From positions 466,293 to 530,292 of the forward strand of contig JBDKSB010000012.1 in the NCBI GenBank assembly GCA_039683095.1: a DNA stretch of 64,000 nt. The letters run 5' to 3'. Numbering within the stretch: the first letter of the stretch is position 1; every line of letters starts with the position of its first letter. The notes under the pieces are model-generated. The model had not been told where the DNA came from. It ran no database searches and saw nothing but the letters and a program-made list of their open reading frames with translations. The stretch comes from Acidobacteriota bacterium. GTDB lineage: Bacteria > Acidobacteriota > Aminicenantia > Aminicenantales > Saccharicenantaceae. Position numbers and translations under genes: made by a program. Positions 1 to 64,000 of the stretch are shown piece by piece.

Positions 1-1
1 C

Positions 2-628
2 ATCGAGCTCGATCTCATCCACGACGAGGTCGGCATCACCTTCCTCTACGTCACCCACGACCAGGCCGAGGCCATGAGCCTGAGCGACCGGATCGCGGTC
101 ATGAACGGCGGCCGCATCGAGCAGACCGGCGCCCCGGCCGAGATCTACGAGTCGCCCCGGACGAGCTTCGTCGCGGCCTTCATCGGCGACACGAACTTCC
201 TCGAGGGCCGGGTCCGCGAGTGCCTCGACGGCGAGTACTGCCGCCTGGCCATCGCCGGCCTGCCGGAGATCGTCTCGTTCAACGACAAGGCCATCCAGCC
301 GGGACAGCCCATCTTCCTCAGCATCCGGCCGGAGAAGATCCACATCTCCCATGACCGGCCCGAGGACAAGCCCCGGCGCAACTTCGTCCCGGCCGTCGTC
401 GAGGACGTCATCTACCTCGGCTCGAACACCAAGTACTGGGTCAGGGCGAACGGCTACCGGATCCAGGTCCTGCGGCAGCACGACCGCTATTTCCTGGACG
501 AGAAGCCCATCCGCTGGAAGGACGAATGCTGGATCTGGTGGCACGCCGACGACGGCTTCATGCTCGACCACTTCCGCAAGGACGACGAGGGCCTGCTGGC
601 CGTGCCGCCGCAGCGCGTCGGCGATTGA
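2..628 (+). CDS. potA: Spermidine/putrescine-type ABC transporter ATP-binding protein, C-terminal part (5' end outside window)
   Basis: This is the last ~208 codons of an ABC ATPase that powers polyamine-type import at the inner membrane. The frame is open from base 2. The first visible residues run into the H-loop region VTHDQAEAMSLSDRI, followed by the typical MNGGRIEQTGAPAEIYE stretch and a FIGDTNFLEG linker into a C-terminal TOBE domain. The Walker A and signature motifs lie before the window. The stop is four bases before the potB start, so the four pot genes look like one operon. The assignment to polyamines rests on family resemblance and on the full potABCD order; another cationic or small organic substrate is possible. 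Confidence 0.9.
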   Translation: MELDLIHDEVGITFLYVTHDQAEAMSLSDRIAVMNGGRIEQTGAPAEIYESPRTSFVAAFIGDTNFLEGRVRECLDGEYCRLAIAGLPEIVSFNDKAIQPGQPIFLSIRPEKIHISHDRPEDKPRRNFVPAVVEDVIYLGSNTKYWVRANGYRIQVLRQHDRYFLDEKPIRWKDECWIWWHADDGFMLDHFRKDDEGLLAVPPQRVGD

Positions 629-632
629 GACG

Positions 633-1496
633 ATGAAGCGGCGCACGGAATGGCTGGTCAGCCTGCCGACGGTCGCCTGGCTGGGCCTGTTCGTCGTCAT
701 CCCCACCCTGCTCGTGTTCGTCATCGCCTTCCGGCCGTCCAATCCCTACGGGGGCATCGGCCGCGGCTGGACGCTGGAGACCGTACGGGCCCTGGCCGCG
801 CCGGGCACGCTTGTCATTGCCTGGCGGACGCTCTGGATGAGCCTGCTGACGACGGCGATCTCCCTCGTCCTGGCCCTGCCGGCCGGCTACACCATCGCCC
901 GGGCCCCGGCCCGCTGGCGGAACCGCCTCCTGCTTCTCGTCATCGTACCCTTCTGGACGAGCTTCCTCGTCCGCGTCTTCGCCTGGCGGTCGCTCCTCCA
1001 CCCCGACGGGCCGGTCAAGAGGGCCCTGGCGGCGCTCGGCCTCGTCGGGCCGCAGGCGACCCTGCTCTACCATCCGGCGGCGGTCGTCCTGGTCATGGTC
1101 TACACCTTCCTGCCATTCACCATCCTGCCGATCTACGCCGCCGCGGAGAAGTTCGATTTCCGGCTGGTCGAGGCCGCCCGGGATCTCGGGGCCCGGCCGT
1201 TTCAGGCCTTCCGCAAGGTCTTCCTGCCGGGCATCCGGCGGGGCGTCGTGACCGCAGTGCTCGTCGTCTTCGTCCCGGCCCTGGGCTCGTACATCATCCC
1301 CGACCTCGTCGGCGGCCCGTCCAGCGAGATGATAGGCAACAAGATCGCCCAGCGGGTCTTCAGCGACCGCAACCTGCCCCTGGCCAGCGCCGTCTCGGCC
1401 GTCCTGGTCCTGGCCGTGCTGGCCCCGCTCGCGGCCATCCTCGCCCTCCAGCGCAAGGGCAAGAAGTCCGACATCGTCATCGGGGAGGCGCCGTGA
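633..1496 (+). CDS. potB: Polyamine-type ABC transporter permease PotB
   Basis: This 287-residue inner-membrane permease has about six transmembrane helices, starting with a hydrophobic segment at roughly residues 10-32. The EAA loop that docks onto the ATPase is visible near residues 180-200 (VEAARDLGARPFQAFRKVFLPG). The start chosen is the ATG at 633, four bases after the potA stop. The same frame is open further upstream, but that part overlaps potA and is not membrane-like. The end overlaps the potC start by four bases, which suggests translational coupling. Confidence 0.9.
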   Translation: MKRRTEWLVSLPTVAWLGLFVVIPTLLVFVIAFRPSNPYGGIGRGWTLETVRALAAPGTLVIAWRTLWMSLLTTAISLVLALPAGYTIARAPARWRNRLLLLVIVPFWTSFLVRVFAWRSLLHPDGPVKRALAALGLVGPQATLLYHPAAVVLVMVYTFLPFTILPIYAAAEKFDFRLVEAARDLGARPFQAFRKVFLPGIRRGVVTAVLVVFVPALGSYIIPDLVGGPSSEMIGNKIAQRVFSDRNLPLASAVSAVLVLAVLAPLAAILALQRKGKKSDIVIGEAP

Positions 1497-2266
1497 AGCG
1501 AAGCCGCTTCCCGATCGCCGTCACGGCGCTCGTCCTGGCCTTCCTCTACCTGCCGATCCTCATCCTGGTCGCCAACTCCTTCAACCCGGCCCGCTTCTCC
1601 AGCCGCTGGGAGGGTTTCTCGCTCGTCTGGTACGCCCGGCTCTTCCACTCGCCCGAGATCTGGGAGGCGGTGCGGAACACGCTGATCATCGCGGTGTCGG
1701 CCACCGCGGTCTCCGTCACGCTGGGGACGATGGCCGCCTACGCTCTCCACCGCTGGGCCGCGAGCCGGCTGCAGCGCCTCCATTACACCCTGATCTACCA
1801 GCCCCTGGTCGTGCCCGAGATCCTGATGGGCATCAGCCTGCTCATGGCCTTCGTCGCCGTCGGCCTGCCGCTGGGCCTGTTCACGATCTTCCTGGCCCAT
1901 GTCACCTTTTGCGTCAGCTACGTGGCCATGACCGTGCTCGGCCGGCTCCAGGACTTCGATTTCTCGGTCATCGAGGCCGCCCGCGACCTCGGGGCCAGCC
2001 CCTGGCAGGCCGCGCGGCGGGTCCTGCTGCCGCTGCTCATGCCGGGGATCGTTTCCGGGGCGCTGCTGGCTTTCACCCTGTCGGTCGACGATTTCGTCGT
2101 CACCTTTTTCGTCGCCGGCCCGGGCTCGACGACACTGCCGCTCCGCATCTACAGCATGATCAAGTACGGCGCGCCGCCCATGATCAACGCCCTGTCGACG
2201 CTGCTCCTGGCGGTGACGCTGACGGCCGTTCTCCTGAGCCAGCGCCTGGCCTCCCGCCGCTCCTGA
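1493..2266 (+). CDS. potC: Polyamine-type ABC transporter permease PotC
   Basis: This is the second permease of the transporter, 257 residues. It has a hydrophobic first helix, a conserved N-terminal FNPARFSSRWEGFSLVWYARLF segment (here shortened: FNPARF...GFSLVWYARLF) and an EAA loop (IEAARDLGASPWQAARRVLLP) in the last third. The start is a GTG at 1493 whose bases overlap the potB TGA. It would pair with PotB to form the membrane pore. Six transmembrane segments are expected and the hydrophobic profile agrees. Confidence 0.9.
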   Translation: MKRSRFPIAVTALVLAFLYLPILILVANSFNPARFSSRWEGFSLVWYARLFHSPEIWEAVRNTLIIAVSATAVSVTLGTMAAYALHRWAASRLQRLHYTLIYQPLVVPEILMGISLLMAFVAVGLPLGLFTIFLAHVTFCVSYVAMTVLGRLQDFDFSVIEAARDLGASPWQAARRVLLPLLMPGIVSGALLAFTLSVDDFVVTFFVAGPGSTTLPLRIYSMIKYGAPPMINALSTLLLAVTLTAVLLSQRLASRRS

Positions 2267-2333
2267 AGGGCGCCCTCGTCGAGTCTTGAAAAGCCGCCCG
2301 AAAGGGACTATAACGGGCCTTCGAGAAAAGCCG

Positions 2334-3389
2334 ATGAGGAACGGGAACCGAGCCATCCGGGCCGCCGCGGCGCTGCTTCTCGCCGCGGTGCTCGGTAGCG
2401 GCGCCACCGCCTGCGGCAAGGCCCGCGCCGTCCTGAGCGTCTACACCTGGTCCGATTTCGTCAAGCCCGAGATCGTCAGCCGCTTCGAGCGCGAACAGGG
2501 CTGCCGGGTCGTCATCGACACGTTCGAGTCGAACGAGGCCATGTACGCCAAGCTCAAGGCCGGGGCCTCGGGCTACGACCTGCTGATGCCCTCGAGCTAC
2601 ATGGTCAGCCTGATGCACGCCCAGGGGCTCGTCTCCCGGCTCGACCATTCGCTGCTCCCCAACCTGGTCCACATCGACCCCGACTACCTGGCCATGGCCA
2701 TCGACAAGGCCATGGACCACTCCGTGCCCTACATGATCACCAACACGGGCATCGCCTACCTCGAGGGCCGGGTCCCGGGCGTCGAGCCGTCGTGGCGGAT
2801 GTTCGGCCGGGCCGACCTGGCCGGCCGCATGACGATGTTCAACGACATGCGCGAGACGATCGGCGCGGCGCTCAAGCTCCGGGGCCGCAGCATCAACACG
2901 ACGGACCCGGCCGATCTGGCCGAGGCCGAGACGGTCCTCGTCGAATGGAAGAAGAACCTGGCCAAGTTCGACAACGAGCAGTACAAGCTCGGCCTGGCCT
3001 CGGGCGAGTTCCTGCTCGTCCACGCCTGGAGCGGCGACATCTTCCAGGTCCGGCGCGAGAACCCGGACGTCCGCTTCGTCATCCCCGAGGAAGGCACGGT
3101 CATCTCCTGCGACGACCTGGTCATCCCGGCCGGGGCCCGGGAGGCCCGCCTGGCCCACGCCTTCATCAACTTCCTTCTCGACCCGGCCGTAGCGGCCGAG
3201 AACACGGCCTTCGTCTTCTACCTCTGCCCGAACAAGGATTCCTATCCCCTCCTGCCGGCGGAGATCCGCGGCAATCCCGGGATCTTCATGGACCCGAAGA
3301 TCCGGGCCAGGAGCGAGATGATCGGCGACGTCGGCGCTGCCAACGCCCTCTACGTCGCCGTCTGGGACCGCCTCAAGTCCGCCCGTTGA
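2334..3389 (+). CDS. potD: Polyamine-binding periplasmic lipoprotein PotD
   Basis: This is the extracytoplasmic binding protein of the pot system, 351 residues. The ATG at 2334 gives a lipoprotein signal peptide: basic start, hydrophobic run, then Cys in GSGATAC. A TTG at 2286 in the same frame would only add a charged non-signal extension. The mature part begins with LSVYTWSDFVKPEIVSRFE, typical of PotD/PotF solute-binding proteins, and contains the YDLLMPSSYMV segment. The gene lies 67 bases after potC. Ligand identity (putrescine, spermidine or another amine) cannot be read from the sequence. Confidence 0.88.
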   Translation: MRNGNRAIRAAAALLLAAVLGSGATACGKARAVLSVYTWSDFVKPEIVSRFEREQGCRVVIDTFESNEAMYAKLKAGASGYDLLMPSSYMVSLMHAQGLVSRLDHSLLPNLVHIDPDYLAMAIDKAMDHSVPYMITNTGIAYLEGRVPGVEPSWRMFGRADLAGRMTMFNDMRETIGAALKLRGRSINTTDPADLAEAETVLVEWKKNLAKFDNEQYKLGLASGEFLLVHAWSGDIFQVRRENPDVRFVIPEEGTVISCDDLVIPAGAREARLAHAFINFLLDPAVAAENTAFVFYLCPNKDSYPLLPAEIRGNPGIFMDPKIRARSEMIGDVGAANALYVAVWDRLKSAR

Positions 3390-3393
3390 AAAA

Positions 3394-3445
3394 GGGGGAC
3401 ATGATACCCATTTCCTATTTTCCTAAAACGGGCATCATGTCCCCC
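3394..3445. repeat. Palindromic intergenic repeat, copy 1 (both arms)
   Basis: The arms GGGGGACATGATACCC (3394-3409) and GGGCATCATGTCCCCC (3430-3445) are inverted repeats with one mismatch around a 20-base AT-rich centre. The element starts four bases after the potD stop and ends four bases before the end of the convergent gene at 3450, so it may also act as a bidirectional terminator. Related arms occur at 6136, 18532 and 44581-44773. Confidence 0.8.
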
Positions 3446-3449
3446 AATT

Positions 3450-4988
3450 TTATTTTATGGTGGCGCGACGGATGAGGACCGGCTCGAGCGGTTTGTGCAT
3501 GGCCATCTTCCGGTCCGGCCCTTCCCAGCGCTCCTCGACCGGCACCGCGGCGATGCGCTCGAGGACGTCGAAGCCCTCGATGATCCGGCCGAAGACGGTG
3601 TACCGCCCGTCGAGATGGGGCCGCGGCGCGACGCAGACATAGATCTCCGAGTCGCCGCTCCACTCGTCGCCCGTCCGTCCCAGCCCCAGCGTGCCGACGA
3701 GGTGGGGCCGGGCGTTGAACTCGGGCGGGAGCGTCGGCGCGCCGCCGCCGCCCGCCTGGATGACATGGCCGCGGACGACCCGGTAGAAGTCCTTGCCGTC
3801 GTAAAAGCCCTTCCGGACGAGGGCCTCGAACCGGGCCGCGGTCTTGGGCGCGTCCTCCGCGTAGAGCTCGAAAGCCATCGTCCCGAGCGAGGTCTCCATG
3901 ACGCAGACGCGGGGGGCCCGGCGCTCCGTGTCATGGCCGTAGCGGGCCCGGATGACGGCGGGATCGACGGCCGCGTGACGGATCCGCTGCCGCTTCCAGG
4001 TGTAGGTCACATGGATGAGGCCGTCGGCCGTCTCGATCACCGCCGGGTAGGAGAATTCAGCGCCTTTCTCCTCCTCGAGGCTCAGGGCCCTCGTCCAGTT
4101 CCGCCCGTCGTCCGACACCGCGAGGGCCAGGACGCCCCGGCCCTCGGTGACGGGATTGTAGGCCAGGACCTGCCTGCCGTCGCGGAGCGTCACGGCGTCG
4201 ATGCCGGAGTTCGGGTTCGGGAAGGCCGTCGGCTCCGGAGGCGACCAGGCGGCGCCGCCGTCGGCGCTCCGGCTCTCGTAGATCCGCCCCGCGTCGCTCC
4301 TCATCAGGGCGACAAGGCCGCCCCGGGCGGTCCGCAGCAGCGCCGGCTGGATGAGCCCCGGCTTCGCCCCGCCGTTGATCGGCGGCGCCGCCGCCCACGT
4401 CGCCCCGCCGTCCCGCGTCGTCTCGAAATGGACGCGCCAGCCGCCGTCCTCGGTGGAGCTGCCGCAGAGGATCGCGCCGTCCCCGAGCTCGAGCGGATGG
4501 TTCTTGACCGGCCCGACGATCCCCCCGGGAAGAGGGGCCGGCGCGCCCCAGGTCCGGCCGTCGTCCGCGGACCGGATCAGCATGCCCCGCCAGCGCGAAG
4601 GAGAGGGGCCGACCTTATAGAAAAGAAGGAGGGGTCCCGCCGCCGGGCGGAACAGGACCGGGTTCCAGCAGGGCTCGGCCGTGCCGTCCGCCGCGGCGCC
4701 GCGCGCGACTTCCACCGGGGCCGACCATCGCCCGGCCTCGCGGCGGGCCAGCCAGATGCCGACGCCGGGATCCCCTTCGGCCGCTCCCCCGAACCAGGCG
4801 GCCACGAGCCCCGACGCGGTCTCGACGATCGTCGAGGCGTGGCACTGGGCGAACGGCGCCCGGGTGAAGATATCCTCGCGGAGGACGACCGCCGCGGGTG
4901 ACCGCGACGCGTTCCGGCAGCCGGCGAACAGGACGGCCGCCAGGACCGCCAGGGTCCCGGCGGGAAACGCCCTATTTGAGCGTCGCAA
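3450..4988 (-). CDS. Lipoprotein: sialidase-like (BNR) propeller fused to cyclophilin-type prolyl isomerase
   Basis: This 512-residue protein starts with a lipoprotein signal (LAVLAAVLFAGC), so it is probably anchored on the cell surface or in the periplasm. Residues ~35-350 resemble COG4409-type exo-sialidases, with Asp-box blades (SADDGRTWGAP, TRDGGATWAA, SADGGAAWSPP) and the conserved CWNPVLF and LLLFYKVGPSPS stretches. Residues ~357-512 are a cyclophilin domain (VCVMETSLGTMAFELY, then FYDGKDFYRVVRGHVIQAGG). The cyclophilin's usual FHRV reads FYRV, with the Arg kept. The start overlaps the end of the rhamnose-type transporter gene by 17 bases, so the two are coupled. The glycosidase substrate is unknown. 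A RhaT neighbour suggests a deoxy-sugar or host-glycan role, but that is inference. Confidence 0.82.
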   Translation of the reverse strand: MRRSNRAFPAGTLAVLAAVLFAGCRNASRSPAAVVLREDIFTRAPFAQCHASTIVETASGLVAAWFGGAAEGDPGVGIWLARREAGRWSAPVEVARGAAADGTAEPCWNPVLFRPAAGPLLLFYKVGPSPSRWRGMLIRSADDGRTWGAPAPLPGGIVGPVKNHPLELGDGAILCGSSTEDGGWRVHFETTRDGGATWAAAPPINGGAKPGLIQPALLRTARGGLVALMRSDAGRIYESRSADGGAAWSPPEPTAFPNPNSGIDAVTLRDGRQVLAYNPVTEGRGVLALAVSDDGRNWTRALSLEEEKGAEFSYPAVIETADGLIHVTYTWKRQRIRHAAVDPAVIRARYGHDTERRAPRVCVMETSLGTMAFELYAEDAPKTAARFEALVRKGFYDGKDFYRVVRGHVIQAGGGGAPTLPPEFNARPHLVGTLGLGRTGDEWSGDSEIYVCVAPRPHLDGRYTVFGRIIEGFDVLERIAAVPVEERWEGPDRKMAMHKPLEPVLIRRATIK

Positions 4989-6081
4989 CGTAGTTCCCCG
5001 CCCCGACCACTACGGTCGAAAAGATGAGGACGGCGATCCCGGCCACGACCAGCCGGCGCGTGAGCTTCCCGGTCCCCTTCCATTCATGGAAGAAGATGCC
5101 CCACAGGCTGCTGAAGGTGATGATGAAGGCCATGTGGATGGTCCAGCTGGAGAAGTCGTAGCGGCCCATCTTCGTCGTGCCCATGCCGTAGAAGAAGAAC
5201 TGGAAGTACCAGGTCGTGCCGGCCAGTGCGGAGAAGATGTAGTTCAGGAGAAGCGAGGGGCGGCGGGCCGGCGCCGGATCGGCCGCGGCCGCAGCCGCGG
5301 CTGTGGCCGGTTCGGCCGGCCGGACCCGGAGATAGTCGCGCCCGGACCTGTTCTTGACGCTGAGCGCGGCGCACCAGATGAAGTTCGTCGTGAAGCCGCC
5401 GAGCAGGGCCACGATCATCACCGGGAAGTTCTGGAAGAGCGGCCGCGCCCCGTTCCGGATGGCGGCCTCGGCTATGGGCTTGCCGGCGGCGAAGGCGAAG
5501 GCCATGCACGAGCTCATGACCCCCGAGAACGCGGCCACCCAGGCGCCCTTGACAAAGCTGAACTCGGCGATCGAGGCCTTCTTTTCGGCGTCAGAGAGCT
5601 CCTTCTCTTTCTTCATGCCGGCCTGGCCGCACATGGCGATGCCCGTGAGGCAGACGGCAATGCCAAGGAGGACGATCCGGCCGGGCGTCGAGGCGACGAG
5701 CCCGGCGATGCGCCCTTCGAAAATGGGCGGCACGAGCGTCCCGAACACGGCGCAGAAGCCGAGCGACAGGGCCATGCCCAGCGACAGGCCGAGGTAACGC
5801 ATGCTCAGGCCGAAGGTCAGGCCGCCGATGCCCCACAGTACGCCGAAGAGATAGGTCCACAGGAGGGTTCGGGACGACGCGGACCGAATAACCCCCACAA
5901 CGCCCGGGCAGGTCAGGAAGCCGACGATCCACGGCACTATGATCCAGCTGAAGAAGCCGCCCACGAGCCAGTATACTTCCCAGGCCCAGCCTTGGACCTT
6001 CTTGTAGGGGATATAGAAGCTCCCGGCGGCGAAACCGCCGAGGGCATGCAGGAAAACGCCAAGGAAAGGATTCGGATTCAT
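4972..6081 (-). CDS. rhaT: L-rhamnose/proton symporter RhaT-like
   Basis: This 369-residue integral membrane protein has about ten hydrophobic segments and RhaT family signatures: GGFAAGSFYIPYKKVQGWAW near the N-terminus, LFGVLWGIGGLTFGLSMRYLG in the second quarter and TTWYFQFFFYGMGTTKMG near the end. An Ala/Pro-rich cytoplasmic insertion (~residues 262-280) is unusual. It would import L-rhamnose or a related sugar with protons. A GH78 rhamnosidase at 41.9 kb could supply substrate, although it is far away. It is transcribed with the downstream sialidase-cyclophilin gene. Confidence 0.87.
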   Translation of the reverse strand: MNPNPFLGVFLHALGGFAAGSFYIPYKKVQGWAWEVYWLVGGFFSWIIVPWIVGFLTCPGVVGVIRSASSRTLLWTYLFGVLWGIGGLTFGLSMRYLGLSLGMALSLGFCAVFGTLVPPIFEGRIAGLVASTPGRIVLLGIAVCLTGIAMCGQAGMKKEKELSDAEKKASIAEFSFVKGAWVAAFSGVMSSCMAFAFAAGKPIAEAAIRNGARPLFQNFPVMIVALLGGFTTNFIWCAALSVKNRSGRDYLRVRPAEPATAAAAAAADPAPARRPSLLLNYIFSALAGTTWYFQFFFYGMGTTKMGRYDFSSWTIHMAFIITFSSLWGIFFHEWKGTGKLTRRLVVAGIAVLIFSTVVVGAGNYVATLK

Positions 6082-6135
6082 CGGGCCTCCATAAGTGTGG
6101 GACTATATCGCCCCCCCGGCGGCGAAGTCAAACGC

Positions 6136-6151
6136 GGGTATCATGTCCCCC
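6136..6151. repeat. Palindromic intergenic repeat, copy 2 (single arm)
   Basis: GGGTATCATGTCCCCC is the exact reverse complement of the left arm at 3394. It lies between the divergent rhaT and peptide-transporter genes. It sits inside a local inverted repeat, CGCGGGTA (6133-6140) with TACCCGCG (6167-6174), directly upstream of the start at 6189, so it could form a hairpin in the leader. Confidence 0.65.
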
Positions 6152-6188
6152 ATTTTTCTGGTAGCATACCCGCGAAAGGCGGAGACTG

Positions 6189-7508
6189 ATGCTGAAGAAA
6201 CACCCCCGCGCCCTGGCCTTTATCTTCTTCACCGAGATGTGGGAGCGGGTCGGCTTCTACACGCTCATGGCCATCCTCGTCCTCTACATGGACAAGGTCC
6301 TGGGCTGGTCCGACGGCCGCAAGGGCGACTCGTACGGGCTCTTCCTGGCCCTCTGCTACTTCGTGCCGCTCCTCGGCGGCTGGCTCGGGGACAAGATCGT
6401 CGGCCAGATCCGGACGGTCCGGGCCGGCGCGGTCCTCATGGCCTTCGGCTACGTCGGGCTGGCCGTCTCAGGTCCCGGCCGCGTAATCCCCTTCTATCTC
6501 GGGCTCTTCCTCATCGGCCTCGGGACGGGCCTGTTCAAGGTCAACATGGCCGTCCTGGTCGGCAACCTCTACGCCGGGAAGCCCGAGCTCAAGGACGCCG
6601 GGTACAACATCTTCTACATGGGCGTCAACCTCGGGGCCATGGTCGCCCCGCTACTGGCGACCTTCATCAGCGTGCGCTTCCACAGCTATAACCTGTCGTT
6701 CGCCGTCGCCGGGGCCGGCATGGTCTTCGCCCTGATCATCTTCCGCGCCGGCGAATCCCGCCTCCGGCCATTCGACTGCAAGCTCGGAGGCGGCGGCGCC
6801 CCGTCCCCGGCCGCGTCATCGGCGGCGGCCGCCGCAGGGCCGGCCCCGGCCCCCTCCTGCCCCTCGGTCGACAGGCGCGAGGAGCGCCAGCGCATCGCCT
6901 CGCTCGTCACCCTCTTCCTCATCGTCATCTTCTTCTGGGTCGCCTTCTACCAGAACTTCTTCGGCCTGACCCTCTTCGCCGAGCGCTCGACCGTAGCCAT
7001 CAAGTGGCTCCGGCCCGAGACCTACCAGTTCTTCGAGCCGTTCTTCATCCTGACCCTGACGCCGCTGCTCCTGGCGCTTTTCGGACGCCTGAACCGCCGC
7101 GGACGGGAGCCCTCGACGCCGGTCAAGATCCTCATCGGCATGGCCGTCATGAGCGCGGCCATGATGGTCATGGCCGGGGCCTCTCTCGCCGGGGGAAACC
7201 TCGACAAGAACATCATGTCCCCGGCCTGGCTCGTCGGAACCTACTTCCTCGTCACGGTGGCCGAGATCCTAATCTCGCCCATGGGCCAGTCCTTCGTCTC
7301 CAAGGTTGCCCCGCCGCGCATCGCCGGGCTGATGATGGGCGGCTGGTTCGCGGCCACGGCCGTCGGGAGCTACGGCAGCGGCCTGCTCGGCAAGTCCTAC
7401 AGCGCCTTGGCCCATCACCAGTACTTCCTTTTCCTTGCCGTCCTCCTGGCCTTGGCCGCCGTCCTGGTCCTGGCTTTCATGAAAAAGCTCCGGCGCTGGA
7501 CAAGCTAG
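6189..7508 (+). CDS. POT/PTR2-family proton-dependent oligopeptide transporter
   Basis: This 439-residue major-facilitator protein has about 12-14 hydrophobic segments. POT family marks are visible: the ExxER-type motif FTEMWERVGFYTLMA near residues 14-28, GGWLGDKIVGQIRTV in loop 2-3 and NIFYMGVNLGA near residue 140. A long Ala/Pro/Ser-rich cytoplasmic loop at about residues 200-230 separates the two halves. It would import di- and tripeptides with protons. In the first motif Phe and one Tyr are replaced (ERVGFYT rather than ERFxYY), so substrate range may differ. The gene ends 16 bases before the convergent asd gene. Confidence 0.87.
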   Translation: MLKKHPRALAFIFFTEMWERVGFYTLMAILVLYMDKVLGWSDGRKGDSYGLFLALCYFVPLLGGWLGDKIVGQIRTVRAGAVLMAFGYVGLAVSGPGRVIPFYLGLFLIGLGTGLFKVNMAVLVGNLYAGKPELKDAGYNIFYMGVNLGAMVAPLLATFISVRFHSYNLSFAVAGAGMVFALIIFRAGESRLRPFDCKLGGGGAPSPAASSAAAAAGPAPAPSCPSVDRREERQRIASLVTLFLIVIFFWVAFYQNFFGLTLFAERSTVAIKWLRPETYQFFEPFFILTLTPLLLALFGRLNRRGREPSTPVKILIGMAVMSAAMMVMAGASLAGGNLDKNIMSPAWLVGTYFLVTVAEILISPMGQSFVSKVAPPRIAGLMMGGWFAATAVGSYGSGLLGKSYSALAHHQYFLFLAVLLALAAVLVLAFMKKLRRWTS

Positions 7509-7524
7509 GCCCGGCGCCCGGAGG

Positions 7525-8556
7525 TCAGGACAGGTATCCGCGCCGGACCGCCAGCTCGGCGTTGAGCACGGCCGCACCGGCCGCGCCCCGGACGAGGTTG
7601 TTGACGAGGGCGGTGAACCGGCAGTCGAAAAGCCGGTCGGGCCTGATGCGGCCCACGGTGACCGTCATCCCGTCGCCCCGGCCGGCATCACGGCACGGCT
7701 GGGGCCGGTCGCCGTCCGGATGAACGAAGAGAGGGAAGGCCGGCGCGCCCGGCAGACCGAGGTCCCGGAGCGGGGCGAAGGAGGACATCGCCGCGGCGAC
7801 GGCCTGGCACGACGCGCCCCGCTCGAATTCGACCGCGGCCGAGAGCAGGTGTCCCTCCAGCGAGGCCGCGCGATGGCACGAGGCGCTGACGCGGAAGCCG
7901 GCCGGACGCGTCCCGTCCCCCAGGATCTTCAGCGGCTCGCTTTCGATCTTCTCCTCCTCGCCGGGGATCAGGGGGATTATGTTGCCGACGGCGTCGAGCG
8001 CCGGGACGCCGGGATAGCCGGCCCCGGACAGGGCCTGCATGGTCGCGACGAAGACCCGTCGCACGCCGAAGGCCTTATGGAGCGGGGCCAGGGCCAGGAC
8101 CAGGCCGGCGGTGGCGCAATTGGGGTTGGCGATGATGCCGCCGGAGCCGTAGCCCTGGCGCCGGACCGATTCGATATGATCGGCGTTGACCTCGGGGACG
8201 AGAAGCGGCACGTCCGCCGACATCCTGTGGTCCCTGGCGTTCGTGCAGACGAGGCAGCCCGCCCGGGCGAAGGATTCCTCGATGGGGCCCGCCGGCCCGG
8301 CTTCCAGGGCGCTGAAGGCGAGCCGGACGCCGATGTCCGGCAGGCAGGGCTGGACGACCATCCCGGCCGCTCCCGGCGGGATGTCGCCGGGCGCCCGCCA
8401 TCTCCCGCGGACGGCTTCGGCGTAGCGCAGGCCCGCGCTCTCGGCCGACGCGCACAGGGCCTCGATCTCGAACCAGGGATGGGCGGCCAGGATCCCGACG
8501 AGGCGCTGGCCCACGATCCCCGTCGCTCCCAGGACTGCGGCCTTGATCTTCTTCAT
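7525..8556 (-). CDS. asd: Aspartate-semialdehyde dehydrogenase
   Basis: This 343-residue cytoplasmic enzyme reduces aspartyl phosphate to aspartate semialdehyde with NADPH, feeding threonine, methionine and lysine synthesis. The N-terminal nucleotide motif GATGIVGQR is at residues 10-18. The catalytic Cys is in NPNCAT (Cys147) and the likely active-site His in SLEGH (His236). The length and the NPNCAT context fit the archaeal/fungal-like ASADH branch. It is the last gene of a metB-aspartokinase-asd unit and starts 14 bases after the kinase stop. Confidence 0.88.
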   Translation of the reverse strand: MKKIKAAVLGATGIVGQRLVGILAAHPWFEIEALCASAESAGLRYAEAVRGRWRAPGDIPPGAAGMVVQPCLPDIGVRLAFSALEAGPAGPIEESFARAGCLVCTNARDHRMSADVPLLVPEVNADHIESVRRQGYGSGGIIANPNCATAGLVLALAPLHKAFGVRRVFVATMQALSGAGYPGVPALDAVGNIIPLIPGEEEKIESEPLKILGDGTRPAGFRVSASCHRAASLEGHLLSAAVEFERGASCQAVAAAMSSFAPLRDLGLPGAPAFPLFVHPDGDRPQPCRDAGRGDGMTVTVGRIRPDRLFDCRFTALVNNLVRGAAGAAVLNAELAVRRGYLS

Positions 8557-8570
8557 GGCATATTCCCCTC

Positions 8571-9383
8571 TCAGGCCGCCGGCGCCGGGAGGACGACGGT
8601 GCCGACCTGCCGGATGTCCCGCCCGACGACGTGGAACTCGCAGCGAATGATCTCGAGGACGCGGCGGTCCAGGACCCGGCCGAATTCGGCCGCCCGCAGC
8701 CGCGCCGCGTCGGTCACGGCGATCCTCCGCCGGCCGGCGGTCTCGAAGGACTCGTAGATCGCCCCGGCGTCCTTGACGAAGACCACCCGCCCGACCGCCG
8801 GATCGAACATGGAGAGGGCGGCCGCGACGTAATCCGAAGCGTTCCGGCCGAAGAGCGCCGGCTCGCCGCCCCTGTTCGCCGCGCCGAAGCCCGGCAGGAC
8901 GACGATCCGGGAGCGGCGATGGGCGCGGTCGAAGCGCGCGAAGCGCCGTCGGGACAGGGCCGGGTCCAGGTCCGCCCGGAGGTACGAGCCCCGGGCGGCT
9001 ATCGGGTAAAGGCCCAGCTGGGTCGCGATGTCAGCCCGACGCCCCTGCCGCCGCAGGCATTCGGCGAGGCGGAACGCCGACTCGATCTCCGGCCAGAGCA
9101 GGGCCAGGGCGCTCCGGGGACTGTCCCAGGCCGCGGCGTCCGCCGGGTCCGGCGTTTCGCCGGCCAGGTATCCGCGGAGGCGCTGCCGGATGCCGGGATC
9201 CGGCGAGAGGGCCTCGATGGCCCGGTCGGTCCCGCCCTTTCGCGCCGAAACGACGACGTAGAGCCGCTCGATCGCCGGCGAGCGGCGGAGATAATCGTCC
9301 AGTACGCCCGCGGCGGCCTCATAGGCGGGTTCGCCATCAAGGACGGACCCGCCCAGCTTGATGACAACGCGCTCTCCGGGCAT
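8571..9383 (-). CDS. Aspartate kinase-like amino-acid kinase lacking ACT domains
   Basis: This is a 270-residue amino-acid kinase fold protein. Visible motifs are VVIKLGGSVLDG at the N-terminus (usually KFGGTSV in aspartokinases), GFGAANRGGEPALFGRNASD in the middle (the GxxTTLGRGGSD-like block) and VVFVKDAGAIYES. The protein stops right after the kinase domain, so the ACT regulatory domains that give lysine or threonine feedback are missing. The ATG at 9383 lies 13 bases after the metB stop; the frame is open upstream but overlaps metB. Its position between metB and asd makes phosphorylation of aspartate the best guess. The altered motifs leave room for another carboxylate or amino-acid substrate. 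Confidence 0.72.
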   Translation of the reverse strand: MPGERVVIKLGGSVLDGEPAYEAAAGVLDDYLRRSPAIERLYVVVSARKGGTDRAIEALSPDPGIRQRLRGYLAGETPDPADAAAWDSPRSALALLWPEIESAFRLAECLRRQGRRADIATQLGLYPIAARGSYLRADLDPALSRRRFARFDRAHRRSRIVVLPGFGAANRGGEPALFGRNASDYVAAALSMFDPAVGRVVFVKDAGAIYESFETAGRRRIAVTDAARLRAAEFGRVLDRRVLEIIRCEFHVVGRDIRQVGTVVLPAPAA

Positions 9384-9396
9384 GACGGTCCGCCCG

Positions 9397-10611
9397 TCAT
9401 GCCCGCGGCGCGGCCGCTTCGGCCAGGCCGCCGCGCGCGCCGGCGCGCTCTTCTTCCGAGGCGACGACCTGCGCCAGGGCCTGGTCCAGGTCGGCGACCA
9501 GATCCTCGACATCCTCGATCCCGACGCTCAACCGGATGAGCCCGTCCGGGATGCCGTTCCGTTTCCTTACCTCGGGCTCGACGCTGGCATGGGTCATGGT
9601 CGGCGGATGACAGAGGAGCGACTTCACGGAGCCCAGCGATTCGGCCAGGGTGAAAAGCCTGGTCAGGGTGGCGAAGCGCTTGGATTCCTCGAGGCCGGCC
9701 CGGAGCTCGATGGACAACATGGCGCCATAAAGGCGCTGCTGCCGCCGGGCGATCTCGTGGCCGGGATGATCGGGCAGGCCGGGATAATGAACGCGCCGGA
9801 CCTTCGGATGGGCCGCCAGGAACCCGGCGATCCGGGCCGCGTTCCGGCAGTGCCTTTCCATGCGCACGCCCAGCGTCTTGATCCCCCGCAGGGTCAGGAA
9901 ACAATCCTGGGGCCCGGGGACGGCGCCCACGGCGTTCTGCAGGAAGCGCAGCTTCTCGGCCAGGTCGGCGCTCCGGGCGACGAGGAGGCCGCCGATGACG
10001 TCGGAATGGCCGTTGAGGTACTTCGTCGTGGAATGGAGGACGATGTCCGCGCCGAGGCTGAGCGGCTGCTGGAGGCAAGGACTGGCGAAGGTGTTGTCCG
10101 CGACGACCGTCACTCCCCTTTTCCGGGCCAGGGCCGCGGCCCCGGCGATGTCCGTGATCCGGAGGAGGGGGTTGGACGGGGTCTCGAGCCACAGGAGCCG
10201 GGTCTCCGGACGGAAGGCTCTCTCGAGCGCGTCGAGATCGGTGACGTCGGCGAAGGTGAAGTCCAGCCCGAATTTCGCGTAGACCTTCGTGAACAGGCGA
10301 TAGACCCCGCCGTACAGGTCGCGGCCGGCGATGACGTGATCGCCGCTCCGCAGGAGCTGGAGGCAGGCGCTGGCGGCGGCCAGGCCGCTGCCGAAGGCGA
10401 CGCCGTGCCCTCCGCCCTCGAGCGAGGCCACGCACTCTTCGAGGGCGCGCCGCGTGGGGTTGTCGGTCCGGCCGTAGCTGAAGCCCCTGGTCAGGCCCGG
10501 CTCCAGCTGGCCGAACGTGGAGGTCTGGAAGATCGGGAACGTGACGGCGCCGGTCCGTTCCTCGTTGGGTTGACCGGCGTGGATGGCCAGAGTATCGAAA
10601 CGATGATTCAT
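9397..10611 (-). CDS. metB: Cystathionine gamma-synthase family PLP enzyme (MetB-type)
   Basis: This 404-residue Cys/Met-metabolism PLP enzyme joins an activated homoserine ester to cysteine or sulfide. The PLP lysine is Lys197 in LHSTTKYLNGHSDVIGG, and the ring-binding Asp is in ADNTF (Asp172). The N-terminal PIFQTSTF and SYGRTDNPTRRALEE blocks are typical. Family members include cystathionine gamma-synthase, O-acylhomoserine sulfhydrylase and methionine gamma-lyase, which sequence alone does not separate. Its place at the head of an operon with aspartokinase and asd, next to a methionine synthase-type gene, favours biosynthesis. It is the first gene after a long leader with its own promoter. 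Confidence 0.88.
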   Translation of the reverse strand: MNHRFDTLAIHAGQPNEERTGAVTFPIFQTSTFGQLEPGLTRGFSYGRTDNPTRRALEECVASLEGGGHGVAFGSGLAAASACLQLLRSGDHVIAGRDLYGGVYRLFTKVYAKFGLDFTFADVTDLDALERAFRPETRLLWLETPSNPLLRITDIAGAAALARKRGVTVVADNTFASPCLQQPLSLGADIVLHSTTKYLNGHSDVIGGLLVARSADLAEKLRFLQNAVGAVPGPQDCFLTLRGIKTLGVRMERHCRNAARIAGFLAAHPKVRRVHYPGLPDHPGHEIARRQQRLYGAMLSIELRAGLEESKRFATLTRLFTLAESLGSVKSLLCHPPTMTHASVEPEVRKRNGIPDGLIRLSVGIEDVEDLVADLDQALAQVVASEEERAGARGGLAEAAAPRA

Positions 10612-10817
10612 GGGACTCTCCTTTCATGCGGATGGATTGGGGGATTGATCGGATCGGAGTGAAGGGAGCCCGGGCCGGAGCCCGAAGAATCATCGGGAGG
10701 AGGTCAAGCGGATGAGCTCAACGAGCCGCCCGGCACGGATTCTTCGGCCCCGTGCCCGGGCAAGGCATCGCCATGTGACCGGCGATCACGAACTCGTCGA
10801 AGCGCAACATGCGCGCG
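10612..10817 (-). promoter_or_regulatory. Structured ~200-nt leader of metB operon (candidate cis-regulatory RNA)
   Basis: Between the promoter -10 box and the metB ATG lie about 200 transcribed bases with several strong inverted repeats. One is ATCGCC/GGCGAT (10767-10772 with 10781-10786). Another is a long hairpin between 10728-10738 and 10750-10761 (GCCCGGCACGG pairing with CCGTGCCCGGGC, one bulge). A 30-codon reading frame (10718-10810) covers most of this structure. It does not match the SAM-I or SAM-IV riboswitch cores I know, and no U-run follows the hairpins. A translational or attenuation-type control by methionine or SAM is plausible but not shown. Confidence 0.45.
10718..10810 (-). 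CDS. Possible leader peptide upstream of metB (30 aa)
   Basis: An ATG at 10810 begins seven bases after the TATAAT box, so it would sit at or next to the predicted transcription start and be read as a leaderless message. The peptide has 30 residues: Met at positions 1, 13 and 15, Cys at 17 and 26, then a TGA at 10718-10720. Met and Cys are the end products of the pathway, which would fit an attenuator peptide. Three Met and two Cys in 30 codons of GC-rich DNA could also be chance, so this is a low-confidence call. Confidence 0.3.
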   Translation of the reverse strand: MLRFDEFVIAGHMAMPCPGTGPKNPCRAAR

Positions 10818-10845
10818 ATTATACGCTTCTCCGGCGGCCTGTCAA
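10818..10845 (-). promoter_or_regulatory. Near-perfect sigma-70 promoter of metB operon
   Basis: On the minus strand TTGACA (10840-10845) and TATAAT (10818-10823) are separated by 16 bases. Both hexamers are perfect consensus, rare in this GC-rich window. The promoter starts 10 bases after the stop of the upstream methyltransferase/MTHFR gene, so metB-kinase-asd is a separately controlled unit. Confidence 0.85.
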
Positions 10846-10855
10846 GGATTTTCGA

Positions 10856-12703
10856 TCAGCTTCGCCCCGGGATCCCCAGGACGTCGAAGACCGCGTCGTA
10901 GTTCCCGAGCGGCGGAGAGATCTGGACGCCCTGGACCAGGCCCTTGATCCGGGCCAGAGTCTCGCGGGCGATCTCGACCCCCTCGCGCCGCGCGCTCTCG
11001 GGGCTCCGATCCTGGGCCCGCCTCATCCGCTCCATGACGTCCGGCGGGACGGCCATGCCGGGGACCTCGTTGTCCAGGAATTCGGCGTTCCTCAGGCTCC
11101 AGAGCGGCCAGAGGCCGGCCAGGACGGGGACCCGGCACGAGCGGACGCGCTCGAGGAACCGCTCGAGGAGCCGGATGTCGAAGACCGGCTGGGTGACGGC
11201 GAATTCGGCCCCGGCTTCCACCTTGCGTTCGAACCGCTTCACTTCGTTGTCGAGGTCGACGGCGCCCGGATTGACGCCCACGCCGACGAGGAAGCTCGTC
11301 TGCCCGGCCATCTTCTTGCCGCCGATATCGATCCCCCGGTTGAGGCCGGCGACGAATCCCGCGAGGCCGATCGAGTCGACGTCGAAAACCGCCGTGGCCT
11401 CGGGATAATCGCCGAGCTTCGGAGGGTCGCCGGTGACGACCAGGACGTTCCGGATGCCGTTCGCCTGGAGGCCCAGGAAATCCGATTGGATGCCCAGCAG
11501 GTTGCGGTCGCGGCAGGTGTAATGAAGGATGATGTCGAGCCCGGTCGAGGCGGTCAGGATGGAGGCCAGGGCCATGGGGCTCATGCGGGCGCTCGCCCTC
11601 GGTCCGTCGGGGATGTTGATGCCGTCGATGCCGTGCTTCTCGAGCTTGCGGGCCGCCTCGACGGCGGCCGAAGGATCGAAGCCGCGGGGAGGGACGACCT
11701 CGACGCTCGTCACAAAGACGCCGTCGGCGAGCTTCCTGCCGAGCGGCGATCTCTCGCGGACGGGGATCCCCGGCGCCCCGGCGGTCTCGGCCGGCCGCGC
11801 GAAGGCGAGGCGCTCCCGGGCCGGCGCCGGCAGGGCCCTGATCGCCGCCCGCATGGCCCTGATGTGGGCCGGCGTCGTGCCGCAGCAGCCGCCGATGATC
11901 CTCGCCCCGGCCTTGATGAACCGCCGGGCGTATTCGGCCATGTAATCGGGGGAGCAGAGATAGAGGTTGCGGCCTTCGACCTTCCGGGGGATGCCGGCGT
12001 TGGGCATGACCGCGAGCGGCAGCGAGGTCGCCCTGGCCAGAAGCTCGAGGCACGGGAGCATGAGCGCGGGCCCGGCCCCGCAATTGATCCCGACGGCCTG
12101 GACGCCGAGGGCCTCCATCTCCCGGGTGAAGGCGTCCGGCGTCGCGCCGTAAAGGCCGGCGCCGTCCTCGGCGACGGCCATCTCGGCGACTATGGGAACG
12201 TCGGGGCAGGCTTCCCGCACGCTCCGCGCCGCCAGCTTGATCTCCCCGAGGTCAAGGAAGGTCTCCAGGATGAACAGGTCCACCCCGCCCTCCCGCAGGC
12301 TCAGGGCCTGCTCGGCGAAAGCGCCCTCGGCCTCCCGGACGGCCAGCCTCCCCCAGGGCTCGACCTTGGCGCCGAGCGGCCCCATCGAGCCGGCCAGGAA
12401 GACGCCGGGACCGGCTTCCTCGCGCGCGATCCGCGCCCCGGCGCGGTTGATCTCCTGGACCTTGTCGTCGAGGCCGTGCTTCTTGAGCTTGACGCGGTTG
12501 GCCCCGAAGGTGTTCGTCTCGATTATATCCGCGCCGCTCCGGACGTATTCCCGGTGGATCTCCCGGACGAGACCGGGATTCGAGAGGTTGAGCTCGTCGA
12601 AGCAGGCGTTGAGATAGATCCCCTTGTTGTACAGCATGGTCCCCATGCCGCCGTCGCCCAGCAGGATTCGCTCCGCCAGCGCGTCGAGGAAAGTGCTCTT
12701 CAT
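10856..12703 (-). CDS. Bifunctional homocysteine S-methyltransferase / 5,10-methylenetetrahydrofolate reductase
   Basis: This 615-residue fusion has two domains. Residues ~1-290 are a homocysteine methyltransferase (pfam S-methyl_trans) with GDGGMGTMLY at the start and the three zinc cysteines in INCGAGP (Cys208) and GGCCGTTP (Cys273, Cys274). Residues ~330-615 are a MetF-type reductase with VTSVEVVPPRGFDP, the VVTGDPP block and AVTQPVFD. Together they would make methyl-THF and move a methyl group to homocysteine to give methionine. No cobalamin-binding domain is present, so either a B12 protein is elsewhere or the methyl donor is different. This fusion is known in Firmicutes and other phyla. 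Confidence 0.87.
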   Translation of the reverse strand: MKSTFLDALAERILLGDGGMGTMLYNKGIYLNACFDELNLSNPGLVREIHREYVRSGADIIETNTFGANRVKLKKHGLDDKVQEINRAGARIAREEAGPGVFLAGSMGPLGAKVEPWGRLAVREAEGAFAEQALSLREGGVDLFILETFLDLGEIKLAARSVREACPDVPIVAEMAVAEDGAGLYGATPDAFTREMEALGVQAVGINCGAGPALMLPCLELLARATSLPLAVMPNAGIPRKVEGRNLYLCSPDYMAEYARRFIKAGARIIGGCCGTTPAHIRAMRAAIRALPAPARERLAFARPAETAGAPGIPVRERSPLGRKLADGVFVTSVEVVPPRGFDPSAAVEAARKLEKHGIDGINIPDGPRASARMSPMALASILTASTGLDIILHYTCRDRNLLGIQSDFLGLQANGIRNVLVVTGDPPKLGDYPEATAVFDVDSIGLAGFVAGLNRGIDIGGKKMAGQTSFLVGVGVNPGAVDLDNEVKRFERKVEAGAEFAVTQPVFDIRLLERFLERVRSCRVPVLAGLWPLWSLRNAEFLDNEVPGMAVPPDVMERMRRAQDRSPESARREGVEIARETLARIKGLVQGVQISPPLGNYDAVFDVLGIPGRS

Positions 12704-12743
12704 GCTTCTCCTTTGAGATCCGTCGCGGACCCGCAGCCGGACG

Positions 12744-12749
12744 ATTATA
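12744..12749 (-). promoter_or_regulatory. Candidate -10 box for the methyltransferase/MTHFR gene
   Basis: A perfect TATAAT on the minus strand lies 41 bases upstream of the ATG at 12703. No good -35 hexamer is at the usual distance, so the call is weak. Confidence 0.4.
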
Positions 12750-12802
12750 GCCCAAACGGCCGAAGAATGATGCCGCCGCGGGGGCGCGGCCGGCGCGGAG
12801 GC

Positions 12803-12830
12803 TTGAATTCCCCGGTCGATTCAATATGAT
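12803..12830 (+). promoter_or_regulatory. Sigma-70-like promoter upstream of M24 peptidase
   Basis: TTGAAT (12803-12808) and TATGAT (12825-12830) are 16 bases apart. They are followed by a purine-rich ribosome site GGAGGAGGGG just before the ATG at 12851. Only about 15 bases separate the expected start point from the start codon. Confidence 0.6.
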
Positions 12831-12850
12831 ATGAGGCGGAGGAGGGGAAC

Positions 12851-14032
12851 ATGCTCATCCAGGAAAAGGTCAAACAGGCCGCCGGCCTTCTCCGCGAGTT
12901 CGGCGTCGACTGCTGGATCACCTTCACCCGCGAGAGCGAGATCTGCGGCGACCCGACCCTCGTCTTCCTCGCCCCGGGCCCAGTCACCTGGCATTCGGCT
13001 TTCATCGTCTCGGCCGACGGGCGGGCGCGGGCGATCGTCGGCCTCTACGACCAGAAGGGCGTCGAGGAGACGGGCGCCTACGACAAGGTCGTCGGCTACG
13101 TCACCGGCATCAAGGAGCCGCTCCTCGAATGCCTGAAGAAGCTCGATCCGCGGACGATCGCCGTCAACTATTCCGAGGCCAGCGAGATCTGCGACGGCCT
13201 GACCCACGGCATGTACCTGACGCTCCACGCCTTCCTGGGCGAGATCGGCCTGGCCGGCCGCCTCGTCCCGGCCGAGAGGATCGTCTCGGCCCTGCGCGAG
13301 CGGAAGTCCCCGGCCGAGATCGGCTGGATGAAGCAGGCCGTCCGGGAGACCGAGGAGATCTACGACCTCGCCGGCCGGTTCATCGCCCCCGGCCGGACCG
13401 AGAGAGAGATCGCCGACTTCATCCTGGCCGAGGTCGAGCGGCGCCGCCTGGTCCCGGCCTGGGGCCGGGCGACCTGCCCGTCCGTCTTCACCGGCCCCGA
13501 CACGGCCCAGGCCCACTATGCGCCCACGGGCCGGACCGTCGAGCCGGGCCACGTCCTGAACATGGACTTCGGCGTCAAGATCGAGGGCTACTGCTCGGAC
13601 ATGCAGCGGACGGTCTATGTCCCGGCGCCGGGCGAAACGGGCGCGCCCGAGGACGTCGTGAAGGGCTTCCGGACGATCGTCCGGGCGGTCGAGGAATCGA
13701 AGCGGGCCATGAAGCCGGGCGTCGAGGGCCGGGCCGTGGACGCGGTCGCCCGCTCGATCGTCGTCGACGCCGGCTACGCCGAATTCCCCCACGCCCTCGG
13801 CCATCAGGTCGGCCGCTTCGCCCATGACGGCACCGCCCTGCTCGGCCCGGCCTGGGAGAAATACGCGCAGAAGCCCTTCCGCCGGCTCGAGGAGGGCATG
13901 GTCTTCACCATCGAGCCGCGCCTGACCGTCCCCGGCCGCGGCGTCGTCACCATCGAGGAGATGGTCGTCGTCACCGGGAGCGGGGCCGAATGGATGGGCC
14001 GGCCGCAGAGGGACCTGGTCCTGGCCCGCTAG
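12851..14032 (+). CDS. M24-family metallopeptidase (Xaa-Pro aminopeptidase-like)
   Basis: This 393-residue cytoplasmic protein has a creatinase-type N-terminal domain (residues ~1-150) and an M24 'pita-bread' domain. The five metal ligands can be seen in order: Asp in NMDFGVK, Asp in CSDMQRT, His in HALGHQVGR, Glu in FTIEPRL and Glu in VTIEEM. It would remove N-terminal residues before proline or cleave X-Pro dipeptides. It has a clear ribosome site and its own promoter, and is followed two bases later by an unknown membrane protein gene. Confidence 0.87.
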   Translation: MLIQEKVKQAAGLLREFGVDCWITFTRESEICGDPTLVFLAPGPVTWHSAFIVSADGRARAIVGLYDQKGVEETGAYDKVVGYVTGIKEPLLECLKKLDPRTIAVNYSEASEICDGLTHGMYLTLHAFLGEIGLAGRLVPAERIVSALRERKSPAEIGWMKQAVRETEEIYDLAGRFIAPGRTEREIADFILAEVERRRLVPAWGRATCPSVFTGPDTAQAHYAPTGRTVEPGHVLNMDFGVKIEGYCSDMQRTVYVPAPGETGAPEDVVKGFRTIVRAVEESKRAMKPGVEGRAVDAVARSIVVDAGYAEFPHALGHQVGRFAHDGTALLGPAWEKYAQKPFRRLEEGMVFTIEPRLTVPGRGVVTIEEMVVVTGSGAEWMGRPQRDLVLAR

Positions 14033-14033
14033 C

Positions 14034-14774
14034 ATGGGGGAAAGGGCGCCCGGGCTGCGACGGCTGGCGCGGGTCGTCCTGCCCGCCGCGGCGCTGGTCT
14101 TGGCCGCTTCGCTGGCGCTCGGGGGCCGTCTCCCGGACAAGAGCCTGATCCTCGAGCCGCTCCTCCGGAACCCGGTCCAGTCCGGTGAAGGCGTTCCCGG
14201 GCCGTTCGAGGTCGAGCGCAAGGGCTTCGCCTACACGGTGACCCCCCTCTTCGGCTACGAGCTCTGGGGCCTCGTCGTCTCGTATCATCACTCGGCCTCG
14301 TTCATCGACCTCTCCCACAAGAAATGGAACGACTATCTCAACACCAAGGACATCTGCGTCATCTGGGGCCGGAACGTCGAGACCGGCGTCTATAAGCGGA
14401 TGACCTTCCGGAACCGCGATTTCACGTGCTTCTACCGATTTCCGGACCGGGAGACGGGCGAGCTCTTCAGCGAGAACGGCCTGTCGAACAACCACCTGCT
14501 CCCCGCCGACGGGATCGTCGCCGAGGCCGTGCTCAAGGCCCGCGCGGGCGACCAGATCCATCTCAAGGGCTGGCTCGTCTCCTACGGCGCCAAGGGGGCG
14601 CCCTATGCCCGCCGCTCGAGCACGGTCCGGACGGACCGCGGCAACGGCGCCTGCGAGGTCGTCTACGTCACCGAGTTCGAGGTCCTGCGCCAGGCCAACA
14701 CGGAGTGGCGCGCGGCCCGGAAACTCTCGCTCGCCCTGGCCGTCATGGCCCTCGGGGTCCTGATCTTCGCCTGA
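14034..14774 (+). CDS. Conserved membrane-anchored protein of unknown function
   Basis: I do not recognise this 246-residue protein with confidence. It has an N-terminal hydrophobic segment (~residues 14-30), a predicted extracytoplasmic domain and a C-terminal hydrophobic helix ending two residues before the stop. The middle contains strongly patterned stretches that look conserved: LWGLVVSYHHS, WNDYLNTKDICVIWG and GLSNNHLLPAD. It starts one base after the peptidase stop, so it is co-transcribed with that gene. No catalytic motif is evident. Confidence 0.75.
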   Translation: MGERAPGLRRLARVVLPAAALVLAASLALGGRLPDKSLILEPLLRNPVQSGEGVPGPFEVERKGFAYTVTPLFGYELWGLVVSYHHSASFIDLSHKKWNDYLNTKDICVIWGRNVETGVYKRMTFRNRDFTCFYRFPDRETGELFSENGLSNNHLLPADGIVAEAVLKARAGDQIHLKGWLVSYGAKGAPYARRSSTVRTDRGNGACEVVYVTEFEVLRQANTEWRAARKLSLALAVMALGVLIFA

Positions 14775-14824
14775 CGGGCGGGAAGGTGCCCGGAACCGGG
14801 GATGAACGGGAAAAAGCCGTCTGG

Positions 14825-14830
14825 TATAAT
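14825..14830 (+). promoter_or_regulatory. Candidate -10 box upstream of YcbK-like gene
   Basis: A perfect TATAAT ends 24 bases before the ATG at 14855. The -35 region is poor. The purine run AAAGGATAG before the ATG is the likely ribosome site. Confidence 0.4.
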
Positions 14831-14854
14831 GGGCTGCGGCGACTAAAAGGATAG

Positions 14855-15439
14855 ATGAAAGACCACGAGCGCGCTCCCCGGAACGCCCGGCCGCTGGGCC
14901 GGCGCCGTTTCCTCGGCCTCGGCGCGGCCGCCGCGGCCGCGCCCTTCGTGACGCGCCTGGCCGCCTTCGCCTCTCCGGCGGCGCCTCTGCCGCCCGACCG
15001 CGGCCTGGCTTTCTACAACACCCACTCGGCCGAATCGGAGGCCGTCGAGTATTGCCGCGGCGGCGAGCTCCTGCCCGCGTCGCTGGCCAGGATCAACTAC
15101 ATCCTCCGCGACACGTACACGGGGGAGATCAAGGACATCGACCTCGGCCTCCTCGACCTTCTCAACGAGCTGGCCCGGGCGCTCGGGGCCGGCGAGCCGT
15201 TCCACGTCATTTCCGGCTATCGCTCCCCCAGCACCAACGAATACCTGCGCCTGCACGGCAGCGGCGGGGTCGCCGTCCACAGCCTCCACCTCCTCGGCAA
15301 GGCCATCGACATCCGCGTCCCCGGGGTCAAGCTCCGGGACCTCTACCGCGCGGCCGTCGGCCTGCGGGGCGGAGGGGTGGGCTATTATCCGGCTTCGGAC
15401 TTCATCCACGTCGACGTCGGCCGCGTCCGGACCTGGTGA
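14855..15439 (+). CDS. YcbK/MepK-like (DUF882) murein endopeptidase, Tat-exported
   Basis: This 194-residue secreted protein starts with a twin-arginine signal (RRRFLGLGAAAAAA, residues ~17-30). The rest is an M15-like zinc peptidase domain: HVISGYRSPSTNEYLR, then SLHLLGKAIDIRVPG (metal His and Asp) and FIHVDVG at the end (metal His). E. coli MepK cleaves the 3-3 peptide cross-links that LdtD makes. Here the gene runs head-on into an LdtD-like gene seven bases away, which supports a shared role in remodelling peptidoglycan. Confidence 0.85.
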   Translation: MKDHERAPRNARPLGRRRFLGLGAAAAAAPFVTRLAAFASPAAPLPPDRGLAFYNTHSAESEAVEYCRGGELLPASLARINYILRDTYTGEIKDIDLGLLDLLNELARALGAGEPFHVISGYRSPSTNEYLRLHGSGGVAVHSLHLLGKAIDIRVPGVKLRDLYRAAVGLRGGGVGYYPASDFIHVDVGRVRTW

Positions 15440-15445
15440 GCCGGG

Positions 15446-17143
15446 CTACCGGGCCGGCCGCGGGGCGCGCTCTTCCAGGGCCCTGACCAGGGCCGCGTCC
15501 CGGAGATAGATGTCCGGGCGCAGCTGTACCCGGCCGTCGGCGTCGAGCCAGGTCGTCCAGTAAAGGACGTGGACGGGGACGGTCGGCCGGAGGGCGATGA
15601 CCTTGGTCTCCCCCGCGGCGATCGCCGCCGCGATCCTGTCCCTCGTCCAGGCGGGGTCTCCCCTCAGAAGGTGCGCGGCAAGATCGACGGGCTTCTCGAT
15701 CCGGATGCAGCCCGAGCTGAAATCCCGGACGGGCAGGCTGAAGAGCCAGCGCTCGGGCGTGTCGTGGATATACACGTCGAACTTGTTCGGGAACAGGAAC
15801 AGGATCCGGCCGAGCGCGTTCTGCGGGCCGGGGTCCTGCCGGAACTTGTAGGAAAGCGACTCGGGCGTGACGCTGGTCCAGTCGACGGCCGCGGGGTCGA
15901 TCTCCCGCGCCCCCTCCGACCAGCCGGCGAAGACGCGGATGGCCTTCTTCCTGAGATAGCCGGGGTCCTGCCGGACCTTGGGCAGAATGTCCTCCCGGGC
16001 CAGCTTCGGAGGCACGTTCCAGGCGGGATTGATGGTGACCGTCGCGATCCGGCCGCTGAAGTCGGGCGTCTGCCGGTAGGCCCGGCCGACGATGGCCGGC
16101 ATGGACAGCTCCAGGCGCCCCCCGGCGAAGACCCCGAGCCGGTAACCGGCGACGTTGACGAGGACGTATCTCTCTCCGAGGTCCCGGCTGATCCAGCGCC
16201 AGCGCTCGAGGTTGGCCCGGATCTGCCTCAGCCGGTCCGGCGCCGAGACGTCGAGGGCCGTGGCCGTGGCTGCGCCGACGACGCCGTCGGGCTCGAGACC
16301 GTGCCGGGCCTGGAACGCCTTGAGCCCGGCCTCGAGGGCGCCGTCAAAGAGGTCCCCTCCGCCGGCGTCGCCCGCGCCGGCGAGGTCCCCCCTGATCGCC
16401 AGCGACCGCCTGAGCGCGGCGATGCGGGCGTCCCGGTCCCCCCTGGCAAGCTTCGGGCCGGGCGGAAAAGCCGGCCAGCCGCCGGCGGCGACGAGAGCCC
16501 CGCAGATGGCGTAGGCTTTCCTGATCCCCAGATAGATGACGTTTCCGGGCCGCAGCGAGTCGAGGGCGGCGGGGACATCGCCGGCCGCCAGGCCTTTTTC
16601 CAGGACGGCGGCCAGGTCGGCCGCCGCGTCCCTTTTGACCGACCATTCGGAATGGAGTGTCTCGGGATCGACCTGGCCGCCGGCGAGGTGCGATCCGCAA
16701 AGGAGGAAGCCGTCGGTCAGGAGCATCTCCAGGTCGGCCAGGGTTTCGGGACGGACGCTTCGGAGGCCCTTCTTGCGCGCCGCGTCGGTCTCGGCGATCA
16801 GGGACTCGAGGGCGGCCAGGTGGTAATTGGCCGGGTCGAGGCCGTCTTCGGCCACGCGGCGCAGGGCGGCCACGAAGGCGCGGGCGTCGGCGAGAGCGAG
16901 GCCCTCGTCGATCCAGGCCGGACGTAATCCGCGCTTCCGGTAAAAATCGGGAAGGGCCTCGGAGCCGCAGATCATGTCGCGCCGGCAGGACACCGGCCCC
17001 GCCGTGCCCGGCGGCCCGACCCGGGCCCGCAGGGCGGTCCGAACGAGCTCAACCGGCGGGACGGCCGGCGGACGGCCGCAGCCTGACGCGGCCGCGAGGG
17101 CCGCCAGAAGCGCGGCGCGCATCAGCGGTCTTGAAGATCTCAC
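15446..17143 (-). CDS. YcbB/LdtD-like L,D-transpeptidase, lipoprotein
   Basis: This 565-residue protein begins with a lipoprotein signal ending LAALAAASGC, so it is probably membrane-anchored and faces the periplasm. It has the LdtD order: an N-terminal scaffold (LRPAWIDEG, ~residues 70-200), a peptidoglycan-binding-like helix bundle (LKAFQARHGLEPDGVVGAAT) and a YkuD catalytic domain. The active site is HDTPERWLF followed by FSSGCIRIE with the nucleophilic Cys. It would form 3-3 cross-links in murein. It converges on a MepK-like endopeptidase gene. Confidence 0.88.
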   Translation of the reverse strand: MRSSRPLMRAALLAALAAASGCGRPPAVPPVELVRTALRARVGPPGTAGPVSCRRDMICGSEALPDFYRKRGLRPAWIDEGLALADARAFVAALRRVAEDGLDPANYHLAALESLIAETDAARKKGLRSVRPETLADLEMLLTDGFLLCGSHLAGGQVDPETLHSEWSVKRDAAADLAAVLEKGLAAGDVPAALDSLRPGNVIYLGIRKAYAICGALVAAGGWPAFPPGPKLARGDRDARIAALRRSLAIRGDLAGAGDAGGGDLFDGALEAGLKAFQARHGLEPDGVVGAATATALDVSAPDRLRQIRANLERWRWISRDLGERYVLVNVAGYRLGVFAGGRLELSMPAIVGRAYRQTPDFSGRIATVTINPAWNVPPKLAREDILPKVRQDPGYLRKKAIRVFAGWSEGAREIDPAAVDWTSVTPESLSYKFRQDPGPQNALGRILFLFPNKFDVYIHDTPERWLFSLPVRDFSSGCIRIEKPVDLAAHLLRGDPAWTRDRIAAAIAAGETKVIALRPTVPVHVLYWTTWLDADGRVQLRPDIYLRDAALVRALEERAPRPAR

Positions 17144-17232
17144 ATGCTCCCCCGGGCCTCCATTCTAGCGGGGGCGTCGCGGAAATTCCAGTGATCGCCG
17201 GCTGGGGGCGGGGGCCGCGCCGGCGGCGGGCC

Positions 17233-18501
17233 TCAGGCGATGTACGGGATCGTTTGCGGGCCTTCGGGCAGGACGCAGATCGAGGCGCGGCGGCCGTAGC
17301 GCCCGACGAGCGCCTCGACGGTGTCCTCGACGCGGCGGCAGGGTTCGAGCAGGGCGCCGCGGATCTGGTCGTCGGTGAGGCCGTCGGAGCGGACGTAGAT
17401 CTCCGCCTTCCGCTGGATGAGCGCCTGGATGTGGGCCTGCCACTGGTCCTGCTCGAGGAAGCCGGGCGCCGTGATCCGGTCGAGCAGCTCGCGGGGCGAG
17501 CGCGACTGGCGCAGGAGCGTCCCGTAGAGCCCGTGATCGGGGATGCCGTCCCAGCAGCTCGCGGCCATGATGATGGCCCCGCCCGGCCTGACCACCTGGT
17601 CGGCCGCGCGCATGCCCTTGACCGACTGATAGAGGTTGATGTCGAGCGGGTAGCCGGAGTTCGTCGTGACGACGATGTCGAACGGCCGCGGCACGGCGAC
17701 CATGGCCGAGCCCTTGACGAAGGCGCAGCCCTCGGCGTGGGCCCGGTCGAGGTCGCCGGCGAACACGCCCGTCACGGCCTTGTCGCGGTTGAGGGTCACG
17801 TTGAGCAGGAACAGGCGCCCGGCCTGCCCGGCGACCTCGCGGATCTCCTCCCAGACGGGGTTGCCGCGGGTCGTCCCCCAGATCGCCTTGGGGTGGCCGA
17901 CCATGCCGGCGTCGTGGTTGCCGAGGACCGTGCGCTGGCCGGCCATGCCCGGCAGGATCGCCTTGCCGCCGCCGGAGAAACCGGCGAAGAGGTGGGGCTC
18001 GATGAAGCCGGTCAGGACCTTCAGGTCGCAGCGCATGAGCTCGGCGTTGAGCCAGGTCTCGTGGCCTTTCGAGGTCGCGCCGGCCCGGATCTGCGTCGCC
18101 GGATCGAAGGCGTCGTTCTGGACGATCCGGCGGCGCTCGAGGATACCGTCGCCCAGCATCGTCCGCAGCTCGGCCTCCGTGTTGGGCCGGTGGGTGCCCA
18201 GGGCGTTGAACAGCGTCACCTCGACGCCGGGTACGGCGTCCAGGACCTCCAGGATGGCCCCGAGAAGGAGCGGGCTCGGCGCGGGGCGGGTGATGTCGCT
18301 GAAAACGACCCCGACCCGCATCCCGGGGCGGACGAGATCGCGGAGCGGCGCCGAGCCGATGGGCGACCCGAGGGCGGCCCGGACCGCGGCGGCCGGGTCG
18401 GGCAGGGCGGGAACGAACGCCGGCTCGACAACGGTGACGTCGAGCGAATCGTCGAGCTCGATCGGGAGCCCGGTCTTTCCATAAGCCAGCTTGATGCGCA
18501 T
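17233..18501 (-). CDS. larA: LarA-like nickel-pincer racemase/epimerase (DUF2088)
   Basis: This 422-residue protein is of the lactate racemase LarA family. The residues that hold the Ni-pincer cofactor or act as acid/base line up: His104 in GTHRP, His170 and Lys180 in EPHLFAGFSGGGKAILPG, and His196 in GNHDAGMVGHP. These match the spacing of L. plantarum LarA (108, 174, 184, 200) exactly, shifted by four. The cofactor-making genes larB, larC and larE are not in this window. Substrates of the wider family are 2-hydroxyacids, so lactate is only one option. Confidence 0.82.
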   Translation of the reverse strand: MRIKLAYGKTGLPIELDDSLDVTVVEPAFVPALPDPAAAVRAALGSPIGSAPLRDLVRPGMRVGVVFSDITRPAPSPLLLGAILEVLDAVPGVEVTLFNALGTHRPNTEAELRTMLGDGILERRRIVQNDAFDPATQIRAGATSKGHETWLNAELMRCDLKVLTGFIEPHLFAGFSGGGKAILPGMAGQRTVLGNHDAGMVGHPKAIWGTTRGNPVWEEIREVAGQAGRLFLLNVTLNRDKAVTGVFAGDLDRAHAEGCAFVKGSAMVAVPRPFDIVVTTNSGYPLDINLYQSVKGMRAADQVVRPGGAIIMAASCWDGIPDHGLYGTLLRQSRSPRELLDRITAPGFLEQDQWQAHIQALIQRKAEIYVRSDGLTDDQIRGALLEPCRRVEDTVEALVGRYGRRASICVLPEGPQTIPYIA

Positions 18502-18531
18502 AGCGCCGCCATTTTACCCAAAGATCAAAAT

Positions 18532-18547
18532 GGGGGGCGTGATGCCC
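18532..18547. repeat. Palindromic intergenic repeat, copy 3 (diverged single arm)
   Basis: GGGGGGCGTGATGCCC differs from the arm at 3394 by three transitions. It lies between the larA start (18501) and the end of the next minus-strand gene (18551), ending three bases before that stop codon. This again places the repeat at a gene 3' end. Confidence 0.5.
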
Positions 18548-18550
18548 ATC

Positions 18551-20518
18551 TTATTTGTTGAAGACGGTCCAGTTGGGGTTCTGGCGCAACGTCTCCAGGC
18601 GGAACGCGGTCGGCCAGGCGACGAGCCACTGGCTCACGGCGAACGGCCGGAGCCAGCGCGTATGGAGGAAGCCCTCGTCCTGGCTGCCGTAGGGCCGCTT
18701 CCTGCCCATGACGACCAGGTCGCCGCCCGAGATGCCGTTCGTCCCGTTGGCCCAGGCCGCGACGGCCCGCTCCCGCCAGACCGGCTTGCCCGCGAGCCGG
18801 GCCAGCTTGAGCCAATCGTTGACGATGATCAGGGCGTACGGGTCCTGGTGGTGGTGCTGGGTCGAAACGGCCGTCCCGCCGTAGGTGTCGTAGCCCAGCT
18901 CGCGCAGCACCGTGCCCTCCTCGTAGGGCACGGTGTAGTGCCACTGCCAGGTCGCCAGGTAATACGAGACGTCCTCGGCGGCCTTCAGGTACTGGGCCTT
19001 GCCGGTGACGTCGTAGAGCTCGAGGGCCGCCTTGAGGAGCGGCGTCGCGGATTCCTTGTCGATGCAATGGGTGTCGAGGGCCCCGGCCGTGGTGAAGCCG
19101 TTCTTGACGAACTCGCCGAAGTAGAAGGCGTAGGACCTCTCCGCGCCCTCGAGGTAGGCGGCCTTGTGCGTGGCCCGGAAGGCCGTGACCAGGGGCGCGA
19201 TCAGGAACGCGCCGATCGTGCCGTCGGGGTCGACGGCCTTGCCGTCGTTCCGCCAGGCCTTGCCGATGCGGCCGTCCGCCCGCATGGCCTTTAGGGCGAA
19301 GTCGCAGACGCCGAGCGCCGCGGCCCGGTACTCCGGCTTTGTCAGGCCGCACCGGGCGGCCAGGTCGAAAGCCTCGAAATAGCCCTGGGCCGCCTGACCG
19401 AGATTGCAGGCGTCCTGAACCTCGCCCTTGGGGTCCTCTAGACCGATGAGATAGTCATAGTGGCAGCGGAAGAGGCCGTTCGGCAGCCGGGCGTTCCTGA
19501 GCCAGGTGTCCAGGCACTGGATGCCGCGGTCGAGCGACCGGCGCTCGTTCGACAGGACATAGTCCCGCAGCATCGAGTTGGCCAGGGAGACGTTCTGCCC
19601 GGCCCAGCCGATCTCGTACTTCCATGACTGCCGCTGGACCCAGCCCTGCTCCTGGGGGTCCCAGGTCAAGCCGATCGAGAAGCCCTTGAAGCCCTTCTCT
19701 TCGGCCCAGAGGCTGTCCAGGGCGTACTGGACGCCCATCTCCCAGAGCTCCTCGGGCTCGAAACGCGGTTTCGCCGGCCGGGCGTTGAGGGCCCAGGCGG
19801 CGTCGACCAGGGCGTGCCAGCCGTGGCGGGGCGTGGCCACGGGGCCGACGACGATCCAGGCCTTGAGCGCGATCGTCTGGCCGCGCGAGACGCGCAGGTC
19901 GCCGCGGTAGGCGTCCTGGTAGGCGTCGCGCATGGCGTAGAGCCGGGGCGTCTCCTCCTCCGGCCAGAGGAGCCTGTGCACGGTCCTGTCGGCGAGCGGC
20001 TCGAGCGAACAGGAGAAGCCGCCGGGGATCTGGCCGGGCGCGCTGAAGAGGCCGACCGACCAGTCCCCCGATTCCGAGTAGGTCGCGCCCGGGATGGATG
20101 TCCGGTGATAGGCGAAGGTCCAGGGCTGCCCGTCCTTGACGAAGCCCTTGGGCTCGAGCCCGGTGCCCCAGGCGTTGCCGTCGTACATCACGGCCGGGAT
20201 GAGGCTGTAGCGCGACGCGTACAGGGCCTCGACCGCCATGGCCAGGCGCGCCGGCCGCACGTGATCCGGGCCGTCGTAGCGGAAGGTCCGGGTCCATTCG
20301 AAGAATCCGGGACCGAGCTCGCGGACCGCGTCCTCGACGGCGAAGTCCTTCTCGGCGAAGGGCACGAGCCGGGCGACGGGCCGGCCTCCGGCGGCGAACG
20401 AAACGGACGCTCCGTCCCTGCGGACCTCGACGCGGGCCTGCTGGGCGGCGCCGGGAACGGCGGCGGCAGCGACGGCGATCACGAGACAGACGGCGAGAAC
20501 GGCCGGACGCTTGTTCAT
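18551..20518 (-). CDS. Secreted glycoside-hydrolase-like protein ((alpha/alpha)-barrel type), specificity unknown
   Basis: This 655-residue protein has a Sec signal peptide (MNKRPAVLAVCLVIAVAAAAVPGAAQQ region, cleavage near residue 25). The ATG at 20518 was chosen because the upstream extension in this frame is not signal-like. The N-terminal ~220 residues look like a beta-rich domain. The rest has repeated helical hairpins with aromatic and acidic residues (TWDPQEQGWVQRQSWKYEIG, GWAGQNVSLANSMLRDY, TWQWHYTVPYEEG), as in six-hairpin glycosidases or lyases. I cannot place it in a named GH family. It is the gene after larA's promoter side and is read the same way. Confidence 0.7.
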   Translation of the reverse strand: MNKRPAVLAVCLVIAVAAAAVPGAAQQARVEVRRDGASVSFAAGGRPVARLVPFAEKDFAVEDAVRELGPGFFEWTRTFRYDGPDHVRPARLAMAVEALYASRYSLIPAVMYDGNAWGTGLEPKGFVKDGQPWTFAYHRTSIPGATYSESGDWSVGLFSAPGQIPGGFSCSLEPLADRTVHRLLWPEEETPRLYAMRDAYQDAYRGDLRVSRGQTIALKAWIVVGPVATPRHGWHALVDAAWALNARPAKPRFEPEELWEMGVQYALDSLWAEEKGFKGFSIGLTWDPQEQGWVQRQSWKYEIGWAGQNVSLANSMLRDYVLSNERRSLDRGIQCLDTWLRNARLPNGLFRCHYDYLIGLEDPKGEVQDACNLGQAAQGYFEAFDLAARCGLTKPEYRAAALGVCDFALKAMRADGRIGKAWRNDGKAVDPDGTIGAFLIAPLVTAFRATHKAAYLEGAERSYAFYFGEFVKNGFTTAGALDTHCIDKESATPLLKAALELYDVTGKAQYLKAAEDVSYYLATWQWHYTVPYEEGTVLRELGYDTYGGTAVSTQHHHQDPYALIIVNDWLKLARLAGKPVWRERAVAAWANGTNGISGGDLVVMGRKRPYGSQDEGFLHTRWLRPFAVSQWLVAWPTAFRLETLRQNPNWTVFNK

Positions 20519-20604
20519 GCGGGGCTTCCCTCGATCCGGAATTTCGGGCACACGGTCGTTCCGGGTTATAACAGAGGCCCGCCGAAAAGACAAGGCCGCC
20601 GGTT

Positions 20605-20633
20605 TTGAAAAGAGGCCGGCCTTGGGCTATGAT
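20605..20633 (+). promoter_or_regulatory. Sigma-70-like promoter of fba
   Basis: TTGAAA (20605-20610) and TATGAT (20628-20633) are 17 bases apart. The start codon of the aldolase gene is at 20669 with AGGAGG at 20656-20661. Confidence 0.7.
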
Positions 20634-20668
20634 AAGGAGGTTCCGAGCGTTTCCCAGGAGGTTCGACC

Positions 20669-21694
20669 ATGCCCGTTTCCTACAAAGATCTGGGTTTGTC
20701 CAACACCCGCGACATGTTCCGGCGGGCCTTCGCCGGGCGGTACGCGGTTCCGGCCTACAATTTCAACGACATGGAGCAGCTCCAGGCCATCATCACGGCC
20801 TGCGTCGAGACGCGCTCGCCGGTCATCCTCCAGGTCTCGAGCGGGGCCCGCAAGTACGCCAACCAGACCCTCCTCCGCTACATGGCCGAGGGCGCGGTCC
20901 GCATGGCCCGCGAGATGGAGAAGGCCAAGGGCGTGTCCACGCCGGTCCCCATCACGCTGCACCTCGACCACGGCGACACCTTCGAGCTGGCCAAGTCCTG
21001 CATCGAGAACGGCTTCTCGTCGGTCATGATCGACGGCTCGCACCTCCCCTACGATGAGAACATCGCCCTGACGCGGCAGGTCGTCGACTACGCCCGGCCG
21101 CTCGACGTCTCGGTCGAGGGCGAGCTCGGCCGCCTGGCCGGGATCGAGGACGAGGTCCGGGCCGATCACTCGAGTTACACCGATCCCGGGCAGGTCGTCG
21201 ACTTCGTCAGGCGCACGACCGTCGATTCGCTGGCCATCTCCATCGGCACGTCCCACGGCGCCTACAAGTTCAAGCCCGAGCAGTGCACCCGCGACGCCCG
21301 CGGCATCCTCGTCCCGCCGCCGCTGCGGTTCGACATCCTGGCCGAGATCGAGAAGCAGATCCCCGGCTTCCCCATCGTCCTCCACGGCGCCTCCTCGGTC
21401 ATCCAGGAGGCCGTGGCCACCATCAACAAGTACGGCGGCCGGCTGAAGGACGCCATCGGCGTGCCCGAGGACCAGCTGCGGCAGGCCGCCCGCTCGGCCG
21501 TCTGCAAGATCAACATCGACACGGACGGCCGGATGGTCATGACCGGCGCCATCCGCCAGGTCTTCGCCGAGCAGCCCGGCGAGTTCGACCCGCGCAAGTA
21601 CCTCGGCCCGGCCCGGTCGGCCCTGGCCGAGATGTACAAGAAGAAGAACCGCGAGGTCCTCGGATCGGCCGGCCGCTACGGCGAAGAGTTCTGA
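20669..21694 (+). CDS. fba: Class II fructose-bisphosphate aldolase
   Basis: This 341-residue cytoplasmic zinc aldolase interconverts fructose-1,6-bisphosphate with glyceraldehyde-3-phosphate and dihydroxyacetone phosphate. Visible marks are PAYNFNDMEQLQAI at the N-terminus, LHLDHGDTFE (catalytic Asp100, zinc His101), VEGELGRLAG, the second zinc His in GTSHGAYKF and LHGASS. The C-terminal NIDTDGRM block binds phosphate. The motif set also fits tagatose-bisphosphate aldolases, but fructose-bisphosphate is the more usual substrate for this length and motif set. Confidence 0.88.
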   Translation: MPVSYKDLGLSNTRDMFRRAFAGRYAVPAYNFNDMEQLQAIITACVETRSPVILQVSSGARKYANQTLLRYMAEGAVRMAREMEKAKGVSTPVPITLHLDHGDTFELAKSCIENGFSSVMIDGSHLPYDENIALTRQVVDYARPLDVSVEGELGRLAGIEDEVRADHSSYTDPGQVVDFVRRTTVDSLAISIGTSHGAYKFKPEQCTRDARGILVPPPLRFDILAEIEKQIPGFPIVLHGASSVIQEAVATINKYGGRLKDAIGVPEDQLRQAARSAVCKINIDTDGRMVMTGAIRQVFAEQPGEFDPRKYLGPARSALAEMYKKKNREVLGSAGRYGEEF

Positions 21695-21739
21695 GGGCCC
21701 TGTCCCGGCCGCAGGATATCCCCGGCTCCCCGTCTTGCG

Positions 21740-21745
21740 TATAAT
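21740..21745 (+). promoter_or_regulatory. Candidate -10 box before small membrane protein gene
   Basis: Perfect TATAAT 21 bases before the ATG at 21767; no clear -35 element. GGGAGG is the ribosome site. Confidence 0.4.
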
Positions 21746-21766
21746 AAGCAGGACGGGAGGTGTTCC

Positions 21767-22153
21767 ATGAGAGATCACATCAAGATCATCGGCATCCTGT
21801 GGATCGTTTTCGGCGTTTTCTATCTCTGCCTGGCCCTGTTCGCCTTCCTGGTCTTCTTCGGCGTCGCCCAGATCCCCAACCTGGACATCGAGCCGGGGCT
21901 GCTGCGCCTGATCGGCCTGGTCGCCACCTCGTTCCTGGCCGTTATCGCCCTGCCCCAGATCGTCGGCGGGCTGGGCCTGATCAATCACAAGGAATGGGCC
22001 AGGATCCTGATGCTGGTCGTTTCCTTCCTCAACCTGTTTCATGTCCCCTTCGGGACGGCGCTCGGCGTCTATTCGCTGATCATCCTGTTCAATCCCGCGA
22101 CGGTCAGGCTGTTCCAGGGCCCGGCCCCGGCGCCGGACGCGCCCGCGAAATAA
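21767..22153 (+). CDS. Small integral membrane protein (128 aa), unknown function
   Basis: The protein has about four hydrophobic segments (roughly residues 5-32, 43-70, 75-92 and 95-110) and a short Pro/Ala-rich tail ending in PAPDAPAK. It has no charged catalytic motif. Such tetraspan proteins are common in this phylum, but I cannot assign a role. It follows the aldolase gene with 72 bases between, including a separate -10-like box, so it may be independently expressed. Confidence 0.7.
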   Translation: MRDHIKIIGILWIVFGVFYLCLALFAFLVFFGVAQIPNLDIEPGLLRLIGLVATSFLAVIALPQIVGGLGLINHKEWARILMLVVSFLNLFHVPFGTALGVYSLIILFNPATVRLFQGPAPAPDAPAK

Positions 22154-22313
22154 CGGCGGCCGCCGGCCTGTTTCTTATCCGACGGGCCGGATTTCAGCCC
22201 GACCTTTTTATGGATCTTGCGCCGCCCGTGTCGCCGCCCATGATCCTGGTGGCGGGCCGGGCCGCCGCATGGGCCAGGGCCCGGGGCGCGACCACGACGC
22301 CGTCCCCGCGGGC

Positions 22314-22754
22314 CTAGATGATGAGCTTGCCGATCCCGACGAGAAAGAGAAGCGCCCCGACGGCCAGGACATATTTATAGGGAACGGCCAGGCCTTCCTT
22401 GACGTGGACGATCCAGACGTCCCGCTCGTAGCTGGCGCCGGTTTCGCCTCGGTACGTTTCCTTGATCTTCTCGACGATCCTCTGGACGGTGTCGAGCTTG
22501 GCCCGCTGGGCGACGATGGCCGCCCGGATCTCCTGCTGCTCGGCCGAGGTCAGGGTCCGCTCGAAGACCTTGTCCCGGGTCGAGAAGCGGATCGCGCCGT
22601 CCACCTGGATGAAGAAGGCGACGAGCGGGACGCCGATGCCCAGGAGCATCAGGGAAAGTCCCAAGCTCCGTCCGGTCCCGCGGGAACGCCGCGCCGGGGC
22701 GGGCGCGCTCCGCGCGTCCCATTCGTCGCGCCGGGCGTCTTTTCTGGTCAACAT
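22314..22754 (-). CDS. Two-helix membrane protein (146 aa), unknown function
   Basis: The basic N-terminal 30 residues are followed by a hydrophobic helix (LGLSLMLLGIGVPLVAFFI) and an extracytoplasmic region of about 70 residues with heptad-like charged helices (SAEQQEIRAAIVAQRAKLD). A second helix (YVLAVGALLFLVGIGKLII) reaches the C-terminus. I do not recognise the family. It converges on the small membrane protein gene at 21767 and lies downstream of the serpin gene in the same direction, 91 bases after it. Confidence 0.65.
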   Translation of the reverse strand: MLTRKDARRDEWDARSAPAPARRSRGTGRSLGLSLMLLGIGVPLVAFFIQVDGAIRFSTRDKVFERTLTSAEQQEIRAAIVAQRAKLDTVQRIVEKIKETYRGETGASYERDVWIVHVKEGLAVPYKYVLAVGALLFLVGIGKLII

Positions 22755-22845
22755 GGCATCCTCCCATAGAGGTTTGTCGGACCGGGCCCGGCGCGGGACC
22801 GAAATATCTTCCGGCCCGGTGAGGCCGGCTGGCCGGCGCTGCGCG

Positions 22846-24063
22846 CTATTTCGGCTCGGCCATCCTCCCCATGAACAGGACGGTGCCGGTGCGGACGTCC
22901 CGGACCAGGAAGATGAAGGGATGGTCGGCCTTGAAGACGGGGTTCATCATGATCGATTTTGTCCCTACGACCACGGCCGTGGCCGCCGCCGCCTCGGTCC
23001 CCTCCTCGTTGACGTCGACAAAGGCCTTGTGGACGACCTTGGTTATATAGAGGTCCTTGGCGCAGTCGGACCTCATGCCCGAGAAGTCGGCCGCCTCGGA
23101 GAAGGCGTCCTCCATCCCCAGGGCGGCGAGAGGCTCGTTCAGGACGAAGTCCCGCTCCAGCTTGAAGCGGGGCAGGAAAACCTCGACTTTCTCCTTGGAC
23201 AGGCCGGCCAGCCAATCGTCGAGCTTCCGCGGCAGGGCCGCTTCGAGCTCGCCGAGCCCGGCGGGGGAATCCGGCAGCAGGACGACCATGGACAGGTCGT
23301 CGCCGGCATAGCGCATCTCCAGCGCCTTTACGCCGTCGTCCTCGAGGTAGCCGAACTCCGCTTTCTGGCGCATCATCGGGACGTCGACCGTGCGGGTCGC
23401 CGAGACGGTGAAGGGCATGGGCCTGGTGTCCGCGGCCCTGAACTGGCGGGCCCAATTCCCCTTGAAATAGACGGCGTTCGTCAGGACGAGGCGGGTCAGG
23501 GGGGTCAGGATGTTCGGCTTGATCAGGTCCCTGATCTTCTTCGCCGTGTGGTCCTCGGTCCAGGCGTTGATCTCCTGCCGGGCCTTCTCCCGGCTCCCCT
23601 CTCCGGTGTAGTCCACTTCCCTGAAGCCGCCGCCGAAATACTTGTCGAGGGCCCCGAGAAAAGCGGGGGCGAAGGGGTAGCGGGCCTGGCCCCAGAGGGC
23701 GTTGGCGACGTAGAGCTCGTAAGGCTTGTTCTTGGCGTTGAGGCCGGCCATGAGCTTCGCCAGGGCCGGGTCGAGCCTGTCCGGAGGCAGGGAGAAGCCG
23801 AGGACGGCGGCCATCTGACCGGCCGTGCGGCCGCGGGCGCCTTCGTAGGTCATCGCCAGGGCCGAGGAGATGCTGTAGGGGGAGAAGAACAGGTTCCCCT
23901 CCTCCTTGGCCAGCTCGCCGTAAAGCCGGCCGGCGAACGCGTTCGAGGCCTTGGCGACGGCCTGGACGTCATCCGGCGCCTGGGCCCGGGCCGGGACAGC
24001 CGCCGCAAGTACGAGGACCGCGGCCGCGAGGGCCGCGACCCTTCCGGGGATCTTCTTCATCAT
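22846..24063 (-). CDS. Secreted serpin-family protease inhibitor
   Basis: This 405-residue protein has a signal peptide (hydrophobic residues ~8-25, ending in ARAQA) and a full serpin fold: FFSPYSISSALAMTYEGARG, TNAVYFKGNWARQF, VHKAFVDVNEEGTEAAAATA and PFIFLVRDVRTGTVLFMGRM. The reactive-loop hinge reads EEGTEAAAAT, which fits inhibitory serpins. Counting 17 residues from the first Glu, as in antitrypsin, puts P1-P1' at Lys-Ser in VVVGTKSIMM, predicting action on trypsin-like proteases. The start is the ATG pair at 24063/24060; the longer open frame overlaps the preceding gene. It begins 26 bases after the DUF4139 gene, so they are one operon. Confidence 0.88.
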   Translation of the reverse strand: MMKKIPGRVAALAAAVLVLAAAVPARAQAPDDVQAVAKASNAFAGRLYGELAKEEGNLFFSPYSISSALAMTYEGARGRTAGQMAAVLGFSLPPDRLDPALAKLMAGLNAKNKPYELYVANALWGQARYPFAPAFLGALDKYFGGGFREVDYTGEGSREKARQEINAWTEDHTAKKIRDLIKPNILTPLTRLVLTNAVYFKGNWARQFRAADTRPMPFTVSATRTVDVPMMRQKAEFGYLEDDGVKALEMRYAGDDLSMVVLLPDSPAGLGELEAALPRKLDDWLAGLSKEKVEVFLPRFKLERDFVLNEPLAALGMEDAFSEAADFSGMRSDCAKDLYITKVVHKAFVDVNEEGTEAAAATAVVVGTKSIMMNPVFKADHPFIFLVRDVRTGTVLFMGRMAEPK

Positions 24064-24089
24064 AGGTCGCTCCTTTTCGGTTTCGCCCG

Positions 24090-26006
24090 CTACCCTTCGA
24101 TGAGCGGGCGGTTCTTCGGGTGGGTGATCCGGAATTTCAGGGTGATCTCCTTCTTCTCCTGGGGCCCGAGCGTGACCGGCCAGGCCAGGATGCCGGTCCG
24201 GGCCTCGTCCTCGTCGAGGACCGTCTTCACCGGCTCGGGGACGGCCTGGAGGATGTCGATGGTCACGTCCTTGCTCGTCGTCACGGGCACCTGGTCCTTG
24301 ACCAGCAAGGCCCGGGGCGCGCGCGTCAGGTTCTCCAGCGTGATGGCGATCTCGTAGGTCAGCTGGACCTTCTTGCCGACGAGCCCCGTCTCGGTCCGCG
24401 TCTTGCTCACCTGCCGCCAACGGACCTTGACGCCGGGCACGTCGCCGACGGCCAGGGCGAAGCGGTCGTTGGGGGCGACGAACGGCACCTCGGCCGTGGA
24501 GATGTAATCGTTGTCGTAGAACAGGCTCGCCCGTCCGGGCAGGAGGAGGAATTCCGCGGCGTTGGTGATCCGGGCATTCAGGGAGACCGTCTCGGCCAGC
24601 TTGGGTACCGTCAGGAACTCCTTCTCCACGGGCAGGGTCTCCACGGCGATGGTCACCTTCTTCTTCTCCCGGGAGCTCGGAACGTTTTGCCGTTGCTTGA
24701 TCTCGAAGACCGTGGCCATGGTCCGGTCGGCCGCTTCGGCCGTCTCGATCGCCGCCTCCTCCTCGGGCACCGGAGCCTCCTCGGCGGCGACGAGATCATT
24801 GTAGCTGACCTTGGCGGCCACGGAGATCTGCTCCTCGAGCGCGGCCAGCGGGAGGGCAAGATCGAGGCTGGCGCGACGGCCGGGCCGGACCTCGATGCCG
24901 TCGCGCAGGACCGAGTTGAAGCCCTGGAGCTCCGCCCGGAGGTTGTAGGTCCCCGGCTTGAGATTGACGAAGAGGACTCGGCCGCGCGCGTCGCTTGTCA
25001 GGCTCCTGCGGAAAGCTCCGCCAGTCACGGTCACGGTCGCGCCGGAGAGCGGCGTGCCCTCCGGATCGGCGACGAAACAGGAGATGGCCCCCGTCTCGCC
25101 GCTCTCGGTATCGACCCGCCAGGCCTCCAGCCGCTGCGGCCGGCTCTGAAGAGCCGGCTCGGCCGTGGACAGGAAGAGCTGGACGCTGTTCCAGTCCTCT
25201 CCCGTCGCCTGCGTGACCAGGGCCTGGTAGGTCAGCGTCGCTTCGTCCTTCTGAGAGTCTATCCTGAGATCGTAGGACGGTGACCAGGTGACGCCCGGAA
25301 CGACATAGGAAAGCGAGAGTTTCTCCGAACCGGCCCTGGTCACTTCGACGTCGACGAGGACGGCCTTCCGCTGCCGGACGAGCAGGCTGGCCTGCTGGTC
25401 GAGGTCGTGCTGGGCCGCATCCCGTTTCATCTCCAGCGCGTCTTTTTCGGCGTTCAGCCGGCGCGTCTGCTCCAGGATCTTCGGCAGCTGGACGTCGATA
25501 AAATCCAGCCGCCGCTGCCATTCGGTCGTGTTCCCGGCCTGGCCGGCGGCGGCTGCGGACTTGTCGTCGCCGGGCTTCAGGACGCTCACGGCCTTGACGA
25601 GATCGGCCTCTTTGGCCAGGACGTCCAGGCGGTCGGCGATCTCAAGCAGCTGGGCCGCCAGGTCGTCCCTTTTCTTCTTCAGGTCCTTGAGCGCGGCCTG
25701 GGAGCTCTCCGAACCGAGCGCCTGCTGGATCCGGATGTCGAGGATCCGGGCCCCGGCCGTGCCGCGGCCGGACACACGGACCGATTCCTCCAGCAACTGG
25801 GCCGGGAGGTCCCGGAACTCCCAGGTATGGGGGCCGGGAACGACGTCCCCGGTCATGGTGCGGGTTATCATGCACCTGTTCTGATAGATCGTCACGGACT
25901 CGATCGTCGAGGCGCCGGAAACGTCCGCGGCCGCCTGTCCGGCTCCGGACGCCGCCGGGGCCGCCAACGCCAGGCCCAAGCCCACGATCAGCAGGGTCTT
26001 TTTCAT
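24090..26006 (-). CDS. Secreted DUF4139 (MuiA-like) protein with an inserted carboxypeptidase-regulatory-like domain
   Basis: This 638-residue exported protein has a signal peptide (residues 1-22). The N-terminal part matches the DUF4140 entry domain (IESVTIYQNRCMITRTM), followed by coiled coil (~105-215, repeated LKDLKKKRDDLAAQL-type heptads). The DUF4139 beta region follows (LSYVVPGVTWSPSYDLRI; YQALVTQATGEDWNSVQLFLSTA). A separate beta-sandwich domain is inserted at ~310-380, with the carboxypeptidase regulatory pattern CFVADPEGTPLSGATVTVTGG and GTYNLRAELQGF. The DUF4139 body resumes after it. MuiA-type proteins affect mucoidy in some bacteria, but their molecular role is unclear. It is co-transcribed with a serpin. 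Confidence 0.8.
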   Translation of the reverse strand: MKKTLLIVGLGLALAAPAASGAGQAAADVSGASTIESVTIYQNRCMITRTMTGDVVPGPHTWEFRDLPAQLLEESVRVSGRGTAGARILDIRIQQALGSESSQAALKDLKKKRDDLAAQLLEIADRLDVLAKEADLVKAVSVLKPGDDKSAAAAGQAGNTTEWQRRLDFIDVQLPKILEQTRRLNAEKDALEMKRDAAQHDLDQQASLLVRQRKAVLVDVEVTRAGSEKLSLSYVVPGVTWSPSYDLRIDSQKDEATLTYQALVTQATGEDWNSVQLFLSTAEPALQSRPQRLEAWRVDTESGETGAISCFVADPEGTPLSGATVTVTGGAFRRSLTSDARGRVLFVNLKPGTYNLRAELQGFNSVLRDGIEVRPGRRASLDLALPLAALEEQISVAAKVSYNDLVAAEEAPVPEEEAAIETAEAADRTMATVFEIKQRQNVPSSREKKKVTIAVETLPVEKEFLTVPKLAETVSLNARITNAAEFLLLPGRASLFYDNDYISTAEVPFVAPNDRFALAVGDVPGVKVRWRQVSKTRTETGLVGKKVQLTYEIAITLENLTRAPRALLVKDQVPVTTSKDVTIDILQAVPEPVKTVLDEDEARTGILAWPVTLGPQEKKEITLKFRITHPKNRPLIEG

Positions 26007-26047
26007 GTGCGCTCCTTCCCTCCAGACGATGCCGCCCGCATGGCTCC

Positions 26048-26077
26048 ATTATAGAAAGCGGCGGTCCCGTATGGCAA
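26048..26077 (-). promoter_or_regulatory. Sigma-70-like promoter of the DUF4139-serpin operon
   Basis: On the minus strand TTGCCA (26072-26077) and TATAAT (26048-26053) are 18 bases apart. The start codon at 26006 is preceded by GGAGGGAAGGAG. Confidence 0.65.
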
Positions 26078-26113
26078 GCGAAGTCCCGCCGGGCGCCTGG
26101 ACCTTGAGGTTCC

Positions 26114-26142
26114 TTGACAGTCCGCGGAGGGGGGACTATCAT
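26114..26142 (+). promoter_or_regulatory. Sigma-70-like promoter of secreted protein gene 26174
   Basis: TTGACA (26114-26119) and TATCAT (26137-26142) are separated by 17 bases. CAGGAG (26161-26166) is the ribosome site for the ATG at 26174. Confidence 0.75.
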
Positions 26143-26173
26143 CGCCGCGGTCTCAAGAGCCAGGAGATATCAT

Positions 26174-27289
26174 ATGCTCAAGAAATATCGGGGCCGTCCC
26201 GGTCTGGCGCTGCTCGGATGCCTGACCCTGGCTGCCGTATGCAACGTGGCATCCGGTCGGCCGGCGTCGCAAGCCCCGCGCCTGCAGCCTCTGGCCGTCT
26301 CCGACGGGTCCTACACCGTCGGCATCCCGGAGGGCTGGAACCCGACATTCACGAAGTCCCAGGGCTGGCGCTCGCCCTCCGAGCTCGGGATCGCCGCGCC
26401 CGGGGAAAAGTGGCCGTCCTATGTCACCATCGCCGTCCTCCATTACGGCGAAGCCCAGATGACGCCGGAGAAGTATGTCTTCGACGTGCGGGGACGGTCC
26501 GGCGACGGCGCCGGGGAGATCACCGTGTCCGGGCGGACGGCGCGGGTCTTCGACGAGAAGATCGAGCGCCGGCCGCTCGCCGGGCTGAGCGAAGAGATCG
26601 TCCCGAGCCTCGTCCGTCATGTCGTCGTACCGGGCGGCCGCGGCTTCTTCGTCCTCAAGTTCGACACGCCCGAGAAGGCCGCCGCGAAATACCGGCCGGT
26701 CTTCGAGGCCGTGGTCGCCTCCTTCAGCCCGGCCGACAAGGGCCAGCCGATCCCTTCGGACCCGATCCCGGCCGGGGAGTACGAGGTCTACGCGGCCCTC
26801 TTCCGGGCCAGGGCGCCGGGCGGACTGAACTCGCCCCAATTCTTCGAGGCCGTCCCGGCCGGCCGTCTCGTCCACGGGACGACGATCGCCCTCGAGAAGC
26901 CTGATGAACCGGTCTGGCCGGTGGAGGGGTTCGGTCCCGCCGACGCGGCCCTGGTCGAGGACTACCGGACGAAGAACGCCAAGGCCTGGGCGCTCATGGA
27001 CCGGATCATGGTCAAGGACCTCGAGGTCATCTCGCCCGAGGAGTTCGAGTCGCGCATGTCGGCGTCCCTGGAGGGGCCGGACCAGAGGAGGGAGGCTCTC
27101 ATCGCCCTGCGGGGCGGGATCGTGTCCCTGAGCCGGGTCGGGTTCGACCGGACTGGGGCCCTGGCCCTGCTCAGCGCCGCCCACACCTCGCCCGGCGCCA
27201 TGCGGGCGCAATACCTCATCCTCATGAAAAAAATCGCCTCGGGCTGGACGCTGGACAAGGTCGTCATGGAGGACCTGCTCTATCATTGA
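26174..27289 (+). CDS. Secreted protein of unknown function (371 aa)
   Basis: The signal peptide (residues ~1-27: basic start, hydrophobic LALLGCLTLAAVCNVASG) is followed by a domain of about 180 residues starting with DGSYTVGIPEGWNPTF. This pattern (a beta-strand fold with YTVGIPEGW) resembles the PsbP/Mog1-like 'lipid-A-like' fold seen in many secreted bacterial proteins. The C-terminal ~170 residues are rich in acidic helices and not recognised. The start at 26174 was chosen over in-frame upstream codons because it follows the promoter and ribosome site. The next gene has a similar N-terminal domain. Confidence 0.7.
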   Translation: MLKKYRGRPGLALLGCLTLAAVCNVASGRPASQAPRLQPLAVSDGSYTVGIPEGWNPTFTKSQGWRSPSELGIAAPGEKWPSYVTIAVLHYGEAQMTPEKYVFDVRGRSGDGAGEITVSGRTARVFDEKIERRPLAGLSEEIVPSLVRHVVVPGGRGFFVLKFDTPEKAAAKYRPVFEAVVASFSPADKGQPIPSDPIPAGEYEVYAALFRARAPGGLNSPQFFEAVPAGRLVHGTTIALEKPDEPVWPVEGFGPADAALVEDYRTKNAKAWALMDRIMVKDLEVISPEEFESRMSASLEGPDQRREALIALRGGIVSLSRVGFDRTGALALLSAAHTSPGAMRAQYLILMKKIASGWTLDKVVMEDLLYH

Positions 27290-27362
27290 TGATCGACGCG
27301 CCGCCCGGCCGGAAGGAGCCGCCGGCTCCCGCGGCCCGGGACGCGGATCCAAGGAGAATGTC

Positions 27363-27968
27363 GTGAGAGAACGAACGCTCGGTCGCGCGGCGGGACTCGC
27401 CGCGGTCATCCTGCTCCTGGCCGCTGCCCTGGCCCGGGCCGTCGCGCCGGCCTCCGGCCAGGCGATCGAATACAAGCCCTACCTGATGGACCACGATTAC
27501 TTCTCGTGCCAGGTGCCGGCGGACTGGGACCTCGAGCGGAACGCCGAGGAGGACGAGGAGTACCGGATCTTCGAGTTCTACGTCCACGCGCCCGCGCCCC
27601 GGACAAGCATCAACGTGCGCTATCTTCTCAAGGACAACGAGGACTTCGCCGGCTATCAAAACTTCCTCGACCGCAACTCCAGGAACGTCCTGGGCGAGAC
27701 GAAAAACAGCCGGGAGAACTACGGCCCGGTCGAGAAGGTCACTCTGGCCGGCCTCCCCGCCTTCCGGCTGCGCCGCGACCGGATGGTCTTCCTCCACCCG
27801 GAATCGAAGTCCGACGAGAGCGCCAGCCTCAAGGAATTGCTCTACGTCGTGCCGATCAAGGACGGATCGTTCTACGTCCTCGAATATTCGGCCGACGCGT
27901 CCGCTTACGAGACGTATCTCCCCGTCTTCGAGCACGTGGCGGCCAGCCTGAAGCCGGGGCAAAAATAG
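27363..27968 (+). CDS. Secreted protein of unknown function (201 aa)
   Basis: The gene uses a GTG start (27363) with AAGGAG upstream. The signal peptide covers residues ~1-34. The mature part, HDYFSCQVPADWDLERN...IFEFYV and the end HVAASLKPGQK, has the same PsbP-like pattern as the N-terminal domain of the protein at 26174, so the two may be distant paralogs. The gene converges on the CXXX-repeat peptide cluster, ending 24 bases before that cluster's last gene. No function can be assigned. Confidence 0.7.
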   Translation: MRERTLGRAAGLAAVILLLAAALARAVAPASGQAIEYKPYLMDHDYFSCQVPADWDLERNAEEDEEYRIFEFYVHAPAPRTSINVRYLLKDNEDFAGYQNFLDRNSRNVLGETKNSRENYGPVEKVTLAGLPAFRLRRDRMVFLHPESKSDESASLKELLYVVPIKDGSFYVLEYSADASAYETYLPVFEHVAASLKPGQK

Positions 27969-27992
27969 GAGAGAGGGCGCGCCGGACCGGGC

Positions 27993-28280
27993 CTAGCTGC
28001 TCTTCTTCAGGAAGATCTCGCAGGTCTCGAAATCGATCTCCCAATGGGCGCCGGCCTCGCCCTTCCACTTGTACCGCCGGCTCGTCTCGTCCCACCACCT
28101 CTGGAACCTCGTCGCCGTCTCGCCCATGTCCTGGACGAGACGGTCGTAGAGCGGGTGCTCCGGGCTCTGGACGCTCTTGAAGAGCTCCGCGAGGCCGTTC
28201 TTGCGCTCGAACAGGCGCTTGATCTCGTCCCGCTCCGCCTCGGTGACCTTGCCAACGGGCCGGCCTTTCGGGTTCTTCAT
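27993..28280 (-). CDS. CXXX-repeat peptide modification system protein (small associated protein)
   Basis: This 95-residue protein looks like the small protein family named 'CXXX repeat peptide modification system protein'. Visible blocks are VGKVTEAERDEIKRLFERK, LYDRLVQDMGETATRFQRWW and HWEIDFETCEIFLKK. It is mostly helical and has no export signal. The ATG at 28280 follows the maturase stop by 16 bases, and upstream in-frame codons lie inside the maturase gene. As the last gene of the cluster it may bind the precursor or bridge the two maturases; that is inference. The match is from memory of the family and needs an HMM search. Confidence 0.72.
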   Translation of the reverse strand: MKNPKGRPVGKVTEAERDEIKRLFERKNGLAELFKSVQSPEHPLYDRLVQDMGETATRFQRWWDETSRRYKWKGEAGAHWEIDFETCEIFLKKSS

Positions 28281-28296
28281 CGGGACTCCCTCCTCG

Positions 28297-29289
28297 TCAG
28301 AGCTTCTTGAAATCGGCGATGGACATCTTCTTTTCCACGGCGACGTCGAACGGATCCTGGTAGGCGATCTCCGGGATGTCGGCCAGGCCCTCCCCGGAGC
28401 CGGACTCCCGGAGCCGGCCGAGATAGAGCCGGGAGGCCTCCCGTTCGACGTGGGCCAGCCGGCACTGCTCGGCCGAGGGCGTGTTGAGCTCAAGGGTCAG
28501 GGCCCGGTTCAGGAAAACGCACCGCTTGCACTGATAGGCGTCGCAGATCCGGCAGATCGGGGCGCACTTGAGCTCGAGGAGGCGGCGGTTGCCGATGCCG
28601 ATCTCGCCGCGGATCTCGCCCAGGCTTTCGTGCGGATCGGCGTAATAGAAGGCCGGGCAGAGATAGAGCCGGCCGTTCGGCCCCACGGTCAGGTGGGCCA
28701 GGCCGGCCTCGCAGTTGTTCATCCGGCCAAGCGCCAGCCGGTCGGTCAGGACGTTCAGCTCCGGCGGGTCCGGCCGGGCCGCGAGCTTCAGGACCTCGGG
28801 CAGGATCTTCTCGAGCTGGCGCCGGTATTCGGCGTATTCGGCCTCGCCGCAGCCGGCGACGTCGGCCAGGACCACGTTGATCCGCTTGGCCCGGGGCAGG
28901 AGCCGCTTGAGGGCCGCGGCCAGGAGCGGCAGGTCGGCCCGCCGCAGCCGGAGGATGAAGTTCTCGCCGCGGAGGCCGGCCAGATCGGCGGCGCCGGGGA
29001 TCTCGGAGGACTCGACGACCAGGATGGCCCCCGGATGGCCCGACCGGGCCGCGAAAGGCACGATCTTGACGTGATCGACGCTCTCGACGAGCTTGTCGTA
29101 GGCCCGCCCCAGCCTGCGGCCGGGATAGAGGAAGTTGACCTTGAGGTTGTTCTTCAGGGCGAAGAGGACGGCCGCCTCGAGCCGGTCCAGGGGGATCATG
29201 TCCGCGCCGCCCCGCCGGCGGCCGCCTGCTTCGTAGTGGCAGAACGAGGTCGCGTCCCGGGCCAGGACGACCAGGAGGTACTTCAGCAT
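28297..29289 (-). CDS. CXXX repeat peptide maturase (SPASM-like Cys cluster, no CX3CX2C motif)
   Basis: This 330-residue cytoplasmic protein starts MLKYLLVVLARDATSFCHYE, as in the family named 'CXXX repeat peptide maturase'. The N-terminal half has a radical-SAM-like alpha/beta pattern (ALKNNLKVNFLYPG, HVKIVPFAA) but no CX3CX2C cluster for the catalytic iron-sulfur centre. The C-terminal part has SPASM-like cysteines: NNCEAG, LYLCPAFYY, CAPICRICDAYQCKRC. It may thus bind auxiliary clusters but not cleave SAM itself. The ATG at 29289 overlaps the radical SAM gene by seven bases; the longer open frame is spurious. It probably works together with the radical SAM enzyme on the Cys-repeat precursors. 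Confidence 0.75.
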   Translation of the reverse strand: MLKYLLVVLARDATSFCHYEAGGRRRGGADMIPLDRLEAAVLFALKNNLKVNFLYPGRRLGRAYDKLVESVDHVKIVPFAARSGHPGAILVVESSEIPGAADLAGLRGENFILRLRRADLPLLAAALKRLLPRAKRINVVLADVAGCGEAEYAEYRRQLEKILPEVLKLAARPDPPELNVLTDRLALGRMNNCEAGLAHLTVGPNGRLYLCPAFYYADPHESLGEIRGEIGIGNRRLLELKCAPICRICDAYQCKRCVFLNRALTLELNTPSAEQCRLAHVEREASRLYLGRLRESGSGEGLADIPEIAYQDPFDVAVEKKMSIADFKKL

Positions 29290-30491
29290 GGGCCCGCCCC
29301 CTCGCCGCCCCGGGGCTCGGCCCGCAGGTCCCGGCCGAGCTTGCGGCCGAGCCTGTTCCAGAAATAGTTGTTGGCCCGGACCCGGGCCTTGTGCATCCTG
29401 CAGATGGCGACCGACCTCTGGAAGATCGTCCGAGTGTCGGCGAAGTCGTAGTTGGCGCCCTGGCACCAGGCGCACCCGGTGGCGACGCCGCAGTCGAGGC
29501 ACTCCTCCGGGCTCTGGCTGACCATGTCCAGGGTCAGGAAGGGCCTGAGCCTGTTGCGGTCGAGGCCGTCGAGGCAATTGCCGATCGTCAGGGCCGGGCG
29601 CTTCTGGAGCGAGAAGCCGAGGAAGCGGACGCAGGGATAGAAGTTCCCCCGGTGATCGACGGCCAGCATGCGGCCGGCCCCGCACCAGTTGTTGTTGTCG
29701 ACGTACGGGGCGCCGATGGTCTTGGAGAAGAAAGAGCAGGACCGGGTCTCGTAGAGCCGGCGGTCGATCGTCTCGTCGGCCAGGGCCATAAGCTGCGCTT
29801 CGAAGCGCTCGTCGTCGCCGGGCTTCCAGACGTCCTCGAAGACGACGTTGATATTGACCTCCTTGATGCCCAAGCCCCAGAGGTGCAGGACGCTCTCCTT
29901 GATGCGGGGGATGTCGTCGCTCGAGACGGTGACCTTGGTCGAGGACTTGGGGAACTGCTCCAGCCAGCGGGGGATGTTCCGGGCGACGTCGTCGTAGGAG
30001 CCCCGGCCGTCGGGATAGACCCGCTGGAGATCGTGCTTGGCCCGCGTGCCGTCGACGGTGATCTGGACGCTCAGGTGGGACGAGTTCTTGGCGATGTAGC
30101 GCTGGACCCGCGCGTCGTTGTAGAGGAGGCCGTTGGTCGAGAAGCTGAACCGGTAGCGCTCGAACCAGGGGTGATCGAGCTCGTAGGCCCGGACCTTGAA
30201 ATAATCGCAGATGCGGTCGATGAGCTCGACCTCGAGGAAGGGCTCGCCGCCGATGAAGTCCCAGACGACGGAGGGTTCGGTGACGAGGTCCCGGGCCCCG
30301 AGCAGGTAGTCGATGGCCCGCCGGGCGACGTCGAACTTGAGCCGGCCGGCCTTGTTCTTGCCGACCATGTAGCAGTAGCGGCAGCGGAGCTGGCAGTCCT
30401 CGGTGACGACGAAGGTGACGTTCTTGGAGCGGCTGGCCTCCCAGGACCTGTCCGTCTCGATCTTGACCGGATCGTTCTTGACGCTGGACAC
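29283..30491 (-). CDS. Radical SAM/SPASM peptide maturase, CXXX-repeat target type
   Basis: This 402-residue enzyme has the SAM-cluster motif CQLRCRYCY (Cys33, 37, 40), GGEPF at 81-85 and a C-terminal SPASM region. The latter begins at WCGAGRMLAVDHRGNFYPC and ends with ECLDCGVATGCAWC and VAICRMHK. Such enzymes make thioether or other carbon cross-links on ribosomal peptides. The GTG start shares one base with the stop of the upstream precursor (TAGTG), indicating tight coupling. An ATG at 30527 in the same frame would overlap the precursor by 37 bases and is less likely. Neighbouring precursors with CXXX repeats point to the substrate. Confidence 0.87.
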   Translation of the reverse strand: MSSVKNDPVKIETDRSWEASRSKNVTFVVTEDCQLRCRYCYMVGKNKAGRLKFDVARRAIDYLLGARDLVTEPSVVWDFIGGEPFLEVELIDRICDYFKVRAYELDHPWFERYRFSFSTNGLLYNDARVQRYIAKNSSHLSVQITVDGTRAKHDLQRVYPDGRGSYDDVARNIPRWLEQFPKSSTKVTVSSDDIPRIKESVLHLWGLGIKEVNINVVFEDVWKPGDDERFEAQLMALADETIDRRLYETRSCSFFSKTIGAPYVDNNNWCGAGRMLAVDHRGNFYPCVRFLGFSLQKRPALTIGNCLDGLDRNRLRPFLTLDMVSQSPEECLDCGVATGCAWCQGANYDFADTRTIFQRSVAICRMHKARVRANNYFWNRLGRKLGRDLRAEPRGGEGAGPC

Positions 30492-30844
30492 TAGTACTGG
30501 TTCTGGCCTTTGCAGAAGCCCTCGCAATTATGGTTGCACGTCGTGGCGCAATCGTTCTTGCAGCCGCCGGAGCAATTGCTGTTGCAGCCCTTGGCGCAGG
30601 CGTTCTTGCAGCCGCCCGTGCAGTCGGCCTCGCAGGTGTCGGCGCAGACCCGGCGGCAGCTGCCGATGCAGGTCTGGCCGCAATCCTGGGGCGCCCGGGA
30701 AGCGCGCGGACCGGCGCCCTGGGCCGAAAGGCGGGAGGCCCGGCCCAGGCCGATGACGGCGATCGTCGGGAGCGCGGCGCCCGTCACGGTCCGCAGGAAC
30801 GCCCGGCGGCCGATCTTCTTGCCGTTCTTCGCGTCGTTCGCCAT
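30491..30844 (-). CDS. CXXX-repeat RiPP precursor A (15 Cys at exact four-residue spacing)
   Basis: This 117-residue precursor has a leader with a twin-arginine-like motif (GRRAFLR, residues 12-18) and a hydrophobic stretch AALPTIAVIGLG (23-34), then a spacer ending RASRAPQ. The core runs from Cys55 to Cys111: 15 cysteines, one every fourth residue, with Gly, Asn, Lys, Ala and Thr between, and a short tail KGQNQY. The ATG at 30844 follows the precursor B stop by five bases. The leader resembles that of precursor B, so both are probably handled by the same enzymes. The Tat-like signal suggests the modified peptide is exported folded. Confidence 0.85.
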   Translation of the reverse strand: MANDAKNGKKIGRRAFLRTVTGAALPTIAVIGLGRASRLSAQGAGPRASRAPQDCGQTCIGSCRRVCADTCEADCTGGCKNACAKGCNSNCSGGCKNDCATTCNHNCEGFCKGQNQY

Positions 30845-30849
30845 CGGGA

Positions 30850-31254
30850 TCACCAGGCCCCGCCGGAGCAGCCCTTCTCGCAGCTCCCCTTGCAGGTCCC
30901 TTCGCACGTGCCGTTGCAGCCGCCCTCGCAGGTGTACTTGCAGGAGCCCTCGCAGGTCAGGAAGCAGGCGTCCTTGCAGGTGCCCAGGCACTCGCCTTCG
31001 CAGCCGCGGCAGCCGTTCTCGCAGGTGACGATGCAGTCGTTCGGTCCCTTGGAGTAGCCTTTGTCGAAGTCCCCGGCTTTCGCGGCCGGCTTGGCCGCCA
31101 GGCGGCCCGGCCGTGTCAGGGCCAGGACGGCGATCGTCGGGATGGCCGCCTTGGCCACGGCGCCGACGAAATCGCGCCGCTTCATAGTCTTTTCCCCGGC
31201 GGACTGGGCGTCTGCTTCGGCCTTCGGAGAGGGGCGATCATTGCGCTTGGACAT
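30850..31254 (-). CDS. CXXX-repeat RiPP precursor B (15 Cys, one phase break)
   Basis: This 134-residue precursor has a leader with KRRDFVGAVAK (25-35) and AAIPTIAVLAL (36-46), matching precursor A. The core spans Cys74 to Cys129: 15 cysteines every four residues except between Cys82 and Cys85, where the spacing drops to three (CRGC). The residues between are mostly Glu/Lys-Gly-Thr/Ser. It ends SGGAW. The ATG at 31254 has GGAG upstream. A later ATG at 31185 (MKRRDF) would give a shorter leader equal in layout to A and is also possible. It is the first gene of the cluster. Confidence 0.85.
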   Translation of the reverse strand: MSKRNDRPSPKAEADAQSAGEKTMKRRDFVGAVAKAAIPTIAVLALTRPGRLAAKPAAKAGDFDKGYSKGPNDCIVTCENGCRGCEGECLGTCKDACFLTCEGSCKYTCEGGCNGTCEGTCKGSCEKGCSGGAW

Positions 31255-31300
31255 GCTTGGCGTACTCCTTCGCTCAACCGGAATTCATGACTCCGTGACC

Positions 31301-31346
31301 ATCTTGGCGCGGACCGGGCGGCCGGTCAATCACCCCCAGGGGTGAT
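31301..31346 (-). promoter_or_regulatory. Weak promoter and overlapping palindromic operator of the CXXX cluster
   Basis: The minus strand has TTGACC (31324-31329), a 17-base gap and CAAGAT (31301-31306), a weak -10. A perfect palindrome ATCACCCCCAGGGGTGAT (31329-31346) touches the -35 box, where a bound repressor or activator could act. No regulator gene is adjacent, so the factor is unknown. Confidence 0.4.
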
Positions 31347-31456
31347 ATGAAAGGGTGACGGGCGAAGAGCCCGTCGCGCGTTCTTCTCGTCATCGGTCGC
31401 GAATCGTGCTATATTCAATGAAAAATTCGGCCGAAAGTCAAGCCAGGAGGGTCCAA

Positions 31457-31717
31457 ATGAGCGACGCGCCGCAGGTCAAGACAGCCCGGAAAACCCCGTT
31501 CCATTCGATCGTCTGGCTGGTGGTCGCCGTTCTTTTAATGATCGCCGGGTTCGGCGTGCTGAGCCTGGGAGCCGGCGAAGACCTCTCGGGCGGCCAGAAG
31601 GCCCTCAAGATCGTCTTCGGGATCGTCTGGTTCACGTTCTGCGTCGGCATGATGATCTATAACGTCCTGAACTACGGCGCCCGCAAGCGGGCGAAGCGGG
31701 AAACCAAGGTCGGATAG
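31457..31717 (+). CDS. Small two-helix membrane protein (86 aa), unknown
   Basis: The ATG at 31457 has a strong ribosome site (AGGAGGGTCCAA), so it is preferred over an upstream ATG at 31355. Two hydrophobic helices (SIVWLVVAVLLMIAGFGVL and ALKIVFGIVWFTFCVGMM) flank a short Gly/Glu loop, with a basic C-terminal tail (RKRAKRETK). It stands divergent from the CXXX cluster with about 200 bases between. No family assigned. It could be an ordinary membrane protein unrelated to the cluster. Confidence 0.6.
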   Translation: MSDAPQVKTARKTPFHSIVWLVVAVLLMIAGFGVLSLGAGEDLSGGQKALKIVFGIVWFTFCVGMMIYNVLNYGARKRAKRETKVG

Positions 31718-31728
31718 GCAGGTCTCGA

Positions 31729-32109
31729 TTACCACGCTTTCTTCATGATCTCGGCCCTCTTGGCCTGATACTCCTCGTCCGTGAGGAGGCCGTCCCTCTT
31801 CAGGGCCTCGAGCTTGCGCAACTTCCCGTCGAAGTCCGGGGCGGACTCGCCGGCCCGTGGCGCGCTCTCGCTATCGGTCTCGGTCTCGATCTCGGCGATG
31901 CCCTTGCGGCTCTTGAGATTGTAGATGTAGTAGGTGATGATCACGCCGAGAACGATGAACCAGAAGATCATGAAAACGATGCCGACCCCCGCGCCTTCCT
32001 TGATGAGGAGCCCGAGGAAGAAGATCCCTAAAAGGGCCATGGCCACGGCGACGACCAGGGCCATGACCGTCACCGGTTTCGTCGGCCTGATGCTTACCTT
32101 GCTCTTCAA
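31729..32109 (-). CDS. Membrane protein with C-terminal SHOCT domain (126 aa)
   Basis: This short protein has two hydrophobic helices (MALVVAVAMALLGIFFLGLLI and VGIVFMIFWFIVLGVIITYYIY), an acidic linker and a C-terminal SHOCT motif (KLRKLEALKRDGLLTDEEYQAKRAEIMKK). SHOCT modules are small helix pairs often at the ends of membrane or secreted proteins. The start is a TTG at 32109 behind GAGGAGGCAATC. The frame stays open upstream to 32358, but that extension has no signal or domain. It converges on the 31457 gene. Confidence 0.7.
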   Translation of the reverse strand: MKSKVSIRPTKPVTVMALVVAVAMALLGIFFLGLLIKEGAGVGIVFMIFWFIVLGVIITYYIYNLKSRKGIAEIETETDSESAPRAGESAPDFDGKLRKLEALKRDGLLTDEEYQAKRAEIMKKAW

Positions 32110-32395
32110 GATTGCCTCCTCAACGCGTTCCGGGCTGCTTTTTAGCGGCCTTGACGGTCCGGACCCGATAGCGCTCGGGAATCGCCGAAGGACCAGGTCC
32201 AGGCGACGGTCGCCTTGACGGAGTTCCTCCGTCCCGTCCGGTCGCGCGTAATATAGCACGGGCGAGAGGGTTTTGAATATAATCCGTCCTTCGTCTTGTA
32301 GAGGCTGGGCGAAACGCCTACAATCGCAGAGTCCCGCAGGCGGCCTGGCCAGGGACAAAAGTATCGAGCTCGTCCGGCAGCCGGAGGTTTCTCAA

Positions 32396-32872
32396 ATGGA
32401 AAAGGTCAAGCAGATCGCCCTCGTGGCCCACGACAATCGGAAGCGGGACCTCAGGGAGTGGGTCGAGTACAATTACCGGACGCTCATCGGCCACAGTCTG
32501 ATCTGTACGGGCACGACCGGGCGCCTGGTCGAAGACACGATCAAGAACAAATGCGAAAAGGACGGCCGGCAGAAAGCCGAGATCAAGATAAAGAAGCTCA
32601 AGTCCGGGCCGCTGGGCGGCGATCTGCAGCTGGGCGGGATGATCGCGGACGGAAAGATCGACCTCATCATCTTCTTCTGGGACCCGATGGAGCCGTTCCC
32701 TCACGATGTCGACGTCAAAGCCCTGCTGAGGATAGCCGTTCTTTACAACGTGCCCACCGCCTGCAATCGAGCGACCGCCGATTTCATGATCTCCTCGCCG
32801 TTGATGAACGAGCCCTATCAACCGGAGGTCAGGGACTATTCCGATTATCTGGAGAGGAAGCTGCCTGGCTGA
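32396..32872 (+). CDS. mgsA: Methylglyoxal synthase
   Basis: This 158-residue cytoplasmic enzyme converts dihydroxyacetone phosphate to methylglyoxal and phosphate, a bypass of lower glycolysis used when phosphate is low. Visible marks: ALVAHDNRKRDL at the N-terminus, CTGTTGRLVED (phosphate binding), SGPLGGDLQLGGMI and the catalytic Asp in FFWDPMEPFPHDVDV, then PTACNRATADF. The length fits the family (about 150). The ATG at 32396 follows GGAGGTTTCTCAA. The nearby class II aldolase makes its substrate, but they are not in one operon. Confidence 0.9.
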   Translation: MEKVKQIALVAHDNRKRDLREWVEYNYRTLIGHSLICTGTTGRLVEDTIKNKCEKDGRQKAEIKIKKLKSGPLGGDLQLGGMIADGKIDLIIFFWDPMEPFPHDVDVKALLRIAVLYNVPTACNRATADFMISSPLMNEPYQPEVRDYSDYLERKLPG

Positions 32873-33135
32873 GGCGCGGCGGCCCGGCGCACCCGGGAGT
32901 ATCCGGACCTCCGGCCTTGGATCCGGGCTCGACGATCCGCAGAAGGGCCTGTGCGACCTCCTCGGACATGCGGAGGTCCGAGCCGGCGTAGAGCCTCTCT
33001 TTCCCCGCCTATCTCGACGGACTGCTCAGGATCAAGTCAGGCCTCAAGGACTCGCTCTTGACCTGAACCCCGGATCTTGGTCCATTCCGGATGCAACTTT
33101 TTTGATAAAATCGGGCATTCGGAAAGGAGTTCGGG

Positions 33136-33399
33136 ATGAAGAAGAAGTTTACGGAGGCGCAGATCGTCTTTGCCCTGCGGCAGGCAGAGAGCGGGACGCC
33201 GACCGCGGAGATCGTGCGGAAGATGGAGATCTCGGAAGTCACGTTCTATCGCTGGAAGAAAAAGTACGCGGGGATGGGCGTGGCGGAGCTTCGGCGTCTG
33301 AAGCAGCTCGAGGATGAGAACCGGCGGCTGAAGCGGCTGGTGGCCGATCTGACCCTCGACAAGCAGATGCTCCAGGATGCCTTATCAAAAAAGTTCTGA
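33136..33399 (+). CDS. IS3-family transposase OrfA (helix-turn-helix)
   Basis: This 87-residue DNA-binding subunit has a helix-turn-helix (EAQIVFALRQAESG...EVTFYRWKKKYAG) and a leucine-zipper-like helix (LKQLEDENRRLKRLVADLTLD). It ends LSKKF before TGA at 33397. An A-rich slip site (TCAAAAAAG, 33385-33393) precedes the stop, as in IS3 elements that make an OrfAB fusion by -1 frameshift. The frame reached by that slip runs on as IKKVLKPAEERE and then loses similarity. Confidence 0.85.
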   Translation: MKKKFTEAQIVFALRQAESGTPTAEIVRKMEISEVTFYRWKKKYAGMGVAELRRLKQLEDENRRLKRLVADLTLDKQMLQDALSKKF

Positions 33400-33447
33400 A
33401 GCCCGCCGAGGAGCGGGAGCACAGCCGACCCTCAGACGGCGCTTCGG

Positions 33448-34194
33448 ATGCGGCTGAGGGATCTCGCGATGTCGCGGGTCGGCTACGGATATCGGCGGCT
33501 TCAAGTCCTTATCGAGCGTGAAGGCTGGCATGTAAATCACAAGCGGGTTTATCGCTTGTACCGTGAGGAAGGCTTGGCCATGAGGCGGAGACCTCCCAGG
33601 CGGCGCAAGGCCTGTCTGAAGAGGGTCTTGCGGCCTCTGGCCGCGGAAAAGAACGAGTGCTGGAGCATGGACTTCATGTCCGACGAGCTCTTTGACGGCC
33701 GGCGGATCCGGCTCTTAACGATAGTGGACAATCATACCCGTGAAAGCCTGGCCATCCATGTGGGCCAGAGGATCCGCGGCTGCGAGGTGGTCGAGGTCTT
33801 GGAACGGGTCATGAGGGAACACGGCCGGCCGCGGTCGATACGGGTGGACAACGGTCCGGAATTTATCTCTAAGGACGTCGATCTCTGGGCTTACTGGAAC
33901 CATGTCACGTTGGACTTCTCCCGTCCGGGGAAGCCGACGGACAACGCTTATATCGAGTCGTTCAACGGGCGGTTCCGGCAGGAATGCCTTAATGAGCACT
34001 GGTTCCTGAGCTTGGATGACGCCCAGGACAAGGTTGAAGCTTGGCGGAGGGACTACAACGAGGAACGGCCTCACAGCGCTCTCGGCAACGCGACTCCCGA
34101 GCAATACGCGGCTCGGGCCGAGCCTCAAAACGAGCTGCCCGCGCTGGGCATCGAAGCGGACAAAAAAGAACTTGCTTATCCAAAAAGTTGCTGA
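33448..34194 (+). pseudogene. IS3-family transposase OrfB, 5'-truncated (DDE catalytic domain intact)
   Basis: This 248-residue product has the integrase core: MDFM (first Asp), VDNGPEF (second Asp) and the Glu in NAYIESFNGRFRQECL. It starts at MRLRDLAMSRVGYGYRRL, where family members normally have about 40 more residues (a helix-turn-helix_21 stretch linked to LKPA). In this copy that stretch seems deleted, and the downstream part lies in the orfA frame instead of the -1 frame. Slippage would thus not join OrfA to this domain. It could only be made from an internal start, so I call it inactive. Confidence 0.65.
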
Positions 34195-34332
34195 CAGAAT
34201 GGGCGAGAAACGGGGTGCGGGTCAATCCAGCAAAATCTTAGCACAAGGGCTGGATCCCTGAGAGGGGGTCAGGTCACTAATGTTTCGAAGAAGGGTAGCC
34301 TCTAATCGAAATGCCAGAAGGGAGAGTGCGAT

Positions 34333-37071
34333 ATGACAAAGCAAGAGGCACAGGAAAGGCTTAGCGTACTGGTTGGCTATTTCGAGAGAAATTCTCGCCA
34401 TATCAAAGCCAATTTTACGGAAGAGGATACAAAGCAAAAGCTAATTCAACCGTTCTTCAGCATTTTAGGATGGGATTTCACTAAAGACCAAGATGTACGT
34501 TATGAAAGATCCGGCGGAAAGCAATCAAGGGTCGATTATGTGTTCGGTAACCGACACTTTTATTTGGAGGCAAAGGCTAGTAATGCTGATTCAGTTGATA
34601 ACGTTTTGCAGGCAAACTTCTATGCTTACAATAAGAGTCGTTTTTGTGTTCTGACAGATTTTGAAACCTTCAAATTAATAAAACCAATAAGGCCGACAAA
34701 AAGCAAACCACAGCTCGCAACCGTCGAGACTTTTGACCTTACCTACAGAGACTACCTTTCCCGGTTTGATCAGATTTGGGATACCTTTTCTAAAGAAGCA
34801 GTCCTGATTAATGCGTCATTGGAGGATCTGTTAGAAGAAGAAAAGAAGAGGCGAAAGTTTTTTACCATAGACGAGGACTTCTTAACCGAACTCGAAGACT
34901 GGCGAAAGGAACTTGCCCTCGATATTTATCTCAATAACAAGAAAATCGTCGGCGCCGACGGGCAGCTTTTAACAGAATTCACTCAGAGAATATTGGACAG
35001 AATCATCTTTAGTAAGTTCTTAGAGGACCGCGGAATAGAAGAAAAAGTATTGCGAGATTTAATTGAAACAAAAGATATCTATCCCAAAATGGTCTTGAGG
35101 TTTTCAGCGGTCGGCAGAGCTTACAACGGGCTGATTTACAATCCTCATACTGTAGATGGACTTTCCGTTGGTGATGACGTACTAAACCGAATACTAAGTA
35201 GGTTATATGACACTCCTCATCATCAGTCCTTTTATAATTTTGGACATATTCCTATCGAGATATTGGGGAGTATCTATGAGAGATTTCTTGGGAAGGTTCT
35301 TAAGATCAGGCCGGAAAATCATAGGCGTCTGGTGCAGGTTGTCGAAAAACCCGAAGTAGCCAGGGCAAAGGGTGTTTATTACACGCCTGATTTCATTGTC
35401 GATTATGTGGTTAAAAGTACTGTTGCCAAGATATTTAATAAAAGACGAGCGCTTGAGAAGGTTTCTAATATCAAGATTGTTGATATATCTTGCGGGAGTG
35501 GAAGTTTTTTAGTTGGAGCCTATTCTTACCTCCTGAGCTGGTATCTAAATTATTACATTAAGCATCCTCGTAAGGCACTTTCTGATGGAGCATTATTAGA
35601 CGGCAAGTTGGTCAAGAGAATCCGTAAAACCATATTGGTAAGGCATATCTATGGAGTGGATATTGACCCCCAAGCTTGCGAAGTAGCGCAGATGAGCCTT
35701 TATCTAAAGATGCTTGAGGATTGCCCTGATATTCAACACGAAATCAAATTGAGCGATCTTATTCTGCCCGATATGAAAAATAATATCAGATGCGGAAATA
35801 GCTTAATAGAACCAGAGTATTTTCTTGATAGATTATTTACCGACCCTGAGGAAATGAAGCAACTGAGTGCTTTTGATTGGAGGAAATATTTTCCGGAAGG
35901 ATTTGATTGTGTGATCGGCAATCCTCCTTATATTGATTCGGAGACAATGACAAAGGAATACCCCTTATTGCGGAGAGCTATCCAAGATACATATCTAATG
36001 ACAAAGGGCAATTGGGATATCTATATTGCCTTTTTTGAAAGAGGCCTTGGTTTACTGAAATCAGGGGGATTCCTTTCCTTCATAACTCCCGATAAGTGGA
36101 TCTCTAAGCCGTTTGGAGACAAGTTAAGGATAGACACCATAAACTCAATCTATAGCATTTTTAACGCAGGCCGGGCCGTATTTAAGAGAGCAAAAGTCGA
36201 TGCAATAGTGACGACATTTTCAAAACAATATCAAGATTCAATCAAGCTATATGCTTATGAGGGCACAGAGATAACCCTGAAACGTACCATCAAGAAAGCA
36301 TCATTGAATCCCCCCTATGCTTATGACGGCCTATTTTCCGGTTTTATCGACTTGTTCAAGAAAATGGAGGCTCGTTCAGGAAGATTGTCTGATCTTGGCG
36401 TCTGTGAAAACGCTTGCGCAACGTCGGATTGCTATAAACTAAAAAGTTACATAGAAGAGAAGTCCTCAAGTATAAGAAAAGGGGACAGCCTGAAGATTAT
36501 TAATACAGGCACCATTGGGAAATATGTATCAAAATGGAGCCAAGAGAGGATGGTATATCTTGGGAATAGATACTTGAAGCCAGTAGTCCAAAGAGAAAGG
36601 TTTCTGAGAGAATTCCCAAATTCCTATGGTCAAAAATCTATTAAACCCAAGCTAATAATGAAGGGGCTAAATCTGTTGGACGCTTGCCTAGACATTAACG
36701 GGGATATAATTCCCGGCAAAGCGACATTGATTATTCCTTCGGACAATCCCGAGACGCTAAAACTCCTTCTCGCTATAATTAACAGCAATCTACTTTTTTT
36801 ATATTTGAAAGAAAAATATCCTGCATCTAGCTACAATCAAGGCACTACTTTTACAAAAAAAATGATCAATGACATTCCAATACCGCAAATCACTGAATCC
36901 ATAAAGAAAGAGATAATCTCGCTAGTAGATAAAGTCCTTCAAATGAGACAACAAAGGATAGACGCCGATACGGAAGTATTTGAGCGGGCAATTAACGCCC
37001 ATATTTATAAAATATACGGTTTGACTGACGACGAAGTTAAAACCGTAGAAACGTGGGTTGCCGAAAGGTAA
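34333..37071 (+). CDS. Type IIG restriction-modification enzyme (fused endonuclease, N6-adenine methylase and specificity domain)
   Basis: This 912-residue protein has an N-terminal PD-(D/E)XK nuclease site (VDYVFGN then FYLEAKA: Asp68, Glu79, Lys81). An N6-methylase core follows, with motif I DISCGSGSFLVGA near residue 383 and motif IV NPPY at about 530-533. The C-terminal ~250 residues resemble a TaqI/Eco57I-type target-recognition domain. A single protein would both cut unmethylated and methylate self DNA. Codon use is AT-rich compared with surrounding genes, so it was probably acquired. Target site unknown. It converges on the three-gene operon at 37098-39191. Confidence 0.86.
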   Translation: MTKQEAQERLSVLVGYFERNSRHIKANFTEEDTKQKLIQPFFSILGWDFTKDQDVRYERSGGKQSRVDYVFGNRHFYLEAKASNADSVDNVLQANFYAYNKSRFCVLTDFETFKLIKPIRPTKSKPQLATVETFDLTYRDYLSRFDQIWDTFSKEAVLINASLEDLLEEEKKRRKFFTIDEDFLTELEDWRKELALDIYLNNKKIVGADGQLLTEFTQRILDRIIFSKFLEDRGIEEKVLRDLIETKDIYPKMVLRFSAVGRAYNGLIYNPHTVDGLSVGDDVLNRILSRLYDTPHHQSFYNFGHIPIEILGSIYERFLGKVLKIRPENHRRLVQVVEKPEVARAKGVYYTPDFIVDYVVKSTVAKIFNKRRALEKVSNIKIVDISCGSGSFLVGAYSYLLSWYLNYYIKHPRKALSDGALLDGKLVKRIRKTILVRHIYGVDIDPQACEVAQMSLYLKMLEDCPDIQHEIKLSDLILPDMKNNIRCGNSLIEPEYFLDRLFTDPEEMKQLSAFDWRKYFPEGFDCVIGNPPYIDSETMTKEYPLLRRAIQDTYLMTKGNWDIYIAFFERGLGLLKSGGFLSFITPDKWISKPFGDKLRIDTINSIYSIFNAGRAVFKRAKVDAIVTTFSKQYQDSIKLYAYEGTEITLKRTIKKASLNPPYAYDGLFSGFIDLFKKMEARSGRLSDLGVCENACATSDCYKLKSYIEEKSSSIRKGDSLKIINTGTIGKYVSKWSQERMVYLGNRYLKPVVQRERFLREFPNSYGQKSIKPKLIMKGLNLLDACLDINGDIIPGKATLIIPSDNPETLKLLLAIINSNLLFLYLKEKYPASSYNQGTTFTKKMINDIPIPQITESIKKEIISLVDKVLQMRQQRIDADTEVFERAINAHIYKIYGLTDDEVKTVETWVAER

Positions 37072-37097
37072 ACCCGCATTTTCGAGACATATTTGGA

Positions 37098-37967
37098 CTA
37101 TGAGATGGCTGAAAATTTCTTCCCAATCTTATCGCAAATCGGATTAAAGTGTTTCTCGTTTTTCGAAATCATTACGCAATCGTCTGGACATTCCACAGCA
37201 ATCACAGCATCGCCACAGGCATAGCATTCCTTCCTGTTACCTAGATTGCGTGGGTGCTCGATAGCCTTTAGAAGAACCGCTTTTAGTCTTTCCTGTTCAG
37301 AATCAAGAAAGGGAGCTTCTTCCAGATAATCAACAATATTCTTAAAAGCATCCAGGTTGTCTAGAAAGATCTTAACAATATTGCATCTGGTAGTGCTCGG
37401 CTGGCAATGGGACATTCCACTATTAAACAAATCTCCCCTTAACGTCGGCCCACCCTTTGCCAAGAAGCATTCAGTTTTATCGGAAATGAAGGCGAAGTCC
37501 TTATCGAATAATTCTGCCCAGTTTTCTAGGATGGACTTGAAATATAGCTTGGCATAATCAGATATGTTCCTTATTTTGACTTCTTCGCTGGACTCATCCT
37601 CGAACATTCCTGCTATTCCGCCCAACATCCTCGCTACCCTGCGATGATTCTGAGCAGGTAAATTGCTGATTCGGTAGAGGACTTCCTTAAAACTCTCGGC
37701 TTCAATGAGCGCATTATAGAGGTAAACAAGGTCCCCTATGACGCTCCTTCTATATTCCATCTTCACGTAGGTTGATGTGCAAAGCGAATGAGCTGCTTCC
37801 AAGAACCTTTCGAGTTCGCCCCTTTTATCAGGATGCGATAGATTTCTTTCTATCTGAACAGATGTATCTAGAAAGAAGTCTTCACTTTGGTGATTCTTGT
37901 TTTCGTATTTCAATTGTATATTCGCCCCAATTTCTAATAGGCGAAAAGATATCGATTTTGTTGTCAA
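37098..37967 (-). CDS. PIN-like nuclease domain protein (289 aa), third gene of island operon
   Basis: The N-terminal DTSVQIER (Asp34, Glu40) and the C-terminal GDAVIAVECPDD...ISKNEKHFNPIC pattern fit the metal-binding acidic residues of a PIN-like RNase, with a helical insert of about 170 residues between. A CYACGD pair and other Cys lie near the end. The start overlaps the preceding gene by 86 bases; a TTG at 37913 would shorten the overlap to 32 bases and is possible. It is read in the same operon as two unknown genes. A nuclease beside a type IIG enzyme suggests defence or a toxin role, but this is inference. Confidence 0.6.
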   Translation of the reverse strand: MTTKSISFRLLEIGANIQLKYENKNHQSEDFFLDTSVQIERNLSHPDKRGELERFLEAAHSLCTSTYVKMEYRRSVIGDLVYLYNALIEAESFKEVLYRISNLPAQNHRRVARMLGGIAGMFEDESSEEVKIRNISDYAKLYFKSILENWAELFDKDFAFISDKTECFLAKGGPTLRGDLFNSGMSHCQPSTTRCNIVKIFLDNLDAFKNIVDYLEEAPFLDSEQERLKAVLLKAIEHPRNLGNRKECYACGDAVIAVECPDDCVMISKNEKHFNPICDKIGKKFSAIS

Positions 37968-38493
37968 CTAATAGCGCTAGTGCGGTCTTCACTTGAGATC
38001 GGTCGATATTGAGGCTATAGAGGATTTTTAGAACCGACCTAATTGCCGAACATTGCGCGGCATTAATCGGATTATAGCGAAAATCCCTTGCGGCAGAGAG
38101 CATATGAACTAATATTTCCCGGAAATATTCGTTAACATCTTCCCTGCGGTTCCAGAGCGACCTCATATCGGCCTCAAACATTGTCAATCTGTTAAGGCAT
38201 TCGATTCTATCGATGTCGAGCAATTCCAAAATATCCTCCACGGCCTCGATAGAATTCCCGACAATCTCCTTTATGGTATCTGTTTGTGAAGAAGGTAAAA
38301 CGGGAAGGGCTTCTCCCGTAGTGATAATTGACTGAAAAAAGCCTTTAGGCTCATTCTCGCCATAGATTACCGTATCTTGAAGTATCGCTCTGCTGGTCCG
38401 AATCGGCGTAATGCCTCCGGTTAGTTCGCTGTAGCCGGAAGAATATCTCTCCTTACCGTTTCCATTCCCCAATGGTGTGGTTTGTGTACTCAT
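37882..38493 (-). CDS. Unknown protein (203 aa), second gene of island operon
   Basis: I do not recognise this protein. The N-terminal 60 residues are Gly/Thr/Ser-rich and look disordered (TTPLGNGNGKERYSSGY). The rest is predicted helical, with regular hydrophobic heptads (SIEAVEDILELLDIDRIECL). No signal peptide, membrane helix or metal motif is visible. It overlaps the PIN-like gene and starts 11 bases after the first gene of the operon ends. It could be an antitoxin-like partner of the nuclease, based only on gene order. Confidence 0.55.
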   Translation of the reverse strand: MSTQTTPLGNGNGKERYSSGYSELTGGITPIRTSRAILQDTVIYGENEPKGFFQSIITTGEALPVLPSSQTDTIKEIVGNSIEAVEDILELLDIDRIECLNRLTMFEADMRSLWNRREDVNEYFREILVHMLSAARDFRYNPINAAQCSAIRSVLKILYSLNIDRSQVKTALALLVDNKIDIFSPIRNWGEYTIEIRKQESPK

Positions 38494-38504
38494 TTATTTC
38501 TTAA

Positions 38505-39191
38505 TTACCTAACTAATTGAACCAGATTATTCTCTAGGAACTTAAAATTGGCTTGAATATAGTCTTCTAGCGATATCTCATCGATCTGCATCTTTTTATT
38601 TATCGAAAAATCGACGTCCACTCTCAAGCCATACTTTGGGAAGAACTTTTCATCGATCCTTTCGGCACCAACCTCATCAACTCGCTCAATCGCCGCAAGT
38701 TCAACGCGATACTGATTGTCGCCGTTCTTAATGTAAATGATATAGGTAGATTTATATGGACTGTCCCCGAAAATACCTAGTTTGTCTTCCGGAACTTGGA
38801 TAAGCTTGCTCTTCTTGATTATTTCTGTGCCTTGGTCGATGCTTTCAAGTCCCAGAACGTAAATGAAACGGTTTCCTACTCTCGTAAATTTCGTGAGTTT
38901 TAGCTTTTCAATTATTTGGGGAGTAATTTCTTTTGCGGCAAGCTTGAATTGATTAAGACTCTCCACTTGGTCCTGAACAAACTTGATGCTACTTATATTG
39001 AAGTTTAGCTCCATCTTCTTTTGGACTTCCCTAAAGGCAGATAACTCGGTGGTCGTTTTCTCCCACTTCCAATTGGGAAATCCCGCCTTGATGGCAGAGT
39101 TAATTGACCCGCACGTATCCCAATAAATAAACGCTTCTTCGTATCTCAGTTCGAGTACCGTGCGATTGAGGGCAAAATCTGAGAATATCAT
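38505..39191 (-). CDS. Unknown protein, possibly TIGR04255-like (228 aa), first gene of island operon
   Basis: The protein opens with LNRTVLELRYEEAFIYWDTCG and contains an alternating beta/helix layout (FTRVGNRFIYVLG, YIIYIKNGDNQYRVELAAIE, VDVDFSINKKMQIDE). This reminds me of the TIGR04255 family, which is scattered among mobile and phage-related loci, but I am not sure. It has no export signal. It heads the minus-strand operon and has an AT-rich promoter upstream. Confidence 0.5.
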   Translation of the reverse strand: MIFSDFALNRTVLELRYEEAFIYWDTCGSINSAIKAGFPNWKWEKTTTELSAFREVQKKMELNFNISSIKFVQDQVESLNQFKLAAKEITPQIIEKLKLTKFTRVGNRFIYVLGLESIDQGTEIIKKSKLIQVPEDKLGIFGDSPYKSTYIIYIKNGDNQYRVELAAIERVDEVGAERIDEKFFPKYGLRVDVDFSINKKMQIDEISLEDYIQANFKFLENNLVQLVR

Positions 39192-39214
39192 TTGACTTTA
39201 TCCTTTTTTAACAT

Positions 39215-39242
39215 TTTATAACATTTAGCAATCCCCGGTAAA
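39215..39242 (-). promoter_or_regulatory. Promoter of the three-gene island operon
   Basis: On the minus strand TTTACC (39237-39242) and TATAAA (39215-39220) are 16 bases apart, in AT-rich DNA before the ATG at 39191. A purine-rich GGATAAAG precedes the start codon. Confidence 0.5.
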
Positions 39243-39593
39243 TACAATGTTTAGTCGTGATCAGAGGGCTTCCCCATCTAAGGAATGTAGCGAAGAGGCC
39301 GAACAAATGGCAGAGTCGATGCTCGTTCAGCAAAAGCTATAGAACCCATATTGCAGGCATAGCGGTCAAAACGCTTATTCCCGGGATAGCCCGTCAAGGG
39401 GTCTCCGGGTGTTTCCGGTTTTTTGGGGGGGCTTAACCGTGATTTTGGCACCGAGAATATCTAAGGCAGACTACTCCCCATTTGACGGCAGTAAGACAAA
39501 ACCTGCAGAAAACCGCTGACACTACGGGACTGTAGTAGAAAAAACTAAATCACGGAAGACGCTGGAAAATCAGGGGAAACGGGGTTCTTTCGG
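39243..39593. other. Gene-free stretch between island operon and tRNA-Ala
   Basis: About 350 bases without a convincing gene. The G+C content is intermediate. A G-run (GGGGGGG, 39424-39430) and a short + strand frame ending TAG at 39341 (no start codon of note) are visible. It could be the remnant of an integrated element next to the tRNA, but nothing is recognisable. Confidence 0.45.
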
Positions 39594-39669
<76 letters not shown>

Positions 39670-39685
39670 ACCGGGAAGCCCGATA

Positions 39686-39714
39686 ATATTACAGGAAGAT
39701 GGTCCCCGGGTCAA
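39686..39714 (-). promoter_or_regulatory. Promoter of tRNA-Ala
   Basis: On the minus strand TTGACC (39709-39714) and TAATAT (39686-39691) are 17 bases apart, placing the start point about 10 bases before the mature tRNA 5' end at 39669. Confidence 0.7.
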
Positions 39715-39821
39715 GTTGACACGCTGGAGCTGACCGGGCCCGGGAGAGCATCAACCGGCCGCGCTTGAAGAACTCGCCACCGGGATGATATCTTGGCCGC
39801 AATATGACGGCGGAGGGCTCC

Positions 39822-40811
39822 ATGAGGAGACTGTCTTTCGTGATCTGGTCCCTGATCGTCCTGGCTTCAGGGAATTGCGGCCGCGGCGGCCCGACACCGG
39901 CGGGAGCCCTGTCCGTGGCGAAGACGCTCGACGACGTCTTCGGATCGAAGTCCGAGGTCCAGCTGGAATTGACCGACGATGGCGCCCTCGCAGAGATCAC
40001 CGACTTGGCCGTGGACATCCGCGGGAATTTCATCGTCGCTGATGGCGTTCGTTTGAACCGCGTTTGGCTTTTCTCTCCCGAGGGGAAGCTCCTGGGGATC
40101 CTGGGCGCGTCCGGACAAGGCCCTGGCGAATATTCTTCGCCGTTAAGCGTCGCCGTCGACGGCGAAGGCCAGATTCTCGTCAACGACTATTTTCGGATGA
40201 AGATCATCGTCTATGACCGGGAATACCGGTACCGGCGGGAGATCGGACCGGTCCGCGGCCACTACCTTCATGTCGAACACGGGGGCCGGATCTACCTCTA
40301 CGACGGGATGGTCCCGCCGAGGGCCCAGGGCTTGTTCGATACGGTCAAGGCGTTGGATCGAGCTGGAGAGCTCCTTTTTTCGTTCGCCCCTATCCCCGAA
40401 GCCGCCCTCGAGTCACGCTTTAGCCGGCTGGCGGACGGCATGGACATCGGCAGGAGCGGTCGGATCTACGAGATGAACCACCTTGTCTATCGAATCCGCG
40501 AGTTCACTCCCGAAGGGAAGCTCATCAAGTCTTTCGGGAATCCCGAGGCCCGGCAAACGGCGGCCGCCGGCGAGGCCCCGCTCGATCTGAACGGCCCCTT
40601 CTGCCTGGCGAGCGGCCTCGTCATCGTCCAGAGGGAGAACGTCCTCGATATTTTCGACAACGATGGGACCCTCGCCGCGAGCGGCATCCCCTGCGATCGC
40701 AGGATCCTCCTGGCCCGGGGGAACGCGATCTACCTGGAAGCCTGGGACGAGGCGGACGAGCAGGGGAAGGGCTCGAACCCCAGGATCGTCCGGTACGAGC
40801 TGCGCCCCTAG
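39822..40811 (+). CDS. Secreted 6-bladed beta-propeller (NHL-like) lipoprotein
   Basis: This 329-residue exported protein has a signal ending LIVLASGNC, a possible lipobox. The body shows repeated propeller blades: FIVADGVRLNRVWLFSPEGK, ILVNDYFRMKIIVYDREYR and RIYEMNHLVYRIREFTPEGK. This NHL-type layout is common in Bacteroidota and Aminicenantes-like genomes, where such proteins are often called '6-bladed beta-propeller'. The ATG at 39822 follows GGAGGGCTCC and is preferred to one at 39804. The ligand or partner is unknown. The last four bases overlap the end of the convergent next gene. Confidence 0.75.
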   Translation: MRRLSFVIWSLIVLASGNCGRGGPTPAGALSVAKTLDDVFGSKSEVQLELTDDGALAEITDLAVDIRGNFIVADGVRLNRVWLFSPEGKLLGILGASGQGPGEYSSPLSVAVDGEGQILVNDYFRMKIIVYDREYRYRREIGPVRGHYLHVEHGGRIYLYDGMVPPRAQGLFDTVKALDRAGELLFSFAPIPEAALESRFSRLADGMDIGRSGRIYEMNHLVYRIREFTPEGKLIKSFGNPEARQTAAAGEAPLDLNGPFCLASGLVIVQRENVLDIFDNDGTLAASGIPCDRRILLARGNAIYLEAWDEADEQGKGSNPRIVRYELRP

Positions 40812-41701
40812 GGTCCCTTGATCCCCGTGGTCGCGACCTCGACGGTGAAGAACTTGTAGTCCCGGTAGACGGCGTCCATCGTCGAACGAACGACCTTCCG
40901 GCCCCTCTTGGTGATGTAGGCCTCCTCGACGGCGAAGCGCGTCGGGAAGCGGACGCCGTTCTTCTCCAGGCCGAACTCCGTGACCTGGAGGATCTGCGGC
41001 GCGCCCTTGAACTCCTTGGCCGTCATCCGGATGGCCGCGTTACGTTCCAGTGACGCGCCGTTCCAGACGATCTTCAGGATGGCGGCGTCGCTCTCCCGCA
41101 GCCAAACCGTCCCCCGATGGACGTCCACCGCCAGACCGGGCGCGGCGGTCGCCTCGATGACCAGCGCCGGCTGCCCATCCATCATCTCCCGGCCCTTGAG
41201 AGCGTAGCGGTAGAACCCTTGCCTTGTCTCGTCCAGAAGATCCACCGCGCCGAACAGGACGTTCTTGTACAAAAAGGTCAGGGTGTCGAGGTCGGCGGCC
41301 TCGTCCTTCCGCTTGATCCCGTCGATCTTGAGGACGCGCCTCTTCTCCGTTCTTTGCCCATCCTCGGTAACAAATTGATAATCATAAAGATATTGGTGCT
41401 CGACGACGTCATTCCGCCAGCCGGGCCGGCCGAACGCGGAAGCGGGATAGACGGGATTCCGTTCCTGGATCCGTTCCGTGACCTCTTCCAGGCAAACGAA
41501 ATCGATCGACGCGCGGGCGAGCCGGGCGCAATAGTCCCCGGCCTGCGCCAAGGCCCGGGTCAAGGTCCCGGCTTCGCTTCCTGCCGCGGCGGCTTGGGAC
41601 GGACGGGCGGCGGGCGCGGGAAGGACGAGGAGGACCAGCAGCGCGCCCACAAAGGGAACCCGCCGCGGGCGAACCGGCATATCCCGAGACTTTCTATCCA
41701 T
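40808..41701 (-). CDS. Secreted protein of unknown function (297 aa)
   Basis: A hydrophobic signal region (residues ~15-38, ending PSQAAAAG) is followed by a domain with SIDFVCLEEVTERI near the start and long beta-strand-like stretches (YLYDYQFV, WLRESDAAILKIVWNG, KNGVRFPTRFAVEEAYI). The last part resembles outer-membrane-lipoprotein-sorting-type or DUF-type beta folds that report how 'a fit' changes, but I cannot name a family. An alternative start is the ATG at 41680. The gene converges on the propeller lipoprotein gene. Confidence 0.65.
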   Translation of the reverse strand: MDRKSRDMPVRPRRVPFVGALLVLLVLPAPAARPSQAAAAGSEAGTLTRALAQAGDYCARLARASIDFVCLEEVTERIQERNPVYPASAFGRPGWRNDVVEHQYLYDYQFVTEDGQRTEKRRVLKIDGIKRKDEAADLDTLTFLYKNVLFGAVDLLDETRQGFYRYALKGREMMDGQPALVIEATAAPGLAVDVHRGTVWLRESDAAILKIVWNGASLERNAAIRMTAKEFKGAPQILQVTEFGLEKNGVRFPTRFAVEEAYITKRGRKVVRSTMDAVYRDYKFFTVEVATTGIKGP

Positions 41702-41829
41702 TTCTCTCGTTCCGTCCGGCGGACATTACGGCAAGGCGCCGTCGAGCCGGCCCCGGCCTGCGGACTCATGATAGGCGCGGGCTCGAGAGGGTGTCAAGAC
41801 GCCGGCGATCGTTTACCGCGCCGGCCCGT

Positions 41830-41857
41830 TTGACCCTTCCGCGGCCGCTGTGATAAT
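41830..41857 (+). promoter_or_regulatory. Sigma-70-like promoter of the rhamnosidase gene
   Basis: TTGACC (41830-41835) and GATAAT (41852-41857) are 16 bases apart. The ATG at 41889 has AGGAGG at 41878-41883. Confidence 0.6.
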
Positions 41858-41888
41858 TAGAAAGGGCCGAATCTTCAGGAGGTACCCC

Positions 41889-44582
41889 ATGACTCCGTCC
41901 CGTCGCTTTGGATCGAGAATACGCCTGGGCCTCGCGCTCATGGCCATCGTGCTTCTCGCCATGCCGGCCGCCGTCCCCGCGGCCGCCGGCGCCGCGCCGG
42001 CCGCTGAAACCGCCGGGCCGTCGGCCCCGGCGTCGCTCCGCTGCGAATACCTCGTCAACCCCGTGGGCGTCGATACGGTTAACCCGCGCTTCTTCTGGAT
42101 CGTCGATCACGCCGAGCGCGGCCAGGCCCAGTCGGCCTACCAGGTCATCGTGTCGACGGACCCCAAGGCCGCGGCCGGCGACGTCTGGGACAGCGGCAAG
42201 GTCGCGTCGCCCAAGTCCACCCAGGTCGCCTTCGCCGGCAAGCCCCTGGCCAGCGGGCAGTCCTATTTCTGGAAGGTCCGGGCCTGGGACCGCGACGGCC
42301 GCGAGAGCCCCTGGAGCGAGACGGCCCGCTTCGACATGGGGCTCCTCGACAAGGGCGATTGGAAGGGCGTCTGGATCGGCGCCAAGAGCCAGTTCCGCAG
42401 GGAGTTCACCCTGAAGGGACGGGTCAAGAGGGCCCGGGCCTATATCGCCGGCCTCGGCTATTACGAGCTTCGTCTCAACGGCCGCAAGGCCGGCAACCAC
42501 GTCCTCGACCCGGCCTGGACGACCTACGACAAGCGCGTCCTCTACGTCGCCTACGACGTGACGGGCTTCCTGCGCGAAGGCCCCAACGCGGTCGCCGTCA
42601 TGCTGGGCAACGGCTGGTACAAGTCGCGGGCCCTCCTCTTCCAGCTCAACGTCGAGCTCGAGGACGGGACCGCCGTGAGCGTCGTCAGCGACGCGTCCTG
42701 GAAGGCCGCCGACGGCCCGATCCTCGAGGACAGCGTCTACAACGGAGAATCCTACGACGCCCGCCGCGAGACGCCGGGCTGGGAAAGGCCCGGCTTCGAC
42801 GACAAGGGCTGGGCCGCGGCCGAGGCCGTCAAGGGCCCGGCCGGCGTCCTCTCGGCCCAGCTGATGCCTGCCATCCAGGTCGTCGACACGATCGTGCCCT
42901 TCAAGATGACCAGCCCCCTCCCCGGCGCCTACATCTTCGACATGGGCCAGAACTTCAGCGGCTGGGCCCGCCTCCGCGTCCGGGGGCCGCGCGGCACCGA
43001 CGTCCGGCTCCGCTTCGCCGAGCTCCTCTTCGACGACGGGACGCTGAACCAGGACAACCTGCGCACGGCCCAGGCCGAGGACCACTACATCCTCAGGGGC
43101 GACGGCGAGGAGGTCTGGGAGCCGCGCTTCACCTACCACGGCTTCCGCTATGTCGAGGTCACCGGGTTCCCCGGGACGCCCACGCTCGAATCGATCCGCG
43201 GCCGGGTCGTCCATTCGGCGGTCGAGCCCGTCGGCAGCTTCGCCGCGTCCAAGGACGTCCTCAACGGCATCCAGCGTCTCGTCACCTGGGGCCAGAAGAC
43301 CAATCTCCACAGCATCCCGACCGACTGCGACCAGCGCGACGAGCGCATGGGCTGGCTGGGCGACGCCCAGGTCACGGCCGAGGAAGCGATCATGAACTTC
43401 GACATGGCCGCCTTCTACACGAACTTCATGCGCGACATCCGCGACGTCCAGGACGCCAAGGGGCGCCTAGCCGACACGATCCCCCACATCTGGGGCGGGG
43501 AGAACGCCGACCCGGCCTGGGCCACCGCCTATCCCCTGATCTGCTGGTACATGTACCAGTACTACGGCGACACGCGCATCCTCGAGGACCACTACGACGC
43601 GCTGAAGAAGTACGTCGAGTTCCTCCGGAGCAAGGCCGAGAACGGCCTGGTCAAGTTCAGCTCGTACGGCGACTGGGTGGCCATCGAGAAGTGCTCCAAC
43701 GCGATCGTCTCGTCCTTCTATTATCTCTATGACGTCCGCATCATGGCCGACGCCGCCCGCGTCCTCGGGAAGACGGCCGACGCGGCGCTCTACGACAAGC
43801 TGGCGGCCGAGATCCGGGCGGCCTTCAACCGGGAATACTACAACCCGAAGACCGGCGATTACGCCGAGGGCACGCAGACGGCCAACGCCCTGCCGCTCTT
43901 CCTCGACATCCCGACGGAGAAGCAGTGGGGCACCTGGGGCCGGCTCTTCGACAACCTCGTCTACGGGCGCAACGCCCACCTGACCACGGGCATCGTCGGC
44001 ACGAAGTACGTCATGGAGGTCCTGAGCCGGACCGGGGCCGCCGACCTGGCCTACGACATCGCCTGCAAGACCGATTTCCCGAGCTGGGGCTACATGATCG
44101 CCAGCGGCGCGACGACCCTCTGGGAGCTGTGGCAGAACCGCGAGGGCTCGGCCATGAACTCGCACAACCACCCGATGTTCGGCAGCGTCGGGGCCTGGTT
44201 CTACAAGACCCTGGCCGGGATCAACCTGGCGCCGGGCACGACCGGCTTCGACAAGGTCCTCATCCAGCCGCAGATGGTCCGGGACCTGACCCACGCCTCG
44301 GGCTCGACGATGACCGTCCGCGGCGCGATCGCCTGCGCCTGGTCGCGGACGGAGCGGACCGTCCGGGTCGAGGTGACGATCCCGTTCGGTTCCGAGGCCG
44401 AGGTCGTCATCCCCAAGCTCGGCATCCGCAACATCAAGGTCAGCGAGGGCGGCCGGACGGTCTGGGCGGCCGGGCAGTATGTGGCCGGCACGCCCGGGAT
44501 CGACGGGGCCGAGGACAAGGACGGCGCGATCCGTTTCAAGCTCGGCGGCGGCCGCTACGCCTTCGTCCTCGAAGGAGATTAA
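41889..44582 (+). CDS. GH78 alpha-L-rhamnosidase, secreted
   Basis: This 897-residue exported enzyme has a signal peptide (residues ~1-30). It carries the GH78 modules: an N-terminal fibronectin-like part (LRCEYLVNPVGVDTVNPRFFW), beta-sandwich domains (YYELRLNGRKAGNHVLDPAWT) and an (alpha/alpha)6 catalytic barrel. The active-site region reads DCDQRDERMGWLGD, and GATTLWELWQNREG lies near the end of the barrel, with the C-terminal beta domain after. It would release L-rhamnose from plant or microbial glycans. A RhaT symporter is encoded about 36 kb upstream. The stop codon overlaps the first base pair of the palindromic repeat that follows. Confidence 0.88.
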   Translation: MTPSRRFGSRIRLGLALMAIVLLAMPAAVPAAAGAAPAAETAGPSAPASLRCEYLVNPVGVDTVNPRFFWIVDHAERGQAQSAYQVIVSTDPKAAAGDVWDSGKVASPKSTQVAFAGKPLASGQSYFWKVRAWDRDGRESPWSETARFDMGLLDKGDWKGVWIGAKSQFRREFTLKGRVKRARAYIAGLGYYELRLNGRKAGNHVLDPAWTTYDKRVLYVAYDVTGFLREGPNAVAVMLGNGWYKSRALLFQLNVELEDGTAVSVVSDASWKAADGPILEDSVYNGESYDARRETPGWERPGFDDKGWAAAEAVKGPAGVLSAQLMPAIQVVDTIVPFKMTSPLPGAYIFDMGQNFSGWARLRVRGPRGTDVRLRFAELLFDDGTLNQDNLRTAQAEDHYILRGDGEEVWEPRFTYHGFRYVEVTGFPGTPTLESIRGRVVHSAVEPVGSFAASKDVLNGIQRLVTWGQKTNLHSIPTDCDQRDERMGWLGDAQVTAEEAIMNFDMAAFYTNFMRDIRDVQDAKGRLADTIPHIWGGENADPAWATAYPLICWYMYQYYGDTRILEDHYDALKKYVEFLRSKAENGLVKFSSYGDWVAIEKCSNAIVSSFYYLYDVRIMADAARVLGKTADAALYDKLAAEIRAAFNREYYNPKTGDYAEGTQTANALPLFLDIPTEKQWGTWGRLFDNLVYGRNAHLTTGIVGTKYVMEVLSRTGAADLAYDIACKTDFPSWGYMIASGATTLWELWQNREGSAMNSHNHPMFGSVGAWFYKTLAGINLAPGTTGFDKVLIQPQMVRDLTHASGSTMTVRGAIACAWSRTERTVRVEVTIPFGSEAEVVIPKLGIRNIKVSEGGRTVWAAGQYVAGTPGIDGAEDKDGAIRFKLGGGRYAFVLEGD

Positions 44583-44773
44583 ATGGGGGACACAATACCT
44601 ATTTCCTATTTTCCCCCCTGTAGAAAAATGGGGACATGATACCTATTTCCGCTTTTTGCCTTGGGGAGCAAAATTGGATTTCCATACGCATGTGTCCCCA
44701 ACTAAGAGGGCGAGGATTCGCTGGTGGTGGTATGATCCTGATAATAGGGAAATAGGTATTGTGTCCCCCATTT
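44581..44773. repeat. Palindromic repeat, copy 4 (composite ~190-bp element)
   Basis: Outer arms of 26 identical bases in inverted orientation lie at 44581-44606 and 44748-44773 (core GGGGGACACAATACC, inverted as GGTATTGTGTCCCCC). A second pair lies inside (GGGGACATGATACC near 44630 and TGTGTCCCC near 44691). The whole can fold on itself. It begins in the rhamnosidase stop codon and ends just before the nitroreductase ribosome site, so it replaced or formed the space between the two genes. The layout recalls REP-type or MITE elements. Confidence 0.75.
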
Positions 44774-44790
44774 TTGTTGGGAGGTGAGCG

Positions 44791-45306
44791 ATGAGCTTCC
44801 AGGATCTGGTCCGATCGCGGTACAGCGTCCGGGCCTACAGGCCGGACCCGGTCGAGGAGGATAAGCTGGCCCGGGTGCTCGAGGCGGCCCGCCTCGCCCC
44901 GACCGCCGCCAACCGCCAGGCCTTCCGGATCGTGGCCGTCCGCACCGCCGACGAGAAGGAGGGCCTGCGGCGCATCTACGGCCGCGACTGGTTCGTCCAG
45001 GCGCCGCTCGTCCTCTGCGTCTGCGCCGTGCCGTCCGAGGCCTGGGTCCGCAAGGCCGACGGCTGGAACGCCGCCGAGGTCGACGCCACGATAGCCATGA
45101 CCCACGTCGTCCTCGCCGCGGCCGATGAGGGCCTGGGCACGTGCTGGATCGCCGCCTTCGATCCGGCCGCGGCCCGCGAGGTCCTCGGGCTTCCCCCGGA
45201 CCTCGTCCCGTTGTCCTTCACGCCGCTCGGCTACGCGGCCGACGCGCCCGGGACGAAGAAGCGCCGGCCCCTCGACGAGCTCGTCCGCCGCGCCGGCGCG
45301 AAGTAG
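44791..45306 (+). CDS. Nitroreductase-family FMN oxidoreductase
   Basis: This 171-residue protein has the start MSFQDLVRSRYSVRAY (FMN-binding Arg/Ser region), AARLAPTAANRQAFR, and GLGTCWIAAFDP near the middle, all typical of small nitroreductases. It would use NAD(P)H to reduce nitro or quinone-like compounds, or act in flavin chemistry. The true substrate is unknown. It follows a palindromic repeat, so its promoter may be inside that element. The ribosome site is GGGAGG. Confidence 0.83.
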   Translation: MSFQDLVRSRYSVRAYRPDPVEEDKLARVLEAARLAPTAANRQAFRIVAVRTADEKEGLRRIYGRDWFVQAPLVLCVCAVPSEAWVRKADGWNAAEVDATIAMTHVVLAAADEGLGTCWIAAFDPAAAREVLGLPPDLVPLSFTPLGYAADAPGTKKRRPLDELVRRAGAK

Positions 45307-45354
45307 GCCTCCCGCCCGCGCCGCAGCCCGCCCGCGCCGCCGTTCGCAAAATCG

Positions 45355-45383
45355 TTGAAGCGCCATCTCCGCTGGAGTAGACT
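45355..45383 (+). promoter_or_regulatory. Sigma-70-like promoter of M28 peptidase gene
   Basis: TTGAAG (45355-45360) and TAGACT (45378-45383) are 17 bases apart, about 42 bases before the ATG at 45426. Confidence 0.5.
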
Positions 45384-45425
45384 GGGCCGGAATGCCGCGC
45401 CGCGAACGCTGATCGGAGAAACGCC

Positions 45426-47522
45426 ATGAGCCGCAAACCCGTCCTCTTCATCCTCCCGCTCGTCGCCCTCCTGGGCCTTTCGGCCTGGGCCCAGATGACC
45501 CCCTGGCTGCAGTGGAGCCTCCTGCCCGCCCCGCAGATGGACGAGATCGTCGGCGAATCCTCCGGCGAAACGGCCCTCCGCCATGTCATGGCCATGTGCG
45601 GCGTCCCGCGCGACCGCAAGCCGGCCGAGTACGCCGGCACGTTCGCCGAGGCGCAGTACGTCTTCGACCGCCTCAAGGACTACGGCTTCGCCGACGCCGC
45701 CATCGAACGCTACGGCAGCGCCTCGACCTGGGACGGCGTCAAGGGCGAGCTCTGGGAGGTCAAGCCGCGGCGCCAGAAGCTGGCCTCCTACACCGACCTG
45801 ACGGCCATGCTGGCCTTCGCCAGCCAGCCCGCCGACGTCACGGCTGATCTCGTCTGGGTCGGGGAAGGCGCGGAAAAGGACTTCGCCGGGCTCGACGTCA
45901 GGGGCAAGATCCTGGTCACGTCAGGGCCGGCCGGCGCCGTCCATGCCATCGGCTGCGGGGAGAAGGGCGCCGCCGGGGTCATCTCGTTCAACTCGCCGCG
46001 GCCTTATTTCGACCCGCTGATCATCCCCTGGGCGCGCCTGTCCGCCCGGAACGAGGTCACCCGCTTCGCGTTCCTTCTGCCGCCGCGCGAAGGGGCCCTC
46101 CTCCGCGACCGCCTCCTGGGCGGCGAGAAGATCACGGTCCACGCCGTCGTCGAATCCAAGCTCGAGCCCTACCAGAATCAGATGGTCCTGGCTTCGATCC
46201 CCGGCACGGACAAGGACGCCCAGGAGATCATCCTGACGGCCCATCTCTTCGAGGGCTTCACCATGTTCGGGGCCAGCGACAACTCCTCCGGCTCCTCGGC
46301 CCTGCTCGAGACCGCCCGGACCCTGAAGGCCCTCATCGACGAAGGACGCCTGCCGCGGCCGAAGCGGACCGTCCGCTTCCTCTGGGGTCCCGAGTTCGGC
46401 GCGGCCTCGGTCTACACGGCGGTCGACGGCAAAGACCGGCTGCCGCGGACGCTCTGCAACATCAACCTGGACATGGTCGGCCTGGCCCTGGCCGAGAGCC
46501 GGTCGTTCTTCACCGTCATGCGCACGACCTACGGCAATCCCCACTACGTCAACGACGTCGTCGAAAGCTCGCTGCGCTACGTCGGGGAGGCGACCAAGGC
46601 CTACGTTGTCAACATCATGAGCGGGGACCCGAACCGGCGCATCGTCGCCCCGACCGGCAGCGAGGACCCGATGTACTACTATGTCGGGACGCACATGGGC
46701 GCGTCGGACCACGAGGTCTTCAACGATTGGGCGATCGGTATCCCAGGCGTCATCCTCAATACCTGGCCCGACAAGTGGATGCACACCTCCGAAGACCGGC
46801 CCGACAAGCTCGACCCGACCCAGCTTAAGCGGGCGGTCATAGTCACGGCGGCGGCGGCGTACACCGTCGCCTCGGCCGGTCAGCCGCTGGCGGCCCGGAT
46901 CGCCGCCGAGATCGTGGCCAACGCCTCGGGCCGGATCGGCCACCAGGCCGCCCGCGGCCTCGAGGAGATGGGACGCGCGGCTGCGGCCGCCTTCCCCGGC
47001 GCCTACAAGCGGGCCCGCGGTTCCATCGAGGCCTCGGCCCGGAACGAGCGCGAAACGCTCGACACGGTCCGCGAGCTCGCGGCCGACAAGCCCGGCTTCG
47101 TCGCCTATCTCGCCGAGCTCCGGCGGTCGGTCGACGGCCTCGAAGCGGCCCAGCTGCGGACGCTCGACCAGGCCATGCGCCTTCAGGCCGCCGGCCTCGC
47201 CCTGAAGCCGGTCGTGCTCAGGCTGTCGGCGGCCGAGAAAAGAGCCGCCGCCCTTGTCCCGCGGACCGATCCCGTGGTGAAGGCCGGCGGCTACGGGCGC
47301 TACCGGGAAGTCCTCGATGAGGAATACGAGCGCCTGGGCGACAAGGCGCCGTCCCGGGCCTTCTCCCGCGTCGCCGCCGAGATCCAGCTTCTCTGCGACG
47401 GCCGCCACAGCGCCCTGGACATCAAGAAGATGGTCGATGCCCAGTTCCGCGAGGAGACGCCGCTCGAGGCCGTCGTCGCCCACCTCGAGCTCCTCAAGCG
47501 CGCCGGCCTGGTCGCCTTTTAG
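45426..47522 (+). CDS. Secreted M28-family peptidase with PA-like insert and C-terminal winged-helix-like domain
   Basis: This 698-residue protein has a signal peptide (residues ~1-22). A PA-type insert lies at ~140-190 (DLRVWVGEG-like: DLVWVGEGAEKDFAGLDVRG, then GEKGAAGVISF). The M28 metal sites seem to be His in TAHLFEG, Asp in ASDNSSGS, Glu in WGPEFGAAS, Asp in NINLDMVG and His in WMHTSEDRPDK. The usual EE pair and HxD motif are altered. The last ~60 residues (LLCDGRHSALDIKKMVDA...LLKRAGLV) look like a winged-helix or PqqD-like fold, unexpected for a secreted peptidase. It probably cleaves N-terminal residues of peptides. Confidence 0.75.
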   Translation: MSRKPVLFILPLVALLGLSAWAQMTPWLQWSLLPAPQMDEIVGESSGETALRHVMAMCGVPRDRKPAEYAGTFAEAQYVFDRLKDYGFADAAIERYGSASTWDGVKGELWEVKPRRQKLASYTDLTAMLAFASQPADVTADLVWVGEGAEKDFAGLDVRGKILVTSGPAGAVHAIGCGEKGAAGVISFNSPRPYFDPLIIPWARLSARNEVTRFAFLLPPREGALLRDRLLGGEKITVHAVVESKLEPYQNQMVLASIPGTDKDAQEIILTAHLFEGFTMFGASDNSSGSSALLETARTLKALIDEGRLPRPKRTVRFLWGPEFGAASVYTAVDGKDRLPRTLCNINLDMVGLALAESRSFFTVMRTTYGNPHYVNDVVESSLRYVGEATKAYVVNIMSGDPNRRIVAPTGSEDPMYYYVGTHMGASDHEVFNDWAIGIPGVILNTWPDKWMHTSEDRPDKLDPTQLKRAVIVTAAAAYTVASAGQPLAARIAAEIVANASGRIGHQAARGLEEMGRAAAAAFPGAYKRARGSIEASARNERETLDTVRELAADKPGFVAYLAELRRSVDGLEAAQLRTLDQAMRLQAAGLALKPVVLRLSAAEKRAAALVPRTDPVVKAGGYGRYREVLDEEYERLGDKAPSRAFSRVAAEIQLLCDGRHSALDIKKMVDAQFREETPLEAVVAHLELLKRAGLVAF

Positions 47523-47597
47523 AGGGCTCCGCCATAGGGGGGCGGGCCCCCGCCTGGACGGACGAAAACATCTCCAAAAAAAAGTGCCCCCGCCCTC

Positions 47598-47628
47598 TTG
47601 ACTCTGACGTTACGTCATAGTGCACAAT
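47598..47628 (+). promoter_or_regulatory. MerR-type promoter/operator with 19-bp spacer
   Basis: TTGACT (47598-47603) and CACAAT (47623-47628) are 19 bases apart, the over-long spacing typical of MerR-controlled promoters. A palindrome TGACGT-T-ACGTCA (47605-47617) fills the spacer. It sits directly before the MerR-family gene, so self-regulation is likely. Confidence 0.65.
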
Positions 47629-47634
47629 GGGGAC

Positions 47635-48405
47635 GTGGACAAGGCCGTGAAGACCAAAGGCTATCTCATCAGGGAGTTCGCCAGGCTGACCCGGGTGACG
47701 GTCCGGACGCTCCACTACTACGACCAGATCGGCCTGCTCAAGCCGAGCTTCGAGCGGCCGAACGGCTACCGGGTCTACACCGACGCCGACCTGCTCAGGC
47801 TTCAGCAGATCGTCACCCTGAAGTTCATGGGCTTCTCTCTCGACGAGATCGGCCGCCTTCTCGCGAGCCGGGGCTATCAGGCCGTCAAGTCCCTCAAGGT
47901 CCAGGCCGAGGCCGTCAGGGACGAGATCGCGCGTCTTCGCGAGGCCTCGCGGGCGATCGACCAGGTCCTGGCCCGCCTCGAGAAGGACGGCCGCATCCAC
48001 AGGGAAAAACTCATCAGGATCATGGAGGTCATTCAAATGGGCGAAGACGTCAAGAAGGGCTGGCACGAGAAGTTCTTCACCGAGGCCGAGATGAAGGAGT
48101 TCGCCGAGATCGGCAAGCAGTACACCCCGGAGGACATGGACGCCTACCAGAATCGCTGGGCGGCGCTCATCGCCGAGGTCAAGGCTAACCTGGGGCTCGA
48201 TCCCGCGGGCGACAAGGCCCAGGACCTCGGGCGGCGCTGGAAAACGCTCCTCGACGAGGCCTACGAAGGCCACCCCGAGCTCAAGGCCCGGATCGGCCAG
48301 GCCTACGGCGCCGGGGCCATCCCGAAGGAGGACAACATGATCGGCCCGGAGGTCTGGGGCTTCATCAAGAAGGTCCAAGCAGCGGCCGGGGCCAGGAAGT
48401 CCTGA
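47635..48405 (+). CDS. MerR-family regulator, TipA-like (HTH, coiled coil, TipAS-type domain)
   Basis: This ~256-residue regulator has a MerR DNA-binding domain (LIREFARLTRVTVRTLHYYDQIGLLKPS, residues ~13-75) and a coiled coil (~80-125). The C-terminal helical domain (WHEKFFTEAEMKEFAEIGKQY) looks like the TipAS ligand-binding part. TipA proteins bind thiopeptide-like drugs and activate their own promoter. The GTG at 47635 is chosen because a MerR-type promoter (-10 at 47623-47628) lies just before it. An in-frame GTG at 47620 would start upstream of the expected transcript. A strong hairpin follows the gene. Confidence 0.8.
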   Translation: MDKAVKTKGYLIREFARLTRVTVRTLHYYDQIGLLKPSFERPNGYRVYTDADLLRLQQIVTLKFMGFSLDEIGRLLASRGYQAVKSLKVQAEAVRDEIARLREASRAIDQVLARLEKDGRIHREKLIRIMEVIQMGEDVKKGWHEKFFTEAEMKEFAEIGKQYTPEDMDAYQNRWAALIAEVKANLGLDPAGDKAQDLGRRWKTLLDEAYEGHPELKARIGQAYGAGAIPKEDNMIGPEVWGFIKKVQAAAGARKS

Positions 48406-48417
48406 TCGAACGCCTCC

Positions 48418-48459
48418 GGGGAGGCCGGTCCGGTCTTGACGGGCCGGCCCGGCCTCCCC
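48418..48459 (+). terminator. Strong hairpin terminator after MerR gene
   Basis: GGGGAGGCCGG (48418-48428) pairs perfectly with CCGGCCTCCCC (48449-48459), with an inner CCGG pair. It begins 12 bases after the stop. There is no long U-run afterwards, so it may need a factor or act as a weak terminator. Confidence 0.6.
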
Positions 48460-48575
48460 GGCCGGCTTTACTTTCCCTCTCCCTCCGGTTTATCATCCTC
48501 CCATCGAAAGAACGCCCCCGGCGGCCAGAACCCCGTCCGGGACGAGTCCGTATGATCAGGCAGGAGGTGCATCCG

Positions 48576-49445
48576 ATGAAAAAGAACGCGTGCGCCCGCC
48601 GGTCCGCCCTGGCCGCCGCCGCCGGCGCCGTCCTCGTCCTGGCCGGCTGCGCCGTCAAGACCGAGCCGGCCCGGAACATCCTCGAGTACCGGATGCCGGC
48701 GGGCCGGGTCCTGACCTACGAGGCCAAGACGGAACAGTCGCAGGTCATGGAGATCATGGGCCAGTCGAACGACACCCGGATGTCCAGCAGCAGCGTTTTC
48801 ACCGTCAAGTCGAAGAGCCTGAAGGATAAGAACTTCCTGCTCGGCGTGACCCTCGACAGCGCCGCCGTGACCGTCGCCAACAGCCTCCAGGGCGACATGT
48901 CGCCGGACATGAGCGCGGTCAAGGGCAAGTCCTTCGACATGGTCCTCTCGCCGCTCGGTTCCGAGGTGGACGTGGCCGGGGCCGAGGCCATCACCTACGC
49001 CATCTCCGGGGAGACCCACACCATGGCCTCGGGATTCAAGACGTTCTTCCCCGACGTTTCCGGCAAGCCGGCCCGGATCGGCGAGACCTGGCCGTCGAGC
49101 GCCTCGGTCGAAGAGACCGCGGGCTCGATCAAGATCAAGGTCGAGGTCCAGAACGTCAACACGCTCGAGGGCTTCGAGACCGTCGAGGGGATGAACTGCG
49201 CCCGGGTCGCCACCCAGGTGACCGGCACCCTCACGGGGTCCGGGAGCCAGATGGGCATGGACCTGAGCTTCACGGGCGTCATCAAGGGCCGCGACGTCTG
49301 GTACTTCGCCGTCAAGGAAGGGATCTACGTCCAGGCGACCTCCGAGACGACGACCCAGATGTCGATCGACGTCCCGGCCGCCGGCCTGACCATCCCCGCG
49401 ACCCAGACGAGCAAGGGCGAGACCAGGCTGACCGGCAGGAAGTGA
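48576..49445 (+). CDS. Lipoprotein of a tandem paralogous pair, first copy (289 aa)
   Basis: The signal ends AVLVLAGC, so it is probably a lipoprotein. The mature part (LEYRMPAGRVLTYEAKTEQSQ at the start and the block KGKSFDMVLSPLGSEVDVAG) is shared with the next gene and suggests a mainly beta protein of the DUF6263-like kind. Function is unknown. The ATG at 48576 follows AGGAGGTGCATCC and is preferred to an upstream ATG at 48552. The next gene, 84 bases on, is a clear paralog. Confidence 0.75.
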   Translation: MKKNACARRSALAAAAGAVLVLAGCAVKTEPARNILEYRMPAGRVLTYEAKTEQSQVMEIMGQSNDTRMSSSSVFTVKSKSLKDKNFLLGVTLDSAAVTVANSLQGDMSPDMSAVKGKSFDMVLSPLGSEVDVAGAEAITYAISGETHTMASGFKTFFPDVSGKPARIGETWPSSASVEETAGSIKIKVEVQNVNTLEGFETVEGMNCARVATQVTGTLTGSGSQMGMDLSFTGVIKGRDVWYFAVKEGIYVQATSETTTQMSIDVPAAGLTIPATQTSKGETRLTGRK

Positions 49446-49529
49446 CCGCCGCGCCGTTCGCGCCGCGAAAAGCTGCACAACGGCTCCATCCGTGGTAGAA
49501 TCGTTCGAACGTTCCGAGGAGGTTTATCG

Positions 49530-50417
49530 ATGAATGCCAGAATCGCACCGATCGCGCGGACGGCCCTGGCGGCCGCCGCCACGCTCGTCCTGGCCGCCGC
49601 CGTGCCCGCGGCCGCCGCAGGGCCCCAGGCCAAGCCCGGCCGGGCCGTCGTCCTCGAATACAAGATGCCGGCCGGCCGCAGCCTGACCTATAAGCTCCAG
49701 TCGGCTCAGACCCAGGTCATGGAGGTCCAGGGCCAGGCGATGGACACCAAGATCGCCAGCACGAACACCGTCACCTTCAAGTCCAAGGGAATGAAGGACA
49801 AGAACCTGCTCCTGGGCGTGACCATCGACGAAATGGCCTCGACCGTGACCAACAGCATGCAGGGCGACATGTCCCCTGACTTCAGCCAGGTCAAGGGCAA
49901 GTCTTTCGACATGGTCCTCTCCCCGCTCGGCTCGGAAGTGGACGTCTCCGGCGCCGAGGCCATCACCTTCAGCACGGCCGCCGAGACGCGCGATGTCAGC
50001 GCCCAGTTCAAGGCCTTCTTCCCCGACCTGCCGGGCAAGCCGGTCAAGGTCGGCGACACCTGGCCTTCGAGCGCCAGCCTCGAGCAGAAATCGGCCGCCA
50101 TGAGCGTCCGCGCCGACAGCCAGTACGTCAACACGTTCGAGGGCCTCGAGACGGTCGACGGGATGGAATGCGCCCGGATCTCCTCGCAGGTCACCGGGAC
50201 CGTGACCGGCACCGGGAACCAGATGGGCATGGACCTGACCATGTCCGGCACCAGCAAGGGCAAGACCGTCTGGTATTTCGCGGTCAAGGAAGGGATATTC
50301 GTCAAGTCGGCCGACGAAACGACATCCGAGATCTCCATCGACGTCTCCGGCGCGGGCATGACCATCCCGATGAGCCAGACGTCCAAGAGCGAGATCACGC
50401 TGGCCGGCAAGTCATGA
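49530..50417 (+). CDS. Secreted paralog of the preceding lipoprotein, second copy (295 aa)
   Basis: It shares the blocks KGKSFDMVLSPLGSEVDVSG, FFPDLPGKPVKVGDTWPSSAS and YFAVKEGIF with the gene before it, so this is a tandem duplication. It has a cleavable signal (ending AVPAAAAGPQ) but no lipobox Cys, so the two copies likely differ in anchoring. A TAGAAT box (49494-49499) and an AGGAGG site precede the ATG. The role is unknown. Both proteins end with a similar ...MTIP-SQTSK-E-LAG-K tail. Confidence 0.75.
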   Translation: MNARIAPIARTALAAAATLVLAAAVPAAAAGPQAKPGRAVVLEYKMPAGRSLTYKLQSAQTQVMEVQGQAMDTKIASTNTVTFKSKGMKDKNLLLGVTIDEMASTVTNSMQGDMSPDFSQVKGKSFDMVLSPLGSEVDVSGAEAITFSTAAETRDVSAQFKAFFPDLPGKPVKVGDTWPSSASLEQKSAAMSVRADSQYVNTFEGLETVDGMECARISSQVTGTVTGTGNQMGMDLTMSGTSKGKTVWYFAVKEGIFVKSADETTSEISIDVSGAGMTIPMSQTSKSEITLAGKS

Positions 50418-50548
50418 CCCGTCCCCCCGCCGGCCCCTCGTCCGACTAAATCGTCAGGGATGGCTGTCCGGCGGTCCGGTCGCCTGGTTGCCCGGCTGCG
50501 CGGCGGCCGTCCCTGAATTGCGGTCCATTCGCTGAGACAGGAGAGGCC

Positions 50549-51592
50549 ATGCCCGAGAAGACGCCCAAACGGATCGAGGATTTCCGCAAAAAGGACGACC
50601 TGCTGGTCGTCACCGGGGCCGGCGGCTTCATCGCCGGCTCGCTCGTCCGCTATTTTCATGACAAGGGCTTTGCCCGGATCCGGGCCGTCGACAAGAAGCC
50701 CCTGGCCGAATGGTACCAGCGCACGCCCGGGGTCGAGGACCTGGTCCTCGATGTCAGCGTCCCGGACAACTGCGCCAGGGCCTGCGACGGGGCCGTCGAG
50801 GTCTACAACCTGGCCGCCGACATGGGCGGCATGGGCTTCATCGAGCGCTACCGGATCGAATGCCTGCGCAGCGTCCTCATCAACACCCACATGATCGAGG
50901 CCGCCCAGAAGGCCGGGGCCGACCGCTACTTCTTCTCCTCGTCGGCCTGCGCCTACAACGTCGACCTCCAGAAGGACACCCGGTCCCGGGCCCTCAGGGA
51001 GTCCGACGCCTACCCGGCCAACGCCGAGCGCGGCTACGGCTGGGAGAAGCTCTTCTCCGAGATGGTCTGCCAGGAGTACCGGGCCGAGCGCGGCCTCAAG
51101 ACGGCCATCGCCCGCTTCCACAACGTCTACGGGCCGTTCGGGACCTGGGACGGCGGCCGCGAGAAAGCGCCGGCGGCGCTCTCGCGCAAGGTCGTCGAGG
51201 CCCGGGACAACGGCACTTTCGCGGTCGAGATCTGGGGCGACGGCACCCGGACCCGCAGCTTCATGTGGATCGGGGACTGCGTCAACGGCATCGACATGAT
51301 CATGCACTGCGACGAGCTCATCGCCACGCCCATCAACCTGGGTTCGCACGAGCTCGTTTCGGTCAACGACCTGCTCGGCCTGATCGAGGACATCGCCGGG
51401 TTCAAGGTCGAGCGCCGCTACGACCTGACCCAGCCGCTCGGCGTCGGCGGGCGGAACTCCGACAACACGATGATCCGCCGGGTCCTGGGGTGGGAGCCCT
51501 CGACGCCGCTGCGCGAGGGCCTGGCCAAGACATACGCCTGGATCGCGGAGCAGTACGCCCTGCGCAAGACGGGGCGAAAGGTCGTCCTCTAG
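50549..51592 (+). CDS. GDP-mannose 3,5-epimerase-like NAD-dependent sugar epimerase
   Basis: This 347-residue cytoplasmic enzyme of the extended SDR group has the NAD site VTGAGGFIAGSL and the active-site pair in YGWEKLFSE (Tyr, Lys). The stretches NLAADMGGMGFI, HNVYGPFGTWDGGREKAPAAL and GGRNSDNTMIRRVLGW strongly resemble plant-type GDP-mannose 3,5-epimerase, which makes GDP-L-galactose or GDP-L-gulose. In bacteria the product may feed surface polysaccharides. It stands alone, between the paralog pair and the GWxTD gene, whose end it nearly touches. Confidence 0.8.
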   Translation: MPEKTPKRIEDFRKKDDLLVVTGAGGFIAGSLVRYFHDKGFARIRAVDKKPLAEWYQRTPGVEDLVLDVSVPDNCARACDGAVEVYNLAADMGGMGFIERYRIECLRSVLINTHMIEAAQKAGADRYFFSSSACAYNVDLQKDTRSRALRESDAYPANAERGYGWEKLFSEMVCQEYRAERGLKTAIARFHNVYGPFGTWDGGREKAPAALSRKVVEARDNGTFAVEIWGDGTRTRSFMWIGDCVNGIDMIMHCDELIATPINLGSHELVSVNDLLGLIEDIAGFKVERRYDLTQPLGVGGRNSDNTMIRRVLGWEPSTPLREGLAKTYAWIAEQYALRKTGRKVVL

Positions 51593-51598
51593 CCGGCC

Positions 51599-53746
51599 CT
51601 ACTTCTTTTCCAGGCCGGCGACGATCTTGCCGATGCTTTCCTGGCCGCCGTCGATCGTCAGCGAGGCCTTGAAGGCCGCCAGGGCCCGGTCCTTCTGTCC
51701 CAGCTTCAGGAAGCACGTGCCCAAAGCGTTGAGCACGGACGTATCGCTGTTGTAGATCTTGTTGGCCTCGAGCAGATCGGCAAGAGCGGCGTCATAGCGC
51801 TCCCGGCCCATCAGGGCCAGGCCCCGGACCGTATGATAGTCGAAGCGGCCCTTCTCCACCCCGGCCAGGCCCTCGACCACGGTCAGGGCCTCCTCGAACT
51901 TGCCCCTCTTGACCAGGAAGCGGGCATAGTCGCTGACGCCTTCCTTGTAGCCCGGGTTCCTGGCCAGTCCCCTGGCAAAAAAGGCCTCCGCCTTGTCCGG
52001 CACGCCGAGCTTGTCGTACTGGCGGGCCAGCTGGTAGTCGATGTAGAACTCGTTGGCCAGGGAAAAGCCGCGCGAATTGGCGATGGGGTGGGCCAGCGCC
52101 CGCTCGGACGACAGGACGAACTGGGCCTTCTTCTCGTCGAGGACTGTCTTGTCCGGCCCGAGCAGGCGGACGGTCAGCTCGTAATAGTCCGGGGGCAGGC
52201 CCGCCGTGGACAGGTTGGGTGTCAGGCTGATGACCGGGCGGCAGGGTCCGTCGGCCAGCCGCAGGGACACGGTCCGCACGGTCTGGACGTTGGTCAGGCC
52301 CTTCAGGCCCAGCTCGACCGACCCGGCCTGCCACAGCTCCTGCGTGACGTCGGTCACGGAAACGAGGACGTCCAGCTCGTCGGACGAGCCGAAGCTCATC
52401 TTGGGATCGACGACGAGCTTGCGCTCGCCGGTCTTGAAGGGGATCAGCACGTCGGCCGAGAAGGCCTTCAGCTGGTAGCCGAGGAACGGGCCGTTGAGCG
52501 CCGGCGCACCCCCCGACCGGGGCACGGTGACCGTGCGCTCGAAGACCGTGAACTCCTTGGCCACGGAGTTCTGGACGAGCACGGTCAGCTTGTACGTCCC
52601 CTCGCAGACCGGGAAGGCGTCCTCCAGGGAGACGCCGTTCTGGCGGATGCGGTCGATGTCGGCGGCCGGGAAATAGAGGGCGTACTCCTTGGAGTTTTGG
52701 AAGACGATGTCCTCGCCGCGGCGCAGACTGACGTCGACCTTGAAGTTGGCGAAGTACTGGTCCTTGGGTTCGTAGTAGTCCACGGACAGCTTCAGGGGCA
52801 CGACGCTGAAATGGACGAAGGGCAGGTCGAGGCGGGGGTCGCGGATGACCGCCGCCAGGCCCTCGTTCTCGACATAGTTGGTCATGTACTCGGTGCTGAC
52901 CAGACCCTTGAAATCGAAGAAATGCGTGGCGTAGGTCGGGTTGAGCCCCTTGTAGGGGTATTCAGTGAGGTTGGCCAGGAGCTCCGTGCTCCGGGCCGTG
53001 GGCTGATAGTTGTACCCGTACTCCCCGGGGATGAGCGACATGGCCATCGAGGCCAGGGTCGGGGCGAAGTTCCGGATGGTATCGAAGATCGTTTCGTAGT
53101 CGTCCTGGTCGATGGTCCTGAGGCTGGCCAGGGGCTCGAGGAGGGACTTGGGCCCGTCGATGAACGGGTCGTAGAGCTTCATCTCGCCGAAGCCCTTCTT
53201 CTGGAAGAAGACCAGGCCGAAATGCGTCGGCAGGTTCTTCGTCCCGTCGGTGTAATAATACCAGACCTCGCAGGGAACGATGCCCGTCGTGCCCGGGAAG
53301 CGGTCGTAGCTGCGCGGTTCGCCCAGGATCATCCAGACCCGGCCGCGGTCGGTCATCCAGCCCGGCCGGCCGGCCGGGAAATACTTGTTGGCGTAGTCGA
53401 AACGCTTCTGGATCTCGTCCTTGTACTCGTTCTCCGGCGTCCCCGGGGTCGGGTCGCGGATCTTCCAGAAGTCGGTGACGAAGATGTCGCGGTCGCGGTT
53501 GTCCGTGAGATCCAGGAAGACCTCGCGCTCCTTGGGGCTGATGATGTAGGCCGTGAGCTTGAGGAAGTCCTGGTAGACGGGATCGAGGTCCCGGCCGTCT
53601 TTGGCCGGCCGCGCCTTCTCCGTCTTGGACTGGACCGGCCGGGGCTTGTCCTGGCGCGCCGCGAGAAGCGGAGGGACGGCCTGGGCCAGCCCCAGCACCA
53701 GGACCAGGGCCAGGGCCGGGCTCAGGATCGGGATGCGTCTGTTCAT
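51599..53746 (-). CDS. Secreted GWxTD-domain protein with C-terminal TPR repeats
   Basis: This 715-residue protein has a signal peptide (residues ~1-30) and the GWxTD core (GWMTDRGRVWMILGEP near residue 140), a domain typical of Acidobacteriota/Aminicenantes-type genomes. A beta-rich middle (~residues 250-520) and helical TPR-like repeats at the end (~570-715) follow. The molecular role of GWxTD is not known. The ATG at 53746 was chosen over the open frame upstream, which overlaps the next gene. It lies 13 bases downstream of the TPR gene, so they form one transcript. Confidence 0.8.
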   Translation of the reverse strand: MNRRIPILSPALALVLVLGLAQAVPPLLAARQDKPRPVQSKTEKARPAKDGRDLDPVYQDFLKLTAYIISPKEREVFLDLTDNRDRDIFVTDFWKIRDPTPGTPENEYKDEIQKRFDYANKYFPAGRPGWMTDRGRVWMILGEPRSYDRFPGTTGIVPCEVWYYYTDGTKNLPTHFGLVFFQKKGFGEMKLYDPFIDGPKSLLEPLASLRTIDQDDYETIFDTIRNFAPTLASMAMSLIPGEYGYNYQPTARSTELLANLTEYPYKGLNPTYATHFFDFKGLVSTEYMTNYVENEGLAAVIRDPRLDLPFVHFSVVPLKLSVDYYEPKDQYFANFKVDVSLRRGEDIVFQNSKEYALYFPAADIDRIRQNGVSLEDAFPVCEGTYKLTVLVQNSVAKEFTVFERTVTVPRSGGAPALNGPFLGYQLKAFSADVLIPFKTGERKLVVDPKMSFGSSDELDVLVSVTDVTQELWQAGSVELGLKGLTNVQTVRTVSLRLADGPCRPVISLTPNLSTAGLPPDYYELTVRLLGPDKTVLDEKKAQFVLSSERALAHPIANSRGFSLANEFYIDYQLARQYDKLGVPDKAEAFFARGLARNPGYKEGVSDYARFLVKRGKFEEALTVVEGLAGVEKGRFDYHTVRGLALMGRERYDAALADLLEANKIYNSDTSVLNALGTCFLKLGQKDRALAAFKASLTIDGGQESIGKIVAGLEKK

Positions 53747-53759
53747 GGCCTCGAACCCG

Positions 53760-54674
53760 CTATTTCTTGAGATAATCCAAGAAACTCCGGACCTGCGCGG
53801 CCCGTTCCGTATCGGGATCGACCTTGAGATACTTCTCGAAGGCGTCGATGGCCTTGGCCTTCTCCTGAAGGGCCGTGTAGGTGATGCCCAGCTGATAGAG
53901 GGCGTCGAGCTGGTTCTCGTCGAGGGCGACGGCCTTCTCGAAATAGGCCGCGGCCTCGGCCAGTTTCTGCGTCTTGAAGAAGGCAATGCCGATCGAGCAG
54001 AGGAGGTTGGGGTCTTCGATCTTGTCGAGGGGAACCTTGTTGTACCATTCCAGGGCCGCGTCGGTGTTGCCGCGATTGGCATAGCAGTTGCCGATGCCGA
54101 TCGTGGCCTCCGCGTCGGCCGGGTTCTTGGCCAGGACCTCCTTGTAGGCCGCCTCGGCCTCGTCGTACTTCTCCTGGACGAAGTAGCTGTTGCCGACGTT
54201 CCGCCAGACGAAGTAGGCGTCGGGGAACTTGGCCAGGAAGGCCTTGTAGGCCTCGACGGCCCCGGCGTAATCCTTCTTGTCATAGATGTCGTTGGCCGCC
54301 GTCAGGTCCTTTCTCATGTCGTCGCTGACGACCAGGCCCTCGACCTTGCGCATGACCACCCTCATCTCTTTGTACTTCTCGAACTGGTTCATTTGCAGCG
54401 ATTTGTGGACCGAGGAATACCCGATCTTGTCGAAGTCGATGTTCCACAGCCCGCTGCGCATCCAGGCGCCGAGCCATTTGCCGTCCTTGCCGCTCTTGGC
54501 CTCGAAGCCGCCGTCGAACTTCGGGCAGAAGAACTTGACCCGGACCCCCTCGACGGGGTTGCCTTGATCATCGACGACGATCCCGGGGATCCGCCCCTGC
54601 CCCTTCCACTCCTGGGCGCAAAGGGCGGACGCGGCCATCAGGACGCAGATCGAAACAACGAGGGTTTTTTTCAT
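53760..54674 (-). CDS. Secreted carboxypeptidase-regulatory-like/TPR protein
   Basis: This 304-residue exported protein has a signal peptide (MKKTLVVSICVLMAASALCAQ, 21 residues; shown here only by ends). A small beta domain follows (GRIPGIVVDDQGNPVEGVRVKF) like those in TonB receptors and surface proteins. Then come about five TPR units (ANDIYDKKDYAGAVEAYKAFL, GNSYFVQEKYDEAEAAYKEVL, YEKAVALDEN-like). The ATG at 54674 lies six bases after the Shine-Dalgarno CCGGAGG; one at 54680 would overlap that site. It probably works with the GWxTD protein encoded just downstream. Confidence 0.75.
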   Translation of the reverse strand: MKKTLVVSICVLMAASALCAQEWKGQGRIPGIVVDDQGNPVEGVRVKFFCPKFDGGFEAKSGKDGKWLGAWMRSGLWNIDFDKIGYSSVHKSLQMNQFEKYKEMRVVMRKVEGLVVSDDMRKDLTAANDIYDKKDYAGAVEAYKAFLAKFPDAYFVWRNVGNSYFVQEKYDEAEAAYKEVLAKNPADAEATIGIGNCYANRGNTDAALEWYNKVPLDKIEDPNLLCSIGIAFFKTQKLAEAAAYFEKAVALDENQLDALYQLGITYTALQEKAKAIDAFEKYLKVDPDTERAAQVRSFLDYLKK

Positions 54675-54731
54675 CTCCATCCTCCGGATGACGCACTTGC
54701 CAGACATCTTAGCATACGCCGATTCGAAGAC

Positions 54732-56852
54732 CTAGCGGCACTGTTCCATCAGGGCCTCGAGGGTCTCTCTCTCCCTGGCCGGCAGGGTCTTGCCGTAGAG
54801 GTCCCTGTACCTGGTCAGGGCGGCCAGGGCCTTGGCCTTCTCGCCCTTGTCGAAATAGGCCGTGCCCAGGTTGTAGAGGGCGAACTTGTGCCCGGGAGAG
54901 GCGGCCAGGGCCTGCTCGAAGCACGAGATGGCGGCGGCCACGTCACCCAGCAGGCGGTAGGCGGCGCCAAGTCCGTTGTAGGCGGAGGCATCCCGCGGGT
55001 CGGCTTCGAGGGCCCGCTTGAAGGAATCCATGGCCTGGCGGAGCTTGGCGGCATCCCGGGTCTTCATGGCCTGCGCAGCCTGGGCCGTGCCCAGGTTGGA
55101 GAGCACGGCGCCGTACCTGGGGTCGAGCGCCAGGGCCCGCTCGTAGGCCGCGACGGCATTGTCGAGGTCGCCCTTGTTCCAGTAGGCCACGCCCTGGTAG
55201 TTCCAGAGCTCGGGGTCCCAGTCGATCATGGCCGCGGCCCGGTCGAGCACGGCGATGGCTTCGTCGTTCCGCCCGAGCTCGGCCAGAACGATGCCCTGCT
55301 CGATGGCCAGCTTGTAGTTGCGGGGGTTGGCCGCCGTGCCCTTCCGCAACAGGATCTCCGCTTCGGCCGGCCGGCCCTGCTTCTCGTAAACGGTCACCAG
55401 GAAGAGATAGGGATTGTCGAAGTCGGGACGGTCCCGGACGAGCTCGCGGAGCAGGGCGATGCTCTGTTCGGCCTGGCCGCGGAAATAGAGGTCCTGGGCC
55501 TGCTCGAACTTGCGGTTGAAGGGCAGGAGCGTCTTCAGGTCGTCCCCGGGCCCGAAATAGACCTTGGCCGGCGGCTGGTAGCCGCCGACATAGCCCAGGC
55601 TCTGAAGCCGCTCCCGGGCGGCCGCGCCGAGCTGGGGCCTGGCGGCGGCCTCCGGCCCGGACCCGGCCCTGACCATCGCGGCCACCTTGGCCCGCTCGCG
55701 GGCGACGTCCGGGCCGGCCAGGTTCCGGGCCTCCGCGAAATCCGATCCGAGGTCGTAGGCCTCGGCGACGGGCAGGTCGATGAACTTTTTCGGGCCCTCG
55801 ATGTAACCGCGCAGGGGGGCCCAGCCCCGCCGGTAGTAGGCGTAGAGCGATTCGAAATAGATCGGCCGGGCGGCCAGGTCTCCCAGGTCCTTGCCCTTCG
55901 TCGCGGGAAGGAGCGAGAGCCCCTGCAGGAAGGCCGGCTTCGGCAGGCCCAGGAGATCGCAGGCGGTCGGGAAGATATCGACGTGACAGACGTTCCCGTC
56001 GACGCGGCCCGGCCTGAGGCCCGGCCCGGCCATGATCAGCGGCACCCAGAGGGTCGAATTGTAGGCGAAATAGCCGTGGGTCGTCTCGCCGTGCTCGCCG
56101 AGCGACTGGCCGTGGTCGCCGGTCAGGACGACCACGGTCGAGGCCGCCTGGCGGGAGCCGTCGAGGTACGTGAAAAGCCGGGCCAGGGAGGCGTCGACAT
56201 AGGCGACCTCGCCGCTGTAGGGATCGTCCTTGAACCTGTCCGCGTACGGCGCCGGCGGCTCGTACGGCTGGTGGGGGTCGAAAACATGGATCCAGGCGAA
56301 CCAGGGCCCGGCGCGGCCGTCGAGCCAGGCCAGGGCGGCGGCCACGACGGCCTCGGCCTTCCGCTCGACGAACTGGAAATCGAGGCCGGTGCCGGAGCCG
56401 TAGCTCTCGTCGTAGACGTCGAAGCCGCGGTCCAGGCCGAAGCGGGCGTCCAGGGGGAAGGCCCCGACGAAGGCGCCCGTCGCATAGCCCTGGCCCTTCA
56501 GGAACGTCGCCAGGCTGGGGAGGTCCTCCGGCACCTTGAAGTTGCCGTTGTCGTGGACGCCGTGAGAAAGCGGCGTTGTGCCGAGAAGGATCGAGGCGTG
56601 GGACGGAAGCGTCAGGGGCGTGTGGGCGAAAGCCCGGCCGAAGACGACGCCCGAACCCGCCAGCCGGTCGATGGCCGGGGTCTTGAGATAGGGCGAGCCG
56701 TAGCAGCCCAGGCGGTCCGGCCGCAGCGTATCGACGGTGATCAGGAGCAGGTTCGGCCGGGGGGCCGGGGCGGCGGCCAGAGGCAGGCCGGCCAGGAACG
56801 CCAGCGCGGCCACGACGGCCCGCGCGGCCGGGCGGATAACAGAGAGGCTCAT
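54732..56852 (-). CDS. Alkaline-phosphatase-superfamily (sulfatase-like) protein fused to TPR repeats
   Basis: This 706-residue exported protein has a signal peptide (residues 1-28). The sulfatase-like domain covers ~30-410: LLLITVDTLRPDRLGCYG (metal Asp), TGDHGQSLGEHG (metal Asp, His) and FDPHQPY. At the nucleophile the expected Cys/Ser-X-Pro-X-Arg reads Thr-Leu-Pro-Ser-His (HTPLTLPSHASIL), so no formylglycine can be made. Thr is a known nucleophile in phosphotransferases of the superfamily. Residues ~430-706 are tetratricopeptide repeats (YLFLVTVYEKQGRPAEAEILL; LWNYQGVAYWNKGDLDNAVAAY). A phosphodiesterase- or transferase-like role is more likely than sulfatase activity. Confidence 0.78.
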   Translation of the reverse strand: MSLSVIRPAARAVVAALAFLAGLPLAAAPAPRPNLLLITVDTLRPDRLGCYGSPYLKTPAIDRLAGSGVVFGRAFAHTPLTLPSHASILLGTTPLSHGVHDNGNFKVPEDLPSLATFLKGQGYATGAFVGAFPLDARFGLDRGFDVYDESYGSGTGLDFQFVERKAEAVVAAALAWLDGRAGPWFAWIHVFDPHQPYEPPAPYADRFKDDPYSGEVAYVDASLARLFTYLDGSRQAASTVVVLTGDHGQSLGEHGETTHGYFAYNSTLWVPLIMAGPGLRPGRVDGNVCHVDIFPTACDLLGLPKPAFLQGLSLLPATKGKDLGDLAARPIYFESLYAYYRRGWAPLRGYIEGPKKFIDLPVAEAYDLGSDFAEARNLAGPDVARERAKVAAMVRAGSGPEAAARPQLGAAARERLQSLGYVGGYQPPAKVYFGPGDDLKTLLPFNRKFEQAQDLYFRGQAEQSIALLRELVRDRPDFDNPYLFLVTVYEKQGRPAEAEILLRKGTAANPRNYKLAIEQGIVLAELGRNDEAIAVLDRAAAMIDWDPELWNYQGVAYWNKGDLDNAVAAYERALALDPRYGAVLSNLGTAQAAQAMKTRDAAKLRQAMDSFKRALEADPRDASAYNGLGAAYRLLGDVAAAISCFEQALAASPGHKFALYNLGTAYFDKGEKAKALAALTRYRDLYGKTLPARERETLEALMEQCR

Positions 56853-56909
56853 GCGATCGTCTCTCCTCAGCGCATCATTCTAGCACGCCGGACCTGGCCG
56901 GGATAAGGA

Positions 56910-56940
56910 AAGCCCCTCCCCCCGCCGGGGGGAGGGGCTT
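56910..56940 (-). terminator. Rho-independent terminator of the TonB receptor gene
   Basis: A perfect 14-base-pair stem (56910-56923 with 56927-56940) with a three-base loop, starting 28 bases after the receptor's stop codon in the minus direction. It is followed by TTTCCTT, a short U-rich tail in RNA. Confidence 0.8.
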
Positions 56941-56968
56941 CGAGCATCTGCTTCGTGACTGCTTGAGC

Positions 56969-59491
56969 TTAGAACTGGAACCGGACGCCGAGGCGCATGA
57001 CGCGGGGGTTCAGGATCTCGTTGACCATGTTGTTGTTCGCGTACGAGGAGAAGGTGGTGGTGCCGTTGGCGTTGATGTAATACGTCCCTTCGTTCATGTC
57101 GTACCGGCGGTTGACGATGGAGCTGTTGAACACGTTGAAGATGTCCGCCATGAGATAGATCTTGCCGGTATCGCCGAGCTTGATCATCTTCTCCAGGCGG
57201 AGGTTCAGCTGGTAGAAGTTGGGCAGCTTGCTGGAGCCGAAAACGTCGAGGTAGGAGGTGACGCTGCGGCTGTAGGAGTTGCCCCACTGGCGGTTCGTGA
57301 TGGCCATGTAATGGGGGATGATGTGGCCGGCGCGGGCGTTGAAGGTGAAGGAGACGTTGAAGTCATACGGCAGCTGGTAAAGGCCTTCGAGCTTGAGCAT
57401 CCAGTGAGAGAACAGGTACTGGTTGATCTTGCCCGAAGCGCTGCCGAGGGCCGGGGCATAGAGCTTGCCGTCCTGAGCCCAGAGGTTGGACGGGTTCTCG
57501 TAGCCGTCCCCGTAGTAGTACTTCTGGTCCATGTAGGAGATGGAGCCGTCCATCATCCACTTGTTGGAGAGCCGCTTGTTGAAGATCAGGTCGAGGCCCC
57601 AGAAGGTCTCGTAGTTGGTGTTGCGGACGTGGGCCCGGTAAGGGGTGTAGCCGTAGCCGGGGGTCAGGAGGTAATAATCCTTTCCGGCTCCCTCGCCGAG
57701 ATCGACGCCTTCGATCGAACTCGGGATCTGGCCGGCCACGGAATACAGGTTATAATCCCGCAGCACGCTTTCGCCTTCGATCGAATAGTCCCCATAAGCC
57801 CCGTCGGCATAGATATAGGGGTTCCAGGTGAAGTGGTCGTACTTCCGGTAGGTGGCGCTCAGGCCGACGCTGAAGTCCTGCAGCAGCTCATGGTCGAGGG
57901 TCAGCAGCAGCTCCGAGGTCCGGTTGGAAGCGGCGTTGGAATCGACGCGGATGTAGCGCGAGGGGCCGGGCGTCGAGCTGCCCGCTTCGAATCCGGAGTA
58001 CCAGTTGCCGTTGTAGTTGTTGACGATGTACGGATTGACGGCCAGGCTCGAGCCGCTGCCGGTGAACAGCGCGACCGGAAGCGAGGTCGCCGGGTCGGTG
58101 ACGAACATCTCGGGCGCCTGGAGGATGCCGTCCGTGGCGCCGATGACGGGATTCCCGGATCCGTCATAGCTCGTCCCGTCCCAACCATCCAGCCAGTACC
58201 AGTTCATGGAGGCGCCGAAGACGCCGTAGGGGGTGAAGAGGTACGAGGCCGAGCCGGTGCCCATGAAGTCGCCGTAGATGGCCCCGCTCAATTTGAGGAT
58301 GGTCTTGCCCGTGCCGAAGAGATCGTAGGTGATGCCGAGGCGCGGCGAGAAGACGTTCCACCGGTACTCGGGCTTGATGTTGGGCGTGGTCATGCCGGGC
58401 ATGAAGGTCCGCAGGGCGGCCTGGACGTCGGAGGCGACGTACTGGCTCCAGACGGCGTTGTCGTTGACCGTCGTGCAGGTGCTCTCGTTGATCTGCGGCG
58501 TCTGGTGGTCGTAGCGCAGGCCGACCATGATGTTGAAGCGGCCGGCGCTGATCGTGTCCTGCAGGAAGGCCGACATCTGCTTGACGCTGTAGTCCAGGTT
58601 GTACTGGGCGTAGAGCAGCCAGTAGGTCATGTCCGTCGTATAGACGGGGTTGCCCGAGCCCGTCCGGTCGATGTCCGCCCAGTTCAGGTTGACGTACTTC
58701 ATGAGGTTCCCGGGGGCGGAGGAGTCGGTGGTGACGCGGCGGCTCGAATATTCGACGCCCATCTTGATCTCGTGGCTGACGCCGAACAGCTTGTCGTTGT
58801 AGTACTGGGCGGCCAGGTTGTAGTCGTACATCGGCCGCGTCGTGATGTAGTACCAGTTGTCGTAGCGGATATCGTTCGCCGAGTCCTGGATGACCAGGTG
58901 ATTGCTGTCCGGGTCGCTGTGGGGGATGAGCTGGAACGAGGCGTCCATCCAGGCGAACTTGCCGGACACGAGCAGGTTGTTGCCGAACATCTGCTCGTCC
59001 TGGATCTTGAGGATGGGATCGCCGAAGTGGTACGGGCTGTCCTGATCGTAGCCTTCGGGGAAGGACTGGGAGGCGGACCGCCCGAGGAACTGCTTGGCGC
59101 CAGCGATCAGCATGGCCTCGAAGCGGTTCGACGGGACGAGCTGCAGGTTCAGCTTGAAGTTGTAATCGGTGATGAGCGGCTTGACCAGGGTGCCGGTGAC
59201 GGCCAGGGTGCTGATGTCCTGGACGCCGTAGGAGCCCCACAGCCAGGCCTTGTCCTTGACGATCGGGCCGCCGACGTTGAAGCCGTAGTCCTTGATGTTG
59301 TTGATCTTGTTGTAGGCGGTCAGGCCGTAGCCGGCCAGCTTCTCGGCGGAGTAGGTCGCCTGGAACTTGCTGTCGGTCAGGTAGAACCGGCCGCCGAAGC
59401 TGACCTTGTTGCCGCCGCGGCGGGTGACCATGTTCAGCGCGACGCCGCCGGTCTGGACGGAAACGTCCGCGCCGCCGGTGACGACGTTCAT
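56969..59491 (-). CDS. TonB-dependent outer-membrane receptor, plug end and beta-barrel (C-terminal part of a split gene)
   Basis: This 840-residue stretch is the barrel of an Oar-like TonB receptor, running from MNVVTGGADVSVQTGGVALN (end of plug) to the final strand NPRVMRLGVRFQF with a C-terminal Phe. It continues the reading frame of the gene starting at 60136 after one amber codon at 59648-59650, with 52 open codons between that stop and this ATG. No ribosome site of note precedes the ATG at 59491, so without readthrough this part lacks its own signal peptide and would not be exported. Large exported receptors import siderophores, oligosaccharides or peptides; the ligand is unknown. Confidence 0.75.
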   Translation of the reverse strand: MNVVTGGADVSVQTGGVALNMVTRRGGNKVSFGGRFYLTDSKFQATYSAEKLAGYGLTAYNKINNIKDYGFNVGGPIVKDKAWLWGSYGVQDISTLAVTGTLVKPLITDYNFKLNLQLVPSNRFEAMLIAGAKQFLGRSASQSFPEGYDQDSPYHFGDPILKIQDEQMFGNNLLVSGKFAWMDASFQLIPHSDPDSNHLVIQDSANDIRYDNWYYITTRPMYDYNLAAQYYNDKLFGVSHEIKMGVEYSSRRVTTDSSAPGNLMKYVNLNWADIDRTGSGNPVYTTDMTYWLLYAQYNLDYSVKQMSAFLQDTISAGRFNIMVGLRYDHQTPQINESTCTTVNDNAVWSQYVASDVQAALRTFMPGMTTPNIKPEYRWNVFSPRLGITYDLFGTGKTILKLSGAIYGDFMGTGSASYLFTPYGVFGASMNWYWLDGWDGTSYDGSGNPVIGATDGILQAPEMFVTDPATSLPVALFTGSGSSLAVNPYIVNNYNGNWYSGFEAGSSTPGPSRYIRVDSNAASNRTSELLLTLDHELLQDFSVGLSATYRKYDHFTWNPYIYADGAYGDYSIEGESVLRDYNLYSVAGQIPSSIEGVDLGEGAGKDYYLLTPGYGYTPYRAHVRNTNYETFWGLDLIFNKRLSNKWMMDGSISYMDQKYYYGDGYENPSNLWAQDGKLYAPALGSASGKINQYLFSHWMLKLEGLYQLPYDFNVSFTFNARAGHIIPHYMAITNRQWGNSYSRSVTSYLDVFGSSKLPNFYQLNLRLEKMIKLGDTGKIYLMADIFNVFNSSIVNRRYDMNEGTYYINANGTTTFSSYANNNMVNEILNPRVMRLGVRFQF

Positions 59492-59647
59492 CTCGTCGAA
59501 CGAATCGAAGTCCCAGTAGATGGGCGACGCGCCGATGGCCGCCGGGTCGGTGACGACGACGCCGTCAACGGCCCAGACGCCCTGGTTGGAATCGCCGCCC
59601 TTGGCGATGTAGCTGGCCTGCTGGCCGGACTCCGTTCCGCCGACGTT

Positions 59648-60136
59648 CTAGCGGTCCATGATGACGCCGGGCGCCATCTGCATGACGTTCCAGGGGTCGC
59701 GCGAGGACGGCAGGGACTGCAGGATCTCCTGGGTCACGTTCTTGCCGACCGAGGTCTTCTTGGCGTCGATGGTCGGCGTTACGGCGACGACGGTCACCTG
59801 TTCGTCGAGCGTGCCCTGTTCCAGGGCCAGGTCGATCTTGGACTGCTGGCCGAGGACGACGACGATGCCCGTCTTCTCCTGCTTCTTAAAACCCTGGAGT
59901 TCCGCCGTCAGGGCGTATCCGGAGCTCGGCGTGAGGCTCGGGAACCGGAACTTGCCCAGATCGTCGGTGACCACGGTGTAGGGGGCGCCGTAGGGCGAGG
60001 TCAGGGTCACGGAGACGCCGGGCAAAGGCCCGCCCTGGGCGTCCGAGACCGTGCCGTAGATGCTGCCGGTCCGAACCTGGGCCACGGCCGCCACGGACAG
60101 GAGAAGGACGGAAAGCAATACCAGACTCTTCTTCAA
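59648..60136 (-). CDS. TonB-dependent receptor, N-terminal fragment ending at an amber codon
   Basis: This 162-residue product starts at a TTG (60136) behind AGGAGGGAAA. It has a signal peptide (MKKSLVLLSVLLLSVAAVAQ, by its ends) and a carboxypeptidase regulatory-like domain (GSIYGTVSDAQGGPLPGVSVTL, residues ~24-105). The start of the plug follows (VGKNVTQEILQSLPSSRDPWN) and it ends at PGVIMDR followed by TAG. In related receptors the sequence continues with NVGGxESGQQ, and exactly that follows here in frame (NVGGTESGQQASYIAKGG). The gene is therefore a split receptor, either a recent pseudogene or a sequencing error. Confidence 0.75.
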   Translation of the reverse strand: MKKSLVLLSVLLLSVAAVAQVRTGSIYGTVSDAQGGPLPGVSVTLTSPYGAPYTVVTDDLGKFRFPSLTPSSGYALTAELQGFKKQEKTGIVVVLGQQSKIDLALEQGTLDEQVTVVAVTPTIDAKKTSVGKNVTQEILQSLPSSRDPWNVMQMAPGVIMDR

Positions 60137-60249
60137 TTTCCCTCCTATTTTATGGATGCTTTCCTAACTTTGGAGTGGTAGCCCACTCCTGCCTGTTCCA
60201 TTGATCTGCAAGACACACCCGTTCATTCTCACCTCTTTTCTTTCTGCAG

Positions 60250-60279
60250 TTGACCGGTCAAAATGCAATAAGCATGCCA
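60250..60279 (-). promoter_or_regulatory. Sigma-54-type promoter with adjacent palindrome, TonB receptor gene
   Basis: On the minus strand TGGCATGCTTATTGCA (60264-60279) has GG and GC with exactly ten bases between, as in -24/-12 promoters. A perfect palindrome TTGACCGGTCAA (60250-60261) lies at the expected start point. AT-rich DNA upstream could serve for bending. The leader to the TTG start is about 115 bases. Confidence 0.6.
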
Positions 60280-60416
60280 GGGGAGGGATTTCTTATATTT
60301 CAGGATATATTGCTGATAAAGAATAAATTAAATATGCAAGAACATATGGCAGGACCGGTTTGGACCAATGGCTGGTCCAGTTTTTTGGATAGAATTCAAT
60401 TATTCGAACGAAACTT

Positions 60417-61643
60417 CTATCCGGCGGAATAGCCCTTCCCGTGCAGGATCTTATAGGGCTTTCCCTTGACCGTGACGGAGATCTCCCTGAAAGACCCGTC
60501 ACCGGCGGCCCCGGCCGGCGCATAAGTGATCAGGTAATAAGCTTCCATCATTACGGCCGCTTCCTGCAGCCCGGCCATGGCGTTCTGGGTGGTCCCGGCG
60601 AAGCCGCCCGTGGCTTCTGCGATCCGGGTGAAGAGCTTGAAGACATCCTCGGACTGCTCGCGCATGGCCACGCCGCCGAGCTTCTCCGGGGTCCGCTTCA
60701 GGAAGAGGAAGCTGACGTCGGCCCCGGAATCGCAATAGGCCCGGACGATCCCGTCCGTGTCGGTCGAAAGGGCGCGATGATAGACCTGGAAAAGCTCGTG
60801 GAGATCGGCCAGGACGCTCTGGTTGTCCTGGTTGTTGTCGATGAGCTGATGAAGCGCCTGCGGGGTGATCTCCGGGCGGTACTCCTGCTGGTAGAAGAGG
60901 ACGACGAACTTCCGGCCCGGCTGCGTCTTCAGGGCCCTGGCGAACCCGGCGATCTTGGCCGAGTCCAGGCTCTGCTGGGACTCCAGCTTGTTGAGGGAGT
61001 CGCGGTACTGGTCGAGCATCTGCTCCATGGAGAAGGCCGAGACCATGCCTCCTTCGGCGTCGTCGCCGGGGCCGATCGGGTTCGTCCCCTGGATGCCGTG
61101 GATGAGACGGCGCAGGTCCTTGAGCAGGCTCTTGTAGACGAAGTTGCCCTTGTTGATGTCCTTGCGGACCATGTCCGTCGTTTCCCGGGCCAGGCTGTCC
61201 TTGGGCTTGCGGGCGAAGGCCTGGGGGGAGAGCGCATAGCTGGTCACCGGCGTCTGGATCTCCAGGAAATCGCCGGGAAGGAGGACCTCGCTGAAGAAGT
61301 ACCCGAGCGCCTGGGAGATCTTGGGATCGAAATCATACATCTGAAAGAGGAGATAGAACTTCCGGGCCGCGGCGGGGCCGGCGGCCGCCTCCCCTTCCTG
61401 GCGGACAACCGCGTTCTTTTGGAACTGGCAGAGGGCCTGGAGCCGCTGCGGCGCCCCGTTCTCGGTGATCGCGAAATCCGACAAGGACAGGCCGTCGACG
61501 AACCGCCCGGCATCGAAGACGCGAACGGCGACGGTCACGGGCGAAGGGGCCGATCCCTGTGGTTCGGCCGGGGGCGGGAACCCGAGCGCCAGGAGCGTCA
61601 GGGCCGGGATCAGCGTGAAGAAACAAACTCGCTTTGCGTTCAT
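60417..61643 (-). CDS. Secreted VWFA-related acidobacterial-type domain protein (408 aa)
   Basis: The signal peptide covers residues ~1-30. The N-terminal VTVAVRVFDAGRFVDGLSLSDFAITENGAPQRL is the typical entry of the 'VWFA-related acidobacterial domain' group. The central part has the Rossmann-like KFYLLFQMYDFDPKISQ and RKFVVLFYQQEYRPE, and the end has FREISVTVKGKPYKILHGKGY. The classical DxSxS metal site of VWA domains is not evident: DFDPK takes its place. The role is unknown, and export suggests surface or periplasmic binding. It lies upstream of the TonB receptor gene in the same direction, with about 280 bases and a promoter between. Confidence 0.75.
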   Translation of the reverse strand: MNAKRVCFFTLIPALTLLALGFPPPAEPQGSAPSPVTVAVRVFDAGRFVDGLSLSDFAITENGAPQRLQALCQFQKNAVVRQEGEAAAGPAAARKFYLLFQMYDFDPKISQALGYFFSEVLLPGDFLEIQTPVTSYALSPQAFARKPKDSLARETTDMVRKDINKGNFVYKSLLKDLRRLIHGIQGTNPIGPGDDAEGGMVSAFSMEQMLDQYRDSLNKLESQQSLDSAKIAGFARALKTQPGRKFVVLFYQQEYRPEITPQALHQLIDNNQDNQSVLADLHELFQVYHRALSTDTDGIVRAYCDSGADVSFLFLKRTPEKLGGVAMREQSEDVFKLFTRIAEATGGFAGTTQNAMAGLQEAAVMMEAYYLITYAPAGAAGDGSFREISVTVKGKPYKILHGKGYSAG

Positions 61644-61785
61644 GGCAGACCTCCCTTGGGCCCAGGCCCCCTGCGCAGGACGATTTATCTAATTATATTC
61701 TATATTTTGCGCTTTTTATGCCAAATTTCCCAGTCTCCTTATTCCAGGGCCCCGGGCCTGGTCGCAGTTCCACGAGGCGGAAGGT

Positions 61786-63441
61786 CTAATAGCCGGCCGC
61801 CTCCTGCCTGGTGACGACGGGCACATATCCGACTTCCATCCCTTTGGGAGGCGTCACAAGGAGGGCCGGATCGAGCGTGACCAGCTTGCCGAAGCGAAGC
61901 GGCGCCATGTAATCCCTGTCGATCGACCAGGCCGCGTGGATCTTCTCGACCAAGGCCTGCAGCCTCGCCTTCTTCTCCGCGCTCCAGGCGTATTGCTGGA
62001 AGGACGGCTGGTCGACGAAGCGATACCAGTAATAGGTCACGAGCGATCCGTCGGACAGCCGGACCCGGAAGGGACCCCTGGCCGGGCCCGGCGTGCCCCA
62101 GGCTCCGCCGGCCGGCGACGTGTACGGCGGCCCTTGCTCGGCCCGCCCGAACTCCTGGCTCTGGAGACGCGTTTCCGCGGGCACGTTCGCGGCGGCGACA
62201 ACTTCACGCTCCTCGCCGGCATGCCGGAAGTATGCAGGGAAATGGCCCATGGCGCTCTTCGTCCCGTCGAACCATTCGAGCCCCCAGACGTTGCCCTCGA
62301 AGATCCTGGTGTCGAAGATCTTTTCGACGCCCCTGATCCTCTTGCCCTCCTGATCGAAGCGGGTCGTCCTGGTCGTCAGGGTAGAGTTCCAGGCGCCTTT
62401 CCGATCGAACGCGCCGGAGCAGGCCGGCCCGCCGTCGCGCCAGGCTTTGAAGGCGTCGTAGAGGGCCGCCCTGGAATAGTAAGTCACATCCTGAACGAGC
62501 AGGGTCCGGCCTTTCTCGTCGACCGGGAACCGGAGATCAGGCAACTTCGAATAGATGTTGCCCGCGGCGTCCCTCGACTGGAAACAGGGGACGGTATTGA
62601 TCTCCATGGCCCCGCCGCCCATGATCCCGGGCCGGGAATCGAGCCCCCGGCCGTAGATGAAGGGATAGTTGAACAGCTTGCCGATCTTGCTCCAGGTTTC
62701 CGGGATGTAATAGGCTATCGGCCCTTTGAAATTGGCCGCGCTCAGGAAGCACGTCCAGGCCTGATCGCCTGTGGGCGGCTCGCCGGCGACGGGTTCGGTG
62801 AACGGCAGAGCCATGTACGAGTAGCCCAGGAACTCGCCGTTGGGATTCCCCTGGAAAGGCAGGGCGTCCGGCGGGATGAGCAGCCGGTTGCTGAGCTGGG
62901 CGATTCCCAGCCGCTCGTCCGGCAGGGCCTCATTGTCATAGAAAAAGGACCAGCCCGGCGATCCGACCTCGTAGTCATAGCACTGCGGCGTCGCGTTCAT
63001 GCTGAACTTGGGCGGGCCGTACCGGAAGTGGTTGCCGGCCCAATACCCGAGCCCGCCTTCGACCGTCTGAAAAACGGATCCGTAGGTCGGCCCGCGGTCG
63101 GGCCAATGGTCCCGGGCCAGGGTCCCCACGGGAGCGAGCGGCGTCTCCTTGTCGTCGGAGTTGTCCGGGGTGATCCAGGCGCTCGGCAGGCCGATCTGGA
63201 ACTGGGCGAGAGGCTCGCCGATGAGGGGCCAGACCGCCGCATAGAAGCCCATGCCCGCGCTGTACTCGGACCGGGCGGGCGGCCGGGTCGCATCGAAGCT
63301 GATGTAGCCATGCAAGCCGCTGTCGCTGAGCGCGACCTGGCCCGGCCGGGCTTCCTGCGGGCCGCTCGCCGGGAGGCTCAGCCCGGCCAGCAGGAGGGAC
63401 AGAAGGGCGGGGATGATGAGGGTCGGCTTTGAGATCTTCAT
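61786..63441 (-). CDS. Large secreted protein of unknown function (551 aa)
   Basis: A signal peptide (residues ~1-27: LLSLLLAGLSLPASG) is followed by aromatic- and proline-rich sequence with many Trp, Tyr and Gly (SPGWSFFYDNEALPDE, YYIPETWSKIGKLFNYPFIYG, TRIFEGNVWGLEWFDG). It looks like an extracellular beta-rich protein or enzyme, but I cannot name a family. It ends near AWSIDRDYMAPLRFGKLVTLDPALL. A strong promoter lies upstream. It is one of several unplaced exported proteins in this window, as expected for an Aminicenantes-like genome. Confidence 0.7.
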   Translation of the reverse strand: MKISKPTLIIPALLSLLLAGLSLPASGPQEARPGQVALSDSGLHGYISFDATRPPARSEYSAGMGFYAAVWPLIGEPLAQFQIGLPSAWITPDNSDDKETPLAPVGTLARDHWPDRGPTYGSVFQTVEGGLGYWAGNHFRYGPPKFSMNATPQCYDYEVGSPGWSFFYDNEALPDERLGIAQLSNRLLIPPDALPFQGNPNGEFLGYSYMALPFTEPVAGEPPTGDQAWTCFLSAANFKGPIAYYIPETWSKIGKLFNYPFIYGRGLDSRPGIMGGGAMEINTVPCFQSRDAAGNIYSKLPDLRFPVDEKGRTLLVQDVTYYSRAALYDAFKAWRDGGPACSGAFDRKGAWNSTLTTRTTRFDQEGKRIRGVEKIFDTRIFEGNVWGLEWFDGTKSAMGHFPAYFRHAGEEREVVAAANVPAETRLQSQEFGRAEQGPPYTSPAGGAWGTPGPARGPFRVRLSDGSLVTYYWYRFVDQPSFQQYAWSAEKKARLQALVEKIHAAWSIDRDYMAPLRFGKLVTLDPALLVTPPKGMEVGYVPVVTRQEAAGY

Positions 63442-63517
63442 CGTTCTCCTTTTACCGGGGCGAGGCTGCGATAGGCTCGGGCCCAGACACTTAAGAATAC
63501 AATATTATTAAGATTTC

Positions 63518-63547
63518 ATTATTCCTCTAGATACGTCAAATTGTCAA
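63518..63547 (-). promoter_or_regulatory. Sigma-70-like promoter of the 61786-63441 gene
   Basis: On the minus strand TTGACA (63542-63547) and AATAAT (63518-63523) are 18 bases apart in AT-rich DNA, giving a leader of about 70 bases before the ATG at 63441 with AAGGAG upstream. Confidence 0.7.
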
Positions 63548-63659
63548 TTTTTTTAATAAATAAACTCCATTTCAAGGGGGCTATAGAGAAACTAATTATT
63601 GATTGAATAAGGACCGGGCTCGTGGTACTTTGGTAACCTATGTAATTAATGGAGGACAG

Positions 63660-64000
63660 ATGCGGAAATTCACGATCCTGATCCTGTGCATCCTTCTCGC
63701 GGGGACCGCGTACGCGGCGGAGCGGCATCCAGTCGCATACTGGCCGTTCAACCGGGACGGGGCAACCGACGAGATCCGGGGCTTCCATAGATTCGTCGCC
63801 GGCGCGAACGGCGACGGCCTCCGTTTCGACGGGCAGACCACGGTCCTGATCCGGGCCGCGGGGAGAGCGCCGCGCCTCGGCGGCGCCTTTTCGGTCGAAG
63901 CCTGGGTCGCCCTCCAGACCTATCCCTGGACCTGGTGCGCCGTCGTCAATCAGGAAAAGGCCCGCCAGGCCGGATACTTCTTCGGGATCGATCCGGAGGG
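63660..64000 (+). CDS. Secreted LamG/concanavalin-like domain protein, N-terminal part (continues past window)
   Basis: The visible 113 residues start with a signal peptide (MRKFTILILCILLAGTAYAA). They continue with HPVAYWPFNRDGATDEI and FSVEAWVALQTYPW, the pattern of a LamG-like jelly-roll domain in carbohydrate-binding or sialidase-type surface proteins. The ATG at 63660 follows GGAGGACAG. The end is outside the window, so any catalytic domain cannot be seen. The gene is divergent from the previous one, with AT-rich DNA between. Confidence 0.75.
   Translation, partial: MRKFTILILCILLAGTAYAAERHPVAYWPFNRDGATDEIRGFHRFVAGANGDGLRFDGQTTVLIRAAGRAPRLGGAFSVEAWVALQTYPWTWCAVVNQEKARQAGYFFGIDPE

Follow-up and report, generated by a model that had tools for sequence, protein, structure and literature searches.

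A CXXX-repeat RiPP-type gene cluster with Tat-like precursor leaders and a predicted radical SAM pseudoenzyme

RiPP leaders are usually cut, and the products exported, by ABC transporters. The cluster described here lies in a 64-kb window (the whole stretch of DNA that was analysed) and has the same gene set as the CXXX-repeat system of NCBIfam, which comprises TIGR04114, TIGR04115, TIGR04116, TIGR04117 and TIGR04119. That system consists of computational definitions only, and no description of a Tat route, of tat genes or of TIGR04119 as a pseudoenzyme was found for it in the open literature. Searches of the open-access literature, where an absence is weak evidence, returned no paper on the accessions TIGR04114 to TIGR04119, no paper on a CXXX repeat together with radical SAM, no report combining RiPP, radical SAM and twin-arginine, and no report of a Tat route for this kind of natural product. 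No described product was found there either, in agreement with the initial annotation of this DNA. A mining study of Bacteroidales RiPPs mentions neither CXXX nor TatC (PMC10352776).

Several characterised systems resemble the cluster in part. In the ranthipeptide system PapB/PapA, multiple Cys thioethers are formed from i to i+4 (PMC9413430). PapB needs Asp or Glu acceptors, whereas the precursors of the window have Cys at i+4; the described PapB system consists of one enzyme with no pseudo-partner, whereas the window cluster has two. CteB, the SCIFF maturase (PDB 5wgg, 5why), carries about 90 extra N-terminal residues, a part that holds the RRE. These residues are missing from both the radical SAM enzyme and the second maturase of the window, which match CteB from its residue 92 onward. 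Bufferins and other MNIO-modified RiPPs share with the window Cys-containing precursors with a signal-peptide leader, and in these RiPPs the type of partner protein correlates with the presence of a signal peptide (PMC12452194). Bufferins combine Sec with an MNIO enzyme, and no dedicated translocase is reported, in contrast to the probable Tat route and the radical SAM enzyme of the window type; signal peptides on RiPP precursors were still termed an original feature in 2025, for Sec (PMC12452194).

The cluster is composed of five packed open reading frames on the minus strand (31254-27993), which encode precursor 1, precursor 2, a radical SAM/SPASM enzyme (rSAM), a second maturase and a small helper. 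The GTG start of rSAM uses the G of the precursor 2 TAG stop codon, rSAM and the second maturase overlap by 7 bases (30491-29283 and 29289-28297), and the helper of 95 aa occupies 28280-27993; in all of these points the layout is the one given by the initial annotation. Family membership was tested with the NCBIfam curated cut-offs. All three non-precursor proteins clear them, namely rSAM (576 bits against 350 for TIGR04115), the second maturase (210 against 150 for TIGR04119) and the helper (91 against 50 for TIGR04116). The cluster thus belongs to a family for which computational definitions already exist. The three CXXX-repeat families named earlier were thus the right ones, and the claim of a complete RiPP-type operon is supported. 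The comparison with related genomes covered 80 related loci and brought out what had been overlooked before, the Tat leader and the co-occurrence of the helper with it.

Precursor 1 (30850-31254, minus strand, 134 aa) and precursor 2 (30491-30844, minus strand, 117 aa) contain 15 Cys each, and both pass the TIGR04114 repeat model (21.8 and 20.8 bits, respectively, with a cut-off of 20). Their scores against TIGR04117 (Syntroph_Cxxx paralog family), 41.9 and 42.9 bits, lie below the cut-off of 50, and the precursors are related to that family and not filed as its members. All 14 Cys intervals in the core of precursor 2 (30494-30682, minus strand) are of four residues, while the core of precursor 1 (30853-31035, minus strand) has 13 intervals of four and one of three (CRGC); the four-residue spacing first ascribed to both holds throughout for precursor 2 only. 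A pattern of seven Cys with period 4 has 15 matches in the 3.29-Mb genome, all within the two precursor genes, and a reversed control pattern has 0 in the same genome. The Cys periodicity is not due to chance. Since the residues flanking Cys vary among the relatives (Gly at 41% of X2; Ser, Gly or Thr at X3), no obligatory cross-link acceptor is visible from the repeat composition, and acidic residues are scarce (5% Glu and 3.5% Asp at X1, 4.7% Asp at X3). Identity between residues two units apart is in weak excess (0.160 vs 0.142 at X1 and 0.207 vs 0.183 at X3, approximately 2-2.5 s.d.), which is suggestive of an 8-residue unit and not enough to establish one. At one locus (L073), no precursor was found with the patterns used.

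The 402-residue rSAM (29283-30491, minus strand) is assigned by TIGR04115 to the radical SAM/SPASM peptide maturases of the CXXX-repeat target family, and would be the catalytic subunit. Its CX3CX2C motif (C33-C37-C40; 30372-30395, minus strand) and GGEP are invariant in the alignment. The nearest PDB sequence is CteB (5wgg, E 2e-29). By HMM, the nearest characterised family after TIGR04115 is PapB, second-best at 6.8e-55, with the SCIFF maturase at 3e-32; the score of 186.6 bits is below the cut-off of 340 for NF047865, the PapB-type ranthipeptide enzymes. Cross-linking at Cys, as originally proposed, is consistent with these nearest characterised enzymes, PapB and CteB. A PapB-like ranthipeptide, with each Cys joined to an Asp or Glu side-chain carbon, would fit the rank of PapB among the rSAM families, and PapB acts on CX3D/E and tolerates CXnD with n = 0-6 (PMC9413430). 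We nevertheless regard such a product as improbable, as the fourth position past each Cys is another Cys, and most relatives, at the frequencies given above, have far fewer Asp and Glu residues than such links would need.

The second maturase (28297-29289, minus strand, 330 aa) is predicted, from alignment, model and fold match, to be a radical SAM pseudoenzyme with an intact SPASM domain. Its model has a pLDDT of 92.4 and finds its best structural match in CteB 5wgg (Z 21.5, rmsd 3.1 over 278 residues; Foldseek E 9e-10), and profile-profile comparison relates it to rSAM with E 5e-8. The seven SPASM cysteines, C193, C211, C246, C249, C254, C257 and C276 (28462-28713, minus strand), are all kept in 80/80 homologues. 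Unlike CteB, the protein has no CX3CX2C, which is absent across the same 80 homologues, where only C17 is kept; the reading as a second active radical SAM enzyme was rejected on this ground. The TIGR04119 family given for this protein at the outset stands, with the role of a degenerate partner in place of a second active enzyme. In the related locus L078, rSAM and the second maturase are fused.

The leaders of both precursors look like Tat signal peptides. The Tat-like signals, MKRRDFVGAVAKAAIPTIAVLALTRPGRLAA of precursor 1 (31093-31185, minus strand) and GRRAFLRTVTGAALPTIAVIGLGRASRLSAQ of precursor 2 (30719-30811, minus strand), contain the motifs KRRDFV and GRRAFLR, which in a Tat substrate motif test conform to the S/T-R-R-x-F-L-K type followed by a hydrophobic region. 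The motif is conserved in the relatives: among 118 intact precursors from 78 loci, RR is present in 114, with the consensus S-R-R-x-F-F-K. The position before RR (-1) is Ser or Asn in 92 of these precursors, +2 is Phe in 109, +3 is Phe in 94 and +4 is Lys or Arg in 104. Behind the hydrophobic stretch of the window leaders stand Arg/Lys residues, a feature of Sec avoidance. By a strict regex count, 28 precursors have a lone Cys that is placed as in a lipobox, a few of these calls being doubtful. The export assumed in the initial annotation is very probable.

The evidence for Tat extends to the neighbouring genes. In 53 of 63 Bacteroidales-type loci, tatC (Pfam-checked) is situated at most 1.2 kb downstream of the helper on the same strand, as is tatA in 54; adjacent tatC is missing in 10, some of which are near contig ends. 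TatC was detected in 51/51 tested cluster-bearing genomes, operon-tat-free ones included, and in 207/247 genomes of a Bacteroidales comparison sample. The operon TatC is the single TatC found in 15 of the 51, a count affected by MAG incompleteness. The operon of the window contains no tat genes; in its genome, tatA adjoins tatC on contig C1. Four loci (L011, L025, L027 and L028) are without RR, helper and tat and possess an ABC exporter, and they keep both maturases together with a leader element, MA[KR]xx[VL]PxF. Judged from the sequences, this is a natural swap of RR, helper and tat against an ABC exporter, and the four loci may represent one evolutionary event. The loss of RR exactly where the exporter replaces tat and the maturases are kept, together with tatA-tatC in the operon of 53 of the 63 loci, makes two other readings highly improbable, namely a leader that acts as a Sec signal and an RR that is an enzyme-recognition motif only, with no Tat role. 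The hydrophobicity of some leaders would suffice for Sec and RR could bind the helper, but the Arg/Lys residues of the window leaders speak against Sec as well.

The helper (27993-28280, minus strand), a TIGR04116 protein, is predicted from its co-occurrence with the Tat leader to be a leader-handling protein; the only loci without it are those that have no Tat leader. Its model has a pLDDT of 91.4 and a predicted E-H-H-E-E order, and it has no Pfam match. Comparison with PDB folds, which also bears on a possible RRE leader-binding domain, gave no strong match; a known fold was rejected, as the best values (Foldseek E 0.47, VIA Z 7.3) are within the range of common helical arrangements. Tentatively, and with more doubt than confidence, TIGR04116 could be a proofreading chaperone of a new kind, acting on Tat leaders and making Tat export depend on completed radical cross-linking, with many Bacteroidales keeping a Tat translocase mainly for these peptides, some as lipoproteins.

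We consider it probable that the locus is a RiPP cluster in which the leader of the precursors also serves as Tat signal peptide, with a two-protein maturase, a helper and Tat export. The two CXXX-repeat precursors, seen as sequence, would be synthesised in the cytoplasm, where rSAM and its catalytically dead, Fe-S-binding paralogue would, by family and fold, link the Cys repeats, most likely through several radical-made thioethers per chain. The helper, from its co-occurrence with the leader, may recognise it in place of the missing RRE and may retain the peptide until modification is complete. TatABC would then move the folded, cross-linked peptide over the membrane and signal peptidase would cut it, as the comparison of loci strongly suggests; in some relatives, lipidation may take the place of plain cleavage. 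Housekeeping Tat genes would serve in the window organism and dedicated tatA-tatC genes within the operon in most Bacteroidales relatives. Folded proteins travel via Tat, and Tat signals can be bound by cytoplasmic chaperones (PMC3712460). We infer both the cross-link chemistry and the role of the product. The Cys might instead stay free thiols or bind a metal, Fe-S or Cu, with Tat carrying a metal-loaded peptide and the radical SAM pair making some other change. Cofactor-loaded proteins are often carried by Tat (PMC3712460), a register kept by Cys only, next to residues that vary, would be suited to a metal ligand, and bufferins, which are Cys-rich signal-peptide RiPPs, bind copper (PMC12452194). 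This alternative is unlikely, however, as the closest characterised radical SAM families, PapB and SCIFF, make thioethers (PMC9413430).

The closest public records are Acidobacteria MAGs, and the family is spread over Acidobacteria, Bacteroidales and others. Within the genus, the maturase is present in 4 of 13 genomes, that of the window included, and none scores above the cut-off in same-order genomes outside it; in this lineage the cluster is therefore accessory.

A RiPP family exported by Tat, often with a tatA-tatC of its own, would, if true, explain the function of the second or only Tat system in many gut Bacteroidales. Tat export would also offer a handle on the site of action of the product, and would raise a testable question, namely how export awaits modification. 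If a pseudo radical SAM protein that retains its SPASM domain is indeed an obligate partner, it would add a two-protein maturase architecture.

All five minus-strand genes predicted by the initial annotation (window 31254-27993) were found at their proposed positions. Both precursors carry 15 cysteines as described, with the strict four-residue spacing broken once in precursor 1. The expected NCBIfam assignments were borne out, the radical SAM/SPASM maturase (TIGR04115), the second maturase (TIGR04119) and the helper (TIGR04116) all scoring well over the cut-offs. Both precursors narrowly pass the TIGR04114 repeat model and score under the cut-off of TIGR04117. A whole-genome pattern search confined the period-4 cysteine pattern to the two precursor genes, and a genome profile search returned one TIGR04115 enzyme over cut-off in the window genome. 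Its gene content makes the cluster an unexceptional case of a family already defined by computation. Part of these features might already have been noticed by the NCBIfam authors, to judge from their short name tSAM_targ_Cxxx. An IS3-type transposase pair, in which an HTH_Tnp_1 orf precedes an orf with an rve integrase core (window 33136-34194, plus strand), lies ~2 kb upstream, directly followed by an Eco57I/MmeI-like restriction-modification methylase of 912 aa (window 34333-37071, plus strand). The minus strand at window 24090-26006 encodes a DUF4139/DUF4140 protein into which a carboxypeptidase-regulatory-like domain is inserted.

The nearest record is an Acidobacteria metagenome-assembled genome (MAG) with identical gene order and a 96% identical radical SAM maturase. 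A GTDB genome scan yielded 144 relatives, and the 80 loci retained are mostly from Bacteroidales, with Fibrobacteres, Deltaproteobacteria, Chlorobi, Alphaproteobacteria and Phycisphaerales also represented (by record names; some MAG labels may be wrong). The maturase is over cut-off in 4 of 13 genomes of the window's genus and in none of 47 from the rest of the order.

Precursor candidates numbered 123 from 78 loci, of which 5 are truncated at contig ends. Among the 118 intact sequences, 114 show a twin arginine (RR) ahead of F/L plus a hydrophobic residue. The leader consensus, S/N-R-R-x-F-F/L-K, is close to the published Tat motif, S/T-R-R-x-F-L-K. A proline preceded by L/I/V is found at constant spacing in 102 of the 114 RR leaders, AxA occurs downstream of the hydrophobic stretch in many, and 28 precursors have an isolated cysteine in a lipobox-like setting well upstream of the repeats. 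In the window leaders, KRRDFVGAVAKAAIPTIAVLALTRPGRLAA and GRRAFLRTVTGAALPTIAVIGLGRASRLSAQ, arginine follows the hydrophobic part. Judged by sequence, the CXXX precursor leader is a predicted Tat signal.

Genome context independently points to the same signal. Neighbour clustering of 77 loci revealed one additional widespread pair, tatA and tatC, directly 3' of the helper on the same strand. With HMMs built from these neighbours, tatC was found within 1.2 kb in 53, and tatA in 54, of the 63 Bacteroidales-type loci having a helper and enough room; a Pfam check of sample neighbours confirmed their identity. Each of the 51 tested genomes with a cluster has TatC, even where the operon itself carries no tat, as do 207 of 247 genomes of a Bacteroidales comparison sample, in which the 7 with TIGR04119 over cut-off are all TatC-positive. 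Combining the TatC search with locus data, the operon TatC is the sole match in 15 of the 51 genomes, including Hoylesella loescheii An865, whose record title names a strain, not a MAG. In the window genome, tatA adjoins tatC away from the cluster (positions 117656-118643 of contig C1).

Four loci from Deltaproteobacteria and Chlorobi records (L011, L025, L027 and L028) encode short precursors without RR, and locus searches found neither helper nor tat there. An ABC exporter lies ~1 kb downstream of the radical SAM gene in each. Both maturases are retained (over cut-offs in L011, the locus tested), as is a MA[KR]xx[VL]PxF element, the counterpart in alignment of A-K-x-x-[IL]-P in Tat-type leaders. 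RR thus tracks Tat and the helper, while the proline element tracks the enzymes. The swap may represent one evolutionary event. These precursors have 5-6 cysteines, and the NCBIfam precursor models gave no match in the one of the four loci tested; they constitute a new precursor family, accompanied by an ABC exporter.

The predicted structure of the second maturase (pLDDT 92.4) matches CteB well above other entries (Z 21.5, rmsd 3.1, 278 residues; Foldseek E 9e-10), and profile comparison relates it to the radical SAM maturase (E 5e-8). The seven SPASM cysteines are retained in 80/80 homologues; CX3CX2C is found in 0/80, a single N-terminal C17 being left. Sequence and model indicate that the second maturase is a pseudo radical SAM protein. 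A complex of the two maturases is proposed, with Fe-S clusters or peptide binding supplied by the partner. In a Phycisphaerales record (L078:695-2995), they are fused into a protein of 767 aa whose halves each pass the cut-off of their own family; this fusion is useful for structural work. The matches of both maturases to thioether-forming CteB begin at CteB residue 92. Both therefore lack the N-terminal stretch in which CteB carries its RRE.

The nearest characterised families to the radical SAM maturase by HMM, PapB and SCIFF maturase, both form thioethers, and PapB requires Asp/Glu, which most CXXX repeats are missing. We therefore expect the repeats to be joined to mixed acceptors through thioethers or related bonds, the weakest step of the proposal. 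We also note that residue identity across the repeats of all loci is slightly more frequent two CXXX units apart than one, hinting at an 8-residue unit.

The helper is confidently predicted to adopt a compact E-H-H-E-E fold, for which no close relative was found in the PDB. It occurs in every complete RR-type locus and is absent from the four RR-less loci, the same kind of correlation as that between partner proteins and Sec signal peptides in bufferins (PMC12452194). The helper may bind the Tat-type leader and present it to the maturases, and may hold back export as NapD delays that of NapA (PMC3712460). Three features of this family are, to judge from the open literature, undescribed: the Tat route with its dedicated translocase, a pseudo radical SAM protein as partner, and the loss of RR together with the helper.
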